From Nitrospiraceae bacterium (GTDB lineage Bacteria; Nitrospirota; Nitrospiria; Nitrospirales; Nitrospiraceae), in NCBI GenBank assembly GCA_035623075.1, contig DASPUC010000022.1, positions 186,001 to 250,000 of the forward strand: a stretch of DNA of 64,000 nt, given 5' to 3'. The translations under genes and the position numbers were made by a program. A model generated the notes under the pieces. That model saw nothing but the letters and a program-made list of their open reading frames with translations. It did not search any database and had not been told where the DNA came from. Positions 1 through 64,000 of the stretch are shown here, piece by piece. Positions within the stretch are counted from its first letter, which is position 1. The number at the start of each line of letters is the position of its first letter.

Positions 1-60
1 GTCAACCCCGGTTCGGATCAGCCTCACCAGCTCATCCAGACGGACGCCCATTCCCGCTGA
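1..60 (+). CDS. C-terminal end of an upstream gene (partial)
   Basis: Frame 1 is open from the first base and ends in TGA at 58-60, just before the ribosome binding site of the next gene. Only 19 codons are visible and they show no recognisable motif. It is called because the frame is open and the spacing to the next gene suits an operon; it could be chance. Confidence 0.3.
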   Translation, partial: VNPGSDQPHQLIQTDAHSR

Positions 61-78
61 AGAAGAAAGGCAAGATCG

Positions 79-435
79 ATGTCAATGAATAACTTTCCCA
101 ACACTGATCGGAATCGGCGAACCGTGGCGTGGAATCTGCGACAGAGCGAACGGATCGAGTCGGTACGTCGTATTTCATACACTGTGACTCGGTCAGCAGA
201 TGAAGATACCTTCCGTGACCATCACGGTATGGCCCTGCTGATGAATATCACCTCTCAGGGAATGCTGCTCATCATGAAGGAAGCGCCCAAGAGGGAACAG
301 GTCATGAATGTACGGGTGCCGACTCAGTTCGATCTCGTTGCAATCCCTACATTGGCTGAAGTACGTGGGGTACAGAAGGTGTCGCTCGACGAGAGGGAGA
401 GTAGGTACCTGGTCGGCTTGAAATTCCTCTTCTAG
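79..435 (+). CDS. PilZ-like domain protein
   Basis: A 118-residue soluble protein. An AAAGG ribosome binding site lies about 8 nt before the ATG. The middle contains NITSQGMLLIM, which resembles the D/NxSxxG strand motif of PilZ domains (cyclic-di-GMP receptors). The segment near residues 28-35 (ESVRRISY) could be the basic RxxxR part, but it is degenerate, so c-di-GMP binding is uncertain. The C-terminal YLVGLKFLF fits the last PilZ strand. It sits 33 nt before a histidine kinase gene on the same strand and may share its transcript. The family call is moderately sure; the ligand is not known. Confidence 0.6.
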   Translation: MSMNNFPNTDRNRRTVAWNLRQSERIESVRRISYTVTRSADEDTFRDHHGMALLMNITSQGMLLIMKEAPKREQVMNVRVPTQFDLVAIPTLAEVRGVQKVSLDERESRYLVGLKFLF

Positions 436-468
436 GCTCTCCGTCGGGAGGATTCGGAACAGGACGGG

Positions 469-2097
469 ATGACGAGCAAGATCAAACGGTTCAACGGGGT
501 GTTGGCCTGGGTCATGGTCTCGGGGATCGTCCTCGTAGCCCTGACGATCGCGGCGGTGAATCTGCTCGACCGGCTGGTCATCGAGCAGGCCGCCGCCCAA
601 AATCTTCACGCCGAGTTTCTTCGTGCCGCAGGTTCCGTGAGCCGCATCATCGGAAAATCAGGAAACATCCATGACCTCGACGCACTGCGGGAAGCATTCC
701 AAGACATCTTCGAACTCAGGCCCGGCATCCATCGACTCTCGGTCTATGAGATCACGCCGGTCTCCACACGGTTGATCCTGAGCAGCGATCCAGAGGCCGT
801 TCCCGATACCCTCAGCCTGCACGAACAAACAGAACTTACGGCCGGCCGCTCCGTGGCACATTTCGATGACTCCTTGGTCGACCGGGCCTGGCTCATCACG
901 GCTCCGATCCGGCTGAACGGTCAGATTGTGGGCGCATTACGCGGCCGCTATTCAGTGTGGAAATATGATCACTTGATACGGCAAGAAGGGCGATTGGCCA
1001 AAGATGTCGGCATAGCCGCAGTGACCATCACCTGCCTGGTCTTCCTTCTGCTCATCCGGATGAAAGTCCACCAACCGATCCGCCAGCTCTTGCAAGCCAT
1101 GCGACGCGCTGAGGGAGGAGATTTGACGAGCCAGGCTCCTCTCGTCGGACCATCCGACCTCCAAGACGTTGCCGGCCAGTTCAACCGAATGCTCGGTCGA
1201 GTCAGGGAGGCCCTTGCCGTCAAGGAGGCATTGCTAGGAGAGATCCAAGGGTTCAACGACATGTTAAAGAGACGAGTGGCCGAGACGAAGGAGGAATTGC
1301 ACCGGGCCAACTCGATGTTGGTCGAAGCGCGTATCCAAACCGAGCGCGCCGAAAAATTAGCGGCGTTGGGGGAACTGTCCGCCGTGATGGCACACGAATT
1401 GGGAAACCCGCTGAATGCAATATCCGGCCACCTCCAGTTGTTATCGAAACAAGCGGATCGTCAGGAGCGTTATCGGCATTTGACCATCATTCGTTCTGAG
1501 ATTGATCGGATGGTGACCATCATACAGCACATTCTTGAATCGACCAGGCTGCAGGTACGATCAGCTGCAGTCGACCTCAACGAGGTTATTCGAGGAGTCG
1601 AGGGTTTGATCGCACCAAGCCTGTCCGGAAAACGCATTGTGTTCAAGATGGACCTGGCAGCGCCGCTGCCCTCCGTTGGCGGGGATCAACGAGCACTCCA
1701 CGGTATGATCTTCAATCTGGTGACCAATGCCATACAAGCTATGCCTGACGGTGGAGAATTGACAGTAAAGACCCTCTATGCCATTGATGAACGGATACAA
1801 GGGACGATCGTCCTTCGCGGAGACGCAGCGTTAAAGAGAGGCGCCGTCCGTCTGATCCTACAAGATACCGGCTGCGGGATCCCATCCGATCATGTGGCAA
1901 AGATATTCGAACCGTTTTTCACCACACGGCATAATCGCGGCGGGACTGGGTTGGGGTTAGCGATCTGCCATCGAGTGGTGTCGTCAGTCGGGGGGAGGAT
2001 GGCCGTGCACAGTGTCGTTGGCCAGGGCACCTGCTTCACTATTGATCTGCCGGTATGGGATGATTCTCGCACAGGAGACCAGCACCATGAGTCGTGA
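469..2097 (+). CDS. membrane sensor histidine kinase (HAMP, HisKA, HATPase)
   Basis: This 542-residue protein senses a signal, autophosphorylates on His and passes the phosphate to the next gene's product. TM1 is near residues 12-35 (GIVLVALTIAAV), followed by a periplasmic sensor region of about 140 residues, TM2 near 178-198 (ITCLVFLLLI), then a HAMP linker. The HisKA H-box is MAHELGNPLNAI near residue 310. The ATPase has an N-box (NLVTNAIQAMPDGG), G1 (DTGCGIP) and G2 (GGTGLGLAI). Its stop overlaps the start of the sigma-54 response regulator by 11 nt, so the two form one coupled NtrB/NtrC- or ZraS/ZraR-like pair. The signal sensed is not evident. Confidence 0.93.
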   Translation: MTSKIKRFNGVLAWVMVSGIVLVALTIAAVNLLDRLVIEQAAAQNLHAEFLRAAGSVSRIIGKSGNIHDLDALREAFQDIFELRPGIHRLSVYEITPVSTRLILSSDPEAVPDTLSLHEQTELTAGRSVAHFDDSLVDRAWLITAPIRLNGQIVGALRGRYSVWKYDHLIRQEGRLAKDVGIAAVTITCLVFLLLIRMKVHQPIRQLLQAMRRAEGGDLTSQAPLVGPSDLQDVAGQFNRMLGRVREALAVKEALLGEIQGFNDMLKRRVAETKEELHRANSMLVEARIQTERAEKLAALGELSAVMAHELGNPLNAISGHLQLLSKQADRQERYRHLTIIRSEIDRMVTIIQHILESTRLQVRSAAVDLNEVIRGVEGLIAPSLSGKRIVFKMDLAAPLPSVGGDQRALHGMIFNLVTNAIQAMPDGGELTVKTLYAIDERIQGTIVLRGDAALKRGAVRLILQDTGCGIPSDHVAKIFEPFFTTRHNRGGTGLGLAICHRVVSSVGGRMAVHSVVGQGTCFTIDLPVWDDSRTGDQHHES

Positions 2098-3490
2098 TCA
2101 CCGTCTTCTCATCGTGGACGACGACACCCGCAGCCGGGAAATGCTGGCGGAAGCGCTTCGGCAGGCCAATTTCGAGATTGAACTGGCCTGTGACGGAGAG
2201 GAAGCGATCGATAAAGCGGGACACAGCGAATTCGACGCGGTCTTCAGCGACATCAAAATGGCTGGGGTTTCCGGCATGGAGGTGCTGGAGACGTTTCGGA
2301 CCGTAGCCCCTGAGACGCCCGTGATCCTGATGACCGCCTTTGGGTCTGTGGAGACTGCGATTCAGGCTATGAAACAAGGCGCGTTCGATTACATCACGAA
2401 GCCAGTGAACCTCGATGAGCTCATCCTGGTGGCTCATCGCGCGGTCGAACATTGTCGGCTCGTCCGCGATCATCGTCATCTACAAAAGGTGTTCAGTGAA
2501 CGCCCGCGGGCAGCCTCTACGATCGGGCAGAGCCGCAAGATGGTGGAGGTGTTTAAAGTCGTTGGAAAGGTTGCCCGCAGCCGGACAGCGGTGTTGATTC
2601 ACGGCGAGAGTGGGACAGGGAAGGAACTGATCGCCCGGGCGATCCATGACAACAGCCCCCGTGCAGCTCGGCCTTTTGTCGCTGTCAATTGCAGCGCCAT
2701 CCCGGACTCACTGTTGGAGAGCGAACTGTTCGGTCACGTGAAGGGGTCTTATACGGGCGCCCACGCCTCCCGAAGAGGGTTGCTGGAGGAATCCAGCGGC
2801 GGCACGTTCTTTCTTGACGAAGTGGGGGACCTGTCCCAGGCCGGCCAGGCTAAATTGTTACGCGCCCTTCAAGAGGGAGAAATCAGGCGAGTCGGAAGCA
2901 ACGAAGCCGTTCCCGTAGACCTTCGGGTCATTGCGGCCTCGCGGCGCAGTCTTCATCAACTGGTCAACATGGGACGATTCCGCGAGGATCTCCTCTATCG
3001 CTTGAATACCGTCACCATTACGTTGCCTCCGCTCAGAGAGCGACCGGAGGATATTCCCTTGCTCGCCGAGTTCTTTCTTGCTCGTCATAGTACAGAGAAG
3101 CAGGCCGAGACTGCTTCTCTGTCTCCCGGTGCGATGCAGGCCCTGCTCCACTATCCTTGGCCCGGCAACGTGCGCGAACTGGAGCACGTCATCGAACGGG
3201 CCGTGGCGCTGGCCACCCACACGGTGTTGTCTTTGGATGATCTCCCTGCTGAAATTCGCAACGGTGAAGGCAGCCGCACGGATCAGTTGGAGAATTTGCC
3301 AGGCACACTGAGCGCTCTCCAACGCGAGCACGTACTCAAAGTTTTAGATTCAACTGGAGGCAACAAAGAACAGGCCGCTCGCTTGCTTGGCATCAGTAGG
3401 CGAACGCTCTACCGTTGCCTTGATCGATACGGGATGGGCAAAGACTCCTCGTCATCCACCTCGGAACCCCTCGACTCGGCTACCTCGTAG
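2087..3490 (+). CDS. sigma-54-dependent response regulator (NtrC family)
   Basis: A 467-residue activator of sigma-54 RNA polymerase. The ATG at 2087 is preferred because it starts directly before the receiver (RLLIVDDD) and overlaps the kinase gene by 11 nt. Domains in order are a receiver with the phospho-Asp in AVFSDIKM, an AAA+ domain with Walker A (GESGTGKE) and Walker B (GGTFFLDEVGDL), and a Fis-type helix-turn-helix at the C-terminus (GNKEQAARLLGISRRTLYR). The sigma-54 contact loop reads GSYTGA rather than GAFTGA. That is a tolerated but uncommon variant. Sigma-54-type promoters occur at 3672 and 12107, which makes local targets plausible. Confidence 0.95.
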   Translation: MSRDHRLLIVDDDTRSREMLAEALRQANFEIELACDGEEAIDKAGHSEFDAVFSDIKMAGVSGMEVLETFRTVAPETPVILMTAFGSVETAIQAMKQGAFDYITKPVNLDELILVAHRAVEHCRLVRDHRHLQKVFSERPRAASTIGQSRKMVEVFKVVGKVARSRTAVLIHGESGTGKELIARAIHDNSPRAARPFVAVNCSAIPDSLLESELFGHVKGSYTGAHASRRGLLEESSGGTFFLDEVGDLSQAGQAKLLRALQEGEIRRVGSNEAVPVDLRVIAASRRSLHQLVNMGRFREDLLYRLNTVTITLPPLRERPEDIPLLAEFFLARHSTEKQAETASLSPGAMQALLHYPWPGNVRELEHVIERAVALATHTVLSLDDLPAEIRNGEGSRTDQLENLPGTLSALQREHVLKVLDSTGGNKEQAARLLGISRRTLYRCLDRYGMGKDSSSSTSEPLDSATS

Positions 3491-3671
3491 TCGTTTGTAG
3501 TCACTACGCTCAGTTTCTACATCCTCGCAGAATCCTGAGGTATTGTGTGTCGACCTGGCATCGATTGACACAATGACACATCAATAATTTGAGTTCTCAC
3601 TGGGTTTATCTTGCACATTGGTAGTTCGCATCATTCATCGAGCCGGCAGAAGCGCATCATGATAAACGCCC

Positions 3672-3687
3672 TGGCATCAGTATTGCT
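3672..3687 (+). promoter_or_regulatory. sigma-54 (-24/-12) promoter
   Basis: The site reads TGGCAT-CAGTA-TTGCT, matching TGGCAC-N5-TTGCW at every position but one, with the invariant GG and GC dinucleotides correctly 10 bp apart. It lies 90 nt before the ATG of the zinc-ribbon gene at 3778 and directly downstream of the sigma-54 activator gene. Initiation would fall near 3698. The consensus is known; the pairing with the adjacent activator is inferred. Confidence 0.7.
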
Positions 3688-3777
3688 GTAACTTGCTTGG
3701 CATCGGAACCGACTCTGCACATGAGGGCTTGTAGTGAACATATCGACAGAACCGAGATAAATCAGTAAGGAGGCCGC

Positions 3778-4014
3778 ATGTCTTGCAAACGCTGTGGTGG
3801 TTTGATGGTCGTCGAAGCTTCTTGCGATCTCATGGAAGATGCCTGCTCCACGGGAATAGATCCACTGCGATGCTTGAACTGCGGAAACCTCGAGGACGCC
3901 GTCATATGTGCCAATAGAGTGGCCCCTCAACCGCAGAATGACATGCGGTCACGAAGAGGGAAGGCCAGAGGACCGAGAATCGTTCAAGTGGGTTGGCTGC
4001 CACAAGCAATATAA
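3778..4014 (+). CDS. small double-CxxC zinc-ribbon protein
   Basis: A 78-residue protein with a strong ribosome binding site (AAGGAGG, 5 nt before ATG). Two knuckles, CKRCGG near residue 3 and CLNCGN near residue 34, about 30 residues apart, form a likely Zn ribbon. The C-terminal half is basic (RSRRGKARG). It is paralogous to the protein at 17330, sharing the CxRCGGL start and the CxNCGN second knuckle. It has its own sigma-54 promoter at 3672. Its role is unknown; binding to nucleic acid or to a regulatory partner is possible. Confidence 0.75.
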   Translation: MSCKRCGGLMVVEASCDLMEDACSTGIDPLRCLNCGNLEDAVICANRVAPQPQNDMRSRRGKARGPRIVQVGWLPQAI

Positions 4015-4101
4015 CCGGAAGGTGTCATCGCGGAGTGCCCACGCGATTATGCCCCTCCCCTCCTGGAGGGGCCCCTTCCGCCAATACCGTTCGAATATGC
4101 A

Positions 4102-4115
4102 CACAGTGAACTGTG
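4102..4115 (+). promoter_or_regulatory. short perfect palindrome upstream of the nucleotidyltransferase
   Basis: CACAGT-GA-ACTGTG is a 6+2+6 inverted repeat 34-47 nt before the GTG start at 4149. It could be an operator or a small hairpin in the leader. No matching regulator can be named, and a chance palindrome of this size cannot be excluded. Confidence 0.3.
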
Positions 4116-4148
4116 CAATTCGTTCGGGCGAACCCAACGGAGGTGAAC

Positions 4149-5171
4149 GTGAACACCACAATGGGATCACTATGGGGAATCGTATTAGCTGGTGGGGATG
4201 GACTGCGACTCAAAGAATTTGTTCGCGAGCACACAGGTACTGAAGCGCCTAAACAGTTCTGTGCCTTGATCGGCACGCGAACCATGCTGGAGCGCACCGT
4301 ACGACGAGCACGGTTGCTCATCCCATCGGAACGGCTCGTGGTTGTTGGCACAGCTCATCATCGACGATATATGTTTCAAAGTTTCGGCAAGAAGCCTCCC
4401 GGCTCGGTATTGTTTCAGCCGCTTAACCGAGATACGGCACCGGGCATTCTCTTCCCTCTTGTGCATATTCTTCGAAGAGATCCCTATGCACTGGTCGCCA
4501 TTTTTCCATCCGATCATTTTGTATTACCGGGCCGACGTCTGATGCGCGCTGTGGGCGAAGCAACGGATTTTCTGGTACGCACTCGTTCCGACTCCCCTAT
4601 CGTGCTGGCCGTTGAACCAACATCTCCGGAAGTGGAGTACGGTTGGATGAAGCTCGGCCCATCGATCTTGTCGGATGGACCGACATCGATCTGCCATGTC
4701 GATCGATTCGTGGAGAAACCCTCTGAGGAAGCGGCTGATGTCATGCTGCAAGACGGTTGGCTTTGGAACACGATGGTATTCGTGTCGCGGGCTGCCTCAC
4801 TCATGGAGTTATTTCGAGAAGCAGTGCCGGATTTGGTCGCCTACTTCGAAATGCTTCAGCGGTATGTCGGAGACGCCCAGGAACATGAGATCGCCAATGA
4901 AGTGTATCGCATGATTCCCACTGTAAATTTCGCGGCGACGGTTCTCGCGCGCCAATTCTCGCGCCTGCTCGTGCTACCGACCACGCATGTTCAATGGAGC
5001 GATTGGGGAAAGAAGGAACGGATTCTCCAAGCCATGTTTGACCTCGGCCAACGTAGGTACCCGTCGGTCGCCGCTGCTCGCGCGGGTTTGGTTTTCTCGA
5101 CGAGTGCCCGTGACATCGAGAACAGCATCGATCGCAACCGTTCCTGGCCGAGTTTGTCCGCCAGCGCGTGA
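4149..5171 (+). CDS. mannose-1-phosphate guanylyltransferase-like sugar nucleotidyltransferase
   Basis: A 340-residue enzyme of the NTP-transferase fold, predicted to form an NDP-sugar (probably GDP-mannose) from NTP and sugar 1-phosphate. The start is GTG at 4149 because GGAGG lies 5 nt upstream; the ATG at 4161 is the alternative. The N-terminal GIVLAGGDGLRL is the nucleotide-binding loop (AGGxGxRL), EAPKQF matches the PKQF segment of ManC/AlgA enzymes, and FVEKP is the sugar-phosphate motif. The C-terminal isomerase domain of bifunctional ManC/AlgA is absent. No exopolysaccharide genes adjoin it, so the exact sugar is inferred from motifs only. Confidence 0.75.
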   Translation: MNTTMGSLWGIVLAGGDGLRLKEFVREHTGTEAPKQFCALIGTRTMLERTVRRARLLIPSERLVVVGTAHHRRYMFQSFGKKPPGSVLFQPLNRDTAPGILFPLVHILRRDPYALVAIFPSDHFVLPGRRLMRAVGEATDFLVRTRSDSPIVLAVEPTSPEVEYGWMKLGPSILSDGPTSICHVDRFVEKPSEEAADVMLQDGWLWNTMVFVSRAASLMELFREAVPDLVAYFEMLQRYVGDAQEHEIANEVYRMIPTVNFAATVLARQFSRLLVLPTTHVQWSDWGKKERILQAMFDLGQRRYPSVAAARAGLVFSTSARDIENSIDRNRSWPSLSASA

Positions 5172-5269
5172 CTGGAATGGCAGACAGGAGGCTGCCTCCG
5201 GGTGAAAGACGAGAATGGTATTCGGACAGCAGGTGGGCAGCTGCTTCGGTACCCTTGAAGGAGGGCGCT

Positions 5270-5617
5270 ATGGGGCCGAGTCATAAATTCAACCGTACCG
5301 CCATCGCAGCAACCGGTCTCAGCCTGGTCGCTACACTGGTCGGGGCTCAACCTCATTCCGATCCGTCCGCTTCCAAGACCGTCACTGGGGAAGTGTCCAC
5401 GGTCGAGGGCGAATTTCATATGGCCAAGACCCCTCAAGGCGAGGACATCCTTGAGATCGTGGACAAGTCCTATGTCGTCACGACTCGGACAGGTGAAGAG
5501 CTGCGTCTGGAACTCAGCCGCGACACGAAAGTCCCCCAGAGAGCCAATCCCGGGGACAGGATCGAAGCCAGAATTTCGCAGGAAGGCCATACCCTTTCGG
5601 TGACGCGGATCGAGTAG
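5270..5617 (+). CDS. small exported protein of unknown function
   Basis: A 115-residue protein starting at ATG 5270, with GAAGGAGGG as ribosome binding site. The N-terminus (IAATGLSLVATLVGAQ) looks like a signal peptide. The rest resembles a small beta-barrel: TVTGEVSTVEGE, a repeated V-T-strand pattern, and GDRIEARISQEGHTLSV at the C-terminus. This arrangement is common in periplasmic OB-like domains. No catalytic or metal-binding motif is seen. It lies between a nucleotidyltransferase and a receiver gene. Confidence 0.65.
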   Translation: MGPSHKFNRTAIAATGLSLVATLVGAQPHSDPSASKTVTGEVSTVEGEFHMAKTPQGEDILEIVDKSYVVTTRTGEELRLELSRDTKVPQRANPGDRIEARISQEGHTLSVTRIE

Positions 5618-5758
5618 CAGTTTTGTGAACTCATCGTCGAGTGGAAGTCTCCAGACTTACAGGGCGGGAAATTCGAGCCAGATCTGTTTGCCGTGAAGGG
5701 AGAGGGTGTGATCGAGTCGTTCGACCATAGGGAAACCTACAGAAGAGAGGAGGAGCTC

Positions 5759-6169
5759 ATGGATGGATATGGCAAGCGGGTTCTTGTCGTGGACGACGAC
5801 GAAGAGGCCCGGCAGTTTCTCGCCGATTTGCTTCAGCAGGCGAAGTATAACGTCCATCTTGCCGCTGACGGGCTTGAGGCTTTGCACGAGATGAAAAAAA
5901 GACACTTTGATGCGGTACTTACGGACTATTACATGCCGCGGATGAACGGGATGGAATTCTTGGTCCTCAGCCAAGTGGTCTGGCCGAATACCCCGGTCAT
6001 TCTTCTCTCCGGTGATACCGAAGACCTCGTCGATCACGCAGCCGAACGGGGAGCGTTCTCATGCGTCCGCAAACCGTATAACACCCAACATGTACTCAGC
6101 GTGCTTCGTTCGGCAACGCTGCAAACGCCCGAAGATCGTTGGAAGCAGACGATCGCTCGCGTGTCCTGA
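5759..6169 (+). CDS. single-domain response regulator (CheY-like)
   Basis: A 136-residue receiver without an output domain. The ATG at 5759 is chosen because GAGGAG lies 6 nt upstream and the fold starts immediately (RVLVVDDDEE). The phospho-acceptor is the Asp in VLTDYYMP; the Thr/Ser switch residue is in VILLSGD, and the conserved Lys is in CVRKPYN. All needed residues are present, so it is probably phosphorylated by a kinase encoded elsewhere and acts by protein contact. A lipoprotein gene follows after 15 nt. Confidence 0.9.
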   Translation: MDGYGKRVLVVDDDEEARQFLADLLQQAKYNVHLAADGLEALHEMKKRHFDAVLTDYYMPRMNGMEFLVLSQVVWPNTPVILLSGDTEDLVDHAAERGAFSCVRKPYNTQHVLSVLRSATLQTPEDRWKQTIARVS

Positions 6170-6184
6170 TAGAAGGAGAGCGTA

Positions 6185-6694
6185 ATGCGGTGGCACGTTT
6201 ATGTCGCAGCGACTCTCTTGAGCGGATGCCAGGGGATCCAACCACTCGATGAGACACGGGCGTCGAAAGACGCGGTCTTCGTGAATTCGTGGAAACAGTA
6301 CACCCATTGCCAGTCGAGCCCCCATGTGACTCAGAAGTGGCAGGACGCTCAACAGTTGAATCGCGCTGTTAGCCTCATGGATCAAGCTGCGCGTGCAGCT
6401 CGGTTACTGCCTGAAGTCATCGAGCAGACATTGGCGGATCCTCCTCCCCGTTTTGCGGTGGACCCCAAAGCCATGGCTGCTGCGTGTACCTTGTTGGCCG
6501 GACAAGCCGCTCAAGACGAAGGACACTCCGGATTCGCGGAAGAGATGTTTAGTTTCGTCGTCGCCAACTTTGCTGAACCTCGATATGCCTACTACAGGGA
6601 GCAAGCCCAAATGGGCCTCGACCGCATTGAAGAAGCCATCGAACAGGTTATAATCGCATCGACCAGTCAAACGCCTGACTTCGTCCCGGATTGA
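6185..6694 (+). CDS. lipoprotein of unknown function
   Basis: A 169-residue protein with ribosome binding site AAGGAGAG. The signal sequence is very short, ending in the lipobox LLSGC near residue 15, so it should be lipid-anchored. The rest is helical, with Ala/Gln-rich amphipathic stretches similar to tetratricopeptide-like helices, and no catalytic motif. It is 15 nt downstream of the receiver gene and probably co-transcribed. Confidence 0.65.
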   Translation: MRWHVYVAATLLSGCQGIQPLDETRASKDAVFVNSWKQYTHCQSSPHVTQKWQDAQQLNRAVSLMDQAARAARLLPEVIEQTLADPPPRFAVDPKAMAAACTLLAGQAAQDEGHSGFAEEMFSFVVANFAEPRYAYYREQAQMGLDRIEEAIEQVIIASTSQTPDFVPD

Positions 6695-6797
6695 AGAAGA
6701 GTCTGACGTCCTCTCCTTCGCCCGTGATCAGGAATTGGACACGGCCAGAGCTGGGAGGCATGACTTCCGCCCTTAGAAACGGTATGAAGGCGAACTG

Positions 6798-8198
6798 ATG
6801 GCGCCAGCGTACGATTTCGATCTCCTGTGTATCGGCAGCGGGCCGGCCGGCCAACGTGCGGCGATCCAAGCCGCGAAACTGGGAAAGCGAGTCGCTGTCG
6901 TCGAACGCCGACGCATTCTCGGCGGGGTCTGCGTCGAGACCGGGACGATTCCCAGCAAGACCTTTCGCGAGGCAGTCGTTTCCTTCGTATCCACAGCGGA
7001 TCATATTGAACATCACCTGGGAAATCATTTCGAAAGCCGACCCACGACGGCTCAGTTGTTGACGCGTGTCGAAGACGTGACGACACGCGAAGTCGAAGTG
7101 GTAGCGGATCAGCTTCGCCGAAATGATGTCGCACTGATTCAAGGCCAAGCTTCCTTCAAGGATACGCATACCGTCGTCGTTACAAACGAAGACGAATCGA
7201 GACTCATCACAGCCGCCAACATCTTGATCGCGGTCGGCACGGTACCCGCGCGACCTGATGGTGTACCCGTCGACAGACAAGTCATTCTCACCAGTGACGA
7301 TATGGTGAAATTGGGGCGACTTCCTCGGAAGATGGTCGTGATCGGAGGAGGTATCATTGGTGTCGAATACGCGTCGATGCTGGCCGCGCTGAAGATCAAC
7401 GTGACGCTGGTGGATAAGCGGACGCAACTCCTCGAGTTTCTCGATTCCGAAATTGTTGAGGAATTGATGCACCAAATGCGTAATCGGAACGTTACCTTCC
7501 GATTGGGTGAGGCGGTCGAACGGCTGGAATTGACTGAAGATCAACCGCGTCGCGCCGTGATCACCCTGGAGTCCGGGAAGCGTATCGTGTCGGAGTCCGT
7601 GCTCTATTCGATCGGGAGGATCGGTGCAACAGATCCACTCAACCTTGGGGCGATTGGTTTAACAGCTGACAAGCGCGGACGGTTGAAGGTCGATGCACAG
7701 TATCGGACGGAGGTGCCGCATGTTTTTGCCGCGGGAGACATCATCGGCTACCCCAGCCTCGCTTCCACATCAGCTTCGCAAGGCCGTCAGGTCGCTTGTC
7801 ACGCGTTCGGAGTCGAAGTGGAACCCCTCCCCGAGCACTTACCCGTTGGCATTTACGCCATTCCTGAAATTTCCATGGTAGGACCACCTGAACATGAGCT
7901 GACTGAGCAGCACGTTCCCTACGAAACCGGCGTCGCCCGATATCGAGAGATCGCACGGGGACAAATCCTCGGCGACGACAGCGGTCTGGTGAAGCTCCTC
8001 TTTCATCGAGAAGACCGGCGTCTCCTCGCGGCCCACGCCATCGGCACCGGGGCGACCGAACTCATTCATATCGGGCAGGCTGTGCTCGATCTGGGCGGGG
8101 GGCTGAATTACTTTCTACGCGCGGTGTTCAATTATCCGACCTTGGCGGAGTGTTACAAAGTCGCAGCGCTGGATGCGTTTAACAAACTGTCGATGTAA
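6798..8198 (+). CDS. sthA: soluble pyridine nucleotide transhydrogenase (Si-specific)
   Basis: A 466-residue cytoplasmic flavoprotein that transfers hydride between NADPH and NAD. The FAD-binding GxGxxG is in CIGSGPAGQRAA near residue 12, and the NAD(P)-binding Rossmann motif in VVIGGGIIGVEYAS near residue 178. The active-site stretch is GGVCVETGTIPSKT: the second Cys of dihydrolipoamide dehydrogenases is replaced by Thr, as in SthA, so no redox disulfide can form. That separates it from Lpd. The dimerisation domain is complete at the C-terminus. It balances NADPH and NADH pools. It appears to be a single gene with no obvious operon partner. Confidence 0.9.
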   Translation: MAPAYDFDLLCIGSGPAGQRAAIQAAKLGKRVAVVERRRILGGVCVETGTIPSKTFREAVVSFVSTADHIEHHLGNHFESRPTTAQLLTRVEDVTTREVEVVADQLRRNDVALIQGQASFKDTHTVVVTNEDESRLITAANILIAVGTVPARPDGVPVDRQVILTSDDMVKLGRLPRKMVVIGGGIIGVEYASMLAALKINVTLVDKRTQLLEFLDSEIVEELMHQMRNRNVTFRLGEAVERLELTEDQPRRAVITLESGKRIVSESVLYSIGRIGATDPLNLGAIGLTADKRGRLKVDAQYRTEVPHVFAAGDIIGYPSLASTSASQGRQVACHAFGVEVEPLPEHLPVGIYAIPEISMVGPPEHELTEQHVPYETGVARYREIARGQILGDDSGLVKLLFHREDRRLLAAHAIGTGATELIHIGQAVLDLGGGLNYFLRAVFNYPTLAECYKVAALDAFNKLSM

Positions 8199-8271
8199 CT
8201 ATCTGCATCAGATCGGAACATCGTGAGGAGCCGAACACCCTCTTGCGTATTGGAGCCGGAGGCAGCCCCGC

Positions 8272-8799
8272 ATGAAGCGGTCCGTTCCAACGCTACCGGT
8301 CGTTGGTCTCTACCTTCTCATCTCTGCTTGCGCAAAGGTAGACACCATCCTGTTGACGAACGAGACATTTCCGCCCAAGAACTCCGCCGACGAGGTGGCC
8401 GTGCTGCAGCAAAACCCAACGCGACCATATCGAGAAATTGCGGAATTGCGGATCGGCGATACCTCGCTGAGCTTCGGCAGCTTGCAGCGAAAGATCTTGA
8501 GTCGGGCGGCGACTCTCGGAGCCGATGCCGTCGTGTTTGACAAGCCACAAACTCAAACGACTCATGAAATAGCGTATGAGCCAGTCTATAACCCGTGGGG
8601 CTATTACAGTCCATACTATGGCAGTCCTTGGGGCTATGGCGGCGGATATGGTGGCCCATTTGGAGGATGGGGCCCGTGGGGAGGAATGTACTCCGGCAGC
8701 GTTGCAGTCCCGTACGACGAGACGATTAGAATGCTCAAGGGAACAGCCATCCGCTATACAGAAACGGCGAACGTGAACGATCTTAAGACAGATCAATGA
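8272..8799 (+). CDS. lipoprotein with GADAVV motif (first of a tandem pair)
   Basis: A 175-residue protein with lipobox LLISAC near residue 20. Its centre, SRAATLGADAVVFD, matches the YbjQ/Rcs-type alpha-beta folds seen in several small lipoproteins. A Gly/Tyr/Trp-rich low-complexity stretch follows (repeated YGGGYGG-like motifs), and it ends with GTAIRYTE. The next gene encodes a diverged paralog with the same landmarks, and the two overlap by 4 nt (ATGA). The function is unknown; an outer-membrane-associated role is inferred from the lipobox. Confidence 0.7.
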   Translation: MKRSVPTLPVVGLYLLISACAKVDTILLTNETFPPKNSADEVAVLQQNPTRPYREIAELRIGDTSLSFGSLQRKILSRAATLGADAVVFDKPQTQTTHEIAYEPVYNPWGYYSPYYGSPWGYGGGYGGPFGGWGPWGGMYSGSVAVPYDETIRMLKGTAIRYTETANVNDLKTDQ

Positions 8800-9401
8800 A
8801 CTCGTTATCGCTAGGGCTTTACATAGGTTGGCGACTCATGCCCAGCCGCTCGCCAAGAAACACCATCCGTCCCAGTCTCACCATACCCTGCCGGATCATT
8901 TCATCGGACCATTCGTTCATCGATACTGCCGGCCACGGACTACTCTTCTGTGCCTGTGCGATGCTGGTCGGGTGTGTGTCAGTGCGTGTCGAGCCGTTGA
9001 CCCATGAGTCGTATCCGCCGCGCAACAATCATATTCCTGTGCAGTGGCTGGAGTCCGAGCCCGGTGCTCCGCATATCGATCTGGCCCGGATTATCGCGAC
9101 GAGCCAGACTGCGGATGAGGACCAGATGCGCGACAAAATCTTGGCTCGTGCAGAATCGATGGGAGCCGACGCGGTGGTGCTGGGGAGATCGGACGTTTTG
9201 GAATCCATGATGGGGCCGAGTCCTCTCTATGAATCGACCCTCGGACCGACGGCGGACAGCTTCAGCCCCTACGCAAGCGGCTGGGGGTGGTGGAATCCCT
9301 TCTACTACGATCCCTGGAGTTTTGTACAAGGAGCTGCTGACCAGACTGGGCGAACAGAAGTGTTGACCGGGACGGCCATTCGTTATGTAGCTGGGAAGTA
9401 A
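8796..9401 (+). CDS. lipoprotein with GADAVV motif (second of a tandem pair)
   Basis: Up to 201 residues. The ATG at 8796 overlaps the previous stop (ATGA), suggesting translational coupling. However, the hydrophobic segment ending in lipobox AMLVGC lies about 55 residues in, so a later start is possible. It shares with its neighbour the segment SYPPRNN (versus FPPKNS), AESMGADAVVLG, an aromatic low-complexity region and the C-terminal GTAIRYV. This indicates gene duplication. The function is unknown. Confidence 0.65.
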   Translation: MNSLSLGLYIGWRLMPSRSPRNTIRPSLTIPCRIISSDHSFIDTAGHGLLFCACAMLVGCVSVRVEPLTHESYPPRNNHIPVQWLESEPGAPHIDLARIIATSQTADEDQMRDKILARAESMGADAVVLGRSDVLESMMGPSPLYESTLGPTADSFSPYASGWGWWNPFYYDPWSFVQGAADQTGRTEVLTGTAIRYVAGK

Positions 9402-9453
9402 TCTGGAATGTGGACTACACTAAGTTGTCGGAATTGCCCGTGAAGGAGGACCT

Positions 9454-9936
9454 ATGAAGGTACGAAGACCGTGGGTCTTAGTCGGAGTGCTTGCAATAGG
9501 TGCCACTGCCTGTGTCGGTACAAGCCATGGAGAGCACAATAATCTCGGGCCAAGCGATCCGGTCGTTGACCTTTTAACAAAAGGCATTACCCAGCTGAAC
9601 GGCAATATCAATGCACTGTCGAAACGTATGACCGACGCACAACAGATTTCGACCAAAACACCTCCCGTGCTGCAGGACCTGCAGGCTCTCGATTTATCTG
9701 GCTGGCAACTGCACCGTCAACAATGGGTCTTACAGCGTGATCATCTGGTTTTGGCCCGGGATAGCCTCCAGCGGGCATCCGCTCAGCCTGAACAGAAGAA
9801 GCAGTTGCTGGACCAGTGGCGGCAGCACCAGCAAGAGTATGCGAAAGCCCTTCAGGAACTCCGTCAACAGCGACAAAACCTGGAGAATAAGCATCTAGAT
9901 GTGGAATCAGGTTTGATCGAACAGGGGCTTCAGTGA
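9454..9936 (+). CDS. coiled-coil lipoprotein of unknown function
   Basis: A 160-residue protein with a strong ribosome binding site (AAGGAGG). The signal sequence ends in lipobox IGATAC near residue 20. The mature part is a Gln-rich helix: from about residue 75 to the end it is almost free of Gly/Pro and reads as heptads (QQEYAKALQELRQQRQ). It is probably a periplasmic coiled coil. It may belong to the same transcript as the two preceding lipoproteins. Confidence 0.65.
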   Translation: MKVRRPWVLVGVLAIGATACVGTSHGEHNNLGPSDPVVDLLTKGITQLNGNINALSKRMTDAQQISTKTPPVLQDLQALDLSGWQLHRQQWVLQRDHLVLARDSLQRASAQPEQKKQLLDQWRQHQQEYAKALQELRQQRQNLENKHLDVESGLIEQGLQ

Positions 9937-10033
9937 TTGGTGACACTTCATCAGAGGAGAACCATCTCCCTGCTGATGCCGAGGGATTGGTACTTTGGGC
10001 GTGATTGATCTTGAACAAGAAAGGAGCATGCCG

Positions 10034-10240
10034 ATGAAAAAACAACGTCAAATTCAGAAGCTGATTAAGGGCGCGCGCCCCGACGAGAGAGGCAACCTCA
10101 ATGGATCTCACGGGGACATCGTGCACCGTGTTGCAGCGGCTGCCTATGAACTGTATCAGCAGCGCGGCAGAGAAGACGGCCATGATGTGGAGGATTGGCT
10201 GAAAGCCGAAGCGATCGTGAAGGGCCAATCAGTACACTAA
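10034..10240 (+). CDS. DUF2934 family protein
   Basis: A 68-residue soluble protein. ATG 10034 is preferred over ATG 10028 because GGAG then has 7-nt spacing. The stretch AYELYQQRG followed by GHDVEDWLKAE is the hallmark of DUF2934. Members are common in Nitrospira and other environmental bacteria, often near stress or plant-type regulators, but have no assigned function. The N-terminus is rich in Lys, Gln and Arg. Confidence 0.8.
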   Translation: MKKQRQIQKLIKGARPDERGNLNGSHGDIVHRVAAAAYELYQQRGREDGHDVEDWLKAEAIVKGQSVH

Positions 10241-10407
10241 AGAACAGCTTCCCTCTGTCGCTTGGTGATGCAAGCAGGGAGAGCGTCTCTTCGTACCGTA
10301 GTCGTGTGTTCGTTGTTCGAGCCGCTCGTCGGGTGCATCCCACTTCTGTCGTCGTGCGCCTAGGGTTCCCCGCTGTAACCTGATGATTTAGTGCTCGCAC
10401 GATAGGG

Positions 10408-11091
10408 TTATTCGGAGCGGGCGAGGGCATGCAGTGTTTGAAGATCGTACTGAAGCAGGTCACCGACCTGCTCGATAGCAAGGTCCGGAGCAGGAAGACC
10501 GGCGATCGCCTGGGGATCTCTCGCATAGTGACCTTGTCGGGGGAAAACCGTGGTGACGCGGCTGCTCCAGCTTTTCTTGACTGCAGTGAGAATCCGTAGT
10601 TTGTCGTCCACAAGAATGTAGTGATCGGCCTGAAATCGTCGCTCAACGTCATCCAATTCCTGCTCCTTGTGAATGTAGATCAAGACGTTGCCGTTGACAG
10701 CGGCGTACAACCCGGAACGTTCGATCTTCCACGGTTGAAAGACAACGTCGCCATCCGACAAAATCACCACCTTACCCCAATGTTTGACATGATCGAGCAC
10801 ACTCAGCGCCTGAGGAAACAGCCGGCTCGCGAACGGATAGTTGATGAGGAACCGCGAGACTGTCAGCACGTGAGGATCGCGGGGGTATTCCACACGATAC
10901 TGTTGCAGCGCTCTCAAATAATCAGCATAGCCCAAATCGCTGCGTAGCCGCTCGAAGATGGTCCAATAGAGCTGTTCTCGCTTGAGACCTACTTCCCGTT
11001 GCAGGTGTTCTTTCAGATCGGCAGTGACCCGATCGTTGTCCAGCAACGTATTATCGACGTCGAAGAGGAATACCACCGTCGGTAATGACAT
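10408..11091 (-). CDS. HAD-superfamily hydrolase
   Basis: A 227-residue phosphatase-like enzyme. The start at 11091 places GGAG 4 nt upstream. HAD motif I is FLFDVDNTLLD near the N-terminus (nucleophile and acid Asp), motif II is the Ser in VVILSDGD, and motif IV appears as ILVDDK. The helical cap lies between motifs I and II. The substrate is not predictable. It is convergent with the DUF2934 gene. The surrounding genes are unrelated. Confidence 0.8.
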   Translation of the reverse strand: MSLPTVVFLFDVDNTLLDNDRVTADLKEHLQREVGLKREQLYWTIFERLRSDLGYADYLRALQQYRVEYPRDPHVLTVSRFLINYPFASRLFPQALSVLDHVKHWGKVVILSDGDVVFQPWKIERSGLYAAVNGNVLIYIHKEQELDDVERRFQADHYILVDDKLRILTAVKKSWSSRVTTVFPRQGHYARDPQAIAGLPAPDLAIEQVGDLLQYDLQTLHALARSE

Positions 11092-11223
11092 GACGCTCCG
11101 CTTTGCCGGTCCCGCCAATTATCATCTGCGAAATTGTGACCTCTCCTCCGTTTTCACGGGGCAGAGAACGTCACACACATGATGGAGTGAGTTGCCCGCT
11201 CACGCGGGGTACGGGACGATTGA

Positions 11224-11784
11224 TCACAGTCTCAGTCTAACCACGATCGCTCCCATCACATCTCCCTTTTTGAAATCTTGTTTAACACTATTAGGATGAT
11301 GATTATGGCAGTCCACGCAGCTCTGTTCGATCGCAAGGTCAGCGGAAAGCCCCTTGAACTCTTTCCCATCGTTGAATGTCAGGACTTTCAGCTTGGGATC
11401 GGCCAAGAGTTTTTTCAGAGCCTCCGCCTCCGCCTCGGTCTTGGGAAAGTTTGACGTATACAAAGGGGTCAGCGACACAAGGCCCACATCCACTCCTTTG
11501 ACCAAGGTTTTCAGTTCCTGCCCTGCCACCTTCACGAACTGAAACGGAAGCATGATCGAATGGCTATCTTTCACCCAATCTTCTTTGGCTTGGATGTTCA
11601 CTTGCTTGACCCGCTCTGTGACAAACTCAACATAGACCGTGCGGAACGCTTGGACGGTGGCGAGAAGATATCGAACCAGGAGGTCATTAGAAACTTCCGC
11701 CGCCCCCGACAACGGCATCACCAACACTGCCGCGAACATAAACCATTTCACAACAGCCGGCTTTCTACCTAGTGGCCACAGCAT
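11224..11784 (-). CDS. Tll0287-like (DUF3365) haem-binding exported protein
   Basis: A 186-residue periplasmic protein. ATG 11784 is chosen because GGGAGGAG sits 5-7 nt upstream. A signal peptide (FMFAAVLVMPLSGA) is followed by a helical sensor-type domain and the single haem motif CVDCH near the C-terminus. This layout matches the Tll0287/DUF3365 family, whose members carry c-type haem in signal proteins or alone. Covalent haem attachment is inferred from CxxCH. It could act as a redox or gas sensor; no kinase domain is fused. Confidence 0.8.
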   Translation of the reverse strand: MLWPLGRKPAVVKWFMFAAVLVMPLSGAAEVSNDLLVRYLLATVQAFRTVYVEFVTERVKQVNIQAKEDWVKDSHSIMLPFQFVKVAGQELKTLVKGVDVGLVSLTPLYTSNFPKTEAEAEALKKLLADPKLKVLTFNDGKEFKGLSADLAIEQSCVDCHNHHPNSVKQDFKKGDVMGAIVVRLRL

Positions 11785-11821
11785 AGTTGCTCCTCCCATC
11801 AGATTGCACTTTCCTTACCTG

Positions 11822-12031
11822 TCACAGGTTCAATACTGCTCCGTCCACTCGAGCTTCTTTTAGGATGGGATCCGGCGACGATGCCAAGCGATAGGCCACC
11901 GTCTCTTCGCATCGACCGGTGACAGTGTGCCGGCTTTCCCCTTCCCAGTTCCCTCGGCAGGAGTATTCCTCAACTGTAAAGTCATTGTCGAGGGCCTCGA
12001 TCCTCAGTTCCCGGTACGCGACCGTACGCAC
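11822..12031 (-). CDS. small hypothetical protein
   Basis: A 69-codon frame from GTG 12031 with codon choice like the neighbouring genes and a protein-like composition (YRELRIEALDNDFTVEEY, two Cys). An in-frame TAA lies 30 nt upstream and no ATG intervenes. The ribosome binding site is weak (AGGT). It occupies an otherwise empty 390-nt gap upstream of the Tll0287-like gene on the same strand. No family is recognised. Confidence 0.4.
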   Translation of the reverse strand: MRTVAYRELRIEALDNDFTVEEYSCRGNWEGESRHTVTGRCEETVAYRLASSPDPILKEARVDGAVLNL

Positions 12032-12106
12032 AGTGCGACCTGTGCGGGACCGCTCAAATTTTCCCCGTTAACCTCTAAAATGCAGGCCATTTTCGCCTTT
12101 CTCGAT

Positions 12107-12122
12107 TGGCACATGCTTTGCT
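12107..12122 (+). promoter_or_regulatory. sigma-54 (-24/-12) promoter, consensus match
   Basis: TGGCAC-ATGCT-TTGCT is an exact match to TGGCAC-N5-TTGCW. It is placed 52 nt before the GTG start at 12175, so initiation should fall near 12133. That leaves a leader containing the AAGGAGG ribosome binding site and argues against longer starts at 12106 or 12142. Confidence 0.8.
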
Positions 12123-12174
12123 GCCGTCTGGACGGAGGCGTATGGCTATAGATCGGTCTAAGGAGGGCTCCACC

Positions 12175-12741
12175 GTGCGGACGTGGTTGAACAAATGTGG
12201 TGACCGGGAACTATTCTGGGTGATGCTGGCATTAACGGGCTTGCTCGTGTTCGGGTTTACCGTATTCGCCAGCGCTGCGCCGATGGGCCCCAACGATTGG
12301 GAATTGGCGACCGTGGTAGCCGGGCATGATGCGGCACCGGAAGTGGAACGGAAGCTTGGCCTATCCCCCTGCCTGGTTCCAAACTCGACCGGAGATACGA
12401 TTTCTTATTTGTACAACGTAGCAGGAGCTAAAGGTTCAAGCTATCTCCGACTTGACGTTAATGCCCATGTGGATGCAATCACAGTGTCCCAGGACCCTCC
12501 CATCGCGGGAGTATGCTACGCCCCGATACGCACATCCCTGCCGATCAGAACCGCGAAGGGAATTGAACTTGGCGTGACCATCGACCACGTCATCAAGCTT
12601 TACGGCGAACCGACCGCCCGTTTTAGCGTTGGACCGATGGCACGGCTTCGTTACGAGGCCATGTATGATCGCTCGTACGAGTGGAATCTCGTGTTCAGAC
12701 ACGGGCGTCTGGTCGAGTGGACAGTCGCGACCGAGGATTAG
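12175..12741 (+). CDS. exported protein of unknown function under sigma-54 control
   Basis: A 188-residue protein. GTG 12175 is selected because AAGGAGG is 8 nt upstream and the sigma-54 promoter would remove upstream starts. A signal-anchor or signal peptide occupies residues 15-38 (VMLALTGLLVFGFTVF, then ASAAP). The mature part contains a segment GVTIDHVIKLYGEPTARF that resembles the helix-plus-GxP part of BamE/SmpA-type folds, and paired Cys (SPCL, GVCY). The function is unknown. Confidence 0.7.
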   Translation: MRTWLNKCGDRELFWVMLALTGLLVFGFTVFASAAPMGPNDWELATVVAGHDAAPEVERKLGLSPCLVPNSTGDTISYLYNVAGAKGSSYLRLDVNAHVDAITVSQDPPIAGVCYAPIRTSLPIRTAKGIELGVTIDHVIKLYGEPTARFSVGPMARLRYEAMYDRSYEWNLVFRHGRLVEWTVATED

Positions 12742-12748
12742 CCGCTAG

Positions 12749-13003
12749 TCAGTCTCCCGGTACCGAGCCTTCACAACGTTTCAACGCTTCGAAGGAGTCT
12801 CCCTGCGTATACGGCTCCATCGCTGCCGCATCTTCCCGTTCAATGCGACTTTGCTCCCCTTCCCACGCGGAAAACTCTGTCGGAGCATGTGGGAACATAC
12901 AGACCCCAAGGCGCAGTCTCAACGGACACCACCTCCGGCGTATCAGAACGTTATCATCGTCCGTGTCACCGTCATGTTCCGGCACTCCCTCTGCTTGAAC
13001 CAT
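12749..13003 (-). CDS. possible small hypothetical protein
   Basis: An 84-codon frame, acidic at the N-terminus (EHDGDTDDDN), with two Cys near the middle. Codon choice is compatible with the neighbours, but no clear ribosome binding site precedes ATG 13003 and no family is recognised. It fills the 309-nt gap before the next kinase, on the opposite strand. It may be spurious. Confidence 0.25.
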   Translation of the reverse strand: MVQAEGVPEHDGDTDDDNVLIRRRWCPLRLRLGVCMFPHAPTEFSAWEGEQSRIEREDAAAMEPYTQGDSFEALKRCEGSVPGD

Positions 13004-13050
13004 TCACCTACGGGGGAGGATAATTCATAATTCGATCGAGAGCACTCTCG

Positions 13051-14166
13051 ATGCATACCCAGGCAAGAAAGGGGCTTATCGTCGGTGTCGTCGTCGCATT
13101 GACGGTGGGCATTTTTCTGTTCGATATCTTGACGCCTCGTGGTCTGACGAACCAGGTTCTGTACGTGGTCCCGCTTCTGATTTCTTTTCTCTCCATGGGG
13201 ACGACGTTTCCTCTCGTAGTCGCAAGCGTCTGCACCATCCTCAATCTTGTTGGTTTCGTATTGAGTCCTGATATATTTAACATTCCTCTGTGGGTGGCTC
13301 TCAGCAACCGGCTGTTCAGTCTGGTGATCATATGGACTCCGGTCTTATACTTCCAGCAACGCCGCAGACACGAGGAACAACTCACCCGGATGAACGAGGA
13401 GCTGGAACAACGTGTACGGGAACGCACCAAGGATTTGGCGTCAGTCAATCAGGCGCTCGTGACGGAAGTCTCCGAACGAATGCACACCGAACGAATGCTC
13501 GACGCAAGTCGCCATGAGTTGCGATCCTTGGCTGCGGAGTTACTTCGCGTACAGGAGGAGGAACGGCGGCGTATTTCTCGCGACCTTCACGACGACATCA
13601 ACCAACGGTTAGCCCTCCTCGCGGTCGAGCTGGAGGTTCTCGATCGGCCGCTGTCTCTGACACCAGAACAGCATGGTCGAGTCGTCCGGGCTGTTCAAGA
13701 CCGAGTGGCTGAACTCTCCGAGGACGTTCGGCACCTGGCTTACCAGTTACATCCCTCCATCCTCGACGACCTCGGTCTCCCCATCGCGCTCCAACGGTTA
13801 GTGGACGACTTCACCGCTCGGACCGGAACGACCGGTCAATTCGCGAACCATGGTGTATCAAAAACACTTCCACAGAATATCGCCACATGTTTGTATAGGG
13901 TCGCTCAGGAGAGTTTGGGAAACATCGCGCGGCATGCGCAGGCATCGACGGTATCCGTCGAACTCAGCCGGACGCGAGAGTCTCTCATGATTGTGATCAC
14001 CGACAACGGCGTCGGGTTTGATCCTCATTCGGTGCGAAACGGATTGGGATTACTGAGCATGAAAGAGCGGATCGCCTTAGTGAACGGATCATTGGACATC
14101 GCCTCCACCGTAGGGAAAGGGACGCACGTATGCGTCCGGGTCCCGCAATTCGAGGACCATCTATGA
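13051..14166 (+). CDS. membrane histidine kinase, NarX/DegS type (HisKA_3)
   Basis: A 371-residue kinase. Residues 1-105 form four or five hydrophobic helices with little periplasmic loop, an intramembrane-sensing layout. A coiled-coil linker follows (ELEQRVRERTKDLA). The HisKA_3 box RRRISRDLHDDINQRL carries the phospho-His near residue 180. The ATPase N-box (RVAQESLGNIARHAQAS) and G1 (DNGVGFD) are intact. The stop overlaps the start of the LuxR-type regulator by 4 nt (ATGA), so they are a coupled pair. GGGGGAGG lies far upstream (33 nt), so the true start could differ. The stimulus is unknown. Confidence 0.92.
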   Translation: MHTQARKGLIVGVVVALTVGIFLFDILTPRGLTNQVLYVVPLLISFLSMGTTFPLVVASVCTILNLVGFVLSPDIFNIPLWVALSNRLFSLVIIWTPVLYFQQRRRHEEQLTRMNEELEQRVRERTKDLASVNQALVTEVSERMHTERMLDASRHELRSLAAELLRVQEEERRRISRDLHDDINQRLALLAVELEVLDRPLSLTPEQHGRVVRAVQDRVAELSEDVRHLAYQLHPSILDDLGLPIALQRLVDDFTARTGTTGQFANHGVSKTLPQNIATCLYRVAQESLGNIARHAQASTVSVELSRTRESLMIVITDNGVGFDPHSVRNGLGLLSMKERIALVNGSLDIASTVGKGTHVCVRVPQFEDHL

Positions 14167-14807
14167 ACAAACCGCGCGTGCTGCTCGCTGATGATCACAC
14201 CCTTGTCCTCGACGGATTCCGGAAACTCCTAGAGGAGCATTGCGAGATTGTGGGCGCAGTCGAAGATGGACGGGCCCTGCTCGAAGCTGCGGAGCGGCAC
14301 CGACCGGACGTCATCACACTGGATATCTCGATGCCTCAGCTCAATGGCATCGATGCAGCCCGTCGGCTACGCAAGATCGCTCCGCAGGCCAAACTGATCT
14401 TCGTCACGATGCACGCAGATCAAGCCTATATCAGCGAGGCCTTTAAGTCGGGAGCTTCAGGCTATCTCCTCAAGCGGTCCGCCGGATCCGAACTTGTTCA
14501 AGCGATTCACACCGTGATGGACGGGAACTATTATGTGACGTCCTTGATCGCCAAGAACCTGGTCCATTCCGCTCTTGCAGGCGGACGAGCCCCTTTGATC
14601 CAGCGCGACACACTTACCGTGCGTCAGCGCGAGGTCCTTCAGCTGGTCGCCGAGGGCCGAACGGTTAAGGAGATTGCCGGCGTCCTCAATATCTCCCCCA
14701 AAACAGTTGAGTTCCACAAATCGCAGCTCATGGAACAACTCGATCTTCACACCACCGCTGAACTCACGAAATATGCACTCACCCACGGACTGATCTCTTC
14801 CGAGTAA
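14163..14807 (+). CDS. NarL/LuxR-family response regulator
   Basis: A 214-residue transcription factor, partner of the preceding kinase. The receiver has the acidic pair in LLADDH, the phospho-Asp in ITLDISMP and the Lys in LLKRSAG. The LuxR-type helix-turn-helix is at residues about 150-205 (LTVRQREVLQLVAEG, then EIAGVLNISPKTVEFH). A palindrome at 14873, just downstream and before the next receiver gene, could be one of its operators. Confidence 0.93.
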   Translation: MNKPRVLLADDHTLVLDGFRKLLEEHCEIVGAVEDGRALLEAAERHRPDVITLDISMPQLNGIDAARRLRKIAPQAKLIFVTMHADQAYISEAFKSGASGYLLKRSAGSELVQAIHTVMDGNYYVTSLIAKNLVHSALAGGRAPLIQRDTLTVRQREVLQLVAEGRTVKEIAGVLNISPKTVEFHKSQLMEQLDLHTTAELTKYALTHGLISSE

Positions 14808-14872
14808 CTACCCCGTCCGCCCAGCATCATCTCACCCTACCTTCCCTTACCCGGTAGTCTTTCTTGGGTCTC

Positions 14873-14888
14873 CTAGGCATATCCCTAG
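14873..14888 (+). promoter_or_regulatory. inverted repeat CTAGG-N6-CCTAG, candidate operator
   Basis: The sequence CTAGGCATATCCCTAG has perfect 5-bp arms with a 6-bp AT-containing centre. It lies about 92 nt before the start of the receiver-only gene at 14980. The size suits a dimeric LuxR/NarL-type factor, and such a factor is encoded immediately upstream. The operator function is inferred. Confidence 0.35.
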
Positions 14889-14979
14889 TTCTGCTGGTTC
14901 GTGCGATTGAGTACACATGTAAGAGATAACCGAGCGACGCCCATTGGCCGGTCCAGGGCTGCGTCCAAGGAGGGTTCAC

Positions 14980-15426
14980 ATGAAGAAAGTGCGTGTGCTG
15001 CTCGCCGATGAACACCCGCCGCTCCTGCATTACCTGAGCGCTTTGCTCTCAGACGACTTCTGTGTCGTTGGTACAGTCAGCGACGGAAATGCCTTGGTGG
15101 CCGCAGCGTTGAAACTACAGCCGCAGGTTATTATTTCCGATGTCGACATGCCGATCATGAGCGGTCTGGAAGCGGTTCGACAAGTGAAAGCCCTCATGCC
15201 TGACGTCAAGATTATTTTCCTGAGTAATCACAAAGAGCAAGAATACGTCGCAGCGGCATTTTCTGCAGGGGCCTCGGCCTTTCTCTCGAAAGTGGGACGG
15301 CGCAACTTGCGCGGCAGGCTCAGGGCGGTCATTCGGGACCTTCAACCTGGACCACTCGAACGGTATGCCGGTCATGCCTTCTTCGGACATGACACGTGGA
15401 TACCGAATGAAAAAGGAGTGGCGTAG
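14980..15426 (+). CDS. receiver-only response regulator (NarL-type receiver)
   Basis: A 148-residue protein. ATG 14980 is chosen because AAGGAGG precedes it by 6 nt. The receiver resembles that of the adjacent NarL-like regulator (VRVLLADEH, VIISDVDMPIMSG, FLSKVG), with the phospho-Asp and Lys present. The LuxR DNA-binding domain is missing and is replaced by a short tail. It may act as a phosphate sink or connector for the kinase at 13051. Next gene 1 nt downstream. Confidence 0.88.
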   Translation: MKKVRVLLADEHPPLLHYLSALLSDDFCVVGTVSDGNALVAAALKLQPQVIISDVDMPIMSGLEAVRQVKALMPDVKIIFLSNHKEQEYVAAAFSAGASAFLSKVGRRNLRGRLRAVIRDLQPGPLERYAGHAFFGHDTWIPNEKGVA

Positions 15427-15427
15427 G

Positions 15428-15712
15428 ATGTCATCGGTTCAGGCGATCACGACCAACGTGTGCAAAGATCAGCTCGTGGATCGTTGCCTGTTGTGCCGTC
15501 GGGTACGACGGTTTTACAGAGAGCAGGGCGGCCCGGGGGAATGGGAAGACTTATCGGGATTCCTGACTCATTACCGACTTGTGCTGTCATCCCTGCAGGT
15601 GGTCGATGTCTATTGTGAAACGTGCGAGACATTCTACCGTCAGCTGCTGACGTACGGGCAGCCGGACCAACCGCGTGCAGAATCGACCGCTGACCGCCGG
15701 ATCAGGGCGTAG
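15428..15712 (+). CDS. small CxxC-containing protein
   Basis: A 94-residue cytosolic protein. ATG 15428 has AAAGGAG 9 nt upstream, lying inside the end of the previous gene. Two Cys pairs, CLLC near residue 19 and CETC near residue 62, could bind one zinc. The region between them is helical with aromatic residues (WEDLSGFLTHY). It is tightly packed between a receiver and a PAS-like protein, suggesting a signalling role. No family is recognised. Confidence 0.65.
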   Translation: MSSVQAITTNVCKDQLVDRCLLCRRVRRFYREQGGPGEWEDLSGFLTHYRLVLSSLQVVDVYCETCETFYRQLLTYGQPDQPRAESTADRRIRA

Positions 15713-15720
15713 CAACGTAT

Positions 15721-16134
15721 ATGGACGGTCGCAGCCTTCAGGAATACGTGTCACCCAGTTCCAGGCTTGAGCCTGGGATCGTCGTCTTTGGACATGCGAT
15801 GCAGTTGAAGTACGCCAACGAACAAGCCCGTCAACTGATGGGCAAGTGTGACGGACATCACGCGACTACCTTGTCGAAAAATGACCTGCGTATCGAGATC
15901 GTCAAGTTGGGAGCCCGAGTCAGGGAACAGGACTGCACACTGTGGGATGACGACCTCGTCTCTCAAGTAGGAACTCAGAAAACGGTTCGAACCACGCAAG
16001 GATCATTTCGTCTCCGGGCATTTGGAATGCCAGACTATCAGTGCAGCGCGCCCCAACAAATCATGATCGTCATTGAAGATCGTCAGAGGGAGCCTCGCGT
16101 CCGAATTCGGCGAGGTAGAACGAACCCCGAGTGA
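15721..16134 (+). CDS. PAS-like single-domain protein
   Basis: A 137-residue soluble protein. The opening PGIVVFGHAMQLKYANEQAR matches the first PAS strands and helix (GIxxxDxxxxIxyxN). An insertion with His residues (DGHHATTL) follows, and the end fits the last PAS strands (IMIVIED). No output domain is present. It starts 8 nt after the CxxC gene and is probably in the same operon. A ligand-sensing or protein-interaction role is inferred. Confidence 0.6.
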   Translation: MDGRSLQEYVSPSSRLEPGIVVFGHAMQLKYANEQARQLMGKCDGHHATTLSKNDLRIEIVKLGARVREQDCTLWDDDLVSQVGTQKTVRTTQGSFRLRAFGMPDYQCSAPQQIMIVIEDRQREPRVRIRRGRTNPE

Positions 16135-16195
16135 GGCTACAGGCATCATCTTCTCCTTTTTCCCACAAATGATCTTCTGACGCAAGGAGGGCACC

Positions 16196-16387
16196 ATGCC
16201 GATCGCAGACCTTTTTCCCTTTTTCGAAGATCCGACGGCTCTCATCGTGGTCGCCGCCATTATGTTGCTGATCGTCAGTACCTTCAGGGACAGAAGACAG
16301 CATCGTCGACGCGCTTCGCGTCTCCGTGAACATCTCTTAACTGACACCGTGATGCATCTTCGTCCGAATGGACGGCTGGGACACTGA
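16196..16387 (+). CDS. small single-pass membrane protein
   Basis: A 63-residue protein with a strong ribosome binding site (CAAGGAGGG). One transmembrane helix spans residues about 14-30 (ALIVVAAIMLLIVSTF), followed by a strongly basic segment (RDRRQHRRRASRLREH). The N-terminus is probably outside by the positive-inside rule. Unknown function; part of the signalling cluster. Confidence 0.6.
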   Translation: MPIADLFPFFEDPTALIVVAAIMLLIVSTFRDRRQHRRRASRLREHLLTDTVMHLRPNGRLGH

Positions 16388-16660
16388 TTATCGTCGTCAG
16401 GCAAGGCAGGAAGGTTTGTGTCCGTACCGAAGAGGATTGGAAGATTACATCGCTGACTATCCTTACTGTTCCACGGGATTGAGATCGGTAGACCTTCGAT
16501 CACTCCACACAATGGGCGGCCCAATGCGTTGTTGGGCTGAGCAGAGGACCAAGCGGCACACTGTGGGAGCAAACAAGAGGGCAGATTCATGAGAGCGGCG
16601 TCACTGACTCGACAACGCGCATCCGCGGAGATCACGCCTCGGCCTGGTGAGGAGCTGTCT

Positions 16661-17050
16661 ATGCAGCGTCGTATTCTTGTTATCGACCATGACGATGATT
16701 TCCGTGTGGCTCTCTGTGATCGACTTCGTGCGATGGGATTTGACGCGACAGGGGAAGACAGTGGCATCTCAGCGCTGGCACGGCTGGCACGCGAAGCCCC
16801 GCATGTATCATTCGTCGGCGTGCTATTGGAATTGGATATGCCCGCGCTCGGCGGGATGGCCGTGTTACAGGAACTACGGGACCGCTACCCTTCCATACCG
16901 GTAATCGCCATGTCCCATTCGACTCTCATCGACCGCCTGCGGCAGGCTATCAGATTGGGAGCCAGGGAATATCTCGTTAAACCATTGGACACAGAATTGT
17001 TTCGATCGAAATGCTTCTTCGTCTTTGACATCAAGCAGGATGGCATATGA
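16661..17050 (+). CDS. receiver-like protein with Glu at the phosphorylation site
   Basis: A 129-residue CheY-like domain. ATG 16661 follows GGTGAGGAG. The acidic pocket (VIDHDDD), Ser switch (VIAMSHS) and Lys (EYLVKPLD) are in place. The segment that normally reads LLDLxMP is LLELDMP, so Glu replaces the phospho-acceptor Asp. Asp-to-Glu changes often mimic the phosphorylated state in receivers, so it may be locked active, or bind a partner without phosphorylation. The C-terminal part (CFFVFDIKQDGI) deviates from the usual last helix, so the domain may be slightly truncated. Confidence 0.8.
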   Translation: MQRRILVIDHDDDFRVALCDRLRAMGFDATGEDSGISALARLAREAPHVSFVGVLLELDMPALGGMAVLQELRDRYPSIPVIAMSHSTLIDRLRQAIRLGAREYLVKPLDTELFRSKCFFVFDIKQDGI

Positions 17051-17295
17051 TTCGACAACGCAAGATCGACCAGGAACTCCAGGTCAGTGTCCATCCAGTG
17101 ATGCGGCGGAAGCTGCCCCCTTCTGCACGCGGGTGTTCACCTCCCGAACATCCGTTCTGCACCACGCTGGGGGAAATCACTGGCCTGGTTTCTGATCGAG
17201 ACGTCGACGGTCTCGTTCCGACATTCAGATCAAAGAGGCAGCCCAATCGGAAACGATCGTCTCCTTCACTGTATGTCTGGCTTGTCAGGGGATAA
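17047..17295 (+). CDS. possible small hypothetical protein coupled to the receiver gene
   Basis: An 82-codon frame whose ATG overlaps the receiver stop (ATGA). It is basic, Pro- and Ser-rich, has two Cys and no recognisable fold. The 4-nt overlap supports translation; the amino-acid composition does not support a folded protein. Low confidence. Confidence 0.25.
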   Translation: MIRQRKIDQELQVSVHPVMRRKLPPSARGCSPPEHPFCTTLGEITGLVSDRDVDGLVPTFRSKRQPNRKRSSPSLYVWLVRG

Positions 17296-17329
17296 CACCG
17301 GGGGTCGATGAATGTCTGAAGGAGGCTCC

Positions 17330-17563
17330 ATGACATGTGACCGATGCGGCGGACTCAGCGTTGCCATGCACTTTATCGGCGATCATACGTGGGAGTACGA
17401 TGGGTGGCTCTGTATGAATTGTGGCAACGTGATCGACCCCCTCATCCTGACGAATAGAGACGTTCAAGCAAACGGAGCCTTAGGGTCGATGGCCTTAAAG
17501 GGGATGAGGCCTGCTCGCGGAGAGGTCGGACCAGGACGATCGGTGCGTTTGGCTCGGCCATGA
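17330..17563 (+). CDS. small double-CxxC zinc-ribbon protein (paralog of the one at 3778)
   Basis: A 77-residue protein. ATG 17330 is correct rather than the codon at 17312 because GGAGG lies between them. CDRCGG at residue 3 and CMNCGN at about residue 32 form the ribbon, and the tail is Arg/Gly-rich. It aligns with the protein at 3778 over the knuckles and over the segment after the second one (NVIDPLILTNR versus NLEDAVICANR). Its stop overlaps a 24-codon frame. Confidence 0.75.
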   Translation: MTCDRCGGLSVAMHFIGDHTWEYDGWLCMNCGNVIDPLILTNRDVQANGALGSMALKGMRPARGEVGPGRSVRLARP

Positions 17564-17634
17564 AACGACTAAAAAAACCCATTCCGGCTGTCGACGAACT
17601 CGACACCTTCATCGAACGAGACAATCCAGACTAA
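17560..17634 (+). CDS. 24-residue ORF coupled to the zinc-ribbon gene
   Basis: ATG 17560 overlaps the TGA of the zinc-ribbon gene (ATGA) and the frame runs to TAA. The peptide starts MKRLKKPIP and ends in an acidic stretch (ELDTFIERDNPD). The charge asymmetry and coupling hint at a real small protein, but 24 codons prove nothing. Confidence 0.3.
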   Translation: MKRLKKPIPAVDELDTFIERDNPD

Positions 17635-17815
17635 GGTTCACCTTACCTCGGCAGGGCGTTCTCTCAACTGCTCATGCGCAGCTTCCGATGAGATGCGCCA
17701 TTCAAGACCACTACGCGGGGAAACAGGAACCGACGCGGCGCGGAAAAGATGGCTCTGTGCCAGAAAACCGAGTAGGCCCGACATCCATTCCGGTAAAGGA
17801 AAGGACCAGATATCT

Positions 17816-18265
17816 ATGAATGATCGCCGCGATTTACGAACGCTCCGAGTCAGTCTGATCATCGCGTTGGCATGCCTTGCATCCTTTTCCGGCTGCGCGC
17901 ATACGTCGACGCCCAATCCTTCGGTCCGCACACATTTCGTCCAGATCCGCGAACAGGTCAGTCCCCAGGATTTATATGTCTACGTGGGCGAGGAAGTTCG
18001 CTGGCAGAATCTGCGGTCGGACCCTGTCAATGTCAGCCTTCTGAGCCATCATCGTCTGGATCTCGTATCATGCGAGAAGGGATTTACCCACTTCGGTACC
18101 ATGGATGATTCCGCGACGATTCCGCCCCGGGAATATGCGAGCCTGTGCTTTTCCTAGCCCGGAACCATCCAATACAACGTCTGGCTGGACCCCGACAATC
18201 CACGTGGGAGCATGACACCCACAGCCAGGGTTCAGGTCTCCGTCCCACCGACTGTCCGGAAGTAG
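17816..18265 (+). pseudogene. cupredoxin-like lipoprotein gene with in-frame TAG
   Basis: The frame starts at ATG 17816 and has a signal sequence ending in a lipobox-like FSGC near residue 24. A beta-sandwich domain follows (DLYVYVGEEVRWQN, typical of cupredoxin strands). A TAG at 18155-18157 stops it after 113 codons, directly after SLCFS. The same frame then stays open for 35 more codons to TAG 18263, reading PGTIQYNVWLD and TPTARVQVSV. That is the expected continuation of a cupredoxin fold (the CFxxPG turn, then the last strands). The gene is therefore most simply an amber-mutated full-length gene, possibly from CAG. Read-through, sequencing error or a functional short form are alternatives. 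Confidence 0.7.
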
Positions 18266-18389
18266 AACCGGCAAAGCGAGTCATGTGAAATCATCCGCGA
18301 ATGCTGTAATCCGAGCTACAATGGGCACGCGGCTGAATCACACGCCCCAAGACAAGACAGCTTCCGTTACCTGAAGGGAGGAAAACAAA

Positions 18390-18704
18390 ATGAACTGGTT
18401 CTATCTCGTCATCGCCGGAATGTTCGAGATCGTATGGGCGATCGGGTTGAAATATACGGAGGGATTTACGCGACTTGGGCCGAGCACCGGCACGATGATA
18501 GCCATGATCGCGAGTTTCTATTTTCTCGCACAGGCATTGAAGACCATTCCTGTGGGAACCGGTTATGCCGTGTGGACGGGCATCGGCGCAGCTGGCACAG
18601 CGATCTTGGGAATCGTGTTGTTCGCCGAGTCGACCGCACTACTCCGACTCGTCTCGTTGTTGCTGATCGTGACAGGCATCGTCGGACTGAAAGTAAGCAC
18701 CTAG
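18390..18704 (+). CDS. sugE: SMR-family exporter, Gdx/SugE type
   Basis: A 104-residue, four-helix inner-membrane antiporter with a good ribosome binding site (GGGAGG). It begins [20 protein letters not shown]; the Glu in helix 1 (FEIVWA) is the conserved proton/substrate-binding residue. The Gdx/SugE-like subtype, which exports guanidinium, is suggested by GLKYTEGF and the ending IVGLKVST, rather than EmrE-type sequence. SMR proteins work as dimers; only one subunit is encoded here, as in homodimeric Gdx. I do not see a convincing guanidine riboswitch upstream. Confidence 0.85.
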
Positions 18705-18728
18705 CACGACAATGTGCCCCAGGCTCTT

Positions 18729-18923
18729 CTAGCTCGGCTTTTTGCCGGAAAACACGGTCGCGTCGCAGCTTAAATACTTGAGTTGCTTCATGGGAATAAT
18801 AAACACCTCCTTGGGTGTATCGACCTCGAGCACTTCCATGTCATCGCTAATCGTATGACGGACGGCATCTTTGACTATCAGTTCCTGGTTGTCGACAAAC
18901 ACCACTTTCACCCAATATTGCAC
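18729..18923 (-). CDS. small hypothetical protein
   Basis: A 64-residue protein from GTG 18923, with AAAGGAG about 8 nt upstream. It is a probable beta-rich fold (YWVKVVFVDNQELIV, then EVFIIPMKQLKYL). It follows proC... on the same strand 15 nt downstream of the proC stop region's opposite end: the proC stop lies at 18939, so it is likely co-transcribed after proC. No family is recognised. Confidence 0.6.
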   Translation of the reverse strand: MQYWVKVVFVDNQELIVKDAVRHTISDDMEVLEVDTPKEVFIIPMKQLKYLSCDATVFSGKKPS

Positions 18924-18938
18924 CTCGTGACTCCTTTC

Positions 18939-19757
18939 TTACGAAACCATGCCCAGTTCAGCCGAACGCCGGCTTGCCGCCTCCACCGCGGACATCAGCG
19001 TCGCACGGAAACGTCCCCGTTCCAACTCATGAAGACCCGCAACCGTCGTTCCCCCCGGGGACGCCACGCGATCCTTCAGAACCCCCGGGTGTTCGTGGGA
19101 CTCTATAACCAGCCGCGCCGCCCCAGCCACCGTTTGTGCGGCGAGCAGTTGTGCGGTTTCTCTTGGAAGCCCCATCTTGACACCGCCGTCCGCTAGGGCT
19201 TCGATCATGATGTAGACATAGGCGGGCCCGCTGCCGCTGAGTCCGGTGACGACATCCATCGACCGCTCAGCCACGACCACGACAGTCCCGATGACCTCGA
19301 ACATGGCTCGTGCGATCGCCACATGATTCTCCGATAAGTCGGTTCCATAAGTCAGGGCCGTCACACCTTCGCGGATACTCGACGGAGTATTAGGCATAGC
19401 ACGGACAATCCGTTGGGCCCCGTGCACTTGGCGGGCAATCCGTGCAATCGGATATCCCGCTGCAACGGACACGATCAAGACGTCGGAGCCGATACCTGGG
19501 GCAATTTCTCCCAACACCTCGTCGAGAATCTGCGGTTCCACGGCGAGCACGATGACTTGTGCACCGGAAACCGCCTCTCGATTTGATCCGGTTGTCTCCA
19601 CTCCGTACGTTTGTTGGAGCGATTCAAGACGGCGCGGAACGATATCCGAAGCAACAAGCTGAGCAGGGTGAACGAGCTTCGCGTGTAATAGGCCGGCGAT
19701 CATGGCTTCAGCCATATTCCCCGCCCCGACAAAGGCTATCCGGAGGCCCGCGAGCAT
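18939..19757 (-). CDS. proC: pyrroline-5-carboxylate reductase
   Basis: A 272-residue cytosolic enzyme catalysing the last step of proline synthesis, NAD(P)H-dependent reduction of pyrroline-5-carboxylate. The N-terminal Rossmann motif is IAFVGAGNMAEAM, the middle carries RAMPNTP, and the C-terminal signature is GLSGSGPAYV with DRVASPGGTT, all diagnostic. Its length is normal for the family. A small protein gene follows 15 nt downstream. Confidence 0.95.
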   Translation of the reverse strand: MLAGLRIAFVGAGNMAEAMIAGLLHAKLVHPAQLVASDIVPRRLESLQQTYGVETTGSNREAVSGAQVIVLAVEPQILDEVLGEIAPGIGSDVLIVSVAAGYPIARIARQVHGAQRIVRAMPNTPSSIREGVTALTYGTDLSENHVAIARAMFEVIGTVVVVAERSMDVVTGLSGSGPAYVYIMIEALADGGVKMGLPRETAQLLAAQTVAGAARLVIESHEHPGVLKDRVASPGGTTVAGLHELERGRFRATLMSAVEAASRRSAELGMVS

Positions 19758-19888
19758 GGGCGCGATTATACTGTCGGCCTCTCCTCTCCTTCAACTTGCA
19801 ACTTGCCGTAGTCGCAGTCTCTTCTGTACAGTGGTAGCGAGGATTATTGTGCTCGTGGAATTATTCTATTCGGCGCGTGGAGGCACTC

Positions 19889-20962
19889 ATGAAGCAGGTA
19901 ATCGTGTGGAGTGTTGTGCTCGTCATACTGCTGGCTGCGACCAGTTGGGCCCGCCGAGAATCCTTCACCCCAGAACAGAAAGCCGAGCTCGAGAAAGTCG
20001 ATCGGGTGCTGGTGGAGGTGATTGCGCTCTCAGACAAGGGATCGATCGATCCCGGTGCGCTCAGTGATGTTGTCATCAAACGGATGAAGGAGCTGAGTTA
20101 CACGGTGGCGACCGATCCGTCCCAAGCGCACGACGTCGTCTTCAAGGTGAAATGCGAACAGCGGAAAACCTGGGAAGGCACCACGAACATGGGGAGTGAT
20201 GCGGATCAGCCGGATTCTCCGGCGCGCGTGTGGAAAGGGCCAGCCTGTCAACTGTCTTATTTGTTAGATGGAAAGAAGATGGGTTGGCGCAAGGAGGTGA
20301 GAACGGAGTTCGTCGACGCGCAGCAAGCAGCCGACGCGGCGAAGGCCGGCGATCCGACCGCCTATGCCATGAGCAAACTAAAGGAACGGCTGGAGGACTA
20401 TGATTTTCCGGCGTTGCTCACTGCCGAATGGGGGCAGGAAGACCGGCTCTTCAAGTTGTACGACGACCCTGCGACACCGCCGGCACGTAAGGTCAAACTG
20501 ATCGGATTGTTCGGACATCTCTTTTCGACCAAAGCAGTGCCACGGCTTTTGGCCGGACTCAATGGGGATGACGTGGAGATCGCGAAAGCCTCCGCTCTGG
20601 CGTTGGGCAACATCGGCCAGAAGGACACCATCCCTACGTTAGTCCAAACCATGAAGAACGGCCGACCCGAACTGCGTCCGTCGGCAGCCAAAGCGTTGGG
20701 AGTACTCGGCGCGTTGCACGGAGACTTCACGATCGTAGATCCTTTGCTGGAGACGCTGAAAACAGATGACGTCGTGCTGAAGACCGAAGTCGTATGGGCA
20801 TTGGGAAAACTCCCGGACCGCCGGGCTCATGAACCGTTGTTGGCCCTGCAGAAATCGCTCTACCAGGTCCGAGAGAATGACGCTGATCCCAAGCTTGTGA
20901 AGCTGAAGGAAGCCGTCAACTGGAGTATCAAACAGATCGACACGTGGGAGTACCTCCAGTAA
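19889..20962 (+). CDS. exported HEAT-repeat protein
   Basis: A 357-residue protein. ATG 19889 is preceded by GTGGAGG and starts a signal peptide (VIVWSVVLVILLAATSWA). The N-terminal third is a DUF4410-like domain (RVLVEVIALSDKG, with two Cys). The C-terminal 150 residues are HEAT/PBS-lyase-like repeats: VPRLLAGLNGDDVEIAKASALALGNIG, followed by at least two more with the same spacing (LRPSAAKALGVLG, KTEVVWALGKL). It is likely a periplasmic scaffold. The next gene begins 14 nt downstream. Confidence 0.75.
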   Translation: MKQVIVWSVVLVILLAATSWARRESFTPEQKAELEKVDRVLVEVIALSDKGSIDPGALSDVVIKRMKELSYTVATDPSQAHDVVFKVKCEQRKTWEGTTNMGSDADQPDSPARVWKGPACQLSYLLDGKKMGWRKEVRTEFVDAQQAADAAKAGDPTAYAMSKLKERLEDYDFPALLTAEWGQEDRLFKLYDDPATPPARKVKLIGLFGHLFSTKAVPRLLAGLNGDDVEIAKASALALGNIGQKDTIPTLVQTMKNGRPELRPSAAKALGVLGALHGDFTIVDPLLETLKTDDVVLKTEVVWALGKLPDRRAHEPLLALQKSLYQVRENDADPKLVKLKEAVNWSIKQIDTWEYLQ

Positions 20963-20976
20963 GCGGGTCGTTCCCC

Positions 20977-21510
20977 ATGGCGATTCGTCGGCGTGTCGCA
21001 ACAACGCACGGCAGGGCCATTGTCATCTTGGCCGGACTCTTGTTCTGGCATACGGAGACAGTCGGCTGGAGTCAGGTTGTCGGTGACGAAGCTGAAATGG
21101 ATCGGCTTAAGGCCAAGGCAGAGGATTTGATGGCGAACAACGACCCGGAAGGCGCCGCCATGAGCATGGGTCGTGCCGCACTGATGGCCAAACAATTAGC
21201 GACGAAGCACAAAGACGTAGCGTCTACGGCTCGCGTCTTTCAAGGGGCTGAAAAGCTTTTCCGCTCACAAGAACATGCGTACCGGGCAATGGCATTGTTC
21301 CGACGGGCCGGTGGTCAGTTGCCGGCCTCCTCGGGAGTCTGCGGCAGTCTGGCTCTCGCCAATAGCAGCGTGCTGCAAGCGACCTCTCTCTTGGAAAAGG
21401 ATACAACGTTGACAGGGCCTCCGGCCGAACGAGCCACACACCTACGCGCCACCGCTGATGACTGGAGCACCGTGATTGCTTCGATGATATCCGAATACCA
21501 GTGCCCGTAA
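20977..21510 (+). CDS. exported helical protein of unknown function
   Basis: A 177-residue protein. ATG 20977 starts a signal peptide (IVILAGLLFWHTETVGW). The mature part is alpha-helical with Ala/Lys-rich amphipathic helices resembling TPR-like packing (DRLKAKAEDLMANNDPEGAA), and it contains two Cys that could form a disulfide (GVCGS and the C-terminal YQCP). It is probably co-transcribed with the HEAT protein. Unknown function. Confidence 0.6.
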   Translation: MAIRRRVATTHGRAIVILAGLLFWHTETVGWSQVVGDEAEMDRLKAKAEDLMANNDPEGAAMSMGRAALMAKQLATKHKDVASTARVFQGAEKLFRSQEHAYRAMALFRRAGGQLPASSGVCGSLALANSSVLQATSLLEKDTTLTGPPAERATHLRATADDWSTVIASMISEYQCP

Positions 21511-21571
21511 AGGTGTCAGTCACGACGTTCAGTCGTCAGCTCGGTACTCTCAATTCCCACGCTGAGCCCGT

Positions 21572-22015
21572 TCAATCCTCTTCCGGATTGATGATATGCA
21601 GCCCGGCCGATCGACTCGCCGTTAACAGCTGAGAGTCCGAGCTCACCACGGTCAATCGTAAGGGCTTCAATTCCAAGGCCAGTGCTAAATGCAGTACCTG
21701 TGGAGATCGCAGAAAGGGATACTCCAGTGCGAGCTCTTTGGTTGCCAGGTAGGTTTGCATTGTCGGCGTCAGGAATTGGTACAGGCCCTGCTGCGATTCG
21801 ATTTCGAATTTATAGATAACGGAATAACAATCGTCACGTGTGATTTCCCCGGACTGGGCTCGATTCGAAAGCACCGAATAAAAATCCGTGACGGTCCAGG
21901 TCGGAAGGATAGCGATTTTCCCCCGCTTGACCATGAGTTTATTGACGATGCGCGTCCCGCGTTCCATGCTGTACCGCTTTACTAAGGCTGTCGAGTCGAA
22001 ATAGTAGTACGGCAT
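21572..22015 (-). CDS. PIN-domain ribonuclease-like protein
   Basis: A 147-residue protein with the PIN fold. The first acidic residue is in YFDSTALVKRY at residue 7, another in TVTDFYSV near 43, and the C-terminal acidic pocket in VVSSDSQLL near 125. PIN proteins are metal-dependent RNases, often VapC-type toxins. It lies 4 nt downstream of a small Arg-rich gene. That spacing fits a toxin-antitoxin pair, but the partner does not resemble known VapB antitoxins. It could equally be an RNA-processing enzyme. Confidence 0.75.
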   Translation of the reverse strand: MPYYYFDSTALVKRYSMERGTRIVNKLMVKRGKIAILPTWTVTDFYSVLSNRAQSGEITRDDCYSVIYKFEIESQQGLYQFLTPTMQTYLATKELALEYPFLRSPQVLHLALALELKPLRLTVVSSDSQLLTASRSAGLHIINPEED

Positions 22016-22019
22016 GCGC

Positions 22020-22280
22020 TCACACCCTCCCCTTTAGAATCACCGCCGCCATCGATCCCGGCATTTTCGAGAGGCGATCTTGGAGTTCATCCAGCGGTGA
22101 TTCTTCATAGCCTTCTTTGCGCAACTTTTCTGCGAGATTACCCTTATTGAACGATGCCGTATCCTCCCGCAGGCGTTCGCCCAACCGGCGTTTTGCCAGC
22201 CGACTTGGCACCCGCTGTTGCATCACCGTCAACCCCCGTCCGCGACTGCGCGGAGCGCGACCTGCTCGTCCAGTTCCCAT
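22020..22280 (-). CDS. small Arg/Gly-rich protein upstream of the PIN gene
   Basis: An 86-residue protein. ATG 22280 has GAGGGAGGG upstream. The first 18 residues are extremely basic (GRAGRAPRSRGRG), typical of RNA-binding tails. The rest is helical and charged (SRLAKRRLGERLRED, AEKLRKEGYEESPLDEL). It sits 4 nt before the PIN-domain gene and 26 nt after a lipoprotein gene. It is a candidate cognate partner or RNA-binding subunit for the PIN protein. No family is recognised. Confidence 0.55.
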   Translation of the reverse strand: MGTGRAGRAPRSRGRGLTVMQQRVPSRLAKRRLGERLREDTASFNKGNLAEKLRKEGYEESPLDELQDRLSKMPGSMAAVILKGRV

Positions 22281-22306
22281 CAAAAGAGCCCTCCCTCTCT
22301 TGTAGT

Positions 22307-23470
22307 TTAATGTGTTGCTGCGGCCGGTTTGGATAGCTGTCCCTCTCGAGGACATCCTGCAGGCGGATTTGCCTGAGCCGGCAGTTCTGTCTCTCCGTAC
22401 ACATGTGCCGCGATCGCCTTCGCCACATCCGTCGACATGTCTTGCTGCATCACGCGAATCACTCTTGCTGTCGCTTCCCGTTCTGTGAGATGACCTTCCT
22501 TCCCCCCTTTCGAGAGGGCTCCGACCACCCGCTGATCCGCCAAATCGATGACTTCGAAATCACTGCACCACCGCACGTACTTGAATTGAGGATCCCGCAC
22601 ATCGATCGGCCACACACGGACAAGACCCCGAATCAGCAATTCAGGCGACGGTTCCGATGAAGTGGCGCTGATCGAATTGGCGGCGTCGAACGGACGGCTC
22701 GTCACACGAAGGCCTTCTCGAATCAACCCTTCGGTGAGGGCTTGCTGCACCGGCTCGACCTGATCTCCGGTGACGGATAAAGCCAGTACCAGATTCGTCG
22801 CGAGAAATTGTTCCAGCTCGCTCGTGAGCTCATTGACTCGATAGGACGCCGCCGTTCCCTGCCCGCTCGGGCGAATGACTCGGAGATCTGCATTATAGGT
22901 TTCTCGCAGGACGAGATTCTTGGCAGCCCGGCGTAGCCCCTTGACTTTGACGAGCTTGTCCGCCGTCTGGTGCGCATGATCGACTTCTTCCTGAATGGTA
23001 CGATCCAAGTCTCTGATTCGCTCCATGATGGCTGCTTCGGACTGCGCGCGTTGCATACCGGCCAAGGCATAGTGCAACCGCTTCTGATTGTCCACCCATC
23101 GGTCTAAGATTTGAACATTCTCCAACACCTTATCGGTCGACACACGAGTCAAATTATCAAGTGCCACCCGGCGTTGCTCGCTACTCTGCCCTCGCTGCTC
23201 GATCACCATATACGATTCCCAGTCCTTCGCCTGCGCACTGACTTCTGCCTTGAATATACGCGAGACTGCGGCGTAGGCCTGATCCTCCGCCGCCGCTCGA
23301 TTGTCGGACTGACCGACACCGAGGAGATACTGCTCCGCCGGATAGGCTCGGCTGACACCATCGATCCAGTCGGGCTTGCCTTGCCCTCCAAACCACGAAC
23401 AACCAGCGGAGATCAGTACTACAAATCCCATACTGATACGCCAAGGTGCCCGCAACCATTCCTTTATCAT
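22307..23470 (-). CDS. LPP20-family lipoprotein (large)
   Basis: A 387-residue protein with a signal sequence ending in lipobox LISAGC near residue 24. The mature start WIDGVSRAYPAEQYLLGVGQSDNRAAAEDQA fits the LPP20 family (PxW, YxxGVG, then the A-A-E-A helix). A long helical section follows, then a C-terminal beta domain (LLIRGLVRVWPIDVR) resembling flagellar-assembly/LPP20 repeats. It overlaps the COG3014 gene by 4 nt (ATGA). It is predicted to be an outer-membrane lipoprotein working with its operon partners. Confidence 0.75.
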   Translation of the reverse strand: MIKEWLRAPWRISMGFVVLISAGCSWFGGQGKPDWIDGVSRAYPAEQYLLGVGQSDNRAAAEDQAYAAVSRIFKAEVSAQAKDWESYMVIEQRGQSSEQRRVALDNLTRVSTDKVLENVQILDRWVDNQKRLHYALAGMQRAQSEAAIMERIRDLDRTIQEEVDHAHQTADKLVKVKGLRRAAKNLVLRETYNADLRVIRPSGQGTAASYRVNELTSELEQFLATNLVLALSVTGDQVEPVQQALTEGLIREGLRVTSRPFDAANSISATSSEPSPELLIRGLVRVWPIDVRDPQFKYVRWCSDFEVIDLADQRVVGALSKGGKEGHLTEREATARVIRVMQQDMSTDVAKAIAAHVYGETELPAQANPPAGCPREGQLSKPAAATH

Positions 23471-24909
23471 GGCATCACCCGTTGGATGAGAAAAATTGTT
23501 TCCCCCGGGCCGAGTGTAAATGTTCGTGTCGTCTCCACTCCTCCGAGACCTTTGTGCTGGCTAGCCCCACCAATGTGCGCCTGGTATCGGCCAGGCTGTA
23601 TCCACAGCCGGGCGAGATGGATCTCGTCAGGTAAGGTCTGCCAACTCCGCTTGTCGGCCTCTTCGGAGTAGACCGCCAGGCCATGAGCTAACAACCCCAC
23701 GAGCAATCCAACCCATGGACCTGCATCCCTTCCGGCCGCGTGCTGAGCTCCCCGTGTCGCCCCTTCGGCCAACCCGTATTTGACCGCCGCCCTCGCCAGA
23801 GCCTTGGCAGTGATGCCCGGCAAGCGCTCGGACAGCGTCTTTTCGGCGATCGCTGTTACACTGTGAACCACTTCCGTTCGCGCGCTCAGTTGGGCTCCGC
23901 TGTCGGAATAGAGCATCACAAAATCACTCTTGATTTGCGTTGGCTGAGGGACAAGCCTTGGTAAAGCCACTCGGACCACTCGCCCATTAAGTCCATACAG
24001 GACGCTGTCTGCAACCCGGTTGTTCTGGCGAGAGGATTGTGAAAGCCCGCGGTTGAGCAAGACCAATTGCAGCGCGTCGAGACTGATCGGCAGGTCAAGA
24101 AACTGATCCTCCTTGCGTGGCGCCCGGCCATTATAGCTGATCACGACGACTTGAGCGAGTCGTTGGGCCGCTTCACTGGACTCCCAGGTAGTCCCAGGAA
24201 ACAACCGTTGATACTCCATGAGTTCTTGGCTCAAATGCATCGCGTCGGTGGCACGGAGTAAGTCCGTGCGTAATTGCGCTGGGACTGAGACGTATGACCA
24301 GCCATGAGTGGCTTCGAACGTTTCATAGGCCGTGCGATAGGCAATGAACGCATTATTCAGATCTCCCGTGCTTTCGTACAGAATCCCGGTAAGATAGCGG
24401 GCGAATGCATCATTTCTATAGGCGTTCTTGTTACTGGTACTATCCGATAACACGTTGAGCCGGTGATCGATACGGCGGGCTTCAACCAGCGCATCTTGCC
24501 ACTGTCCAAGCTCGGCATAGTTGATCGCCTTGATGACGTTGATCAAGACCTGTTCGTAGGGATCACCTTCGTACGGCAGCTCATTGTCGTTCGTGAGGAA
24601 CGCAGCCGTTTCCGTCCTGATCCTCCGCGTGTACAGGCGGTCAACTTCATCTTCCGCCTGTTCGAGCATTGAATTGCTCTTCTGGTAGTCACCGGCTAAC
24701 TGGAGCGTCATCCCGCGATCCATGCCGTAGAGCGCACGGCTCTTCGACCCGTAATCCTTTTCAGCCCCTTCCACGATTTCATCGGCGCGCTTGGGGTCGT
24801 TCGCACGGAGGCTTTCTTCAATTAACACATACCGGTTGACCGATGGACCACAGCCGGTAAGGACTCCGAGCAAAAGATGGGGGAGACAGACGTGGGTGAA
24901 AAACAACAC
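23467..24909 (-). CDS. COG3014-like lipoprotein
   Basis: About 480 residues. The start is uncertain: GTG 24909 gives a tidy signal peptide (LPHLLLGVLTGC lipobox), while TTG 24960 would add 17 residues. The body has TPR-like helices (ALVEARRIDHRLNVL), then a domain with AQRLAQVVVISYNGRAPRK and a hydrophobic Gly-rich segment (GPWVGLLVGLLAHGLAVYSEEADKRSWQTLP), matching the uncharacterised COG3014 family. COG3014, LpoB and LPP20 genes often cluster, as here. A GC-rich hairpin covers the proposed start. Confidence 0.75.
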   Translation of the reverse strand: MLFFTHVCLPHLLLGVLTGCGPSVNRYVLIEESLRANDPKRADEIVEGAEKDYGSKSRALYGMDRGMTLQLAGDYQKSNSMLEQAEDEVDRLYTRRIRTETAAFLTNDNELPYEGDPYEQVLINVIKAINYAELGQWQDALVEARRIDHRLNVLSDSTSNKNAYRNDAFARYLTGILYESTGDLNNAFIAYRTAYETFEATHGWSYVSVPAQLRTDLLRATDAMHLSQELMEYQRLFPGTTWESSEAAQRLAQVVVISYNGRAPRKEDQFLDLPISLDALQLVLLNRGLSQSSRQNNRVADSVLYGLNGRVVRVALPRLVPQPTQIKSDFVMLYSDSGAQLSARTEVVHSVTAIAEKTLSERLPGITAKALARAAVKYGLAEGATRGAQHAAGRDAGPWVGLLVGLLAHGLAVYSEEADKRSWQTLPDEIHLARLWIQPGRYQAHIGGASQHKGLGGVETTRTFTLGPGETIFLIQRVMP

Positions 24910-24943
24910 GCCCCACCGTGCCGAGATTGGAGCGGTGGGGCGT
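24908..24943 (-). terminator. GC-rich hairpin followed by U-rich tract, overlapping a gene start
   Basis: On the minus strand a perfect 11-bp stem, ACGCCCCACCG with CGGTGGGGCGT, encloses a 14-nt loop and is followed by GTTGTTTTTC. It lies 32 nt past the lpoB stop, as an intrinsic terminator would. Its 3' arm contains the GTG start of the COG3014 gene and the only GGTGGGG that could serve as its ribosome binding site. It could be a partial terminator, an attenuator, or a structure masking translation initiation. Confidence 0.6.
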
Positions 24944-24975
24944 GAGGCAATCGGGCTCAACGGAGTTCGTGGAGC

Positions 24976-25605
24976 CTAAAAAATCGCGCGTTTCTTCTCG
25001 ATGACTTTCTTGATCTTTTTCTGACCGTACCAAACCTTGGCATTGCTCTCGAGATCAATCATCTGCAGATCGACTTGATAGAACACGGCCTTGGTGCCAT
25101 CCGCTTCGTCAAGGATCGTCGAGATCGTGCCCTTCATCATATAGTCGGCGCCGATTTCCTTTCCCGGAGCCTTTTGTGTGTCCTCCCGCGCAAACATCGC
25201 CTGCTCTTTGCGTTCAGTACGGACTTCGTCTCGTTCTCCCCTTCCAGCTACGAACGTAACTTTCTGCGAATTCGTCAGCTCACGCTCGAGATCGGTCACG
25301 AAGGTCTGAACACTGATGTGTTCATGGCTGTCGTTCACAATGGTTCCGACGACGACGACGGGCTGGCGCTTCTTGGAGCTGGTAAAATTATTGAGCCAGG
25401 GGTACTCCAATGCATCCTTGACCAGGGACTCGGCAACCATGCGGGAGTCCGTATCGTTCCACCGTCCACTCAGGTCCGTCACGACACCCGAATCCACGCG
25501 TGTCACTTTGGTTTCGCTGCCGCATCCACCGGCCCCCAGCACGATGAGGAACACTAGAGAGCAGCGGCCCCATTGCCTTGCGTGTGTTTCGGCAAGTCCC
25601 TTCAT
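24976..25605 (-). CDS. lpoB: LpoB-like penicillin-binding protein activator
   Basis: A 209-residue lipoprotein. ATG 25605 is preferred because AAGGAG precedes it. The signal sequence ends in lipobox GAGGC near residue 22. The mature domain contains LSGRWNDTDSRMVAESL, PVVVVGTIVNDSHEHI and GADYMMKGTISTI, followed by YQVDLQMIDLESNAKVWYGQ, the standard order of LpoB/TolB-N-like folds. LpoB activates peptidoglycan synthase PBP1b from the outer membrane. That role is inferred for this phylum. It lies 42 nt from the LPP20 gene. Confidence 0.85.
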   Translation of the reverse strand: MKGLAETHARQWGRCSLVFLIVLGAGGCGSETKVTRVDSGVVTDLSGRWNDTDSRMVAESLVKDALEYPWLNNFTSSKKRQPVVVVGTIVNDSHEHISVQTFVTDLERELTNSQKVTFVAGRGERDEVRTERKEQAMFAREDTQKAPGKEIGADYMMKGTISTILDEADGTKAVFYQVDLQMIDLESNAKVWYGQKKIKKVIEKKRAIF

Positions 25606-25647
25606 GCCGATCTCCTTTGCCTGCATCAGGTTCATTGCGATGGGGAC

Positions 25648-26214
25648 TTACCGATTGGCACGTTTGTCTTCTTCTTTCTCCAGCCGCTCAAAAGCACGAT
25701 CGGCATTTTTTCGCACAAAATCTCGGACTTGGGCGTTCAACTCTTTTGATTGATCAAGAGTATTTTTCACATTTTCCAGATCGAGCTTGGCCAGAACATA
25801 GTACGTTCCCGTCTTCTCATCTTTATACCGATCGATAGGCCGAACACCGCTGAGCGTCGTGAAGGTCACCGTCTTGATGGCACGTTCGATATTCTGTTCT
25901 TCCGTATTCTTGGTAAAATCCCCAGCCGTCGTCGAGGCGGCATAATCTCGCATCAGATATCCGGTATAGGTTTCGAAGCTCTTGGCAATCTCTGCGCGGG
26001 CTCGGTTTTCAGCTGTATCCCACGCCAATGGCTCATTCTTCACACCAGCGACCGCTCCGACTCCATAGAAGTACTTGCCGTCTTTTTCATTGAGCGCCCC
26101 TGAGCCCTGCTTGACCCATTTGGGAGGACCGCCGCAGGCTGTAAGGCCGAGCAACAAGGCAACCACCAATCCCCCGCCAGCCAGTTTCATGAACATCTGC
26201 TGTGACGTCTTCAT
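25648..26214 (-). CDS. LPP20-family lipoprotein (short)
   Basis: A 188-residue protein. ATG 26214 has GGAGG at 7-nt spacing; the ATG 6 nt upstream is too close. The signal sequence ends in lipobox GLTAC. LPP20 features are PPKWVKQGSGAL, YFYGVGAVAG, the RARAEIAKSFETY helix and GTYYVLAKLDLENVK. It ends in a charged helix. It is the first gene of a minus-strand lipoprotein operon, and a sigma-70-like promoter lies at 26295-26323. Confidence 0.85.
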   Translation of the reverse strand: MKTSQQMFMKLAGGGLVVALLLGLTACGGPPKWVKQGSGALNEKDGKYFYGVGAVAGVKNEPLAWDTAENRARAEIAKSFETYTGYLMRDYAASTTAGDFTKNTEEQNIERAIKTVTFTTLSGVRPIDRYKDEKTGTYYVLAKLDLENVKNTLDQSKELNAQVRDFVRKNADRAFERLEKEEDKRANR

Positions 26215-26294
26215 GCGCATTCCTCCTTGGTGATTGGCATGGTCAATCTCTCCCCCTTTGTCGCTGGTGAGTCGTCGAGAACCTGGACAAATTC

Positions 26295-26323
26295 ATGCTA
26301 ACATGCACCCCTACTCCAGTCAA
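26295..26323 (-). promoter_or_regulatory. sigma-70-like promoter for the lipoprotein operon
   Basis: On the minus strand TTGACT (26318-26323) and TAGCAT (26295-26300) are spaced by 17 nt. They match the consensus at 5/6 and 4/6. They are about 80 nt before the first gene of the LPP20-lpoB operon. Confidence 0.5.
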
Positions 26324-26400
26324 CGCAACACTGGGCCACGGGTTGACCCCATCGTGTGTTTTTTGCACATGTTGCCGTCTTTCTAAAGGAGGAACAGATT

Positions 26401-26571
26401 GTGGCTGATGTTCGGATTGAAGACGGGATCATCAAAATCGCGAATCTCGAGGTGCAAGACCCTAAAGCAGCAGCAGTGCTCGCTGCTTACCCAGAGGTCC
26501 GTTGGGCGGAAATCACACGCCGGGCTCTGAAGATCGGACTCGGGTACCTCAAAGGAGGGGAGCGTGAGTAA
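26401..26571 (+). CDS. small hypothetical protein
   Basis: A 56-residue protein from GTG 26401, with AAAGGAGG about 9 nt upstream. It reads as a short beta hairpin plus helices (VRIEDGIIKIANLEV, then AEITRRALKIGLGYL), resembling the size and layout of ribbon-helix-helix-type proteins, but without a firm match. It sits alone between two minus-strand genes. Confidence 0.55.
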   Translation: MADVRIEDGIIKIANLEVQDPKAAAVLAAYPEVRWAEITRRALKIGLGYLKGGERE

Positions 26572-26582
26572 AGGAGGAACGT

Positions 26583-27977
26583 CTAGGGGTTGGAGGAACC
26601 GCCCTTTTCCACGGCGGCGCGGGCACGGGGATTGGTACCCCCTAACTCGAGATAACGCCTGAACGACTCCACGGCCTTCGGCTGATCGTTGATCTGATCC
26701 GCATACAACTCCCCTAACGAGAAATAGACGTCGGCATAGTTGGGATTGACAGCCACGGCTTTCCGCATGGCCTGCTCCGCTTCCGCATAGTTGCCCCGCT
26801 TCTGTTGAATCAACCCCAGCGTGTAATATGAATCCGGATTATTCGGCGCATGTTGGACCGCCAAATTGGCCGCAGACATCGCCTCGTCCAGATTCGGCAG
26901 CACTTCGAACCGCACGTAGCTCTTCAGCACATAGGCATCTCCAAACGCGGGATCGTATTCGATCGCCTTGTTCAGTCGTTCCAGCGCCTCGTCAGCAGAC
27001 TTGCCGGCCTGCAGGAGGGCAAAGGCCTGCTCATACTGCGTTTTCGCTGCCTTTTGTCGTTCTGCCGGCGTCTGCGGTCCCGCCCCCATGATGAAGGCCG
27101 CCTTCCGTCCCTCCACCAGGATCGTATCGCCGTCTCCCTCCAAGCGAGAAAACAACGGGTGCTGCTTGCCTTGTGTCGCCTGTTCAACCTGCTGCTTGAC
27201 GTATCTTCCCACTTCGGAGGCCATCAACCAGCCATTTTTGTCCTGATCGGCGCGGCCCTGAAGTCCGTCGATAAGCATCTGGATGAAAAGACTTTTCCCT
27301 TGGGTCTGACTCAACGTCTCGCCCTTGTCGGCCGCCGTCAGTATCTGCACCACCCGTTTTTCCGTATCCTCTTCAGGGGCCGACCGCCCTTCAAGCGACA
27401 ATTGTTGAGCGGCGGTTTCTTCCCACCCCCGGACCGCTGCATTGAAAATCAGCAGCGTGTGTTTTGAAGCCGTCCGCCTGGTAAATTCCTTGAGCTGCTC
27501 AAAGGTGATCGCCTTTGAGACAGTTCCAAGCTGGGCATCCCACGGGACCAGATATCCAAGATCCTTTCCGGCTGAATCCTGGGTGATGCCCGCATGCCCG
27601 ACAAAATACAGGACAAGTCGATCCTGCCTGCCGACTTTTCTCGGCAAGAAATCCGTGAGAGTTTGTTGCAGACGACGGAGACTTGCATCCTTGTCGTAGA
27701 GCTCGACAACCTCCTCAAATCCAAGCTGTCGAAGCGCGTGAGCGACGGTCTTGCCCTCGTCGACCGCGCCAGGAAGTTTCGGCGCAACCAGATAATTCTC
27801 AATCCCGATAATCACCGCCCAGGATTTGTAATAAAGAACCTCCGGCTTTCCCATTTGGGCAGAGACAGAAACACAGTTCCAGCTGAAGAAGAGACATGAG
27901 AGGATGATGATGAGCGAGGCTTGCTTATGTCGGAGCGTCGGCAAAGGCATTGGGGAGCTGTATGGGTGAACCGCCAT
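26583..27977 (-). CDS. caspase-like (C14) protein with TPRs, catalytic Cys absent
   Basis: About 464 residues. A signal segment (LIIILSCLFFSWNCVSVSA) is followed by a caspase-fold domain (SWAVIIGIENYL; the catalytic-His loop LVLYFVGHAG is present). The second catalytic strand, usually LDACRxG, reads IFNAAVRG, so both the Asp and the Cys are lost. The C-terminal half has three or more TPRs (FGDAYVLKSYVRFEVLPNLDEAMSAA, NNPDSYYTLGLIQQ, NYADVYFSLGELYA). It is therefore probably an inactive peptidase-fold scaffold in the periplasm. The start is not well defined; ATG 27950 is an alternative. Confidence 0.8.
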   Translation of the reverse strand: MAVHPYSSPMPLPTLRHKQASLIIILSCLFFSWNCVSVSAQMGKPEVLYYKSWAVIIGIENYLVAPKLPGAVDEGKTVAHALRQLGFEEVVELYDKDASLRRLQQTLTDFLPRKVGRQDRLVLYFVGHAGITQDSAGKDLGYLVPWDAQLGTVSKAITFEQLKEFTRRTASKHTLLIFNAAVRGWEETAAQQLSLEGRSAPEEDTEKRVVQILTAADKGETLSQTQGKSLFIQMLIDGLQGRADQDKNGWLMASEVGRYVKQQVEQATQGKQHPLFSRLEGDGDTILVEGRKAAFIMGAGPQTPAERQKAAKTQYEQAFALLQAGKSADEALERLNKAIEYDPAFGDAYVLKSYVRFEVLPNLDEAMSAANLAVQHAPNNPDSYYTLGLIQQKRGNYAEAEQAMRKAVAVNPNYADVYFSLGELYADQINDQPKAVESFRRYLELGGTNPRARAAVEKGGSSNP

Positions 27978-28102
27978 ACAAAATCAGCCTACTCTGGCCC
28001 CACAATCACTGTCAAGGAAACTAGCCTGTTAAAGACCGACAGGCCCAACAATCTCACGCTGTTAGTCCGACGGTTTCCTACACGCCCCGTACCAAGGTAC
28101 AG

Positions 28103-28132
28103 TTGCAGATGCGCGTACCATTTCCGCATAAT
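28103..28132 (+). promoter_or_regulatory. possible sigma-70 promoter for acs
   Basis: CATAAT (28127-28132) matches the -10 consensus at 5/6, with TTGCAG 18 nt upstream as a weak -35. It is 69 nt before the acs start. The remainder of this divergent 220-nt gap shows nothing else clear. Confidence 0.3.
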
Positions 28133-28200
28133 GCCGATCAGGCTTTTCTCAGTAAGCCGATTCGGGGTCTGACACCCGCCTGTCGAAGGAGTACTCATCT

Positions 28201-30090
28201 ATGGCCGACAACATCGACACCCTGTTGAAGGAAAGTCGTATCTACCAACCGACTCCTGCCACCAGAGCGGCCGCCCACATTCAGGATTACGAGGCAGCGT
28301 ACGCCAAATCGATCGCTGATCCTGAGCGATTCTGGGCAGAGGCTGCCAATCAACTCGAGTGGTTTCGTCCCTGGTCGAAGGTCCTCGAGTGGAATTATCC
28401 CTGGGCTAAGTGGTTCGTCGGAGCTACGTGTAACATTTCGCACAACTGCCTCGATCGACACCTCATGGCCGGTCGTAAAAACAAAGTCGCTGTCATTTGG
28501 GTGGGTGAAAACGACCAGGAACGGGTGTTCACCTACGGGGAACTGTCCCGACAGGTGAACCGTTGCGCGAACGCATTGAAAGCCTTAGGCATCAAGAAAG
28601 GCGACCGGGTCAGCATCTATCTCCCGAAAATTCCCGAGCAGATCATCGCCATGCTCGCCTGTGCCAGAATCGGTGCAATCCATAGCGTGGTCTATTCAGG
28701 ATTCAGTGCGCCGGCTTTGGCCACGCGCATTCAGGACGCCGAGGCCCGCCTCGTGATCACCGCCGATGTCGGATACGATCGCGGTAAAGTTATTCAGCTC
28801 AAACCCGTCGTCGATCAAGCAGTGGCCCATTGCAAGTCCGTTGAACGTGTCGTGGTCGTGCGACGACTGAAACCGGAGATCGCCCTGTCTTCACCGAAAG
28901 AAATCGATTGGCATGACTGGCTCAAGCCGGAGAAGACCCTCTGCGAAGCAGAGCAGCTGGACTCTGAGACTCCACTCTACATCTTGTATACGTCCGGGAC
29001 GACCGGTAAGCCCAAGGGAGTGGTGCACGTTCACGGCGGCTACATGGTCGGCACGTATTTGACGACGAAGTATGTGTTCGACCTCAAAGACGATGACGTG
29101 TACTTTTGCGTCGCGGATCCCGGCTGGGTCACGGGACATAGCTATATTGTCTATGGCCCGCTCCTAAACGGCGCGACGATCCTCACAGCTGAGGGGAAAC
29201 CGGACTATCCAAATCCCGGTCGCTGGTGGGATCTGATCGCACGCTACGGCGTCTCGATCTTCTATACCACCCCCACCGCGATTCGCCTGCTCATGCGATA
29301 CGGCGAAGAGTGGCCGAAACAATTCGATCTCTCCACGCTCCGCATCCTGGGCAGCGTGGGAGAGCCGATCAACCCGGAGGCCTGGGAGTGGTTTCATCGT
29401 GTCACGGGAGGAGAGAAACCGATTATGGATACGTGGTGGCAGACGGAAACGGGCTCTATCCTTATTACTCCTCTGCCGACCGTATCTTTGAAGCCTGGCT
29501 CAGCCACGAGGCCGTTCCTGGGCATCGAAGCCGACGTGGTGGACCGGGAAGGGAAGAGCCTCCCGGCCAATGCCGGCGGATTCGCCGTCATCAAGAAACC
29601 TTGGCCCTCGATGATGAGAACGATCTATAAAGATCCGGAGCGCTACAAGGCCTACTGGAATACGATTCCGAACTGCTATACCGCTGGTGATGTGTGCCAC
29701 AAAGACGCGGATGGCTATATGTGGTTCATGGGTCGAGCAGACGACGTGATCAAAGTGGCGGGCAATCGGCTCGGCACGGCCGAAGTGGAGAGCGCGATCG
29801 TCAGTCACCCCGCTGTGGCGGAGGCGGCGGTCATCGGGAAGCCGCACAAAACGGTCGGCGAGTCCATCAAAGCCTTCATCATTCTGAAGCAGGGCGAAAA
29901 AGGAAGCGATGAGCTGATTCAATCGATCAAAGATCAGGTGATGCAAGAACTGGGGAAGATCGCCGTGCCGGCCGAGATCGACATCGTGGCTTCGCTCCCG
30001 AAAACTCGTTCCGGCAAAATCATGCGACGGGTGCTGAAAGCAAAGGAGCTTGGACAAGATCCCGGCGATATCTCGACCATTGAAGAGTAG
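28201..30090 (+). CDS. acs: acetyl-CoA synthetase (AMP-forming)
   Basis: A 629-residue cytosolic ligase joining acetate and CoA with ATP to acetyl-CoA. The ATP-binding motif is YTSGTTGKPKG near residue 264. The acyl pocket region DTWWQTETGS and the hinge (RADDVIKVAGNRLG) follow, and the C-terminal PKTRSGKIMRR carries the Lys acetylated in regulated Acs. It is slightly shorter than the 652 residues of enterobacterial Acs but complete. It has its own ribosome binding site (GAAGGAG). In Nitrospira-like metabolism it would feed acetate into the reductive TCA cycle. Confidence 0.96.
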   Translation: MADNIDTLLKESRIYQPTPATRAAAHIQDYEAAYAKSIADPERFWAEAANQLEWFRPWSKVLEWNYPWAKWFVGATCNISHNCLDRHLMAGRKNKVAVIWVGENDQERVFTYGELSRQVNRCANALKALGIKKGDRVSIYLPKIPEQIIAMLACARIGAIHSVVYSGFSAPALATRIQDAEARLVITADVGYDRGKVIQLKPVVDQAVAHCKSVERVVVVRRLKPEIALSSPKEIDWHDWLKPEKTLCEAEQLDSETPLYILYTSGTTGKPKGVVHVHGGYMVGTYLTTKYVFDLKDDDVYFCVADPGWVTGHSYIVYGPLLNGATILTAEGKPDYPNPGRWWDLIARYGVSIFYTTPTAIRLLMRYGEEWPKQFDLSTLRILGSVGEPINPEAWEWFHRVTGGEKPIMDTWWQTETGSILITPLPTVSLKPGSATRPFLGIEADVVDREGKSLPANAGGFAVIKKPWPSMMRTIYKDPERYKAYWNTIPNCYTAGDVCHKDADGYMWFMGRADDVIKVAGNRLGTAEVESAIVSHPAVAEAAVIGKPHKTVGESIKAFIILKQGEKGSDELIQSIKDQVMQELGKIAVPAEIDIVASLPKTRSGKIMRRVLKAKELGQDPGDISTIEE

Positions 30091-30120
30091 CCGTCAGTCG
30101 TCAGCGTGCAGCGGTCAGCC
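30091..30120 (+). repeat. degenerate GTCAGC-type intergenic repeat
   Basis: Directly after the acs stop, units of the form CGTCAG, CGTCAGC and GGTCAGC repeat three to four times. A similar run is found at 31331-31352 after ribE's start. Such short TCAGC arrays resemble dispersed intergenic repeats. Their function is unknown. Confidence 0.4.
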
Positions 30121-30136
30121 AACCAAGGAGGCTGGT

Positions 30137-30604
30137 ATGGTCCGATCTAGCTGGAGGATGAGTTTGGTCGTGGGCATGGTCATCGGCGGATTCCTCTGCG
30201 GCACTCTGGGCATGGCGCCAGCAGCGGAGTCGGATACAAAGGTGAAGAAGCCCAAAACCAGCCAGGAACCAAAAGCGGCAAAACCGAAGGGGGAAAAGCC
30301 CAAATTCAAGACGGCTGAAACAGCGGGAAAGGCAACGGCCTGCTTTGGAGTTGCTCCGAAGATCGACAAGGTTAGTCCAGATGAGGGCAAGCCCGGCGAT
30401 AAGGTGACCATTACCGGAGCGAATTTCGGAAGCACCGAGTGTTTGCGCAGCGTCTCATTCGGTCCTGGTCACACAGCCACCTTCAAGATGGAGAGCGCAA
30501 CGAAGATTACCGCAACCGTCCCGAGCGGCGGTCGGAAGGGATTGGCTATTCTGACGGTGACCACGGCATCAGGCGAGGATTCGAAGCCGTTCCTCGTGAA
30601 GTAA
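30137..30604 (+). CDS. exported IPT/TIG-domain protein
   Basis: A 155-residue protein. ATG 30137 follows AAGGAGG. A signal peptide (LVVGMVIGGFLCGTLGMAPA) is followed by a Lys/Pro-rich linker (TKVKKPKTSQEPKAAKPK) and one IPT/TIG immunoglobulin-like domain (IDKVSPDEGKPGDKVTITGANFG, SVSFGPGHTATF, ending with TVTTASGEDSKPFLVK). It is probably an extracytoplasmic binding module. The charged linker suggests attachment to a polymer or membrane. Confidence 0.8.
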   Translation: MVRSSWRMSLVVGMVIGGFLCGTLGMAPAAESDTKVKKPKTSQEPKAAKPKGEKPKFKTAETAGKATACFGVAPKIDKVSPDEGKPGDKVTITGANFGSTECLRSVSFGPGHTATFKMESATKITATVPSGGRKGLAILTVTTASGEDSKPFLVK

Positions 30605-30668
30605 CGACCGGGAATGTCGAATAATCAGCCTTCAGCAGAGCCGCGAGTCGAGCGCTGATGGCGACATC

Positions 30669-31322
30669 TTAAATCAGGCGATGCTTCTGCAAATATTCTT
30701 TGTCGATGACCGGTATGGACTTAGGAAGCTGATTTCGCTCTTGCAGCAGTCGCTCCACGTATTTGCCGATAAGGTCGGATTCGAGATTGACTGAATCCCC
30801 TGGTTGCTTCAGGCCGAGCGTCGTCACCTTGGCGGTGTGTGGGATGATGGCAACCGAGAATCCCTTCTCAGTCACGTCGTTGACTGTGAGACTAATCCCA
30901 TCGACAGTGATCGACCCCTTCACCACACAGTAGCGCAGAATCTCGTGCGGCGCCTCGATCGTGAAAAAGATGGCGTTGCCCTCTTGATGACGGTCGCGAA
31001 TAGTGCCCACTCCATCGACATGGCCGGCTACAAGATGCCCCCCGATGCGCTCGTTGAGTTTCATCGCCCGCTCGAGATTCACTGGGGCCCCTGTCGTCAA
31101 ATGACCGAGCGTCGTCACCGATAGGGTCTCAGGAGAAACCTCCACCGCGAAGTTGCGCTCACCCTTGGTCACGACCGTGAGGCAAGTGCCGTTGATGCTG
31201 ACGCTATCACCGATCTTGAGATCACTTAAAACGGTCGCGGCGAGAATCGTCAGTCTCGTCCCTGCGAGAGTCTTCTCTACTGCCGTTACGGCGCCCATTT
31301 CCTCTACGATGCCGGTGAACAT
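30669..31322 (-). CDS. ribE: riboflavin synthase, alpha chain
   Basis: A 217-residue enzyme of two lumazine-binding domains. It converts two 6,7-dimethyl-8-ribityllumazine molecules to riboflavin. The first domain starts MFTGIVEEMG and carries GDSVSINGTCLTV. The second starts VAGHVDGVGTI with GSITVDGISLTVNDV. It is complete. It is the last gene of a minus-strand run that includes ribD 3.4 kb upstream, with unrelated genes in between. Confidence 0.95.
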   Translation of the reverse strand: MFTGIVEEMGAVTAVEKTLAGTRLTILAATVLSDLKIGDSVSINGTCLTVVTKGERNFAVEVSPETLSVTTLGHLTTGAPVNLERAMKLNERIGGHLVAGHVDGVGTIRDRHQEGNAIFFTIEAPHEILRYCVVKGSITVDGISLTVNDVTEKGFSVAIIPHTAKVTTLGLKQPGDSVNLESDLIGKYVERLLQERNQLPKSIPVIDKEYLQKHRLI

Positions 31323-31330
31323 AGAAAAGC

Positions 31331-31352
31331 TCTCAGCCGTCAGCGCTCAGCT
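31331..31352 (+). repeat. degenerate GTCAGC-type intergenic repeat
   Basis: TCTCAGCCGTCAGCGCTCAGCT, three copies of a TCAGC unit, lies between ribE and the small ORF. It resembles the run at 30091-30120. It partly overlaps the end of the small ORF. Confidence 0.35.
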
Positions 31353-31467
31353 ACGATTCTTTCTTCAAGACTTGACGAACAACATAGGCGAAAACAACGA
31401 TCAAGACAACCACGCCAATCGAAGCCAGTACCCCGATTACAATGTTTTCCGTCGCATACTCTTTCAC
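31351..31467 (-). CDS. 38-residue single-pass membrane protein
   Basis: GTG 31467 opens a 38-codon frame: MKEYATEN, then one very hydrophobic helix (IVIGVLASIGVVVLIVVFAY), then VVRQVLKKES. This is a textbook small membrane protein with a positive C-terminal anchor. A TATAAT is centred 11 nt before the start, so the message could be nearly leaderless. It is located between the MFS gene and ribE, on their strand. Confidence 0.55.
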   Translation of the reverse strand: MKEYATENIVIGVLASIGVVVLIVVFAYVVRQVLKKES

Positions 31468-31475
31468 AGTGGCCC

Positions 31476-31481
31476 ATTATA
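31476..31481 (-). promoter_or_regulatory. perfect -10 box before the 38-residue ORF and ribE
   Basis: TATAAT on the minus strand would place initiation near 31469, two bases before the GTG. No good -35 is seen at 16-18 nt. It could also supply an internal promoter for ribE. Confidence 0.35.
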
Positions 31482-31490
31482 GCACCGGGG

Positions 31491-32660
31491 CTATGCCCGT
31501 CTCATGGTCAGCCAGAACACCCCTGCCGCCAGCAGCTGAATGCCCGCAATGATGGCAAACGCATTCGCATAGCTCATCCGTTCGATTAACACCCCGGCGA
31601 GCAGCGGTCCGCTTGCGTGGCCGATGTCCATAATGGTCCCCTGCATCCCCATGCCTGCACCGAGCGTTTTGAATTCAGAACTATCGGCGACGAGCGCCGA
31701 GGAGGAAGACGAGACCACGGCTTCACCAAATCCGAATCCCGCAGAAAGGACAAGCAAGAAAGCAAAGAGCGAGACATGCGGTATACAGACGAAGGTTGCT
31801 GCGCAAATCAGCAATCCGATCATGATGAGCGGCTGCCTCCCCAGCCGATCGGATACCCGCCCCATGATCGGCTTCGAACAGAACGACGTGAACGCTTGCA
31901 CGGTAAAGAGAAGACCGACTTCGCCAGGGTTTAATCCAGCGGCCACGCCATAGAGCGGGAGGAACGCCATAAGGGCCCCATTGGCAATCATCTTGGCGGC
32001 ATCCGTGGAGCTGGTAATCAGAACCTTCCGGTTTTTCGCCATGATCGTAAAACCTTTCCACATCTCCGCCAGTAGTGGCGTGAGCCCTTTCTCATGAAGC
32101 CGTGGCGGGGGTGCATTCAGGCGGAGGCTATAAAAGATTGCAACGGCAACACAGCCAAAGACTCCCGCCGTCACGAACGCGGATGAGAACCCGGCGGCAT
32201 AGACAAGATAGCCTCCGATAAAGGGACCCAGTAGGGCGCCGGATTGCGTACAGGCGGTATAAGTCCCGAGTGCGGCGCCGCGTCGCTCGCGATAGAGCTC
32301 AGCCACGGTCGCCAGAGCGCTCGGCGCGAAAATCGCCGTAGCAAGTCCATGGACGAACCGCAAAGTTGTCAGCACATTCAAATCGGATACGAATGGATAA
32401 AGAAAGGGCGGCAACCCGAAAGCCACGACCCCGATGCGCAATAGCAGCCGCCGGCCATAAATGTCTGACAGCGCACCAGACGGCAGCTTGAGGAACACCC
32501 CGGTGAGAGTTGAGACCGACACGATCAGGCCGATACGTTCTGGGCCGGCCCCCAGCGATTCCGCAAACAAGGCCAAGACAGGCATGCGCACCATGTTGTA
32601 GCTGATGAAACAGAATACGCCGATCGTACAGAGCAAAATAAAACTGCGCGTGGTGGTCAT
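31491..32660 (-). CDS. MFS transporter
   Basis: A 389-residue protein with 12 predicted membrane helices. The MFS signature between helices 2 and 3 is GALSDIYGRRLLLRIG, and its repeat in the second half is GRVSDRLGRQPLIMIG. The substrate is unknown; it resembles drug-efflux-type (DHA1) transporters. Its start overlaps the stop of the upstream gene by 4 nt (ATGA). Confidence 0.88.
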   Translation of the reverse strand: MTTTRSFILLCTIGVFCFISYNMVRMPVLALFAESLGAGPERIGLIVSVSTLTGVFLKLPSGALSDIYGRRLLLRIGVVAFGLPPFLYPFVSDLNVLTTLRFVHGLATAIFAPSALATVAELYRERRGAALGTYTACTQSGALLGPFIGGYLVYAAGFSSAFVTAGVFGCVAVAIFYSLRLNAPPPRLHEKGLTPLLAEMWKGFTIMAKNRKVLITSSTDAAKMIANGALMAFLPLYGVAAGLNPGEVGLLFTVQAFTSFCSKPIMGRVSDRLGRQPLIMIGLLICAATFVCIPHVSLFAFLLVLSAGFGFGEAVVSSSSSALVADSSEFKTLGAGMGMQGTIMDIGHASGPLLAGVLIERMSYANAFAIIAGIQLLAAGVFWLTMRRA

Positions 32661-33472
32661 GGTTTTGTCGTTTTCGTTTGACCGGAGAGAGGTGGAATCT
32701 GCTGACGTCCCAACGCACCTTTCAAGAAGGCCACGTCCTCTGCTGGCAGCGAAGGAGGATCCGTTGCCTCAAAGAGGACCCGCTCCGGGCGCTCACGCAT
32801 CTCTAAACCCAAACGGTTCACGACCTCGACTCCTTTTGCCAGCTTGCGCGCGATGATCCCGCTTATAAGCGGACGAAGCAGTGACATCAGCCCTGACAGG
32901 ATGCGATTGTCCAATTTCGTATACGAGACCATCGTGCTATCCATCGCCTCGGCTCCGCCAGCCTCTTTCACCGGATTCATTCTGAGGAACACGACAGCCT
33001 TCCCCGTCATGTTCGGAAGCAACCGGCTGTGGTGAGATCCCACGAGATAGTAGATCCGTGATGACCGATCCTGACAGACAAGTTCCACGATCCCCTCGGT
33101 TCCTTCGCCATCGTTACCCCAATAACGACCTGCACCTTGTCTTTCCGCTTTGTACAGACCCAGATCAAGTCGATTGATCAAGGCCGCGGCGAGAGGGGGA
33201 CGATCCAGGAGATACTGATACATCGACTCCGACAAAGCAGCCCGAATCGGCCCCACGGCATTCACGGTCGTATAGTTGCCGATGATAGATTGCAGCCGGC
33301 AGGCCCAATCGGGATCGACGTTCTCCACAGGGAACGTCACACCTGCATGTTGAGGCGTGAGAACGCAGGATTCCGCCCGTACCAAACCAGGAAGGCTGGT
33401 TGCGCCCAGCCCCATCAGAAGGACAAAAACCATCGGCCCATCACTTCGCACTATCAACCAGCCTGGGCTCAT
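32657..33472 (-). CDS. exported protein of unknown function
   Basis: A 271-residue protein with a signal peptide (GPMVFVLLMGLGATSLPGLVRA). Two Cys pairs may form disulfides (SCVLT, WACRL; LVCQD). No known domain is recognised. A segment SRIYYLVGSHHSRLLPNM and a helix LDNRILSGLMSLLRPL are the most distinctive parts. It overlaps its neighbours on both sides by 4 nt, so it is translated together with the esterase and the MFS protein. A role linked to one of them is inferred. Confidence 0.65.
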   Translation of the reverse strand: MSPGWLIVRSDGPMVFVLLMGLGATSLPGLVRAESCVLTPQHAGVTFPVENVDPDWACRLQSIIGNYTTVNAVGPIRAALSESMYQYLLDRPPLAAALINRLDLGLYKAERQGAGRYWGNDGEGTEGIVELVCQDRSSRIYYLVGSHHSRLLPNMTGKAVVFLRMNPVKEAGGAEAMDSTMVSYTKLDNRILSGLMSLLRPLISGIIARKLAKGVEVVNRLGLEMRERPERVLFEATDPPSLPAEDVAFLKGALGRQQIPPLSGQTKTTKP

Positions 33473-34758
33473 GAGACCGGTTTCTGGACCGAAATCATGA
33501 CATGGATGGGAAAGAGCTGGCGAGGGTCTTGTCGGAGTCGCGCCTGCCGCAACAAGATATCAACTGACGGTACGACAAGCGCCTCGAACGAGACTTGCCC
33601 GTTCGTCACGACTGTGAGCGGCTTGGCCGAGTCGATCAAGTAGTCGTTGAGAAACAAGCTGTAGCGCTGCACGCGCTTTGTCTCGACCTCGATACGGTTT
33701 GGCGCCGCGATTGTCGCTTCCAACGTGGCGTACTGCTTGCGCTTGGTGAGTTCATCGCGTTTATTGATGAGATCGTCCGAGAAGGCTGCGATCTCATCTG
33801 TGGCATCGATGCGCACCCAGCCGAAGGCCTGGAAATGACTCGCCTCTCGCACCAGTCGTATTGTGGCGGGAAAGGGATTGCGACGTTGAGCATTGAACCA
33901 TGCAACCAGAGCCGGCAATTCTTCTCGCGGGAAATAATGTCCGCCGGCCATCGGGTGTTCCCGTTGATGCTCTCGATAGATGTGGGAATAGCCTAGGTTT
34001 GCCAGTTCGCGTGAAATGGTTCGGCTCAATTCCACGGGCATCACCTGATCCTTGGCTCCATGAATCATATAGACAGGAGTCGATTGAAGATTCGCCAAAA
34101 ACGGCAGCAGGACATCATCCAGTCCCCCCGCCATCGGTGCAATCCCGGCAAACGTCGGAGCCTGGTGCATCCCGATCAGCCAGGTACCGATTCCCCCGTT
34201 CGACATACCGGTGAGAAAGATCCGATCAGGGTCGACGTGATAGCGTCGCTGGACCGAATGGATTGTCGCCATGACCAGATCTTCCGCCCATCTCGTGAAC
34301 CACGCTCCCGCCGGGTAGGTGGGACAGGCAAGGACGTAATCCTCCCCGAGCCTAGCCTGCCACCGTTCCAGGTAAGCCTCGCCGGAAAATCCGGCTCCGT
34401 GCAAACAGACAACCAGCCCATACCCCTTGCTCGGCTGATACGTCTGCGGCACGAACAGCGCGAGGTGGTAGGTGCGCCCCTGCACCATGATCTGCTCATC
34501 CGGCATTGTTCCAACCGGCTGAGCCTTATACTCGCGCCCCGTTTGGATCAGTCGCGTGATAGTGTCGATCGAGGCATCCGGATCAGCGACGATGTCCTGT
34601 AACGTTCGTTCTGCTTGCTCCGCATCCGCGACGTCGAGATACTGAAGCACCAGTTGAACAAGACCGGGACGGGCCGATTTCGGCGGTTCGGCCCAACCGA
34701 TGCTGGCCACGAGCGTGACCAGACCGATGAGTACGCCAATGATGGACGTGAGTTTCAG
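33469..34758 (-). CDS. alpha/beta-hydrolase esterase with CTG start
   Basis: A 429-residue protein if translation starts at CTG 34758. The 16 codons from CTG to the first GTG (34710) encode a perfect signal peptide start (KLTSIIGVLIGLVTLV, continuing to SIGWA). A GGAGG lies about 7 nt upstream, and CTGA overlaps the ribD stop. Without this part the protein would have no signal peptide. The catalytic Ser is in GMSNGG, the Asp in HGAKDQVMP and the His in HPMAGGH, an order seen in PHB-depolymerase/feruloyl-esterase-like enzymes. The substrate is unknown; it is expected in the periplasm. Confidence 0.8.
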   Translation of the reverse strand: MKLTSIIGVLIGLVTLVASIGWAEPPKSARPGLVQLVLQYLDVADAEQAERTLQDIVADPDASIDTITRLIQTGREYKAQPVGTMPDEQIMVQGRTYHLALFVPQTYQPSKGYGLVVCLHGAGFSGEAYLERWQARLGEDYVLACPTYPAGAWFTRWAEDLVMATIHSVQRRYHVDPDRIFLTGMSNGGIGTWLIGMHQAPTFAGIAPMAGGLDDVLLPFLANLQSTPVYMIHGAKDQVMPVELSRTISRELANLGYSHIYREHQREHPMAGGHYFPREELPALVAWFNAQRRNPFPATIRLVREASHFQAFGWVRIDATDEIAAFSDDLINKRDELTKRKQYATLEATIAAPNRIEVETKRVQRYSLFLNDYLIDSAKPLTVVTNGQVSFEALVVPSVDILLRQARLRQDPRQLFPIHVMISVQKPVS

Positions 34759-35863
34759 AGATCGCCCTCCACCACAACATCGTCCCCCAGGCGGCGGACG
34801 GTGACGTTCCGGAGCTTCATCGATTGAGCCAATCGTCCTGGGCTCCGATCACCGATGACGGCACGTGCATCCTGGCCGCCCATGAGCGTGGGCGCCATAT
34901 AAAGAACGACGTGATTGACCAGCTTCGATCGTAACGCCACTGCGTTGAGTGTACTTCCGCCTTCAATGAGGACTGACGTCACGCCGTTCTTACCTAGATA
35001 TGCCATTAACGCCCGGAGGACCAGGCGACCGCGAACCGACGGTAGCATTGCGACTTCAATCCCTCGTTGCTCGAGTAGACGTACTTTGGCCCGAGATACC
35101 TTGGATGTTGTGGCAATCAATGTCCGCGCATGCTTCGAAAAGACCTTGGCTGACGGAGGCACGCGAAGACGGCTGTCCGCGACGACACGCAACGGCTGAC
35201 GCGCAGCCAGTTTGAGGGGATACCCGGAAATCCGGGCGGTCAAGGAAGGATCGTCCTTGATGACCGTGCCGCTCCCGACCAGAATGGCGTCGACCGTTCG
35301 TCTGAGCTGATGCACCTCTTGTCGCGCCTTGGCGCCCGTGATCCATCGCGACTCTCCTCGGGCCGTGGCAATCTTTCCATCCAGCGTCATTCCTGCTTTC
35401 AGAATAACGTACGGACGACCTGTACTAACCCAATGGACATAGGTGCGATTAAGGTTCTCCGCCTCCTCCCGTGCCACACCAACTGTCACGGTCACCCCGG
35501 CGCGTCGAAGCTGGGCGACTCCCCGCCCCTTAACGGATGGATTGGGATCGATCATGGCTACGACGACCCGACGCACGCCTGATTCGATCACCGCGGGGAC
35601 GCAGGGCGGAGTCCGTTTGTCGACATGATGGCAAGGCTCCAGCGTCACATAGAGGGTCGCGCGGAGGGTGCGAGGTCCGGCTTCCTGAAGCGCAAGAATT
35701 TCCGCGTGGGGTTGTCCCGGGCCGTGGTGGTAGCCGCGACCGACAATGCGTCCCTGTGCCACGACAAGCGCGCCGACCATCGGATTCGGGCTGGTCTTGC
35801 CGCGGCCTTTCGCAGCTAGACGAAGAGCCACGGTCATGAAGCGGAGATCCTGTGCGGCGGTGA

Positions 35864-35867
<4 letters not shown>
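34755..35867 (-). CDS. ribD: bifunctional riboflavin deaminase/reductase
   Basis: A 370-residue enzyme for steps 2 and 3 of riboflavin synthesis. The N-terminal deaminase has the zinc motifs HAE near residue 54 and PCHHVDKRTPPC near residue 77. The C-terminal reductase starts RPYVILKAGMTLDGKIA and has GESRWITG and VLIEGGSTLN. GTG start overlaps the ppdK stop by 4 nt (GTGA), and the ribD stop overlaps the next start (CTGA). Confidence 0.95.
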
Positions 35868-38665
<2,798 letters not shown>

Positions 38666-38690
38666 GAGCCCTTCTCCTTCTGCTAGGACG

Positions 38691-39206
38691 TCACTGTACG
38701 AATGAGGTCTGCCCAGCGGCTGCATCCAAATGTAACTTATACCGCCTGACCAAATAGCGTTGTACCACAGCCCCCATGACGATCACGACAACGACGAAGA
38801 GTGCAACTCCGAGCAACCGATAGTCGGCGCGAATTCCTTGATCGACATAGTACCGCCCATCGGCGCCTTGGCGGACCTTCATGTCATTCTGGAGTTGATG
38901 AGTCTTTCCGGAAGGATCAGACAAGTTGATCCATTCGGAACAGAGTCGCATCGGCTCCGACGCGCCAGCCACCTTCTGCCATGTCAACCTGAGACAGATG
39001 TCTTGCTTCGCATTGAAATAGTCCGGGCTCCTGACCAGCTCGTCGAGATTAACCCCGCTGGCCCAGACACCGAATAGAAGAATCACATTACAAATGATGA
39101 TCAGGGCAATGGATACTGCGATACCGAGGCGCCGGACGCGGCCTGCCCGTTGCTCTGCCTCAACCGAAAGTCGCGGGGCAATTTCGTTCAGGAAAGCCTG
39201 TTCCAT
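38691..39206 (-). CDS. membrane protein of unknown function
   Basis: A 171-residue protein with two membrane helices: residues about 27-49 (LGIAVSIALIIICNVILLFGVW) and about 132-152 (LLGVALFVVVVIVMGAVV). The loop between them, about 80 residues, has two Cys and would be periplasmic. It lies between glyS (23 nt) and ppdK (25 nt) and belongs to the same transcript. No family is recognised. Confidence 0.6.
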   Translation of the reverse strand: MEQAFLNEIAPRLSVEAEQRAGRVRRLGIAVSIALIIICNVILLFGVWASGVNLDELVRSPDYFNAKQDICLRLTWQKVAGASEPMRLCSEWINLSDPSGKTHQLQNDMKVRQGADGRYYVDQGIRADYRLLGVALFVVVVIVMGAVVQRYLVRRYKLHLDAAAGQTSFVQ

Positions 39207-39229
39207 TCGGTCGCTCCAGTGGCAACACC

Positions 39230-41398
39230 CTAGCTCCCTTGTACCACAATCCGAGAGAAGTCGGCGAATGACATAAAGGTCTCATCGACTTCCTTGAGCA
39301 AGGAGAGTCGGTTATTCCGCAATGTGGGGTCCTCTGCGTTTACCATCACGCCGTTGAAAAAGGCATCGATCGCCGGCTTTACACGGACCAACGCATCCAG
39401 GGCCTTCTGATACTCCCCTTGCCGCATGTGGTGGTCGAAGTCTTGACGACACAAACCATTCTGCTGATGGAGCTCCGTCTCGGCGGCATCTTTAAACACC
39501 GTAGGATCGATTGGTCCACGGTCCCATTGCTCTTTCTCCACGAGCCGATGCGCACGTTTGAACCCGATAATGAGCGGGTCAAATTCTTGTTGCGTCGTAA
39601 TTCCCTGAAGCGCGTGCATCTTGGCTAGCTGATCCTGCAGATCGAACTGGCGATGGTCGGCTACCAGAAGAACAGCATCCATCACGTCGTCGCGCAGTCC
39701 GTGCTTTACCCTCCCGTAGTATCTGACTCGCTCAAACAGAAACTCCACCATCCGCTGTTGCTGGACATCAGACCCGGCTACCGCCTTGAACCCACTCTCG
39801 GCGACGATCGTCCTAGCCTGCTCGATCACCCGGCCCAGATCGAGCCGGAGGCCTCCCTCCACTAAGACACGCACGATGGCAGTTGCATGGCGACGCAATG
39901 CAAACGGATCTTCCGATCCCGTTGGCACCATGCCGACGTGAAAGAACGCCGCGATGGTATCGATGCGGTCCGCTAGGGACACCACTTGCCCTTCGAGCGA
40001 GCGAGGTAGATCCCCCTCCATCGCACGAGGCTTATAGTGATCCATGATGGCATGGCTTACAGGAACTGGCTCTTGATCATGCAGCGCATAATAGCCGCCC
40101 ATGACCCCTTGCAACTCGGGAAACTCCCCCACGATACCGGATAAGAGATCGGCTTTGCACAGGCTTGCAGCCCGAGAACAAATCGTAGCTGACTCCTGAT
40201 CCATACCCAATTGCTGCGCTAACAGAACGGCAAGCTTGGTAATTCGTTCCTGTTTCTGGGCCATGGTGCCGAGCTTCTGGTGAAACACGACACCGGAGAG
40301 CTTCGTCACTCGTTCCGCGAGTGTGGTCTTTCGATCTTCATCGTAGAAGAATCTGGCATCAGCCAACCGAGCCGCTAAGACACGCTCGTTCCCTTGTCGA
40401 ATGAGCGACATGTCCTTCATCTCGTTGTTGGCGACGGCAATGAAGTGTGCGGCTAAGGCACCGCTCTTCTTGTCCCGCACTGAAAAGAATCCCTGATGCT
40501 CTTTCATCGAGGTGATCAGGATTTCCGACGGTACCGATAAATATTCCGGCCTGAAACTCCCCATGATAGGAACCGGCCACTCCGTGCTGTAGGTCGCTTG
40601 TTCCAGCAAAGCCTCGTCCGCATTCAAGTGAACTCCGGCCTTCTGACTGACCTGCATCAACTGTTCGTGAATCACTGCGCGTCGTTTGTCCTGCTCGACC
40701 ATGACGCCGACCCGTTTGAGTCCGGACTCGTAGGAGGCATAATCACGGACGACCACTGCTTTGCCGCCTCCGAGAATACGGTGTCCGTAAGTACTACGAC
40801 CGGCTTTAACACCGGCTACCTCAATCGGCAGCACGGTCCCATCGAAGAGGGCGAGTAACCACCGCACCGGTCTGGCAAATCGAACCCCTGCCTCATTCCA
40901 CTTCATCGATTTCGGGAAGGAGAGTGTGGCGATGATCTGAGGTACCAACTCTGCCAACACCTCACGAGTCGGTTGTCCTTCTTCACGCTTGACCGCGAAG
41001 AGATACTCGCCTTTCGGAGTCTGCCTGAGCTGAAGATCTTGCACCGCCACCCCTTGCCCAGAGGCAAATCCGACCGCCGCTTTCGTCGGTTGACCGGTTT
41101 GATCGAAGGCAACCGCTTTGGACGGTCCCATGGTTTCTTTCACCGTTGCAGTTTGATGGGCAGTCAGTCCGTTCACTACGAAGACGAGACGCCGGGGGGT
41201 TCCCACCGTGTGCACGTGCCGATAGGACAGCCGCGATTCTGCCAGCATCCGTTCGGTGTTTTCTTTGAGCGATGCGAGGGCCGGGGCAATAAAGTCAAAG
41301 GGGAGCTCTTCGCTACCGATCTCCACCAACAGTTCGGCCGCGCTCGATGAGCGAGACGTCGCGTGCTTCTTGGATGTTGCAACCTTGGCTCTGCCCAT
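39230..41398 (-). CDS. glyS: glycyl-tRNA synthetase, beta subunit
   Basis: A 722-residue subunit of the heterotetrameric glycyl-tRNA synthetase. ATG 41398 is preferred to the TTG before it. Conserved parts include AELLVEIGSEELPFDFI at the N-terminus, TPRRLVF, the HD-domain-like region (GGYYALHDQEPVPVSHAIMDHY), and the C-terminal anticodon-binding domain ending in the FFNGVMV helix. It begins 14 nt after the glyQ stop. Complete. Confidence 0.95.
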   Translation of the reverse strand: MGRAKVATSKKHATSRSSSAAELLVEIGSEELPFDFIAPALASLKENTERMLAESRLSYRHVHTVGTPRRLVFVVNGLTAHQTATVKETMGPSKAVAFDQTGQPTKAAVGFASGQGVAVQDLQLRQTPKGEYLFAVKREEGQPTREVLAELVPQIIATLSFPKSMKWNEAGVRFARPVRWLLALFDGTVLPIEVAGVKAGRSTYGHRILGGGKAVVVRDYASYESGLKRVGVMVEQDKRRAVIHEQLMQVSQKAGVHLNADEALLEQATYSTEWPVPIMGSFRPEYLSVPSEILITSMKEHQGFFSVRDKKSGALAAHFIAVANNEMKDMSLIRQGNERVLAARLADARFFYDEDRKTTLAERVTKLSGVVFHQKLGTMAQKQERITKLAVLLAQQLGMDQESATICSRAASLCKADLLSGIVGEFPELQGVMGGYYALHDQEPVPVSHAIMDHYKPRAMEGDLPRSLEGQVVSLADRIDTIAAFFHVGMVPTGSEDPFALRRHATAIVRVLVEGGLRLDLGRVIEQARTIVAESGFKAVAGSDVQQQRMVEFLFERVRYYGRVKHGLRDDVMDAVLLVADHRQFDLQDQLAKMHALQGITTQQEFDPLIIGFKRAHRLVEKEQWDRGPIDPTVFKDAAETELHQQNGLCRQDFDHHMRQGEYQKALDALVRVKPAIDAFFNGVMVNAEDPTLRNNRLSLLKEVDETFMSFADFSRIVVQGS

Positions 41399-41412
41399 CA
41401 ATCAGATCATTC

Positions 41413-42348
41413 CTACGACTTGAATAGGCGACGGGTGGTCTGCCGGCGTTCCGTTTTCGACGAGGTGCTGGGACGATCGCTCAGTGGGTGGCCCATGGCG
41501 GCCCGTTCTTCGGCATACCGTTCCGCACATTGCCGCGCCAACGCTCGCACCCGCGCTATGTAACCAGTTCGCTCCGCAACGCTGATGGCCCCGCGGGCAT
41601 CGAGTAGATTGAACATGTGCGAGGTCTTGATGCAGTAGTCGTAAGCGGGCAACGTCAGCCTCGCATCTTTCTTGGCAAGCAGGCGCTTGCACTCCGCCTC
41701 GAACGCTTGGAAGGTAGCTCCTAACATCGCGACATCCCCCTCCTCAAAGTTGTAACGGGAGAACTGGACCTCCGTTTCATGATGGATGTCGCCGTAGGTG
41801 ATTCCCTCCGTCCAAGTCAGATCGAACACGTTATCGACTTGTTGCAGGTACATCGCGATCCGTTCGGTTCCGTAAGTCAGTTCAACCGTGATCGGATTAA
41901 GTTCGATTCCTCCGATCTCTTGAAAGTAGGTGAACTGGGTGATTTCCATCCCGTCAAGTCGCACCTCCCATCCCAACCCCCAAGCTCCCAACGTCGGAGA
42001 TTCCCAGTCGTCCTGCATGAACCGAATATCATGCTGTTTCGGATTGATCCCCAGCCGGGCGAGGCTCTCTAGATACAGGTCTTGAATGTTATCCGGTGAC
42101 GGCTTCAGTACCACCTGGTACTGGTAGTAGTGCTGTAGTCGGTTCGGATTTTCTCCGTACCGCCCGTCTGTTGGTCGACGACAGGGTTGCGCATAGGCCG
42201 AGCGCCAGGGCTCCGGGCCGAGCGAGCGTAAGAAGGTCGCAGGATGAAAGGTCCCAGCCCCCATTTCGAGGTCGTATGGCTGCTGAATAACGCAGCCTTG
42301 GTCGGCCCAGAAGCGATGGAGGGTAAGGATCAGGTCCTGGAAGGTCAC
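41413..42348 (-). CDS. glyQ: glycyl-tRNA synthetase, alpha subunit
   Basis: A 311-residue catalytic subunit, start GTG 42348. It carries the class II signatures of Gly[28 protein letters not shown] at the N-terminus and, further on, [18 protein letters not shown]. The enzyme charges tRNA-Gly. It is divergent from the Rrf2 gene, with a 270-nt gap that contains the Rrf2 promoter signals and nothing else I can name for glyQ. Confidence 0.95.
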
Positions 42349-42555
42349 AAACAGTCCAGCAGTCGTCCGGGCAGTTGTGGAAATGGGCTCGCTCTGAACC
42401 AGAAAATGAGGTGTGAAGCTAACAGGAATGCGCGCAGGCTGTCAAGCAACATTCCCTCTGTGATCAATGGGTTGCGGAAGAACCGTAACCAAAGAAGTTG
42501 CTACTGTTGATCCAGATGAGATTCGCTCTAAACATAGAAAAGCGAACATGAACTC

Positions 42556-42585
42556 TTGACGGTCAGATGATGGGTAGTCTATTGT
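42556..42585 (+). promoter_or_regulatory. possible sigma-70 promoter for the Rrf2 gene
   Basis: TTGACG (42556-42561) matches the -35 box at 5/6, and TATTGT at 42580-42585, 18 nt later, is a moderate -10 (4/6). It ends 33 nt before the start codon and overlaps no gene. The Rrf2 candidate operator lies between it and the start. Confidence 0.35.
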
Positions 42586-42601
42586 CAGAAAACTTGATTA
42601 A

Positions 42602-42615
42602 CTAAGTCGATTTAG
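42602..42615 (+). promoter_or_regulatory. inverted repeat CTAA-N6-TTAG before the Rrf2 gene
   Basis: CTAAGTCGATTTAG is a small dyad immediately upstream of the ATG, where a repressor would act. Rrf2 proteins commonly autoregulate at AT-rich dyads near their own start. The pairing with this gene is inferred. Confidence 0.3.
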
Positions 42616-42618
42616 ACG

Positions 42619-43053
42619 ATGAAACTATCAAAGAAAAGCGAATATGGCCTTCGAGCCCTGCTAGAACTTACCCTCGCCTACGGCAAGACCTCACTTCAAC
42701 GTCACGACATCGCAGACCGTCAACACATTCCTGTGGAGTTTCTCGAACAAATTTTACTCGCACTGAAGCGTGCCGGTTTGCTTGCCAGCCGACGGGGAAT
42801 GAAAGGCGGCTATCAGCTGATCAAACGACCAGAAGACATTACGGTTGGCCAAGTCATCCGCATTCTGGATGGCCCGCTTGCGCCAATCAGCTGTGTGAGC
42901 AAGACAGCCTACCAAAAATGTCGAGATTGCCCCTATGCGGACAAACCAGTCTGTCCGGTCCAGCAGGTGATGGGACCGGTACGCGACGCCATTGCAGATA
43001 TCCTGGACAACTATACATTAAATGACTTCGCAGCAAGTCGTCGAGAAGGGTAG
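42619..43053 (+). CDS. Rrf2-family transcriptional regulator
   Basis: A 144-residue regulator. The winged helix occupies residues 1-90 (KKSEYGLRALLELTLAYG, then FLEQILLALKRAGLLASRRGMKGGY). Four Cys follow near residues 94-115 with spacing CX8CX2CX7C, which could bind an Fe-S cluster or sense redox; the spacing differs from IscR. No clear ribosome binding site precedes the ATG, so the transcript may be short-leadered. It is 3 nt from a TauE/SafE exporter gene, so it probably controls that gene in response to sulfur or redox state. Confidence 0.85.
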   Translation: MKLSKKSEYGLRALLELTLAYGKTSLQRHDIADRQHIPVEFLEQILLALKRAGLLASRRGMKGGYQLIKRPEDITVGQVIRILDGPLAPISCVSKTAYQKCRDCPYADKPVCPVQQVMGPVRDAIADILDNYTLNDFAASRREG

Positions 43054-43055
43054 CC

Positions 43056-43889
43056 ATGGACCAAATTGTGCTGATCCTCATCACGTTCCTCGCTGCAACA
43101 GTCAATGGAGCTCTGGGATATGGCTTTTCCTCCATCACTGTTCCCGTCGCCTTGTTGTTTTATACCAATCGCGTCTTGAATCCAGCCCTGGTTCTCGTTG
43201 AACTCGTGATCAATAGCTACGTCCTCTACATCAACCGGAAGAGCATCCCGAACATTTGGTGGCGCGTCGCACCTATTCTTATCGGCCTGGGGATCGGCAT
43301 TGGGATCGGGAGCTATATCCTTTTTATGGTCCAACCGGCCTGGATTAAATTTGTAACCTACATTACTTTACTACCTCTGATTCTCCTCCAGGCTGCCGGA
43401 ATCAGAAAACCTATTCGTGCCGAGAAAACCATTGCCATCCCTTTTGGGATGGGAATCGGTACGCTCTATTCCGTCACCACCATCTCCGGCCCTCCCTTGG
43501 CGTTGCTGTTTAACAATCAAGGATATGCCAAGCAGGATTTCCGAGCCGCCTTGGGTGTTATTCGTGTGGCCGAATCCAGTCTGACCGCCGTGGCATATGG
43601 CTTCCTCGGCCTCTACAGTGCCGGTAGTATGGAAATCATTCCGTTGATTGTCCCGAGCGTGTTGCTGGGTATTCCTCTTGGAACGTATCTGATCCGCTGG
43701 ATGGATCCCGAAACATTCCGGCGGATCTGTATGGCGTTTGATGCCTTGGTAGTCGCGTTTGGCTTGTCCCGAGTGCTCGTCGAGTTGCAACTGGCCTCTG
43801 CTATTACCACGTACACCATCCTGTCAATCGTGGTCCTCCTCAATGGGTTCCTATTGTATCGCTTCTTCAAAGAACGCTCGGTCCCGTAA
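43056..43889 (+). CDS. TauE/SafE-family exporter
   Basis: A 277-residue inner-membrane protein with about eight helices. The opening LITFLAATVNGALGYGFSSI is the family signature, and the repeated GxxxGSxxL-type segments are typical. TauE/SafE proteins export sulfite, sulfoacetate or related organic anions. Being in an operon with the Rrf2 regulator suggests a sulfur-compound exporter. The specific substrate is inferred from the family. Confidence 0.8.
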   Translation: MDQIVLILITFLAATVNGALGYGFSSITVPVALLFYTNRVLNPALVLVELVINSYVLYINRKSIPNIWWRVAPILIGLGIGIGIGSYILFMVQPAWIKFVTYITLLPLILLQAAGIRKPIRAEKTIAIPFGMGIGTLYSVTTISGPPLALLFNNQGYAKQDFRAALGVIRVAESSLTAVAYGFLGLYSAGSMEIIPLIVPSVLLGIPLGTYLIRWMDPETFRRICMAFDALVVAFGLSRVLVELQLASAITTYTILSIVVLLNGFLLYRFFKERSVP

Positions 43890-44245
43890 GTCTGACCGCT
43901 TCCACTTTCCTCTGTCATAGCCTAGCTTGGAAACTCCGAGATTTCTCCTGTTCTTCTTTTTGCCTGTAGGCTAGTCCCTACACTTCCTGCACTCTTCCTT
44001 CAAAATTTCTTGACCGGGCTCGCCACCTGCCCGGAGATACGCCAATCGTCAATAATCTATAACCTCTGAACTTTTCACAGTTCTTAATCTTGCAGCGCTG
44101 CACCTTCGGCGATGTTCAGGGCTCTCCCACATCCCGTCACCCACGGCATCGCCCTTGCTGAAGGGACTGCCGGGTACGAAGCGTCGCGATATTTCGTTGC
44201 TCGATGCCGGACCCAAGTAAGAATTAGGATCCTCTGCCGATCGAT
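43890..44245 (+). other. 356-nt gap holding a structured leader candidate
   Basis: No convincing gene is seen. The 3' part (44103-44164) can form a strong imperfect hairpin; see the next entry. The rest is a mixture of unstructured sequence. Confidence 0.5.
44103..44164 (+). ncRNA. candidate structured leader upstream of the fibronectin-type lipoprotein
   Basis: CCTTC plus GGCGATG (44103-44114) pairs with CATCGCC (44147-44153) and GAAGG (44160-44164), a 12-bp stem with a 6-nt bulge. A Gly-rich/GC stretch and a second hairpin (CCCTT/AAGGG, 44152-44164) are alternatives. It lies about 80 nt before the lipoprotein gene. It does not match the c-di-GMP riboswitch consensus as far as I can see. 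Confidence 0.3.
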
Positions 44246-44734
44246 TTGAGAAGGTTCTGCTCTCTAATGCGCCTATTAGCCCTCTGGTTATCTTCTACCT
44301 GTCAATTGTTGTGTACCGCTACACGGTTCGGCCTCGGAGTCGTCATCATGGCACTCATCATCGGTTGTGGTGGTGGCGGGACGGACCCCAGTGGCAATTC
44401 GATGGTACCACCACCGAGCGGTGGGGGATCAAGCTCAGGTGGTGGTCCAAGTACAGGTGGCGGCGGCTCCGCTAGTCCCACTGCTTCTGTTTCACTTGCC
44501 TGGAATCCCGATTCTGATCCATCCGTGTATGCCTATTTCGTTCACTATGGGACGCAGTCCGCCGGCCAATCTGGCAGTTGTAATTACACCGCCTCAACCT
44601 TTGTTGGATCCCCCTCTGCAACGGTCACGGGACTTGACCCCAACACACAATATTTCTTCGCAGTCAGCGCATACAACGGCCTTGAAAGCACCTGTTCGAA
44701 CGAAGTGTCGACGGTCACTCAGCCAGCCGCATAG
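44246..44734 (+). CDS. lipoprotein with one fibronectin type III domain
   Basis: A 162-residue protein. The signal sequence ends in lipobox ALIIGC near residue 35. A Gly/Ser/Pro-rich linker follows (GGGTDPSG through SSSGGGPSTGGG), then one fibronectin-III domain (SVSLAWNPDSDPSVYAYFVHYG, with ATVTGLDPNTQYFFAVSAYN). Two Cys pairs may form disulfides. It is probably a surface lipoprotein with a binding module. ATG 44267 is an alternative start. Confidence 0.75.
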   Translation: MRRFCSLMRLLALWLSSTCQLLCTATRFGLGVVIMALIIGCGGGGTDPSGNSMVPPPSGGGSSSGGGPSTGGGGSASPTASVSLAWNPDSDPSVYAYFVHYGTQSAGQSGSCNYTASTFVGSPSATVTGLDPNTQYFFAVSAYNGLESTCSNEVSTVTQPAA

Positions 44735-44885
44735 GCTTTTGCAAGTTTCCGACGTATTCGTCCATCTTTCATTGACTCCCTTACCCTGGGTTTGTTAGCC
44801 TCACACTCCGCTGCTTGGGCTTCGCGCAGCTCTTTTTCAAAAGCGGCTTTTCCCTTTTTCCACAAATCCCCGGGAAGGAGATGGC

Positions 44886-46751
44886 ATGGCTGGTTCGACG
44901 ATACCATCCGAGCTTGTCAGCGAGCTTCACAACAAAGCGACACAGCTCCGAATCGACTGCGTGCGAGCTACTTCTGAAGCCGGGAGCGGCCATCCCTCCA
45001 GTTGCTGTTCAGCCGCAGACATTGTGGCTGCACTTTTCTTTTCCGTCATGCGCTATGATCCGAAGAATCCGAAAGCTCGCAATAGTGATCGCTTTGTCCT
45101 CTCGAAGGGCCACGCGGCGCCTTTGCTTTATGCCGCCTGGGCTGAAGCAGGACTTTTTCCCAAGGGCGATCTGTTGAAATTACGAACCTTGACATCAGAT
45201 TTGGAAGGGCACCCGACTCCCCGCCTGTCCTTTGTCGACATGGCCACCGGCTCCCTCGGTCAAGGACTGCCCGTTGGGATCGGTATCGCCTTGAATGCCA
45301 AATATATCGATAAGCTAGACCATCGCACCTACGTCCTCATGGGTGATGGAGAGTCCGTCGAAGGGTCTGTCTGGGAAGCGGTCGAAGCAGCTCGCCATCA
45401 CCAACTCGATAACTTGTGCGCGGTCGTCGATATCAACCGTCTCGGCCAAAGCGACCCCACCATGCTGCAACACGATATGGAGGCCTATCACTCACGATGG
45501 AGCGGATTCGGTTGGCACGCGATCGTCGTGGATGGACACGATCTTTCCGCATTGCTTGCGGCCTTCGACGAGGCGTCGCACGTAGCAGGCAAACCAACCG
45601 TCCTGCTGGCCAAGACGCTGAAAGGCCGCGGCATCTCGTTCATGGAAAACCACCCGAGCTGGCATGGAAAACCAATTCCCAAAGGGGAAGAGACGCAGAA
45701 GGCCATCGACGAACTGACCAGACAGTTCAAACCCATCAGTGCATCGGTACGCATTCAGACGCCGACGGCATCAGCTCCCCGTTCTTTCGCCGCCAACCCT
45801 CTTCCGCGTTCCCCATACAAGCGAGGAGATTCCGCCGCGACGCGCGAAGCATTCGGGGTGGCCTTGGAGGCTCTCGGATCGGTGAACCAGTTAGTCGTGG
45901 GTCTCGATGCGGACGTCAAGAACTCAACCTACACGGACAAATTCGGCAAGAAGTTTCCCGATCGCTTTTTCGAGAACTTCATCGCCGAGCAGAACATGGT
46001 CGGTGCGGCAGCCGGCCTAGCAGCCTGCGGAAAGATCCCGTTCGCGGCGACATTCGCCTGTTTCCTTACACGGGCGTACGACTTCATCCGCATGGCGGCT
46101 ATCAGTCAATCGAATATCAAGCTCATCGGAACCCATGTAGGTGTCAGCATCGGTGAAGATGGCCCGTCCCAGATGGGTTTAGAAGACATCGCCATGATGG
46201 CCGCTCAGCCTGGTGTCACCGTGCTCTACCCTTCAGATGCCACCACCACCTACCGTCTGGTTGAACTTGCGGCGAACCACAAAGGTATGGTGTACCTGCG
46301 TGCCGGCCGTCCAAAGTCGCCCGTGTTATATGGACCTGAGGAAGAATTTCAAATCGGGGGAAGCAAGCTCGTTCGCCAAAGTGCCTCCGATACCCTGACG
46401 ATCGTCGCTGCAGGTGTCACTCTTTTTGAAGCCCTCAAGGCCCATGATCAATTGAAGGCTGCTGGAATCTCTGTACGAGTGATTGACCTCTATAGCATCG
46501 TCCCCATCGACCGCGCCACCTTAATGGACAGTGCCCGGCTCACACAGGGCAGAATCCTGACCGTGGAGGATCACTACCCCCACGGTGGATTGGGTGATGC
46601 AGTCCTCAGTGCAGTGGGATCGGAAGGCATTCGAGTACACAAATTGGCCATCCGTACGATTCCCCATAGCGGAAAGCCAGAGGAACTCGTGGATCACTTT
46701 GGCATCGGAGCGCGATCGATTGTTGAAGCGGCCAAACAAATCCTTAAGTAG
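44886..46751 (+). CDS. tkt: transketolase
   Basis: A 621-residue single-chain, TPP-dependent enzyme of the pentose phosphate pathway. The start region GHPSSCCSAADIVAALFF, the SKGH catalytic segment and GDGESVEGSVWEA (TPP-binding GDG-N-like) are seen in the N-terminal half. The pyrimidine domain has AEQNMVGAAAGLA, and the C-terminal domain is complete. Its length is that of mammalian-type transketolases. A strong ribosome binding site (GGAAGGAG) precedes ATG 44886. The Crp/Fnr gene overlaps its end. Confidence 0.95.
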   Translation: MAGSTIPSELVSELHNKATQLRIDCVRATSEAGSGHPSSCCSAADIVAALFFSVMRYDPKNPKARNSDRFVLSKGHAAPLLYAAWAEAGLFPKGDLLKLRTLTSDLEGHPTPRLSFVDMATGSLGQGLPVGIGIALNAKYIDKLDHRTYVLMGDGESVEGSVWEAVEAARHHQLDNLCAVVDINRLGQSDPTMLQHDMEAYHSRWSGFGWHAIVVDGHDLSALLAAFDEASHVAGKPTVLLAKTLKGRGISFMENHPSWHGKPIPKGEETQKAIDELTRQFKPISASVRIQTPTASAPRSFAANPLPRSPYKRGDSAATREAFGVALEALGSVNQLVVGLDADVKNSTYTDKFGKKFPDRFFENFIAEQNMVGAAAGLAACGKIPFAATFACFLTRAYDFIRMAAISQSNIKLIGTHVGVSIGEDGPSQMGLEDIAMMAAQPGVTVLYPSDATTTYRLVELAANHKGMVYLRAGRPKSPVLYGPEEEFQIGGSKLVRQSASDTLTIVAAGVTLFEALKAHDQLKAAGISVRVIDLYSIVPIDRATLMDSARLTQGRILTVEDHYPHGGLGDAVLSAVGSEGIRVHKLAIRTIPHSGKPEELVDHFGIGARSIVEAAKQILK

Positions 46752-47448
46752 CCGGTCCGGTTCTGACCTCCCTCGCGAACTCGACCGTATTCCCCTGCTG
46801 AATATCCTGGCTCGATCAGACCGCCAACGCATGCTCCAAGAACTCACCGAGTCCCAGTACGGGAAGAACGATGTGATTTTCCGGGAAGGCGACCCCACTG
46901 AATATTTTCACATCGTGAAAGAAGGCACGGTGAAGTGCGTGAAGTCCACGCCGGACGGGAAAGAATGCACCATCAAGATGTTGATGCCCGGCGATCTTTT
47001 TTGCTGCGACGCCGCTGCGTTCGAGGGAGCCTGCCACCCCGGCACTGCTCAACCGATGGGAAACGTCAGCATTCTCCGCCTAAGCAAGAAGTCCTACCTC
47101 GACATGTTGCGGCATAACCCGGAGGCTGCAATAGAAGTGATCAAATATCTGGGAACCCGCCTGCACGAAGCGCAGGAGAAAACCAAGATTCTGGCGTTGG
47201 ACCGGGCCGACCAGCGTCTTGCGTCCCTCCTCGTCGACCTCGCCACGCGGAACGGCATCGAAGACCCCCACGGTATTCGCTTGAACATACGGCTCACGCG
47301 GGAAGACATGGCCAACATGGTCGGTATCACCACAGAGACTGCCATCCGAATCATGAGTCGATTTAAACGGGGTCGCCTCGTTTCCGGTACCGCCAAGCGG
47401 CTCATTATCCGCGATCTCCCTCGGTTGAAAGGCCTCGCCGCAGGCTGA
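46720..47448 (+). CDS. Crp/Fnr-family transcription regulator
   Basis: A 242-residue regulator whose likely start is TTG 46720, 9 nt after GGAG and inside tkt (32-nt overlap). The cyclic-nucleotide-binding-like beta-barrel spans residues about 20-145 (DVIFREGDPTEYFHIVKEGTVK), a long C-helix follows, and the winged helix contains LTREDMANMVGITTETAIRIMSRF. The E-T-A-I-R recognition helix resembles the E-xx-(S)R of FNR. The N-terminal FNR Cys cluster is absent, but a CC pair (LFCCDAA) and other Cys are present. It may sense redox or NO. It lies 180 nt before nirK, which has a matching palindrome. Confidence 0.85.
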   Translation: MLKRPNKSLSSRSGSDLPRELDRIPLLNILARSDRQRMLQELTESQYGKNDVIFREGDPTEYFHIVKEGTVKCVKSTPDGKECTIKMLMPGDLFCCDAAAFEGACHPGTAQPMGNVSILRLSKKSYLDMLRHNPEAAIEVIKYLGTRLHEAQEKTKILALDRADQRLASLLVDLATRNGIEDPHGIRLNIRLTREDMANMVGITTETAIRIMSRFKRGRLVSGTAKRLIIRDLPRLKGLAAG

Positions 47449-47491
47449 CAGCCGGCTCTCGTGCAAAGCCAGGTCTTCCGGTTTGTTTCAA

Positions 47492-47511
47492 AATATGACA
47501 TTAGTCATATT
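47492..47511 (+). promoter_or_regulatory. Crp/Fnr-type palindrome upstream of nirK
   Basis: AATATGAC-ATTA-GTCATATT has perfect 8-bp arms around a 4-nt centre, the half-site geometry of FNR-like operators (TTGAT-N4-ATCAA) but with TGAC halves. Its centre is 41.5 bp from the start point predicted from the TATGCT at 47531-47536. That is the exact class II activator position. Confidence 0.7.
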
Positions 47512-47530
47512 GCGGGCCTGGCATTCTGTG

Positions 47531-47536
47531 TATGCT
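47531..47536 (+). promoter_or_regulatory. -10 element of the nirK promoter
   Basis: TATGCT (4/6 to TATAAT) places initiation near 47543. No -35 box is needed if the palindrome at 47492 is bound by an activator. About 86 nt of leader remains before the ATG. Confidence 0.45.
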
Positions 47537-47628
47537 CCCTCCACCATGAGCGAACGAAAAACCGCCGAGTAGTCCCGGCCGTTCAGGTATTCGGCTGTGA
47601 ATCCATTAGCAATAGGAGGAGCATTGGG

Positions 47629-48609
47629 ATGATGCAATCACAAAGTGCCTCTTGCAGACTCGCTGTCGCGGCGAGCCTGCTGGTTGCAGGGGCAGTAGTC
47701 ACTCCAGCGGCATGGGCCAAAACGCACGAAATCACGATGACCGCCGTAGAAACCGACGTCGTGATCGACGGCAGCGGTGAGAAGTACGCAGCCTGGACAT
47801 TTGACGGCCAGATGCCAGGCCCGGTTGTGCGGGTCACAGAAGGCGACACGATCAACTTCACGCTTAGGAACCCGGAGACCAACAAAAATCCTCATGCGAT
47901 GGATTTTCACGCTGCAGAAATCGATTTTCTCAAGAACTATCGGGCAATCAACGCCGGCGAAACCATCAGCTATACGTTTGTCGCCAAGAAGCCCGGCATC
48001 TTCTTCTATCACTGCGGAGCGCCTCCGATGATCCAACACATCGCGCGCGGCATGTTCGGCGCGATTATCGTCGATCCAAAGGAGGCGAAAGCCTGGCCCA
48101 AGGCAGATCGCGAGTATGTTTTAATTCAGTCTGAATACTTTAAGAATCCCGGCGATGTGCAGGCGATGTTCGACCGGAAGTTCGACGGCATGATGTTCAA
48201 TGGCGGCATCTTCAAGTACCATCCGTTTGTGACTGGTGGCGGGAAGCTGGATGCCAAGCCTGGCGAACGGGTCCGGATCTACTTCGTCAACGCCGGACCG
48301 AACGAGTTTTCCTCGTTCCACCCGATCGGTGAGATTTGGGACAACGTCTATGAGAGCGGCAATCCGGCCAATAGTTTGAAGGGCGTGCAGACGTACGTCG
48401 TAGGGCCCGGTAGCGCGGCCACCTTCGATGTGGTGATCGAGTCCGCCGGTGCATACCCGCTGGTGACCCACTCATTGACAGGCGCTCTCCGTGGCGCGAT
48501 TGCGGTTCTCCTGGCCTCGCCTGACGCCAAACCAGCGCCACTGATGCCGATGGTGCCGTGGAAAATTGCGACACCACAAACAGAGATTACGCCAGTCCCA
48601 ACGCCATAA
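47629..48609 (+). CDS. nirK: copper-containing nitrite reductase
   Basis: A 326-residue periplasmic multicopper enzyme reducing nitrite to NO. ATG 47629 is chosen because AGGAGGAG is 8 nt upstream. A signal peptide (LAVAASLLVAGAVVTPAAWA) is present. Type-1 copper ligands lie in NPHAMDFH and HCGAPPMIQHIARGM; the catalytic Asp is in AMDFHAA, and the catalytic His is in FHPIGEIWDN. The last copper ligand His is in VTHSLTGALRG. The length (about 300 mature residues) is that of a two-domain NirK without a fused cytochrome. Confidence 0.9.
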   Translation: MMQSQSASCRLAVAASLLVAGAVVTPAAWAKTHEITMTAVETDVVIDGSGEKYAAWTFDGQMPGPVVRVTEGDTINFTLRNPETNKNPHAMDFHAAEIDFLKNYRAINAGETISYTFVAKKPGIFFYHCGAPPMIQHIARGMFGAIIVDPKEAKAWPKADREYVLIQSEYFKNPGDVQAMFDRKFDGMMFNGGIFKYHPFVTGGGKLDAKPGERVRIYFVNAGPNEFSSFHPIGEIWDNVYESGNPANSLKGVQTYVVGPGSAATFDVVIESAGAYPLVTHSLTGALRGAIAVLLASPDAKPAPLMPMVPWKIATPQTEITPVPTP

Positions 48610-48620
48610 AAAGAGCAGCG

Positions 48621-48646
48621 GGCCGGCCAGCGTTCCTTGGCCGGTC
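48621..48646 (+). terminator. GC-rich hairpin after nirK
   Basis: GGCCGGCCA and TGGCCGGTC pair over 9 bp (one G-U) around an 8-nt loop, 11 nt after the nirK stop. No T-run follows on the plus strand, so it is a weak or rho-assisted terminator or an mRNA-stabilising hairpin. The HMA-like gene follows. Confidence 0.4.
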
Positions 48647-48673
48647 GGCCCGGGCCGAGGATTCGTTCGAGAC

Positions 48674-49060
48674 GTGGTCAACAGACACTTCCTTCTCCAC
48701 CTCGCATTCGCTTGCGGAGTCGTGAGTATCCCTGCCCTCGTCGGTGCAGCAGATGAGTGCATCACACTCCTATTCTCAGGATTGGCATGTCAGCACAGTT
48801 ATGCAACGCTTGAGCAGAACCTCATGCGCATTCCTGGCGTGACGCGGATCGACTCCCATACGGTTCCAAACCATATTCTCATCGACGCAGATTCTGCTCT
48901 TGTAGACCCTGATTCATTGGTCGTTCGCGCGAACAACCTCCTCGAAGCGGAACCTCCCTGCCGGGTCACACGGATGAAGTCCTGCATATCAGCAGACCTT
49001 CGCACGACCATCGGACAAACCCCAGAGGAAACTTCTTCGATTTCCCAGTTTGGTCAATGA
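48674..49060 (+). CDS. periplasmic HMA-like protein without the full metal motif
   Basis: A 128-residue protein from GTG 48674, without a good ribosome binding site. A signal peptide (LLHLAFACGVVSIPALVGAA) is followed by a heavy-metal-associated-like fold: GLACQHSYATLEQNLMRIPGV, then IDADSALVDPDSLVVRANNLLE. The usual CxHC... metal motif CxxC is here CQHS, so only one Cys remains. Other Cys near the end (PCRVTRMKSC) may compensate. Copper binding near NirK is an attractive but unproven idea. Confidence 0.65.
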   Translation: MVNRHFLLHLAFACGVVSIPALVGAADECITLLFSGLACQHSYATLEQNLMRIPGVTRIDSHTVPNHILIDADSALVDPDSLVVRANNLLEAEPPCRVTRMKSCISADLRTTIGQTPEETSSISQFGQ

Positions 49061-49218
49061 AACGAGACTCGCGATGCGCGCACGACGATGCGCTACGTGC
49101 TCAGGATGCGGTAACTGGAAGCGGCAACGAGTGAACGGAATCAATTACTTGGAAGAAGGCATAAAGTAGATGTTACGGAAGCCATTGCATCAATATCCCT
49201 GTTGATGCTGCGGTCAAC

Positions 49219-49536
49219 TTATGGATTGGGAGCGACAAACACCAACACCTTGAGCCGCTGGCTCGTGTGATTTTTGACCCCATGTTCCTGGCCTGCAGGG
49301 GCCATCGTTCCCTGTCCCGGTCCCAGCACCTGTTTTTCCGATCCGACCTGAAAAATGCCTTGCCCCTCAAGAACCAAATAGACCTTATCCTGCTCTCCGT
49401 GAACATGGCCCTTTTGTTCTTGCCCCGGCTCGAAGCAGTAGACATCGCAGAAGAATCTAGGTGATTGGAAGATGTTGTTCTTCTTCATCTTCTCTGAGCT
49501 AAACTGCTGAAAGTCAGATAAATTCACGATTTTCAT
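49219..49536 (-). CDS. single-domain cupin
   Basis: A 105-residue protein. ATG 49536 follows GAGGAGG. Cupin motif 1 is CFEPGQEQKGHVHGEQDKVYLVLEG, and motif 2 is GTMAPAGQEHGVKN. The metal-binding His and Glu residues are present, so it is likely metal-dependent, but no activity can be assigned. It starts 20 nt after the stop of the CCG-domain gene and is co-transcribed with it. Confidence 0.8.
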   Translation of the reverse strand: MKIVNLSDFQQFSSEKMKKNNIFQSPRFFCDVYCFEPGQEQKGHVHGEQDKVYLVLEGQGIFQVGSEKQVLGPGQGTMAPAGQEHGVKNHTSQRLKVLVFVAPNP

Positions 49537-49556
49537 CGAATCACCAACCTCCTCGA

Positions 49557-50450
49557 TTATGACTTCTGGTGCACCCTTCGTTCTATTCGTCTCACGATGG
49601 AATCCACTGAGATCAAGTGGTGCGATACGCCCAAATTTTTGGCTGGGACGCCGATGGCCAGCCCGAGCAATTGGGGAAGGTGCAGGATCGGCAGATTGAG
49701 CGATGTATTCACTGCCCGACCAGCCCGCTCCTGATAGATATCGAGACTCATATGGCACAAGGGACAAGGGGTTACCATGAAATCAGCTCCTCCGTCTTTG
49801 GCCTCTTTCATGTGGTTTCCCGCCATCGCCACTGCGATCGCCTCCTTTTCAAGAATGATCGGAAAACCGCAACATTGCGTGCGACCCGTGTAGGCGACCG
49901 GTTCCCCACCCACAGCGCTGATTACTTTCTCGAGCGACTGAGGATTTTCCGGATCGTCGAATCCCAGATCCCATGACGGACGCAAGATGTAACAGCCGTA
50001 AAACGGAGCGATGCGAAACTCCCGCATGGGAACGGAGACGAGTCCGCGCAAGCGCGTCAAGCCGATCTCGCGTACCACAATCCACAAAAGATGCTTGACT
50101 TGAACCCGCCCTCGATACTGCACTCCTTCCGGTTCCAACAATCGGTTGATCCGATCCAGCAAGCCTGATTCTGTCTTCAAACGCCGATTGGCGGCACTCA
50201 TCACCCCCTGACAGGTGCCACAGATCGTCATCACGTCTAGTCCCAACACCTCCGCCTGTGCGAACGTCCGAGCATTGAGCGCTAACGCGACGTCCGGATC
50301 GGCCTCCGTCACGACACCGGCCCCGCAGCACGACGCGGCCGCCAGCTCGACAACGTCGATTCCCAATCGACTGATGATGGCCATCGTCGACAGGTATAGC
50401 TCAGGCGTTGCCCCCTTCGCTGCACAGCCGGGGTATAACGCATACTTCAT
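49557..50450 (-). CDS. CCG-domain subunit (SdhE/HdrB-like)
   Basis: A 297-residue protein with two complete CCG domains: YPGC near residue 9, SCCGAG near residue 42 and ICGTCQG near 75; then YGCY, QCCGFP and PCPLCH. These bind noncubane Fe-S clusters in heterodisulfide reductase B and in SdhE of class E succinate:quinone reductases. ATG 50450 is the likely start. The SdhB-type subunit lies 4.3 kb away at 54740, so they may form one quinone-linked complex, although the genes are not adjacent. Confidence 0.85.
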   Translation of the reverse strand: MKYALYPGCAAKGATPELYLSTMAIISRLGIDVVELAAASCCGAGVVTEADPDVALALNARTFAQAEVLGLDVMTICGTCQGVMSAANRRLKTESGLLDRINRLLEPEGVQYRGRVQVKHLLWIVVREIGLTRLRGLVSVPMREFRIAPFYGCYILRPSWDLGFDDPENPQSLEKVISAVGGEPVAYTGRTQCCGFPIILEKEAIAVAMAGNHMKEAKDGGADFMVTPCPLCHMSLDIYQERAGRAVNTSLNLPILHLPQLLGLAIGVPAKNLGVSHHLISVDSIVRRIERRVHQKS

Positions 50451-50585
50451 GATGGGCACACCTCGATGCCAGTCATCCTTTACGGCAGTATATGCTAGAC
50501 GAGCGGTCAAAATCAGGTGGCTTTGACGCTGAGCCGCGCTTTCAGCTAGGCTGGTTGTCCAGCAAGACGTTCACTGAGTAGCACA

Positions 50586-52283
50586 ATGAATCGCGCTGAC
50601 CGCCGACGCCACGAAGCGCAGCAGGTAAAGATGGGACGACCTTCGGACACCGAAGCCGTCCATACTCTTCTTGATGAAGGCAAGGCCCATCATCAAGCTG
50701 GCCGGCTCCCTGAGGCCGAACGAGCCTATCGTCTCGCACTCGAGATGTCTCCCGACCATCCTGATGCCTCGCACTATCTGGGGCTCTTGCTGTATCGACT
50801 CGGCCGCTTTGACGAGGCTATTCATTTCATCAATGCGGCCATCGAGCAACGACCGTCCAACCCGCTCTATTGGTTCAACCTGGGTGTGGTCACCCAAAAG
50901 GCCTCCCGCGGAGAAGATGCGGTCCAAGCCTATCAACGAGCGATCACGTTGAACCCTCGTTACCTCGATGCCTTCATCAATCTCGGGAATGTTCTGAAAG
51001 ATCACGGATCCGCTTCGGAAGCAAAAGAAGCTTACCAGAAGGCCCTCGTCCTCAATCCATCCCACGCCGATACCCACAACAATCTCGGCGTGATGTTCAA
51101 AGAGGAGGGCCGGCTGGAGGAATCCATCGACTCCTATCGTCGCGCGCTTCAGCTGAAGCCAACGCATGTCGAAGCACTGAACAATCTCGGTCTCGCTTTG
51201 ATGGAACGGGGAACATTGCGAGAGGCCATTTCATCATTCGAACAGGCTCTCGCCATCATGCCCGGCTACGTGAAGGCGCTGTATAATCTCGGTGTGGCAC
51301 GGTCTTGGGCGGGTGATGATCCAACGGCTGTGGCATGTCTTCAGAAGGTAGCCGACATCAAGCATAACCATGGCCGTCCGGTCTCAGAGTCGACGGTCTA
51401 CCGTTCGCGCATCGCCCATGACTGTGAGCAGATCCAGTACCTGCTCGACCGGTCAATTCTCGGAGAGGAGCACCGCCCTTATCTTGATGAACTTCACCGG
51501 CTCCGGAAGGAACTTGATCGCCGTCCATCCGCCGGTAATCGAGTGTCTATTTCACCCGACGCCCTTGCCCCCGTGGCGCCGTCGTTCAATCGACTCTTCT
51601 TTCGGGCGCCAGCCGAACACCTTCCGAATGGAGCGATCAATCCTGCGCTCGACGTGGCAGCAGTTGAATCCAGGTATCTCTTCAAGCAGCCGGAAGTCAC
51701 CTTCATTGACGATCTCCTTGCGCAGGAAGCGCTCGACACGTTACGACGATTCTGCTGGGAGTCGACGATCTGGAAAGCGGATTATGAAAACGGGTATATC
51801 GGAGCGTTCCTGGGAGACGGGTTTGCCACGCCGTTACTGTTTCAAATCGCCGAGGAACTGCGATTGAAATTTCCTCGCGTCTTCAAACAACATCGGCTGA
51901 CGCAGGCCTGGGCTTTCAAACACGACAGCACGAGGCGAGGGCTCAATATCCACGCTGATGCTGCGGCAGTAAACGTGAATTTCTGGATCACACCGGACGA
52001 CGCCAATCTCAATCCGGACACCGGCGGGTTAGTGGTGTACGACAAGGAAGCTCCACGAACGTGGAACTTTCGTGATTACAACAGCGACCGCAATAAGCCG
52101 AAGATTCTGGAATGGCTCAAGGAGGTCGATGCACAGGCGGTTAAGATTCCCTATCGTGCCAACCGCGCGGTCGTGTTCAACTCCGATCTGTTTCATGAAA
52201 CCGACGAAGTCTCGTTCAAGAACGACTATCTCAGTCGGCGCATCAACATCACGCTGCTCTATGGCTATCGGCATCAGGGCTAG
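50586..52283 (+). CDS. TPR protein fused to a 2OG-Fe(II) oxygenase-like domain
   Basis: A 565-residue protein. Residues about 20-240 are five or six TPRs (DHPDASHYLGLLLYRLGRF and similar). A linker follows. The C-terminal 200 residues resemble 2-oxoglutarate-Fe(II) hydroxylases: NIHADAAAVNVNFW gives HxD, LFHETDEV gives the distal His, and a downstream Arg (RRINITLLYG) could bind 2OG. It would hydroxylate a substrate recruited by the TPRs. The substrate, protein or sugar, is unknown. Complete and without a signal peptide. Confidence 0.8.
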   Translation: MNRADRRRHEAQQVKMGRPSDTEAVHTLLDEGKAHHQAGRLPEAERAYRLALEMSPDHPDASHYLGLLLYRLGRFDEAIHFINAAIEQRPSNPLYWFNLGVVTQKASRGEDAVQAYQRAITLNPRYLDAFINLGNVLKDHGSASEAKEAYQKALVLNPSHADTHNNLGVMFKEEGRLEESIDSYRRALQLKPTHVEALNNLGLALMERGTLREAISSFEQALAIMPGYVKALYNLGVARSWAGDDPTAVACLQKVADIKHNHGRPVSESTVYRSRIAHDCEQIQYLLDRSILGEEHRPYLDELHRLRKELDRRPSAGNRVSISPDALAPVAPSFNRLFFRAPAEHLPNGAINPALDVAAVESRYLFKQPEVTFIDDLLAQEALDTLRRFCWESTIWKADYENGYIGAFLGDGFATPLLFQIAEELRLKFPRVFKQHRLTQAWAFKHDSTRRGLNIHADAAAVNVNFWITPDDANLNPDTGGLVVYDKEAPRTWNFRDYNSDRNKPKILEWLKEVDAQAVKIPYRANRAVVFNSDLFHETDEVSFKNDYLSRRINITLLYGYRHQG

Positions 52284-52435
52284 GTCTGCCGGCGCTTCGG
52301 TCGATCACGGCACGCACATGGATCAATCCGCTCGGCAAAACAGTCCGACAGGACGCAACAGGTTCGCATCGATTAGCCATGCACTGTAAGTCGTCCTAAG
52401 GAAGGGAGAGAAGATAACTCGTTGCGGGCACGCGG

Positions 52436-52789
52436 CTAGGAGACGTTCTGTTCTTCCTGTTGTTGACGCTGGTATGGTTCCATTTCGATTTCCTTCACGA
52501 CGTGTTGCAGCCGCGCCCATTCTTCAGGAGCCATTGTTATAAACTCCAAACCGAACTCCTTGGCACGGCTCCACCGGACGACCGCCTGTTGGATTTTAAT
52601 AGGAGGTTCGTGATCGTCCGTTTCAATCAGGACATCGAGGGACGCGCCAGGCTGCACGTCGGTCAGGCTGGCGACCCGGCAGCCACGAATGGAAAGATCA
52701 ACGACGTTGCCTTCTCCGCCGATCACATTGATGGTGGAGAAGGAACTCCGAAAACGCACTAAAAAACGCGGGCATTTCCGTTTGTCCAT
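52436..52789 (-). CDS. PilZ-domain protein
   Basis: A 117-residue cytosolic protein. The RxxxR motif is KRKCPRFLVRF near residue 3, and the DxSxxG motif is VVDLSIRGCRV near residue 29; both are needed for c-di-GMP binding. The rest is the six-strand barrel (VQPGASLDVLIET, VVRWSRAKEFGLEF), ending in a Gln-rich tail. It is 27 nt downstream of rtcB on the same strand. It is a c-di-GMP effector with unknown partner. Confidence 0.9.
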   Translation of the reverse strand: MDKRKCPRFLVRFRSSFSTINVIGGEGNVVDLSIRGCRVASLTDVQPGASLDVLIETDDHEPPIKIQQAVVRWSRAKEFGLEFITMAPEEWARLQHVVKEIEMEPYQRQQQEEQNVS

Positions 52790-52816
52790 CGGAGGACCTC
52801 GTGGATCGGTGTACTG

Positions 52817-54268
52817 CTAGCCTTTTATATTGCCAATCGGCCGCAATTCCGCCACTCTTTTTGTGATTCCTGCACGATCCACCGTTTCGACGACCTCGGA
52901 AATGTTCTTGTATGCGAAGCCCGCTTCCTCTGCGAGGCCGGACATCGACACGGCCTTCACAACAATGCCCTTCTGCTTCATTTGGTGCTGCAATTGTTCT
53001 CCACGTACGGATTTCTTCGCTTGTGCGCGCGACATTGTTCGTCCGGACCCATGCATCGTCGAGCCGAACGTCTCCTGCATTGCCCGTTCGGTTCCTACGA
53101 GGAGATACGACCCGGTTTCCATGGAACCTCCACAAATCACCGGCTGGCCTGTCTGCTTGAAGGCGTCAGGAAGATCCGGACTGCCGGGACCAAAGGCTCT
53201 CGTGGAGCCCTTGCGATGGACGACCAACTCTCCTTCTTGGTACCGTTCGACCTTGGCGATGTTATGAGCCACATCATAGACGAGTTCCATGCCCAGCTCT
53301 TCTGCCGACCGGCCGAACACAGTCGCGAAGGCCTCGCGAATCTGGTGAGTGATGACCTGGCGATTCGCGAATGCCGTGTTGGCTGCACAGTTCATGGCGG
53401 CAAAGTAATCCTGTCCTTCGAGCGATCGAAACGGCGCACAGGCGAGCTGCTGATCCTTCACCGTGATGCCGTAGCGCCGCATCGCTTTCTCAAAAACCTT
53501 CAGGTAGTCGGTAGCGACTTGATGGCCGAATCCACGCGATCCGCAATGCACCATCACGACGATTTGATCATGCCCGGTAATGCCCAAGGCCGCGGCAGTT
53601 TCGCGGTCGAAGACTCTTTCATTCGACACGACCTGCACCTCGAGATAATGGTTGCCCGACCCCAAGGTACCCAGCTGATTGATCCCCCGGCTTACCGCAT
53701 GGTCACTGACCTTCTCGGGATCGGCCCCTGCGATGCAGCCGCCCTCTTCAATGCGGCCCAAATCACGGTGCCATCCATAGCCCTGCTCGATACACCATCG
53801 AGCTCCTTTGGTCATGACCGAATCAAGCGTGGCATGATCGAGCCTGACGAACCCGCTGGCCCCCACTCCAGCAGGCACCCTTCGAAACAGCTCCGTCATC
53901 AATCGCTCCAAGTGAGGCTGGACATCTTCAAGCGTGAGATCGGTGCGAATGAGTCGCATCCCACAATTGACGTCATATCCCACACCGCCGGGTGAAATGA
54001 CTCCACCGTCCACATCAAAGGCCGCCACTCCGCCGATTGGAAATCCATAGCCCCAATGGCCATCGGGCATACAGAGGGCATAGCGGCGGATCCCCGGCAA
54101 ACATGCGACGTTCGTCACCTGGTCGAACACGCCTGAGTCCATCGATTGGAGAATCGTCGAGGTCGCATAGATCCGGGCCGGTACGAGCATCCCGGCTTTT
54201 TCAGACATGGGGATCTCCCAGACCTGATCGGTTATCCGATTCACTTTCATGTCGGTATTGAGTTTCAT
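52817..54268 (-). CDS. rtcB: RNA-splicing ligase RtcB
   Basis: A 483-residue GTP/Mn-dependent ligase joining 2',3'-cyclic phosphate RNA ends to 5'-OH ends in RNA repair or tRNA splicing. Characteristic parts are ALCMPDGHWGYGFPIGGVAAF, GGVGYDVNCGMRL (metal-binding Cys) and VMVHCGSRGFGHQVATDY. The C-terminal HGSGRTMSRAQAKKS carries the guanylylated-His region. The start is uncertain; ATG 54250 is an alternative. Archease, its activator, is encoded just upstream. Confidence 0.94.
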   Translation of the reverse strand: MKLNTDMKVNRITDQVWEIPMSEKAGMLVPARIYATSTILQSMDSGVFDQVTNVACLPGIRRYALCMPDGHWGYGFPIGGVAAFDVDGGVISPGGVGYDVNCGMRLIRTDLTLEDVQPHLERLMTELFRRVPAGVGASGFVRLDHATLDSVMTKGARWCIEQGYGWHRDLGRIEEGGCIAGADPEKVSDHAVSRGINQLGTLGSGNHYLEVQVVSNERVFDRETAAALGITGHDQIVVMVHCGSRGFGHQVATDYLKVFEKAMRRYGITVKDQQLACAPFRSLEGQDYFAAMNCAANTAFANRQVITHQIREAFATVFGRSAEELGMELVYDVAHNIAKVERYQEGELVVHRKGSTRAFGPGSPDLPDAFKQTGQPVICGGSMETGSYLLVGTERAMQETFGSTMHGSGRTMSRAQAKKSVRGEQLQHQMKQKGIVVKAVSMSGLAEEAGFAYKNISEVVETVDRAGITKRVAELRPIGNIKG

Positions 54269-54300
54269 CTCAGCTACCCGCCCATTGCCTCCCATCTCCT

Positions 54301-54735
54301 CTAGACGTCCAGCACGACCCGCGCATACCACCGAGAGCCTCGCTGGCTCAGATCATAGAGATGCTTGGTCACACCCTTGACGTCGGATCGCAATTCCTGC
54401 GTCACCGGATCAACCGGAGCACCATGCATTCGTGCTTCCAGTTCCCACTTCCCAGCCCGATAGGCAAGCGACAATTGAACATCCCGATAGACGACCCCTG
54501 CCGCGTCCTTCCAATACACAAGGTCCGATAACCAGTCGAAGAGGAGCGTTGCGGCATCGACATCCTGGCGATGAATCGTTCGCTCCCACGCACTACCGAT
54601 GGTCGCAGGATTCGCCAAGATTTCGATGATTGCCTGCGTCGCCCCACGAAACAGGTTCTCAAGAGAGTCCCCCTCCGCCTCAAATGCCAGGTCGGCCAGA
54701 GCGATGTCGTCCAGCATTCGAAAGGCATAGGACAT
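54301..54735 (-). CDS. archease (RtcB activator)
   Basis: A 144-residue protein of the archease family, which activates guanylylation of RtcB. ATG 54735 lies 4 nt after the sdhB stop. The family segments are DDIALADLAFEAEGDSLENLF near the N-terminus, LLFDWLSDLVY, and the C-terminal VKGVTKHLYDLSQ with ARVVLDV. It is followed by rtcB 32 nt downstream, so the pair is linked. A Met-Ser-Tyr-Ala start with a weak ribosome binding site is the only doubt. Confidence 0.9.
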   Translation of the reverse strand: MSYAFRMLDDIALADLAFEAEGDSLENLFRGATQAIIEILANPATIGSAWERTIHRQDVDAATLLFDWLSDLVYWKDAAGVVYRDVQLSLAYRAGKWELEARMHGAPVDPVTQELRSDVKGVTKHLYDLSQRGSRWYARVVLDV

Positions 54736-54739
54736 ACGG

Positions 54740-55711
54740 TCAAGCAAGCGGTGTGCGCCGCGCGCGCTGGAAGATGGCACGGATTTGATCGAGACCCGGC
54801 AAACGATGACCAAACGGATTGGGGACCTTGCCTTTCAGAAACATCCGGATACCCAACGGGAGGACATGGAGCAAGCGACGCGGTTCACTGCCCACAACTT
54901 TGAGCGGCATCAGCGCCTCATTCAAGCGCCCTTCTCGCTCGATGAGCCGACTAAACCCGATGATGTGACGGGCGCCCTCCACATGGGTCAACCCCTGGTC
55001 GATCGATGCGCGTCGCAAACGGACGATGGCTTCCATCGGTTTGACGTCCTTCGGACAGACCTGTACGCAAAAGTTACAGCGCGTGCAATCCCACATGCCA
55101 TGGTCTCCTTGAAGCGCCGACAGTCTGGCACGCTTGGCAAAGGGCGACTCGCGAGGGTCGGCCAAAAAACGATCGACCTTCGCCAATGCCGCCGGCCCGG
55201 CAAACTCCTTCGATACCGCATTAACGGTGCAGGAAGCCACACAAGCTCCGCACATGATACAGGCATCGACGTTGTGGAACTGTGGCCGCCCTCGCATGTG
55301 CATCATCTCCGTGGAGCGCACTTGTTCCTCAATCGCGCGCGATGATGTCACCAGCCACGGATGAACGTCCTGAATTTTCGTCCAGAACGGAGTCATATCC
55401 ACGACGAGGTCTTTGATCACCGGCAGATTCTGCAACGGCGCCACGGTGATCGTCCCATGTCGTTCGAATTCCTTACGTAAGGACGTCCGGCAGGCCAGTT
55501 TCTCGCTCCCGTTAATCTCCATTGCACAGGACCCGCAAATCGCGGAGCGGCAGGAATAGCGCAACGAAAGACTGCCGTCACATTCATTTTTGAGACGGAT
55601 CAACGCATCGAGGACGGTCAGACCCCGTCCGACATCGAGCCGGAACTCCTCTGCGTGTGACGCCGCATCGACTTCGGGGTTGAACCGTTGGATGGTAAAG
55701 GTGAGGCGCAT
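54740..55711 (-). CDS. sdhB: succinate dehydrogenase/fumarate reductase iron-sulfur subunit
   Basis: A 323-residue electron-transfer subunit. The N-terminal [2Fe-2S] ferredoxin domain has SCRSAICGSC with a later Cys (LAC). The C-terminal domain has CIMCGACVASC and CTRCNFCVQVCPKD for the [4Fe-4S] and [3Fe-4S] centres. A long C-terminal extension (about 80 residues) is uncommon in the family. SdhA is not in this window. The CCG protein at 49557 is a candidate partner (class E enzyme). Confidence 0.9.
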   Translation of the reverse strand: MRLTFTIQRFNPEVDAASHAEEFRLDVGRGLTVLDALIRLKNECDGSLSLRYSCRSAICGSCAMEINGSEKLACRTSLRKEFERHGTITVAPLQNLPVIKDLVVDMTPFWTKIQDVHPWLVTSSRAIEEQVRSTEMMHMRGRPQFHNVDACIMCGACVASCTVNAVSKEFAGPAALAKVDRFLADPRESPFAKRARLSALQGDHGMWDCTRCNFCVQVCPKDVKPMEAIVRLRRASIDQGLTHVEGARHIIGFSRLIEREGRLNEALMPLKVVGSEPRRLLHVLPLGIRMFLKGKVPNPFGHRLPGLDQIRAIFQRARRTPLA

Positions 55712-56339
55712 GAATACGTGCTGTGATCTGAATGCTGAGAACTGCAGTTACTCTTTCAGGTACGGAGGACAATTGCAAGCGCCCATAGGAGAAATAATGG
55801 CCTCGCGGCAATCATTCCTGGTCCAACTCCTAGGCATCAATTAAATAGTGACATCTTGTCACAGCCTGCACGTCACCGTGACAATTCGTCACGCCGTTAT
55901 CGAATAAATCTTTTCACAGCCAACGCAACCTTGTCCACCGTCGAGTCGATTCTGCGTTATCACGAGCAAGGACTGCAGATGATTCGCTCTGATCTCCGAA
56001 GAAGCGGACGCGCGAGTCATTCCGATCGATAAGCAGGATGGCGACTGCCGATAGTGGGTGGAGTGGCCCAGAATGTTCTGGACAGAATCTGGAATCGGCG
56101 GACCCAAGGATGGTAACAGGTCTCGAAGCGTGTCGGAGGCACCCATCGGTTGGCACAATTCTTGATCAATACCTTTAGGGAGGTCCACATTCGAAGTGCT
56201 GTGGCATCGGAATAGCGAGATCCGGCAAGCGATTGCAAGATGAGACCAGTTTCACCGACGAACATCCAATGAGAAATATGCGGCATGTCACGAGAATGAA
56301 AATTTGTTTACGCGCCGCGAGCGGGGGGAGGTGAAGCGT
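55712..56339 (-). other. 628-nt gap with tandem operators and gene-like fragments
   Basis: No complete gene is seen. On the plus strand a 15-codon frame (55797-55844) with AGGAG before its ATG is present. The tandem operators at 55848-55892 come next. From 55900 to 56290 all three minus frames contain protein-like pieces, which could be a degraded gene. A near-miss sigma-54 box (TGGCAC-AATTC-TTGAT, plus strand, about 56151) lacks the essential GC. Confidence 0.4.
55848..55892 (-). promoter_or_regulatory. tandem GTGAC-N5-GTCAC operators
   Basis: GTGACATCTTGTCAC (55848-55862) and GTGACAATTCGTCAC (55878-55892) are perfect inverted repeats, 30 bp apart, about three turns of the helix. Between them GTCACCGTGAC makes a further dyad. 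They lie 137-181 bp upstream of sdhB. The spacing suggests cooperative binding by a dimeric factor. The regulator is unknown. Confidence 0.6.
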
Positions 56340-56750
56340 ATGTTACTGAAACGTCTCATCATCGTCACGGTGGTGTTGGTGCTATGGGCGAGTTTTCCGG
56401 CTCAGGCTTACGTCTGGAAGTGCCACACTCCACAGGGAGACATCTGGACCAGCCAACCAAACGCGTCAGATGATTGCGAGGAGTATGACGAGCAGTACAA
56501 CCCCAGCGCGGCTCCGGTGGCAACGCCATCACCTTCTCAGCCAGTCCCAACTCAGCCCCTCGCAGCACCGCCCGTCGTAGCGGCGCCGGTCACGCCTCCG
56601 CCCTACGTCGGCACGTATCTCTATCCCCCCTATTATTATGCTCCAGGCTACTACGGACCAGGAGCCGTTATTGTTCGACCGCCGTTCGGCTACCCCTATG
56701 GTCACAGGTATGGGGGCCGTTGGTATGGGGGGCGTTTTAGGCGCTGGTAG
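56340..56750 (+). CDS. Pro/Tyr-rich exported protein
   Basis: A 136-residue protein. ATG 56340 follows GGGGGAGG. The signal peptide is LIIVTVVLVLWASFPAQA. The mature N-terminus (YVWKCHTPQGDIWTSQPNASDDCEEY) has a disulfide-like Cys pair and resembles DUF4124. A Pro/Ala linker and a Tyr/Gly/Arg-rich tail (YYYAPGYYGPG, GHRYGGRWYGG) follow. It may be a structural envelope protein. No function is assigned. Confidence 0.65.
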   Translation: MLLKRLIIVTVVLVLWASFPAQAYVWKCHTPQGDIWTSQPNASDDCEEYDEQYNPSAAPVATPSPSQPVPTQPLAAPPVVAAPVTPPPYVGTYLYPPYYYAPGYYGPGAVIVRPPFGYPYGHRYGGRWYGGRFRRW

Positions 56751-56824
56751 CTGCGGGCCTTCATCACCAAATGCGCCTGGACTTTTGTCGCGAGTGTAAT
56801 GACAGGCTTACAAAGGAGACAGAT

Positions 56825-57391
56825 ATGAAACGGATGGTCTTTGCACTATCGTATACGACAGGATTACTTCTCACACTGCTGACGCTGGCCAATGGCTCAG
56901 ATGCGGCCTCGATCGATGTCGAACCGATCTCCACAATTGAGAATAGCTCACCGCACATCCTTATGGCTCAGGCCCCCTTAAGTCCGGCACCCACTGAGAC
57001 AACACACCCGCCGCGTCCAGGCATGAAGCCGGAGAGCTCAGCCGGTAACCGTGTCGACGCACATGTCAAAAAGCTCCATGCAGAACTCAGGATCACGCCG
57101 GCACAGGAAGAGCTCTGGAAGAGCGTTGTCGAGGTGATGCGGGAAAATGATCAAACGATGGATGCGCTCCACAAGTCCAGAGCAGAACAAGCAGCAACCA
57201 TGACGGCGGTGGACGATGTCAAATCCTATGCTGCGATCGCCGACGCCCATGCCGATGGGCTCAAGAAATTCGCATCGGTTTTTGAACCGCTCTATAACAG
57301 CATGTCGGACGAACAGAAGAAAAACGCCGATAAGGTCTTCAGTCCATCGAGCAGCAGGCCGACGAAGCCCATGAAATCCAGGGCAAAATGA
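56825..57391 (+). CDS. Spy/CpxP-like LTXXQ periplasmic protein
   Basis: A 188-residue protein. ATG 56825 follows AAAGGAG. The signal peptide is GLLLTLLTLANGSDAA. The helical core carries LRITPAQEELWKSVVEVM and, further on, YNSMSDEQKKNADKVF, matching the two LTxxQ-like repeats of the Spy/CpxP family of periplasmic chaperones and metal-stress sensors. The C-terminus is basic and Pro-rich. Confidence 0.75.
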   Translation: MKRMVFALSYTTGLLLTLLTLANGSDAASIDVEPISTIENSSPHILMAQAPLSPAPTETTHPPRPGMKPESSAGNRVDAHVKKLHAELRITPAQEELWKSVVEVMRENDQTMDALHKSRAEQAATMTAVDDVKSYAAIADAHADGLKKFASVFEPLYNSMSDEQKKNADKVFSPSSSRPTKPMKSRAK

Positions 57392-57551
57392 TGGCGAATG
57401 TCCGTAAGCTTCCATTCTTCTGTCCCTCTTGTGCATGCGATGACACTGACCGTCGAGCAACCAGCGCTTACCCGTCTCTTCATGTGATGGGATACCCGAG
57501 AGTCGAGGTTAACGCCGACGGCGGGACTGGTTGAGACGAATCAGCACTTGG

Positions 57552-58697
57552 CTAATCCAGCTCAAACGTCTTGGGAAAGTTCGTCAGATTACGGCAGCCG
57601 TCTTTGGTGACCAAGACCATGTCTTCGATACGAACGGCTCCGAGCCCGGGATAGTAGAGCCCCGGTTCGACGGTGACGACATGGCCCTCTTGAAGCAACG
57701 AACCGGTTCGGCTGATGCGCGGGGCCTCATGAATATCGAGACCGACTCCATGCCCGGTGCCATGAAAGTAGCCCTGCATCCGTCCATTCACGAGGCCCGT
57801 CTTGTAGCCGGCCTTCTCAAACCGCTCGCAAATGCCTTGATGAATCCTCATGCCATCGGCCCCGTCCTTCACTTTCGTGATCGCTTCTTCCTGCGCATCC
57901 TTCACGGTTTGGTAGAGTTTCTTTAACTCTATACTCGGCTTCCCCCGCACCACCGTCCGCGACATGTCGGCAAAATATCGGCTGGCCGCCGAACGGGGAA
58001 ACACATCAAAGATGATGCTGCGGTGGGCCGGCAATGGTCCGCTGCCTTCATCGTGGGGATCACAGGCCTGTTCGCCACCCGCCACGATCGTATGTTGCGC
58101 CACACACTCGCATTCCATCAACTTCACGTTGATAAGTTTTTTTATTCGTTCCGACGTCAGCCGCGTCCCGTCGAGCCATAACTGGTCGCCCTTGATCGTC
58201 GCCCGGCGCAACGTGTCATGCGCGGCCGCAACGGCCGCCTCCGTGGCCCGTTGGGTCGCTTCGATGTGATGAATCTCCTCAGCTGTCTTGACCACACGAC
58301 GCTCATAAAACGGCTCCCGCTTCGCCTCCACCTGATAACCCAGAGCTTGCAACCGTTTGGCGTGGCTAAAGGGAAAATTGGCGGGCACCAGAAGCTGCGT
58401 AATCCTCGCATCGCGTAGGACAACATGGACGATGTCGACGCTCCCTGGCTCAGCGACACCCTGGGTCTTGACCCGCCGTTCAATTTCCGAATAGGACAAA
58501 ACACGATCGACGGAGGCCTGACTCTTGGCCCGGTCCATTTCTAGATCGCTCATCACCAGAATGCGCTCACCCTTGATTTCAAGATAAATGAAGGGGTCCG
58601 GAGCGATGAATTTGGTCGCGTAGTAGAGGTTCGAATCTATCTCGCTGGCAGCGATGAAGACCGTGGCCCGAGGCGCTGGCGGTGGAGATTCAGGCAT
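57552..58697 (-). CDS. M24-family metallopeptidase (Xaa-Pro peptidase-like)
   Basis: A 381-residue cytosolic enzyme. The C-terminal pita-bread fold has the five metal ligands: Asp in IFDVFPR and in FADMSRT, His in GTGHGVGLDIHE, Glu in VEPGLYYPG and Glu in VRIEDMV. The N-terminal creatinase-like domain is present. It acts as an X-Pro aminopeptidase or dipeptidase; the specificity cannot be read. It lies 40 nt downstream of the AsmA-like gene. Confidence 0.88.
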   Translation of the reverse strand: MPESPPPAPRATVFIAASEIDSNLYYATKFIAPDPFIYLEIKGERILVMSDLEMDRAKSQASVDRVLSYSEIERRVKTQGVAEPGSVDIVHVVLRDARITQLLVPANFPFSHAKRLQALGYQVEAKREPFYERRVVKTAEEIHHIEATQRATEAAVAAAHDTLRRATIKGDQLWLDGTRLTSERIKKLINVKLMECECVAQHTIVAGGEQACDPHDEGSGPLPAHRSIIFDVFPRSAASRYFADMSRTVVRGKPSIELKKLYQTVKDAQEEAITKVKDGADGMRIHQGICERFEKAGYKTGLVNGRMQGYFHGTGHGVGLDIHEAPRISRTGSLLQEGHVVTVEPGLYYPGLGAVRIEDMVLVTKDGCRNLTNFPKTFELD

Positions 58698-58737
58698 ACG
58701 ATGCTCAATCGGAATCTAACACGAGGTCTAAAGTCGG

Positions 58738-61700
58738 TCAAGGAACGGATGGAGCCGGTTCCGGCGCGAATTGACCTTCTTTGTCCGTCGTTTTGTCCTC
58801 GTTCGGTGTCATCAGATCAAGAGGCAGCGTGACGGTGTTTTTCAACAAATCGAAGGCCAGTTGTCCGAGCCCCGTGAGCCCGACGGCAAACGATTTCATC
58901 GGCAGGTAAGTCGTTTCCGGATCTTCGATCGCGCCCTTGACCGAGAACATTGCCGTGGCAAATCCCTTTCGGTCACCGGCAAAGAGTCGCCCGAAGAGGG
59001 GGATCGTCTTCAGGAACTGCGAGTAGGACCCAAACGGACTCACGGCCCAGACCATGTCGAGCTGGTCCGTCGGCAAATCGTAGTTGCCGGCGGCGGTCAC
59101 CTTGATGATGGGACTATCGATGATGAGATTCTCCGTTTCGAAAAGACCATCCTGGACTGTCACCGTCGCTGTGATCTTGTCGTAGGGCAGCCCTTCCTTC
59201 TCCAGATCGACTTTGCCCTGGAGCACAGCGGGCAGATTCAGAATGCTGATGATCTTCCAAATCGCCCGATCTTGTGACTTAAAGATACGCCCGTCTCGAA
59301 CCAAGGCGTCGAATTTGCCGTTTAACGTCGGGTAGACGCCGTGCGGGTTTCGCCCGTGGCCGCGAATCGTCCCGCTGATTCGCGCCTCTCCCGTCACCGG
59401 CCCTCTGGATCCGACCAGCTTGAGAAGATCTTCCACGACCAATCCCGTCGCACGCAAGGAGATTTCTGTGTCAGCCGGCTGATTACGGGGCAACTGCACC
59501 ACAAGGCGACCGGCGATTTCTCCGTCAGGCGATTGACCGGACAGCCGATCGATATCCAGAACTCCGTCTTGAATCGTGATTCTGGCAGAGAGACTCCCAA
59601 ACTTCAGATGTTTATAGTGGCCGCGCGCGATGGCGGCCGTTGCATTCACTTTGCTGGTGGCGGCCAACATCTCAAGAAAATCTCGAATGGGCGACCGCGC
59701 TCCTTTGGGAATCAGCAAATCGATGTCCATGTTATTCGATTCAATCTTGGCCGCGACGATCGGCTTCACCGTCCAGTTCCGGATAGTCCCTTCAAGGGAC
59801 ACATCGCTATCCGCCACCCGGAACGACAACCGCTTGAGCTCCGCCCCGCTGCGCACGAGATGGAGACGAAGATACAGGTCTTGAATCGGGCTATCCACCC
59901 CCCTTGCTGTCATGAGTCCATTCGTCAGAGCAAGCCATCCCGTCGTCCGCCAGGTTCGCCAATCCCGATCCTTGCCTTTCATGTCGAGCGACAGTTCGAT
60001 ATTCCCCGCCTCAAATCCTCCTTTGGCAATCCATTCGGGCAGGCTGGAAAGGGACAACGTTCCCGTCGCCAGCGATGCATCGATCGAGAAACGCTCGCCC
60101 AATTGCAGTTTCCCTTTAATCGGAAGGCGAAGAGATGGCAGCTGCAGTTCAACACGCGTCAACGTCAGTACTGAACTCAACGACAGTTCGCCGTCAAATT
60201 GGACCGAAGCCGGCGCACCGACCGGCTTCTCAATCATCCCCGGCAGGAAGACCTTCGCCTCGTTCAAAACCACCTCTCCTCGTAATCGCGGCGCATCCGT
60301 CAATCCGGTCAGCACGACATCGCCGTTGATGATCCCGTCGATTGTTCCGTCTGGAAGCGATTTCTGCGGGAGCAATTGCGTCATGTGGATGGCATCGCCT
60401 CGAACACGGACGAGAAAATCCTGAAACGCGCTGGCACTCCCTCCGGTCATTCCACCCTGAACTTCCACCACAAGATCGCCCAGGTGTCCTCGCACGTGCT
60501 CAAATCGCGTCTCTCCGTCGAGCAGTACAAATTGTCCCTGAAGCGCCGTGAGCCGCTCGGGGAGCGAGGGATTCGTCAGGCTGATCTGTTGCGCCGTAAT
60601 TTCTCCACCGGCAAACGTGACGCCTCCCGGTTGATTGAGTGGGCCGACCATCCGAAACGTCGGCGCCGCCTGTCCCTCGACTTCCCGGGAGGACGCCAAA
60701 ACCCGTGACAGTCGCTCTGATTTGACGGTCTTGGACAGAAATTGAAGCAGGTCGGCGGCCGGCATCGTCCCAGTAATTTCCAGCTCGAGCCACGGTCCGG
60801 CTTCCAAAAATGACACCAGCGCTTTCCCGTCGCTCATCAGGATCGCGCCGTATACGCCCGTCAGATTGGAGACGCGAATGCGGCCTGCCTCGACGGACAC
60901 AATGGCAGAGAGGTCTTTGGACGGGACACGATCTTCTCCCACCAACGCCTCTCCGTCGCGCACGTGAAACTCACCGGTGATTGAGAGCTGCGGCCCTGAA
61001 ACGGAAGAGGCTGTGATGGTCGCGGACACGGCTTCGATTTGCCCATCGATTTGACGGTCATGAATCACAGCCGCTAACTCCGGATGGATCCACTGGGCAG
61101 GGATGACCGTCAGCAGTTCGTTCAACCGGATGGGAGCCGAAGCAAACGTCAGCGCAACGGTCGGTTGGGCCGACATCAACCCGGAGAGGCTCGCTTTTCC
61201 GGACAGCGCGAGTTTTCCCGCTTTTCCGGAGAGATCGGACAAGAGTACGTCGTATCCGGCAACGCCGGGCTGAGCTCTGACGGTGCCACTCAGATTGATC
61301 GTCCCTTTCAGCTGTTCCGGCAGCGGGCGAGGCCCGAAGAAATCCGCAAGGTCGCGAAGATTGAGATTGGCTGCTTCCATACTCCCGTCAAATTGCAGCA
61401 CGAGCTGTGATGGAGCATTCGTCGTGAGAGAAGGTTGCTCGACACGAGCTATCCTGCCGGCGAGAGACGCTGCAGACACGCCGGTCTCTCCGGAATGGAC
61501 GGCCGAGACATGTACGTCAGCCTGTCCCTGTTCGGCCCAGATTCTGAGGGCAGCTTCCACTGATTCGAGCTTGATCGAGCGTGGGCCGTCCGGACGTGCC
61601 TCGTCGATGATAGTGACCGTCCCGTTCACCAGCATCGCTTCTCGAATACGAAACATCCGGCTCATCATCTGTAACGCATCCTGGTCTGTGGCTGCCCCTT

Positions 61701-62091
61701 GGACAACCTGATCGAGCACATTCCAATGCCCGGTTTGATCCCGGCGGAGCGTCAGGGTCGGTTCTTCGATGACCAACCGTTTTCCCACCACTTGCTTACG
61801 AAGTAGCGGCAAGAGACGCAGAACGAGATCCACCTTTTTGGCCGCCAACACAACCTGATCAGATTGCCGTTCGTGGATGCCGACCTGGGTCAGTTCGAGA
61901 CGAATGTTCGGAAACAAAACGAATTTGATCCGGTGGACGTCGATCTTACGTCCCAGATTCTGTTCCAGCTGCTCCAGGAAGAATTGCTTCAGGTAGTCGT
62001 CGCCCGTCAGGAACGGCGAAAAGAGAAGAAAAGACACACCGGCGATGAGAAGGAGGGCAAAGAGGATAACGAGAACGCTCGGTCGGGACAC
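58738..62091 (-). CDS. large AsmA-like protein
   Basis: A 1117-residue protein. One N-terminal membrane helix (VILFALLLIAGVSFLLF) is followed by the AsmA N-terminal region (YLKQFFLEQLEQNLGRKIDVHRI, then EEPTLTLRRDQTGHWNV). A long beta-rich body follows, typical of RBG/AsmA proteins, with a C-terminal region (VWAVSPFGSYSQFLKTIPLFGRLF). Such proteins are thought to bridge the periplasm and carry phospholipid to the outer membrane. The role here is inferred from family and architecture. It is probably co-transcribed with the M24 gene. Confidence 0.82.
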   Translation of the reverse strand: MSRPSVLVILFALLLIAGVSFLLFSPFLTGDDYLKQFFLEQLEQNLGRKIDVHRIKFVLFPNIRLELTQVGIHERQSDQVVLAAKKVDLVLRLLPLLRKQVVGKRLVIEEPTLTLRRDQTGHWNVLDQVVQGAATDQDALQMMSRMFRIREAMLVNGTVTIIDEARPDGPRSIKLESVEAALRIWAEQGQADVHVSAVHSGETGVSAASLAGRIARVEQPSLTTNAPSQLVLQFDGSMEAANLNLRDLADFFGPRPLPEQLKGTINLSGTVRAQPGVAGYDVLLSDLSGKAGKLALSGKASLSGLMSAQPTVALTFASAPIRLNELLTVIPAQWIHPELAAVIHDRQIDGQIEAVSATITASSVSGPQLSITGEFHVRDGEALVGEDRVPSKDLSAIVSVEAGRIRVSNLTGVYGAILMSDGKALVSFLEAGPWLELEITGTMPAADLLQFLSKTVKSERLSRVLASSREVEGQAAPTFRMVGPLNQPGGVTFAGGEITAQQISLTNPSLPERLTALQGQFVLLDGETRFEHVRGHLGDLVVEVQGGMTGGSASAFQDFLVRVRGDAIHMTQLLPQKSLPDGTIDGIINGDVVLTGLTDAPRLRGEVVLNEAKVFLPGMIEKPVGAPASVQFDGELSLSSVLTLTRVELQLPSLRLPIKGKLQLGERFSIDASLATGTLSLSSLPEWIAKGGFEAGNIELSLDMKGKDRDWRTWRTTGWLALTNGLMTARGVDSPIQDLYLRLHLVRSGAELKRLSFRVADSDVSLEGTIRNWTVKPIVAAKIESNNMDIDLLIPKGARSPIRDFLEMLAATSKVNATAAIARGHYKHLKFGSLSARITIQDGVLDIDRLSGQSPDGEIAGRLVVQLPRNQPADTEISLRATGLVVEDLLKLVGSRGPVTGEARISGTIRGHGRNPHGVYPTLNGKFDALVRDGRIFKSQDRAIWKIISILNLPAVLQGKVDLEKEGLPYDKITATVTVQDGLFETENLIIDSPIIKVTAAGNYDLPTDQLDMVWAVSPFGSYSQFLKTIPLFGRLFAGDRKGFATAMFSVKGAIEDPETTYLPMKSFAVGLTGLGQLAFDLLKNTVTLPLDLMTPNEDKTTDKEGQFAPEPAPSVP

Positions 62092-62234
62092 TCACGCTCC
62101 GTAGACAAATCACAACCAACGCTATGCCATCTTACCGAATCACTTATATGAAATCCACCAAGTCTGCGTCCTCACAGGGATTTTTCTCGTTTTGATCCGC
62201 CGAGACCGCACTGGTGATGGCCCGCGAGAGGGGG

Positions 62235-62240
62235 TATAAT
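62235..62240 (+). promoter_or_regulatory. -10 element before the MFS gene
   Basis: A perfect TATAAT precedes the MFS gene, with initiation near 62247. The region 17 nt upstream (TGGTGA) is a poor -35. It fits a promoter close to the GTG at 62261. Confidence 0.4.
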
Positions 62241-62284
62241 CCTGCGCCGATTCCGATAGAGTGTTCGCTATCCAATTCATCGTG

Positions 62285-63574
62285 ATGACTGCCCCCACCG
62301 CTTCTGCCACGAAGATCCGTTGGATCATCCTTGCACTCCTCTTCCTCGTGAGCATGGTGACCTATATCGATCGCGTAAACATTTCTGTAACAGCAAGGCA
62401 GATGATGCCGGCGTATGGGCTCACGGACCAGGAGATGGGGCTGATCTTTTCATCGTTCGTTATCGGGTATGCCCTCTTTCAGATCCCGGGCGGATGGTTG
62501 GCGGATCGATGCGGGACCAGGGTCGTCCTCACACTCGCACTGATCTGGTGGTCGGTATGTACCGCGCTGACCGCCATAGCCGCCACCACGTCCCTTGTCG
62601 CCTTGTTCGGCATTGTCGGCGCATTAGCCGTCGTCCGAGGCAGCTTGGGTGTCGGCGAAGCGGTCGCACTTCCCGCGTTCAATCGGGCAGTGGCCGACTG
62701 GTTGCCGGCCGGCTCGCGCGGGTTCGGTATCGGTATGGCGATCGGGGGCATCGGGCTCGGATCGGCCATCACCCCACCGCTCGCGGCCTGGATCATGGTG
62801 AATTGGCGATGGCAGACGGTCTTCTATCTTGCCTCACTGATGGGACTAGGCATGGCATTGCTCTGGTGGATCGTCGCAAGAAATCATCCGCATGAACATC
62901 CCTGGACGAACGAGGCGGAACGAGCCTTGATCCCACGAGTCGCTGCACCGGGATTATTTCTTGCTGTACCCTGGAGAGTCTTTGCGCGGAGCCCCACATT
63001 GTTGTGGCTTGTCGCTAGCTACACCTGTCTCGGCTATCTCGCATACATTTACATGTCATGGTTCTATCTGTATCTCGTGAACGTACGAGGCTTCGATCTC
63101 CTCCGTGGCGGGCTTTACGCAGCAGCGCCCTTCCTGGTCATGCTCGTCTTCTGTCCACTGGGCGGATGGATGACCGATCGACTGGCCACACGATACGGCG
63201 TCAGGAATGGACGTGTCTGGGCAGGCATGACCGGCATGGGCCTCGCCGGACTGACCGTCGCACTCGGCGGGTATGTCGACTCGCCGTGGTTGGCCGTAGC
63301 TAGTCTCTCATTGGGCGCGGGCTGGCTATATTTCGCCGTCGGTGCCTATTGGGCTTCGACCACTGATCTATCGAAAACATACGCCGGTACGCTATCGGGG
63401 CTCATGAACACCGGCGCCAACCTGGGTGGCGCCCTTTCTCCAACAGTGACTCCGTGGCTCGCCGATCACTGGGGATGGCCGGTATCGCTCCTCGTCGCGG
63501 CGTTGATCGCACTGGCTGGTGCGCTGATGTGGCTCAGGATTGATCCGGGCAAGGGGCTAGAGGCCAGGGGCTAG
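62285..63574 (+). CDS. MFS transporter, ACS (anion:cation symporter)-like
   Basis: About 429 residues from ATG 62285; GTG 62261 would add eight. Twelve membrane helices are predicted. The N-terminus shows SMVTYIDRVNISV, typical of ACS-family carriers (hexuronate/galactonate-like), and GGWLADRCGTRVVL and GGWMTDRLATRYGV are the MFS loop signatures. The substrate is probably an organic anion. The gene ends with a short GGGGCTAGAGG repeat. Confidence 0.82.
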   Translation: MTAPTASATKIRWIILALLFLVSMVTYIDRVNISVTARQMMPAYGLTDQEMGLIFSSFVIGYALFQIPGGWLADRCGTRVVLTLALIWWSVCTALTAIAATTSLVALFGIVGALAVVRGSLGVGEAVALPAFNRAVADWLPAGSRGFGIGMAIGGIGLGSAITPPLAAWIMVNWRWQTVFYLASLMGLGMALLWWIVARNHPHEHPWTNEAERALIPRVAAPGLFLAVPWRVFARSPTLLWLVASYTCLGYLAYIYMSWFYLYLVNVRGFDLLRGGLYAAAPFLVMLVFCPLGGWMTDRLATRYGVRNGRVWAGMTGMGLAGLTVALGGYVDSPWLAVASLSLGAGWLYFAVGAYWASTTDLSKTYAGTLSGLMNTGANLGGALSPTVTPWLADHWGWPVSLLVAALIALAGALMWLRIDPGKGLEARG

Positions 63575-63577
63575 AGG
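63553..63577 (+). repeat. direct repeat GGGGCTAGAGG x2
   Basis: Two copies (63553-63563 and 63567-63577), separated by three bases, cover the MFS stop codon. Such short repeats suggest slippage or an intergenic repeat family. Confidence 0.4.
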
Positions 63578-63663
63578 AACTGAACGCAAAGCCTGTCTTA
63601 TTTCTCTTGCCCTTCGCCGAGTGTCTCTTGCCGCTCATAGCTCGCGCTTGATACAGTGCCGCC

Positions 63664-64000
63664 ATGACGATGGAATTCAAGAAAATCGACCCGCGTGTCA
63701 CCATCACGACCAAATTCGGGGAGATCAAGATTCGCTTCTATCCAGAAGACGCTCCGCGCCATTTGGACAATTTTCTCAAGCTTGCCAAGATGGGGTTTTA
63801 CGACGGGACGACCTTTCACCGGATCGTTCCCGGTTTCATCATTCAAGGCGGCGACCCCTTGAGCAAAGAACCGGATCGAAGCAGGCACGGGTCAGGGGGG
63901 CCCGGCTATTGGCTGAACCCGGAACCGAGTGACCGCCCGCACAAACGAGGCGCGGTCTCCATGGCAAAGACGCCGCGGGATGGCACGAGCACGCGCGATT
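63664..64000 (+). CDS. cyclophilin-type peptidyl-prolyl isomerase (partial, runs off the window)
   Basis: From ATG 63664 the frame is open to the last base, 112 codons, so the gene continues beyond the window. The sequence shows ITTKFGEIKIRFYPEDAP, NFLKLAKMGFYDGTTFHRIV and GFIIQGGDP, the cyclophilin core with the catalytic Arg in FHRIV, then GSGGPGYWL and AVSMAKT. No signal peptide, so it is a cytosolic PpiB-like enzyme. Confidence 0.93.
   Translation, partial: MTMEFKKIDPRVTITTKFGEIKIRFYPEDAPRHLDNFLKLAKMGFYDGTTFHRIVPGFIIQGGDPLSKEPDRSRHGSGGPGYWLNPEPSDRPHKRGAVSMAKTPRDGTSTRD

Follow-up and report, generated by a model that had tools for sequence, protein, structure and literature searches.

A Crp/Fnr-type regulator and a conserved candidate operator at the nirK promoter of Nitrospiraceae

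Gene order and promoter layout at the nirK locus

The window analyzed here is a stretch of 64,000 nucleotides from a Nitrospiraceae genome (GenBank assembly GCA_035623075.1, contig DASPUC010000022.1, positions 186,001 to 250,000); Ca. Nitrospira defluvii and N. moscoviensis are among its relatives in the family. In this window, a transketolase-like gene is followed by a gene for a Crp/Fnr-type regulator, an intergenic stretch that contains a palindrome, and nirK (Table 1). The 3' end of the transketolase-like gene overlaps the start of the regulator gene by ~32 bases, and the two genes are therefore probably co-transcribed; a transketolase gene is likewise found before the regulator gene throughout the family and in the sister family. 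The closest solved structure to NirK is 4kns (E 7e-108), which we take to be the Nitrosomonas europaea enzyme, and in the alignment of the two all type-1 and type-2 copper ligands are kept, as are the catalytic Asp and His that define a NirK. The score of NirK on the curated model TIGR02376 (196.5) falls under the cut-off of 296.3, which marks the protein as a divergent, nitrifier-type NirK.

Table 1. Features of the nirK locus, numbered from the first base of the window
Feature	Position	Strand	Remarks
Transketolase-like gene	44886..46751	+	Pfam Transketolase_N/pyr/C
Crp/Fnr-type regulator gene	46720..47448	+	Pfam cNMP_binding and HTH_Crp_2; TTG start at 46720 or 46723
A/T-rich tract, candidate alpha-CTD contact	47481..47489	+	at ~-55 to -62; A/T columns conserved among 50 non-redundant promoters, putative function
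Candidate operator dyad AATATGAC-ATTA-GTCATATT	47492..47511	+	family consensus AAAACATGAY-N4-RTCATGTTTT
Likely -10 element TATGCT	47531..47536	+	first base 29.5 bp from dyad center
Predicted transcription start	47543	+	from the -10 element; dyad center (47501.5) at -41.5
nirK, copper nitrite reductase	47629..48609	+	type of solved structure 4kns; RBS GGAGGA before ATG 47629

Three further observations concern neighboring genes. A small open reading frame after nirK (48677-49060) is weakly similar to copper chaperones (CopZ/MerP, E about 0.003), a gene with CCG (HdrB-like cysteine-rich) domains lies on the minus strand at 49560-50510, and at 42619-43889 a gene for an Rrf2-family regulator is directly followed by a TauE/SafE transporter gene, making the two a candidate local regulator-target pair.

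An earlier note on this DNA had described the palindrome as a perfect 8+4+8 dyad centered 41.5 bp before the transcription start predicted from the -10 box, and both statements were verified. Because the start was placed by the usual spacing between a -10 element and the start, all positions of -41.5 and -42.5 given here are predicted accordingly. By reading of the sequence, no good -35 hexamer is present 16-18 bp upstream of the -10 element, and such a poor -35 region fits dependence on an activator. With up to three mismatches allowed, the window contains no further match to the dyad (chance expectation, 0.11), and its 16-base core, TATGAC-N4-GTCATA, has exactly one exact copy in the 3.39 Mb genome. 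Searches for a regulon were based on patterns rather than on a weight matrix. Two matches to the core with one mismatch (L002 and L003) have no nirK and look like chance, and a pattern combining the dyad with the -10 element gave one extra match, in the inner core only (G000:C11:5254), so that a larger regulon in the window genome was discarded. nirK appears to be the only credible strict target of the regulator in this genome.

Conservation of the dyad and its association with the regulator

A search of 175 family genomes returned intact or near-intact orthologs of the regulator in 82; the 82 intact loci considered below overlap with these 82 genomes without matching them one to one, since two of the loci come from a single genome and a split gene is not among the loci. 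Conservation of the dyad upstream of nirK in relatives, on which the earlier note had made its reading depend, was found throughout, with the dyad and its spacing to the -10 element kept in 82 of 82 intact loci. The dyad lies after the stop codon of the regulator gene in 81 of these loci, at a distance of 17-59 bp, and overlaps the stop codon in L080 (genome G013). The consensus of 50 non-redundant promoters is AAAACATGAYNNNNRTCATGTTTT, with no variation at any of the eight bases of ATGA and TCAT; the -10 columns (TATNCT) also stand out, while the spacer between the dyad and the -10 element is nearly random. A TA---T element begins 29.5 bp from the dyad center in 56 of the 82 loci and 30.5 bp from it in 26, corresponding to predicted dyad positions of -41.5 and -42.5, respectively; no other spacing occurs within the range scanned. 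Upstream, a conserved A/T block extends from -20 to -14 relative to the dyad center, or from -62 to -55 relative to the predicted start, and it is this region that the C-terminal domain of the RNA polymerase alpha subunit (alpha-CTD) contacts at class II promoters of CRP and FNR. Given the predicted start, the window promoter thus combines a site near -41.5, a poor -35 region and an upstream A/T tract, as class II activator-dependent promoters do, and the class II position that had been assigned to the dyad in the window is conserved in geometry and A/T tract across the family promoters.

A site at -41.5 covers the position of the -35 region, and Crp/Fnr proteins can repress from sites overlapping -35. 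The regulator might accordingly repress nirK by blocking this region until a signal releases it. Transcription in N. moscoviensis, where several nirK genes are transcribed in a manner described as constitutive under nitrite-oxidizing conditions (PMC6606698), would agree with a repressor, and regulation of nirK may therefore be weak or tuned. However, three features seen here, namely a fixed spacing of -41.5 or -42.5, the lack of a -35 hexamer and a conserved A/T tract at -55 to -62, would not be required of a repressor site, and we regard repression as unlikely compared with activation.

Strict sites at a second position occur in seven genomes, in every case at the promoter of an unlinked nirK2 (59-63% identical) with no regulator nearby. 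In the close nirK2 group, the dyad lies at -41.5 or -42.5 in 11 of 11 readable promoters, one further promoter being cut by a contig end and not included in the 11; no clear dyad was seen at the two more distant nirK2 loci inspected (L229 and L230). In one genome (G047), a further dyad (L132, 2501-2520), correctly spaced from a -10 element, lies at a divergent promoter, ahead of a ferredoxin-thioredoxin-reductase (FTR)-like gene and then an HDOD gene. At L050, L081/L135 and L087, the regulator and the dyad are followed by a cytochrome c operon instead of nirK; by reading of the sequence, the operon of L050 includes a cupredoxin-like protein, and in L087 a carbonic-anhydrase-like protein lies between the dyad and the operon. 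A recurrent second match in relatives (ATGACYTTGATCATCGG...) was rejected as a conserved protein-coding start without A/T flanks. The search for the dyad at other genes, which the earlier note had proposed, thus found the core to be unique in the window genome and revealed nirK2, cytochrome c and FTR-like sites in relatives. The accompanying description of regulator, palindrome and nirK as a self-contained module is apt insofar as the window genome has no credible strict target besides nirK, but it does not extend to the regulator gene, with its start inside the transketolase gene, or to the relatives that carry the dyad at these other genes.

These sites also bear on the possibility that the dyad is no operator but an intrinsic terminator or RNA hairpin ending the regulator transcript. 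The short distance from the regulator stop codon, a T run after the dyad in most relatives, and predicted RNA folding that reaches -15.9 kcal/mol in one relative (-8.4 in the window, z -1.9) are what a terminator would lead one to expect, whereas the fixed spacing to the -10 element and the presence of the dyad at nirK2 and at the divergent promoter of L132 are not. Moreover, the bases at the inner positions assort independently of one another, and in 6 of 82 loci they form C-A mismatches that would disrupt the hairpin; the dyad overlaps a stop codon in G013, and the stem is A/T-rich. On account of the -10 spacing, the trans sites and the pair-breaking inner positions, we dropped the terminator as a very improbable explanation.

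The strict pattern AAYATGAYNNNNRTCATRTT, which mostly occurs once per genome, is present in 73 of the 82 genomes with the regulator versus 2 of the 93 without it (Fisher p 2.6e-36 over 175 genomes, a value inflated by shared ancestry). The remaining nine regulator genomes, G013 among them, carry a near match in place, and in the two regulator-less genomes with a strict dyad (G134 and G151) there is no matching promoter. Where the regulator is broken (G136, G153 and G155), neither the dyad nor the neighboring nirK is left, and the dyad is absent from 20 of 20 promoters of related nirK genes (~70% identical) in regulator-less genomes. Relatives hold several Crp/Fnr paralogs (~28-30% identity), and one of these could in principle be served by the dyad, the neighboring regulator then controlling something else; yet the dyad tracks the regulator ortholog, disappears together with it and remains adjacent to it when the downstream gene changes, making a different binding partner highly unlikely. 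The regulator pseudogene loci L086, L090 and L091 amount to a natural knockout series in which nirK and the dyad were lost together.

The regulator compared with characterized Crp/Fnr proteins

The regulator has the domain architecture of the superfamily, with matches to PF00027 (cNMP_binding, 67.4 bits) and PF13545 (HTH_Crp_2, 64 bits) that both exceed the gathering cut-offs. Its AlphaFold model (pLDDT 80.6, pTM 0.71) has an ordinary Crp/Fnr fold, which Foldseek matched to CRP/GlxR with TM ~0.8 and also to FNR structures. As had been noted for the window protein, Glu and Arg are kept in the recognition helix (TTETAIR), and both E206 and R210 are invariant in 82 orthologs. The scores on curated NCBIfam models remain below the cut-offs, which are given in brackets, for FixK (73 bits [300]), Fnr (70 [228]) and CRP (66 [266]); the protein falls outside the curated Fnr, FixK, FnrL, NtcA and CRP subfamilies, and the NCBIfam matches include no NnrR or DNR model.

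In the sensor domain, H64, C73, C95, C96 and H106 are invariant in the alignment of 82 orthologs, and orthologs in the sister family retain the cysteines and an HPG motif. The cysteines are absent from homologs of delta-proteobacteria and Chloroflexi (35-41%), and none of the invariant cysteines occurs in homologs of other phyla whose recognition helix is nearly identical. For comparison, the regulator was aligned with E. coli CRP and FNR. In contrast to CRP, the regulator has C95-C96, together with one extra residue, at G71-E72 and HP in place of RS (R82, S83), and a CRP-like cAMP pocket is not retained. With E. coli FNR it shares the fold, the E-x-x-x-R recognition helix, the HP motif of the sensor, H106 and, as predicted here, the class II mode that FNR uses at many promoters; unlike FNR, it has neither the N-terminal cysteine cluster nor C122, the residues for the [4Fe-4S] cluster of FNR. 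The best match among solved structures is CooA (E 1.7e-19), which has a Cys at the same place in the GDxFC motif. However, the sequence here is GDLFCCD/E: in the aligned orthologs, Asp or Glu takes the place of the His that serves CooA as heme ligand two residues further on, and the heme site of CooA is therefore not retained. C73 and the vicinal pair C95-C96 at the cyclic-nucleotide pocket suggest that the input is a thiol, metal or NO/redox signal rather than cAMP or an iron-sulfur cluster as in FNR.

The candidate operator likewise differs from the operators of characterized family members. FNR recognizes TTGAT-N4-ATCAA versus ATGAY-N4-RTCAT here, and in 50 of 50 non-redundant sites the core begins with A. 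The earlier note had set the TGAC halves apart from FNR and CRP; the operator as a whole does differ, but the half-site is ATGAY, and TGAC by itself is not distinctive because HcpR has the motif wyTTGACnnnnGTCAArw with the core TTGAC-N4-GTCAA (PMC1274295). HcpR of delta-proteobacteria resembles the present regulator in its TGAC operator half, N4 spacing and small local regulons, and differs from it in the first base of the core (T versus A) and in its targets (hcp/frdX versus nirK). NnrR and DNR are NO-responsive Crp/Fnr-family activators of nir/nor genes and, similarly, govern nitrite reductase genes. Their motifs, ctTTGcgnnnncgCAAag for NnrR and TTGATnnnnATCAA for DNR (PMC1274295), are unlike ATGAY-N4-RTCAT, and the invariant set of sensor cysteines sets the regulator described here apart from them; assignment to either group would hinge on a response to NO. 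The suggestion that it represents an uncharacterized branch stands, and it is best read as a new Crp/Fnr branch with an operator of its own.

A proposed model for nirK activation and its possible history in Nitrospirales

Taken together, the observations are best explained by a model in which the regulator serves nirK as a dedicated activator of class II, and we consider this model as a whole probable, with good confidence. The regulator would bind ATGAY-N4-RTCAT, represented in the window by the dyad in Table 1, as a homodimer of Crp/Fnr fold with its center ~41.5 bp before the nirK start. In this position, it would cover the missing -35 region and touch sigma and the N-terminal domain of the alpha subunit of RNA polymerase, leaving the alpha-CTD free for the A/T tract just upstream of the dyad. 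The model is supported by conservation of the site, of its spacing and of its partner, by co-occurrence, by the trans sites and by co-loss; binding, activation rather than repression, the polymerase contacts and the signal are what we infer from sequence.

The adjacency of the regulator and nirK has been known since 2017, when several Nitrospira genomes were reported to carry an Fnr gene ahead of nirK, with a suggested role in its control (Camejo et al. 2017, PMC5596200). This is the same gene pair as here, and we found no analysis of operator, promoter geometry, regulon or sensor in that paper. A 2021 study named a Nitrospira Crp/Fnr homolog NnrR and applied an NnrR matrix (PMC8510549); if that protein is the regulator described here, its predicted operator differs from the matrix. 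A search of the open-licence literature yielded no description of an operator, a promoter layout or a sensor motif for the regulator. Predictions of its targets can use the candidate operator instead of matrices taken over from NnrR or FNR.

Nitrospira is a very widespread nitrite oxidizer, and NirK makes nitric oxide. To our knowledge, nirK transcripts have been seen in Nitrospira and denitrifying activity has not. A conserved regulator, operator and promoter provide a handle on when and why Nitrospira makes NirK, and hence nitric oxide.

The association can be followed beyond the family. In the sister family of the order, an ortholog of the regulator (~50% identical) is again encoded after a transketolase, and AATGAT-CTAT-ATCATT or a close variant lies before nirK in eight loci (L193, L195-L198 and L200-L202), with a spacing of 28.5 bp between the dyad and the -10 element; inspection of the sister-group loci L186, L189, L190, L192 and L203 found no such dyad. 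The copper nitrite reductase of the sister family is ~37% identical to NirK of the window and non-orthologous to it, and the one protein tested, from L197, passes TIGR02376 (326 bits; cut-off 296). A divergent regulator (44%) with the cysteine set kept is found in G061 (L088) and G058 (L089) upstream of a 70% identical nirK, the promoter of which has TTGAC-ATAG-ATCAA at ~-42.5. With different nirK genes found next to the regulator, their association seems to predate the particular nirK gene, and the operator sequence seems to have drifted among Nitrospirales relatives. A link between the T-to-A change in the core and a Ser-to-Ile change in the recognition helix was considered and rejected, since the sister family has Ser yet ATGAT.

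It is tempting to go further and to propose a Nitrospirales-wide nirK regulator that senses through C73, C95-C96 and H106 at the site where CRP binds cAMP, for example as a copper(I), NO or redox switch, and that followed nirK through non-orthologous replacement and operator change. We offer this combined reading tentatively, as possible but short of probable. We know of no other Crp/Fnr protein with such a cysteine-site mode of sensing, and the site would be a possible new sensor within a well-studied family.

Two minor observations concern the nirK genes of these relatives. Those of the sister family that occur with the regulator and the dyad are of the canonical NirK type, and regulator-less relatives of L088 and L089 have lost the dyad and retained the core of the nirK promoter.
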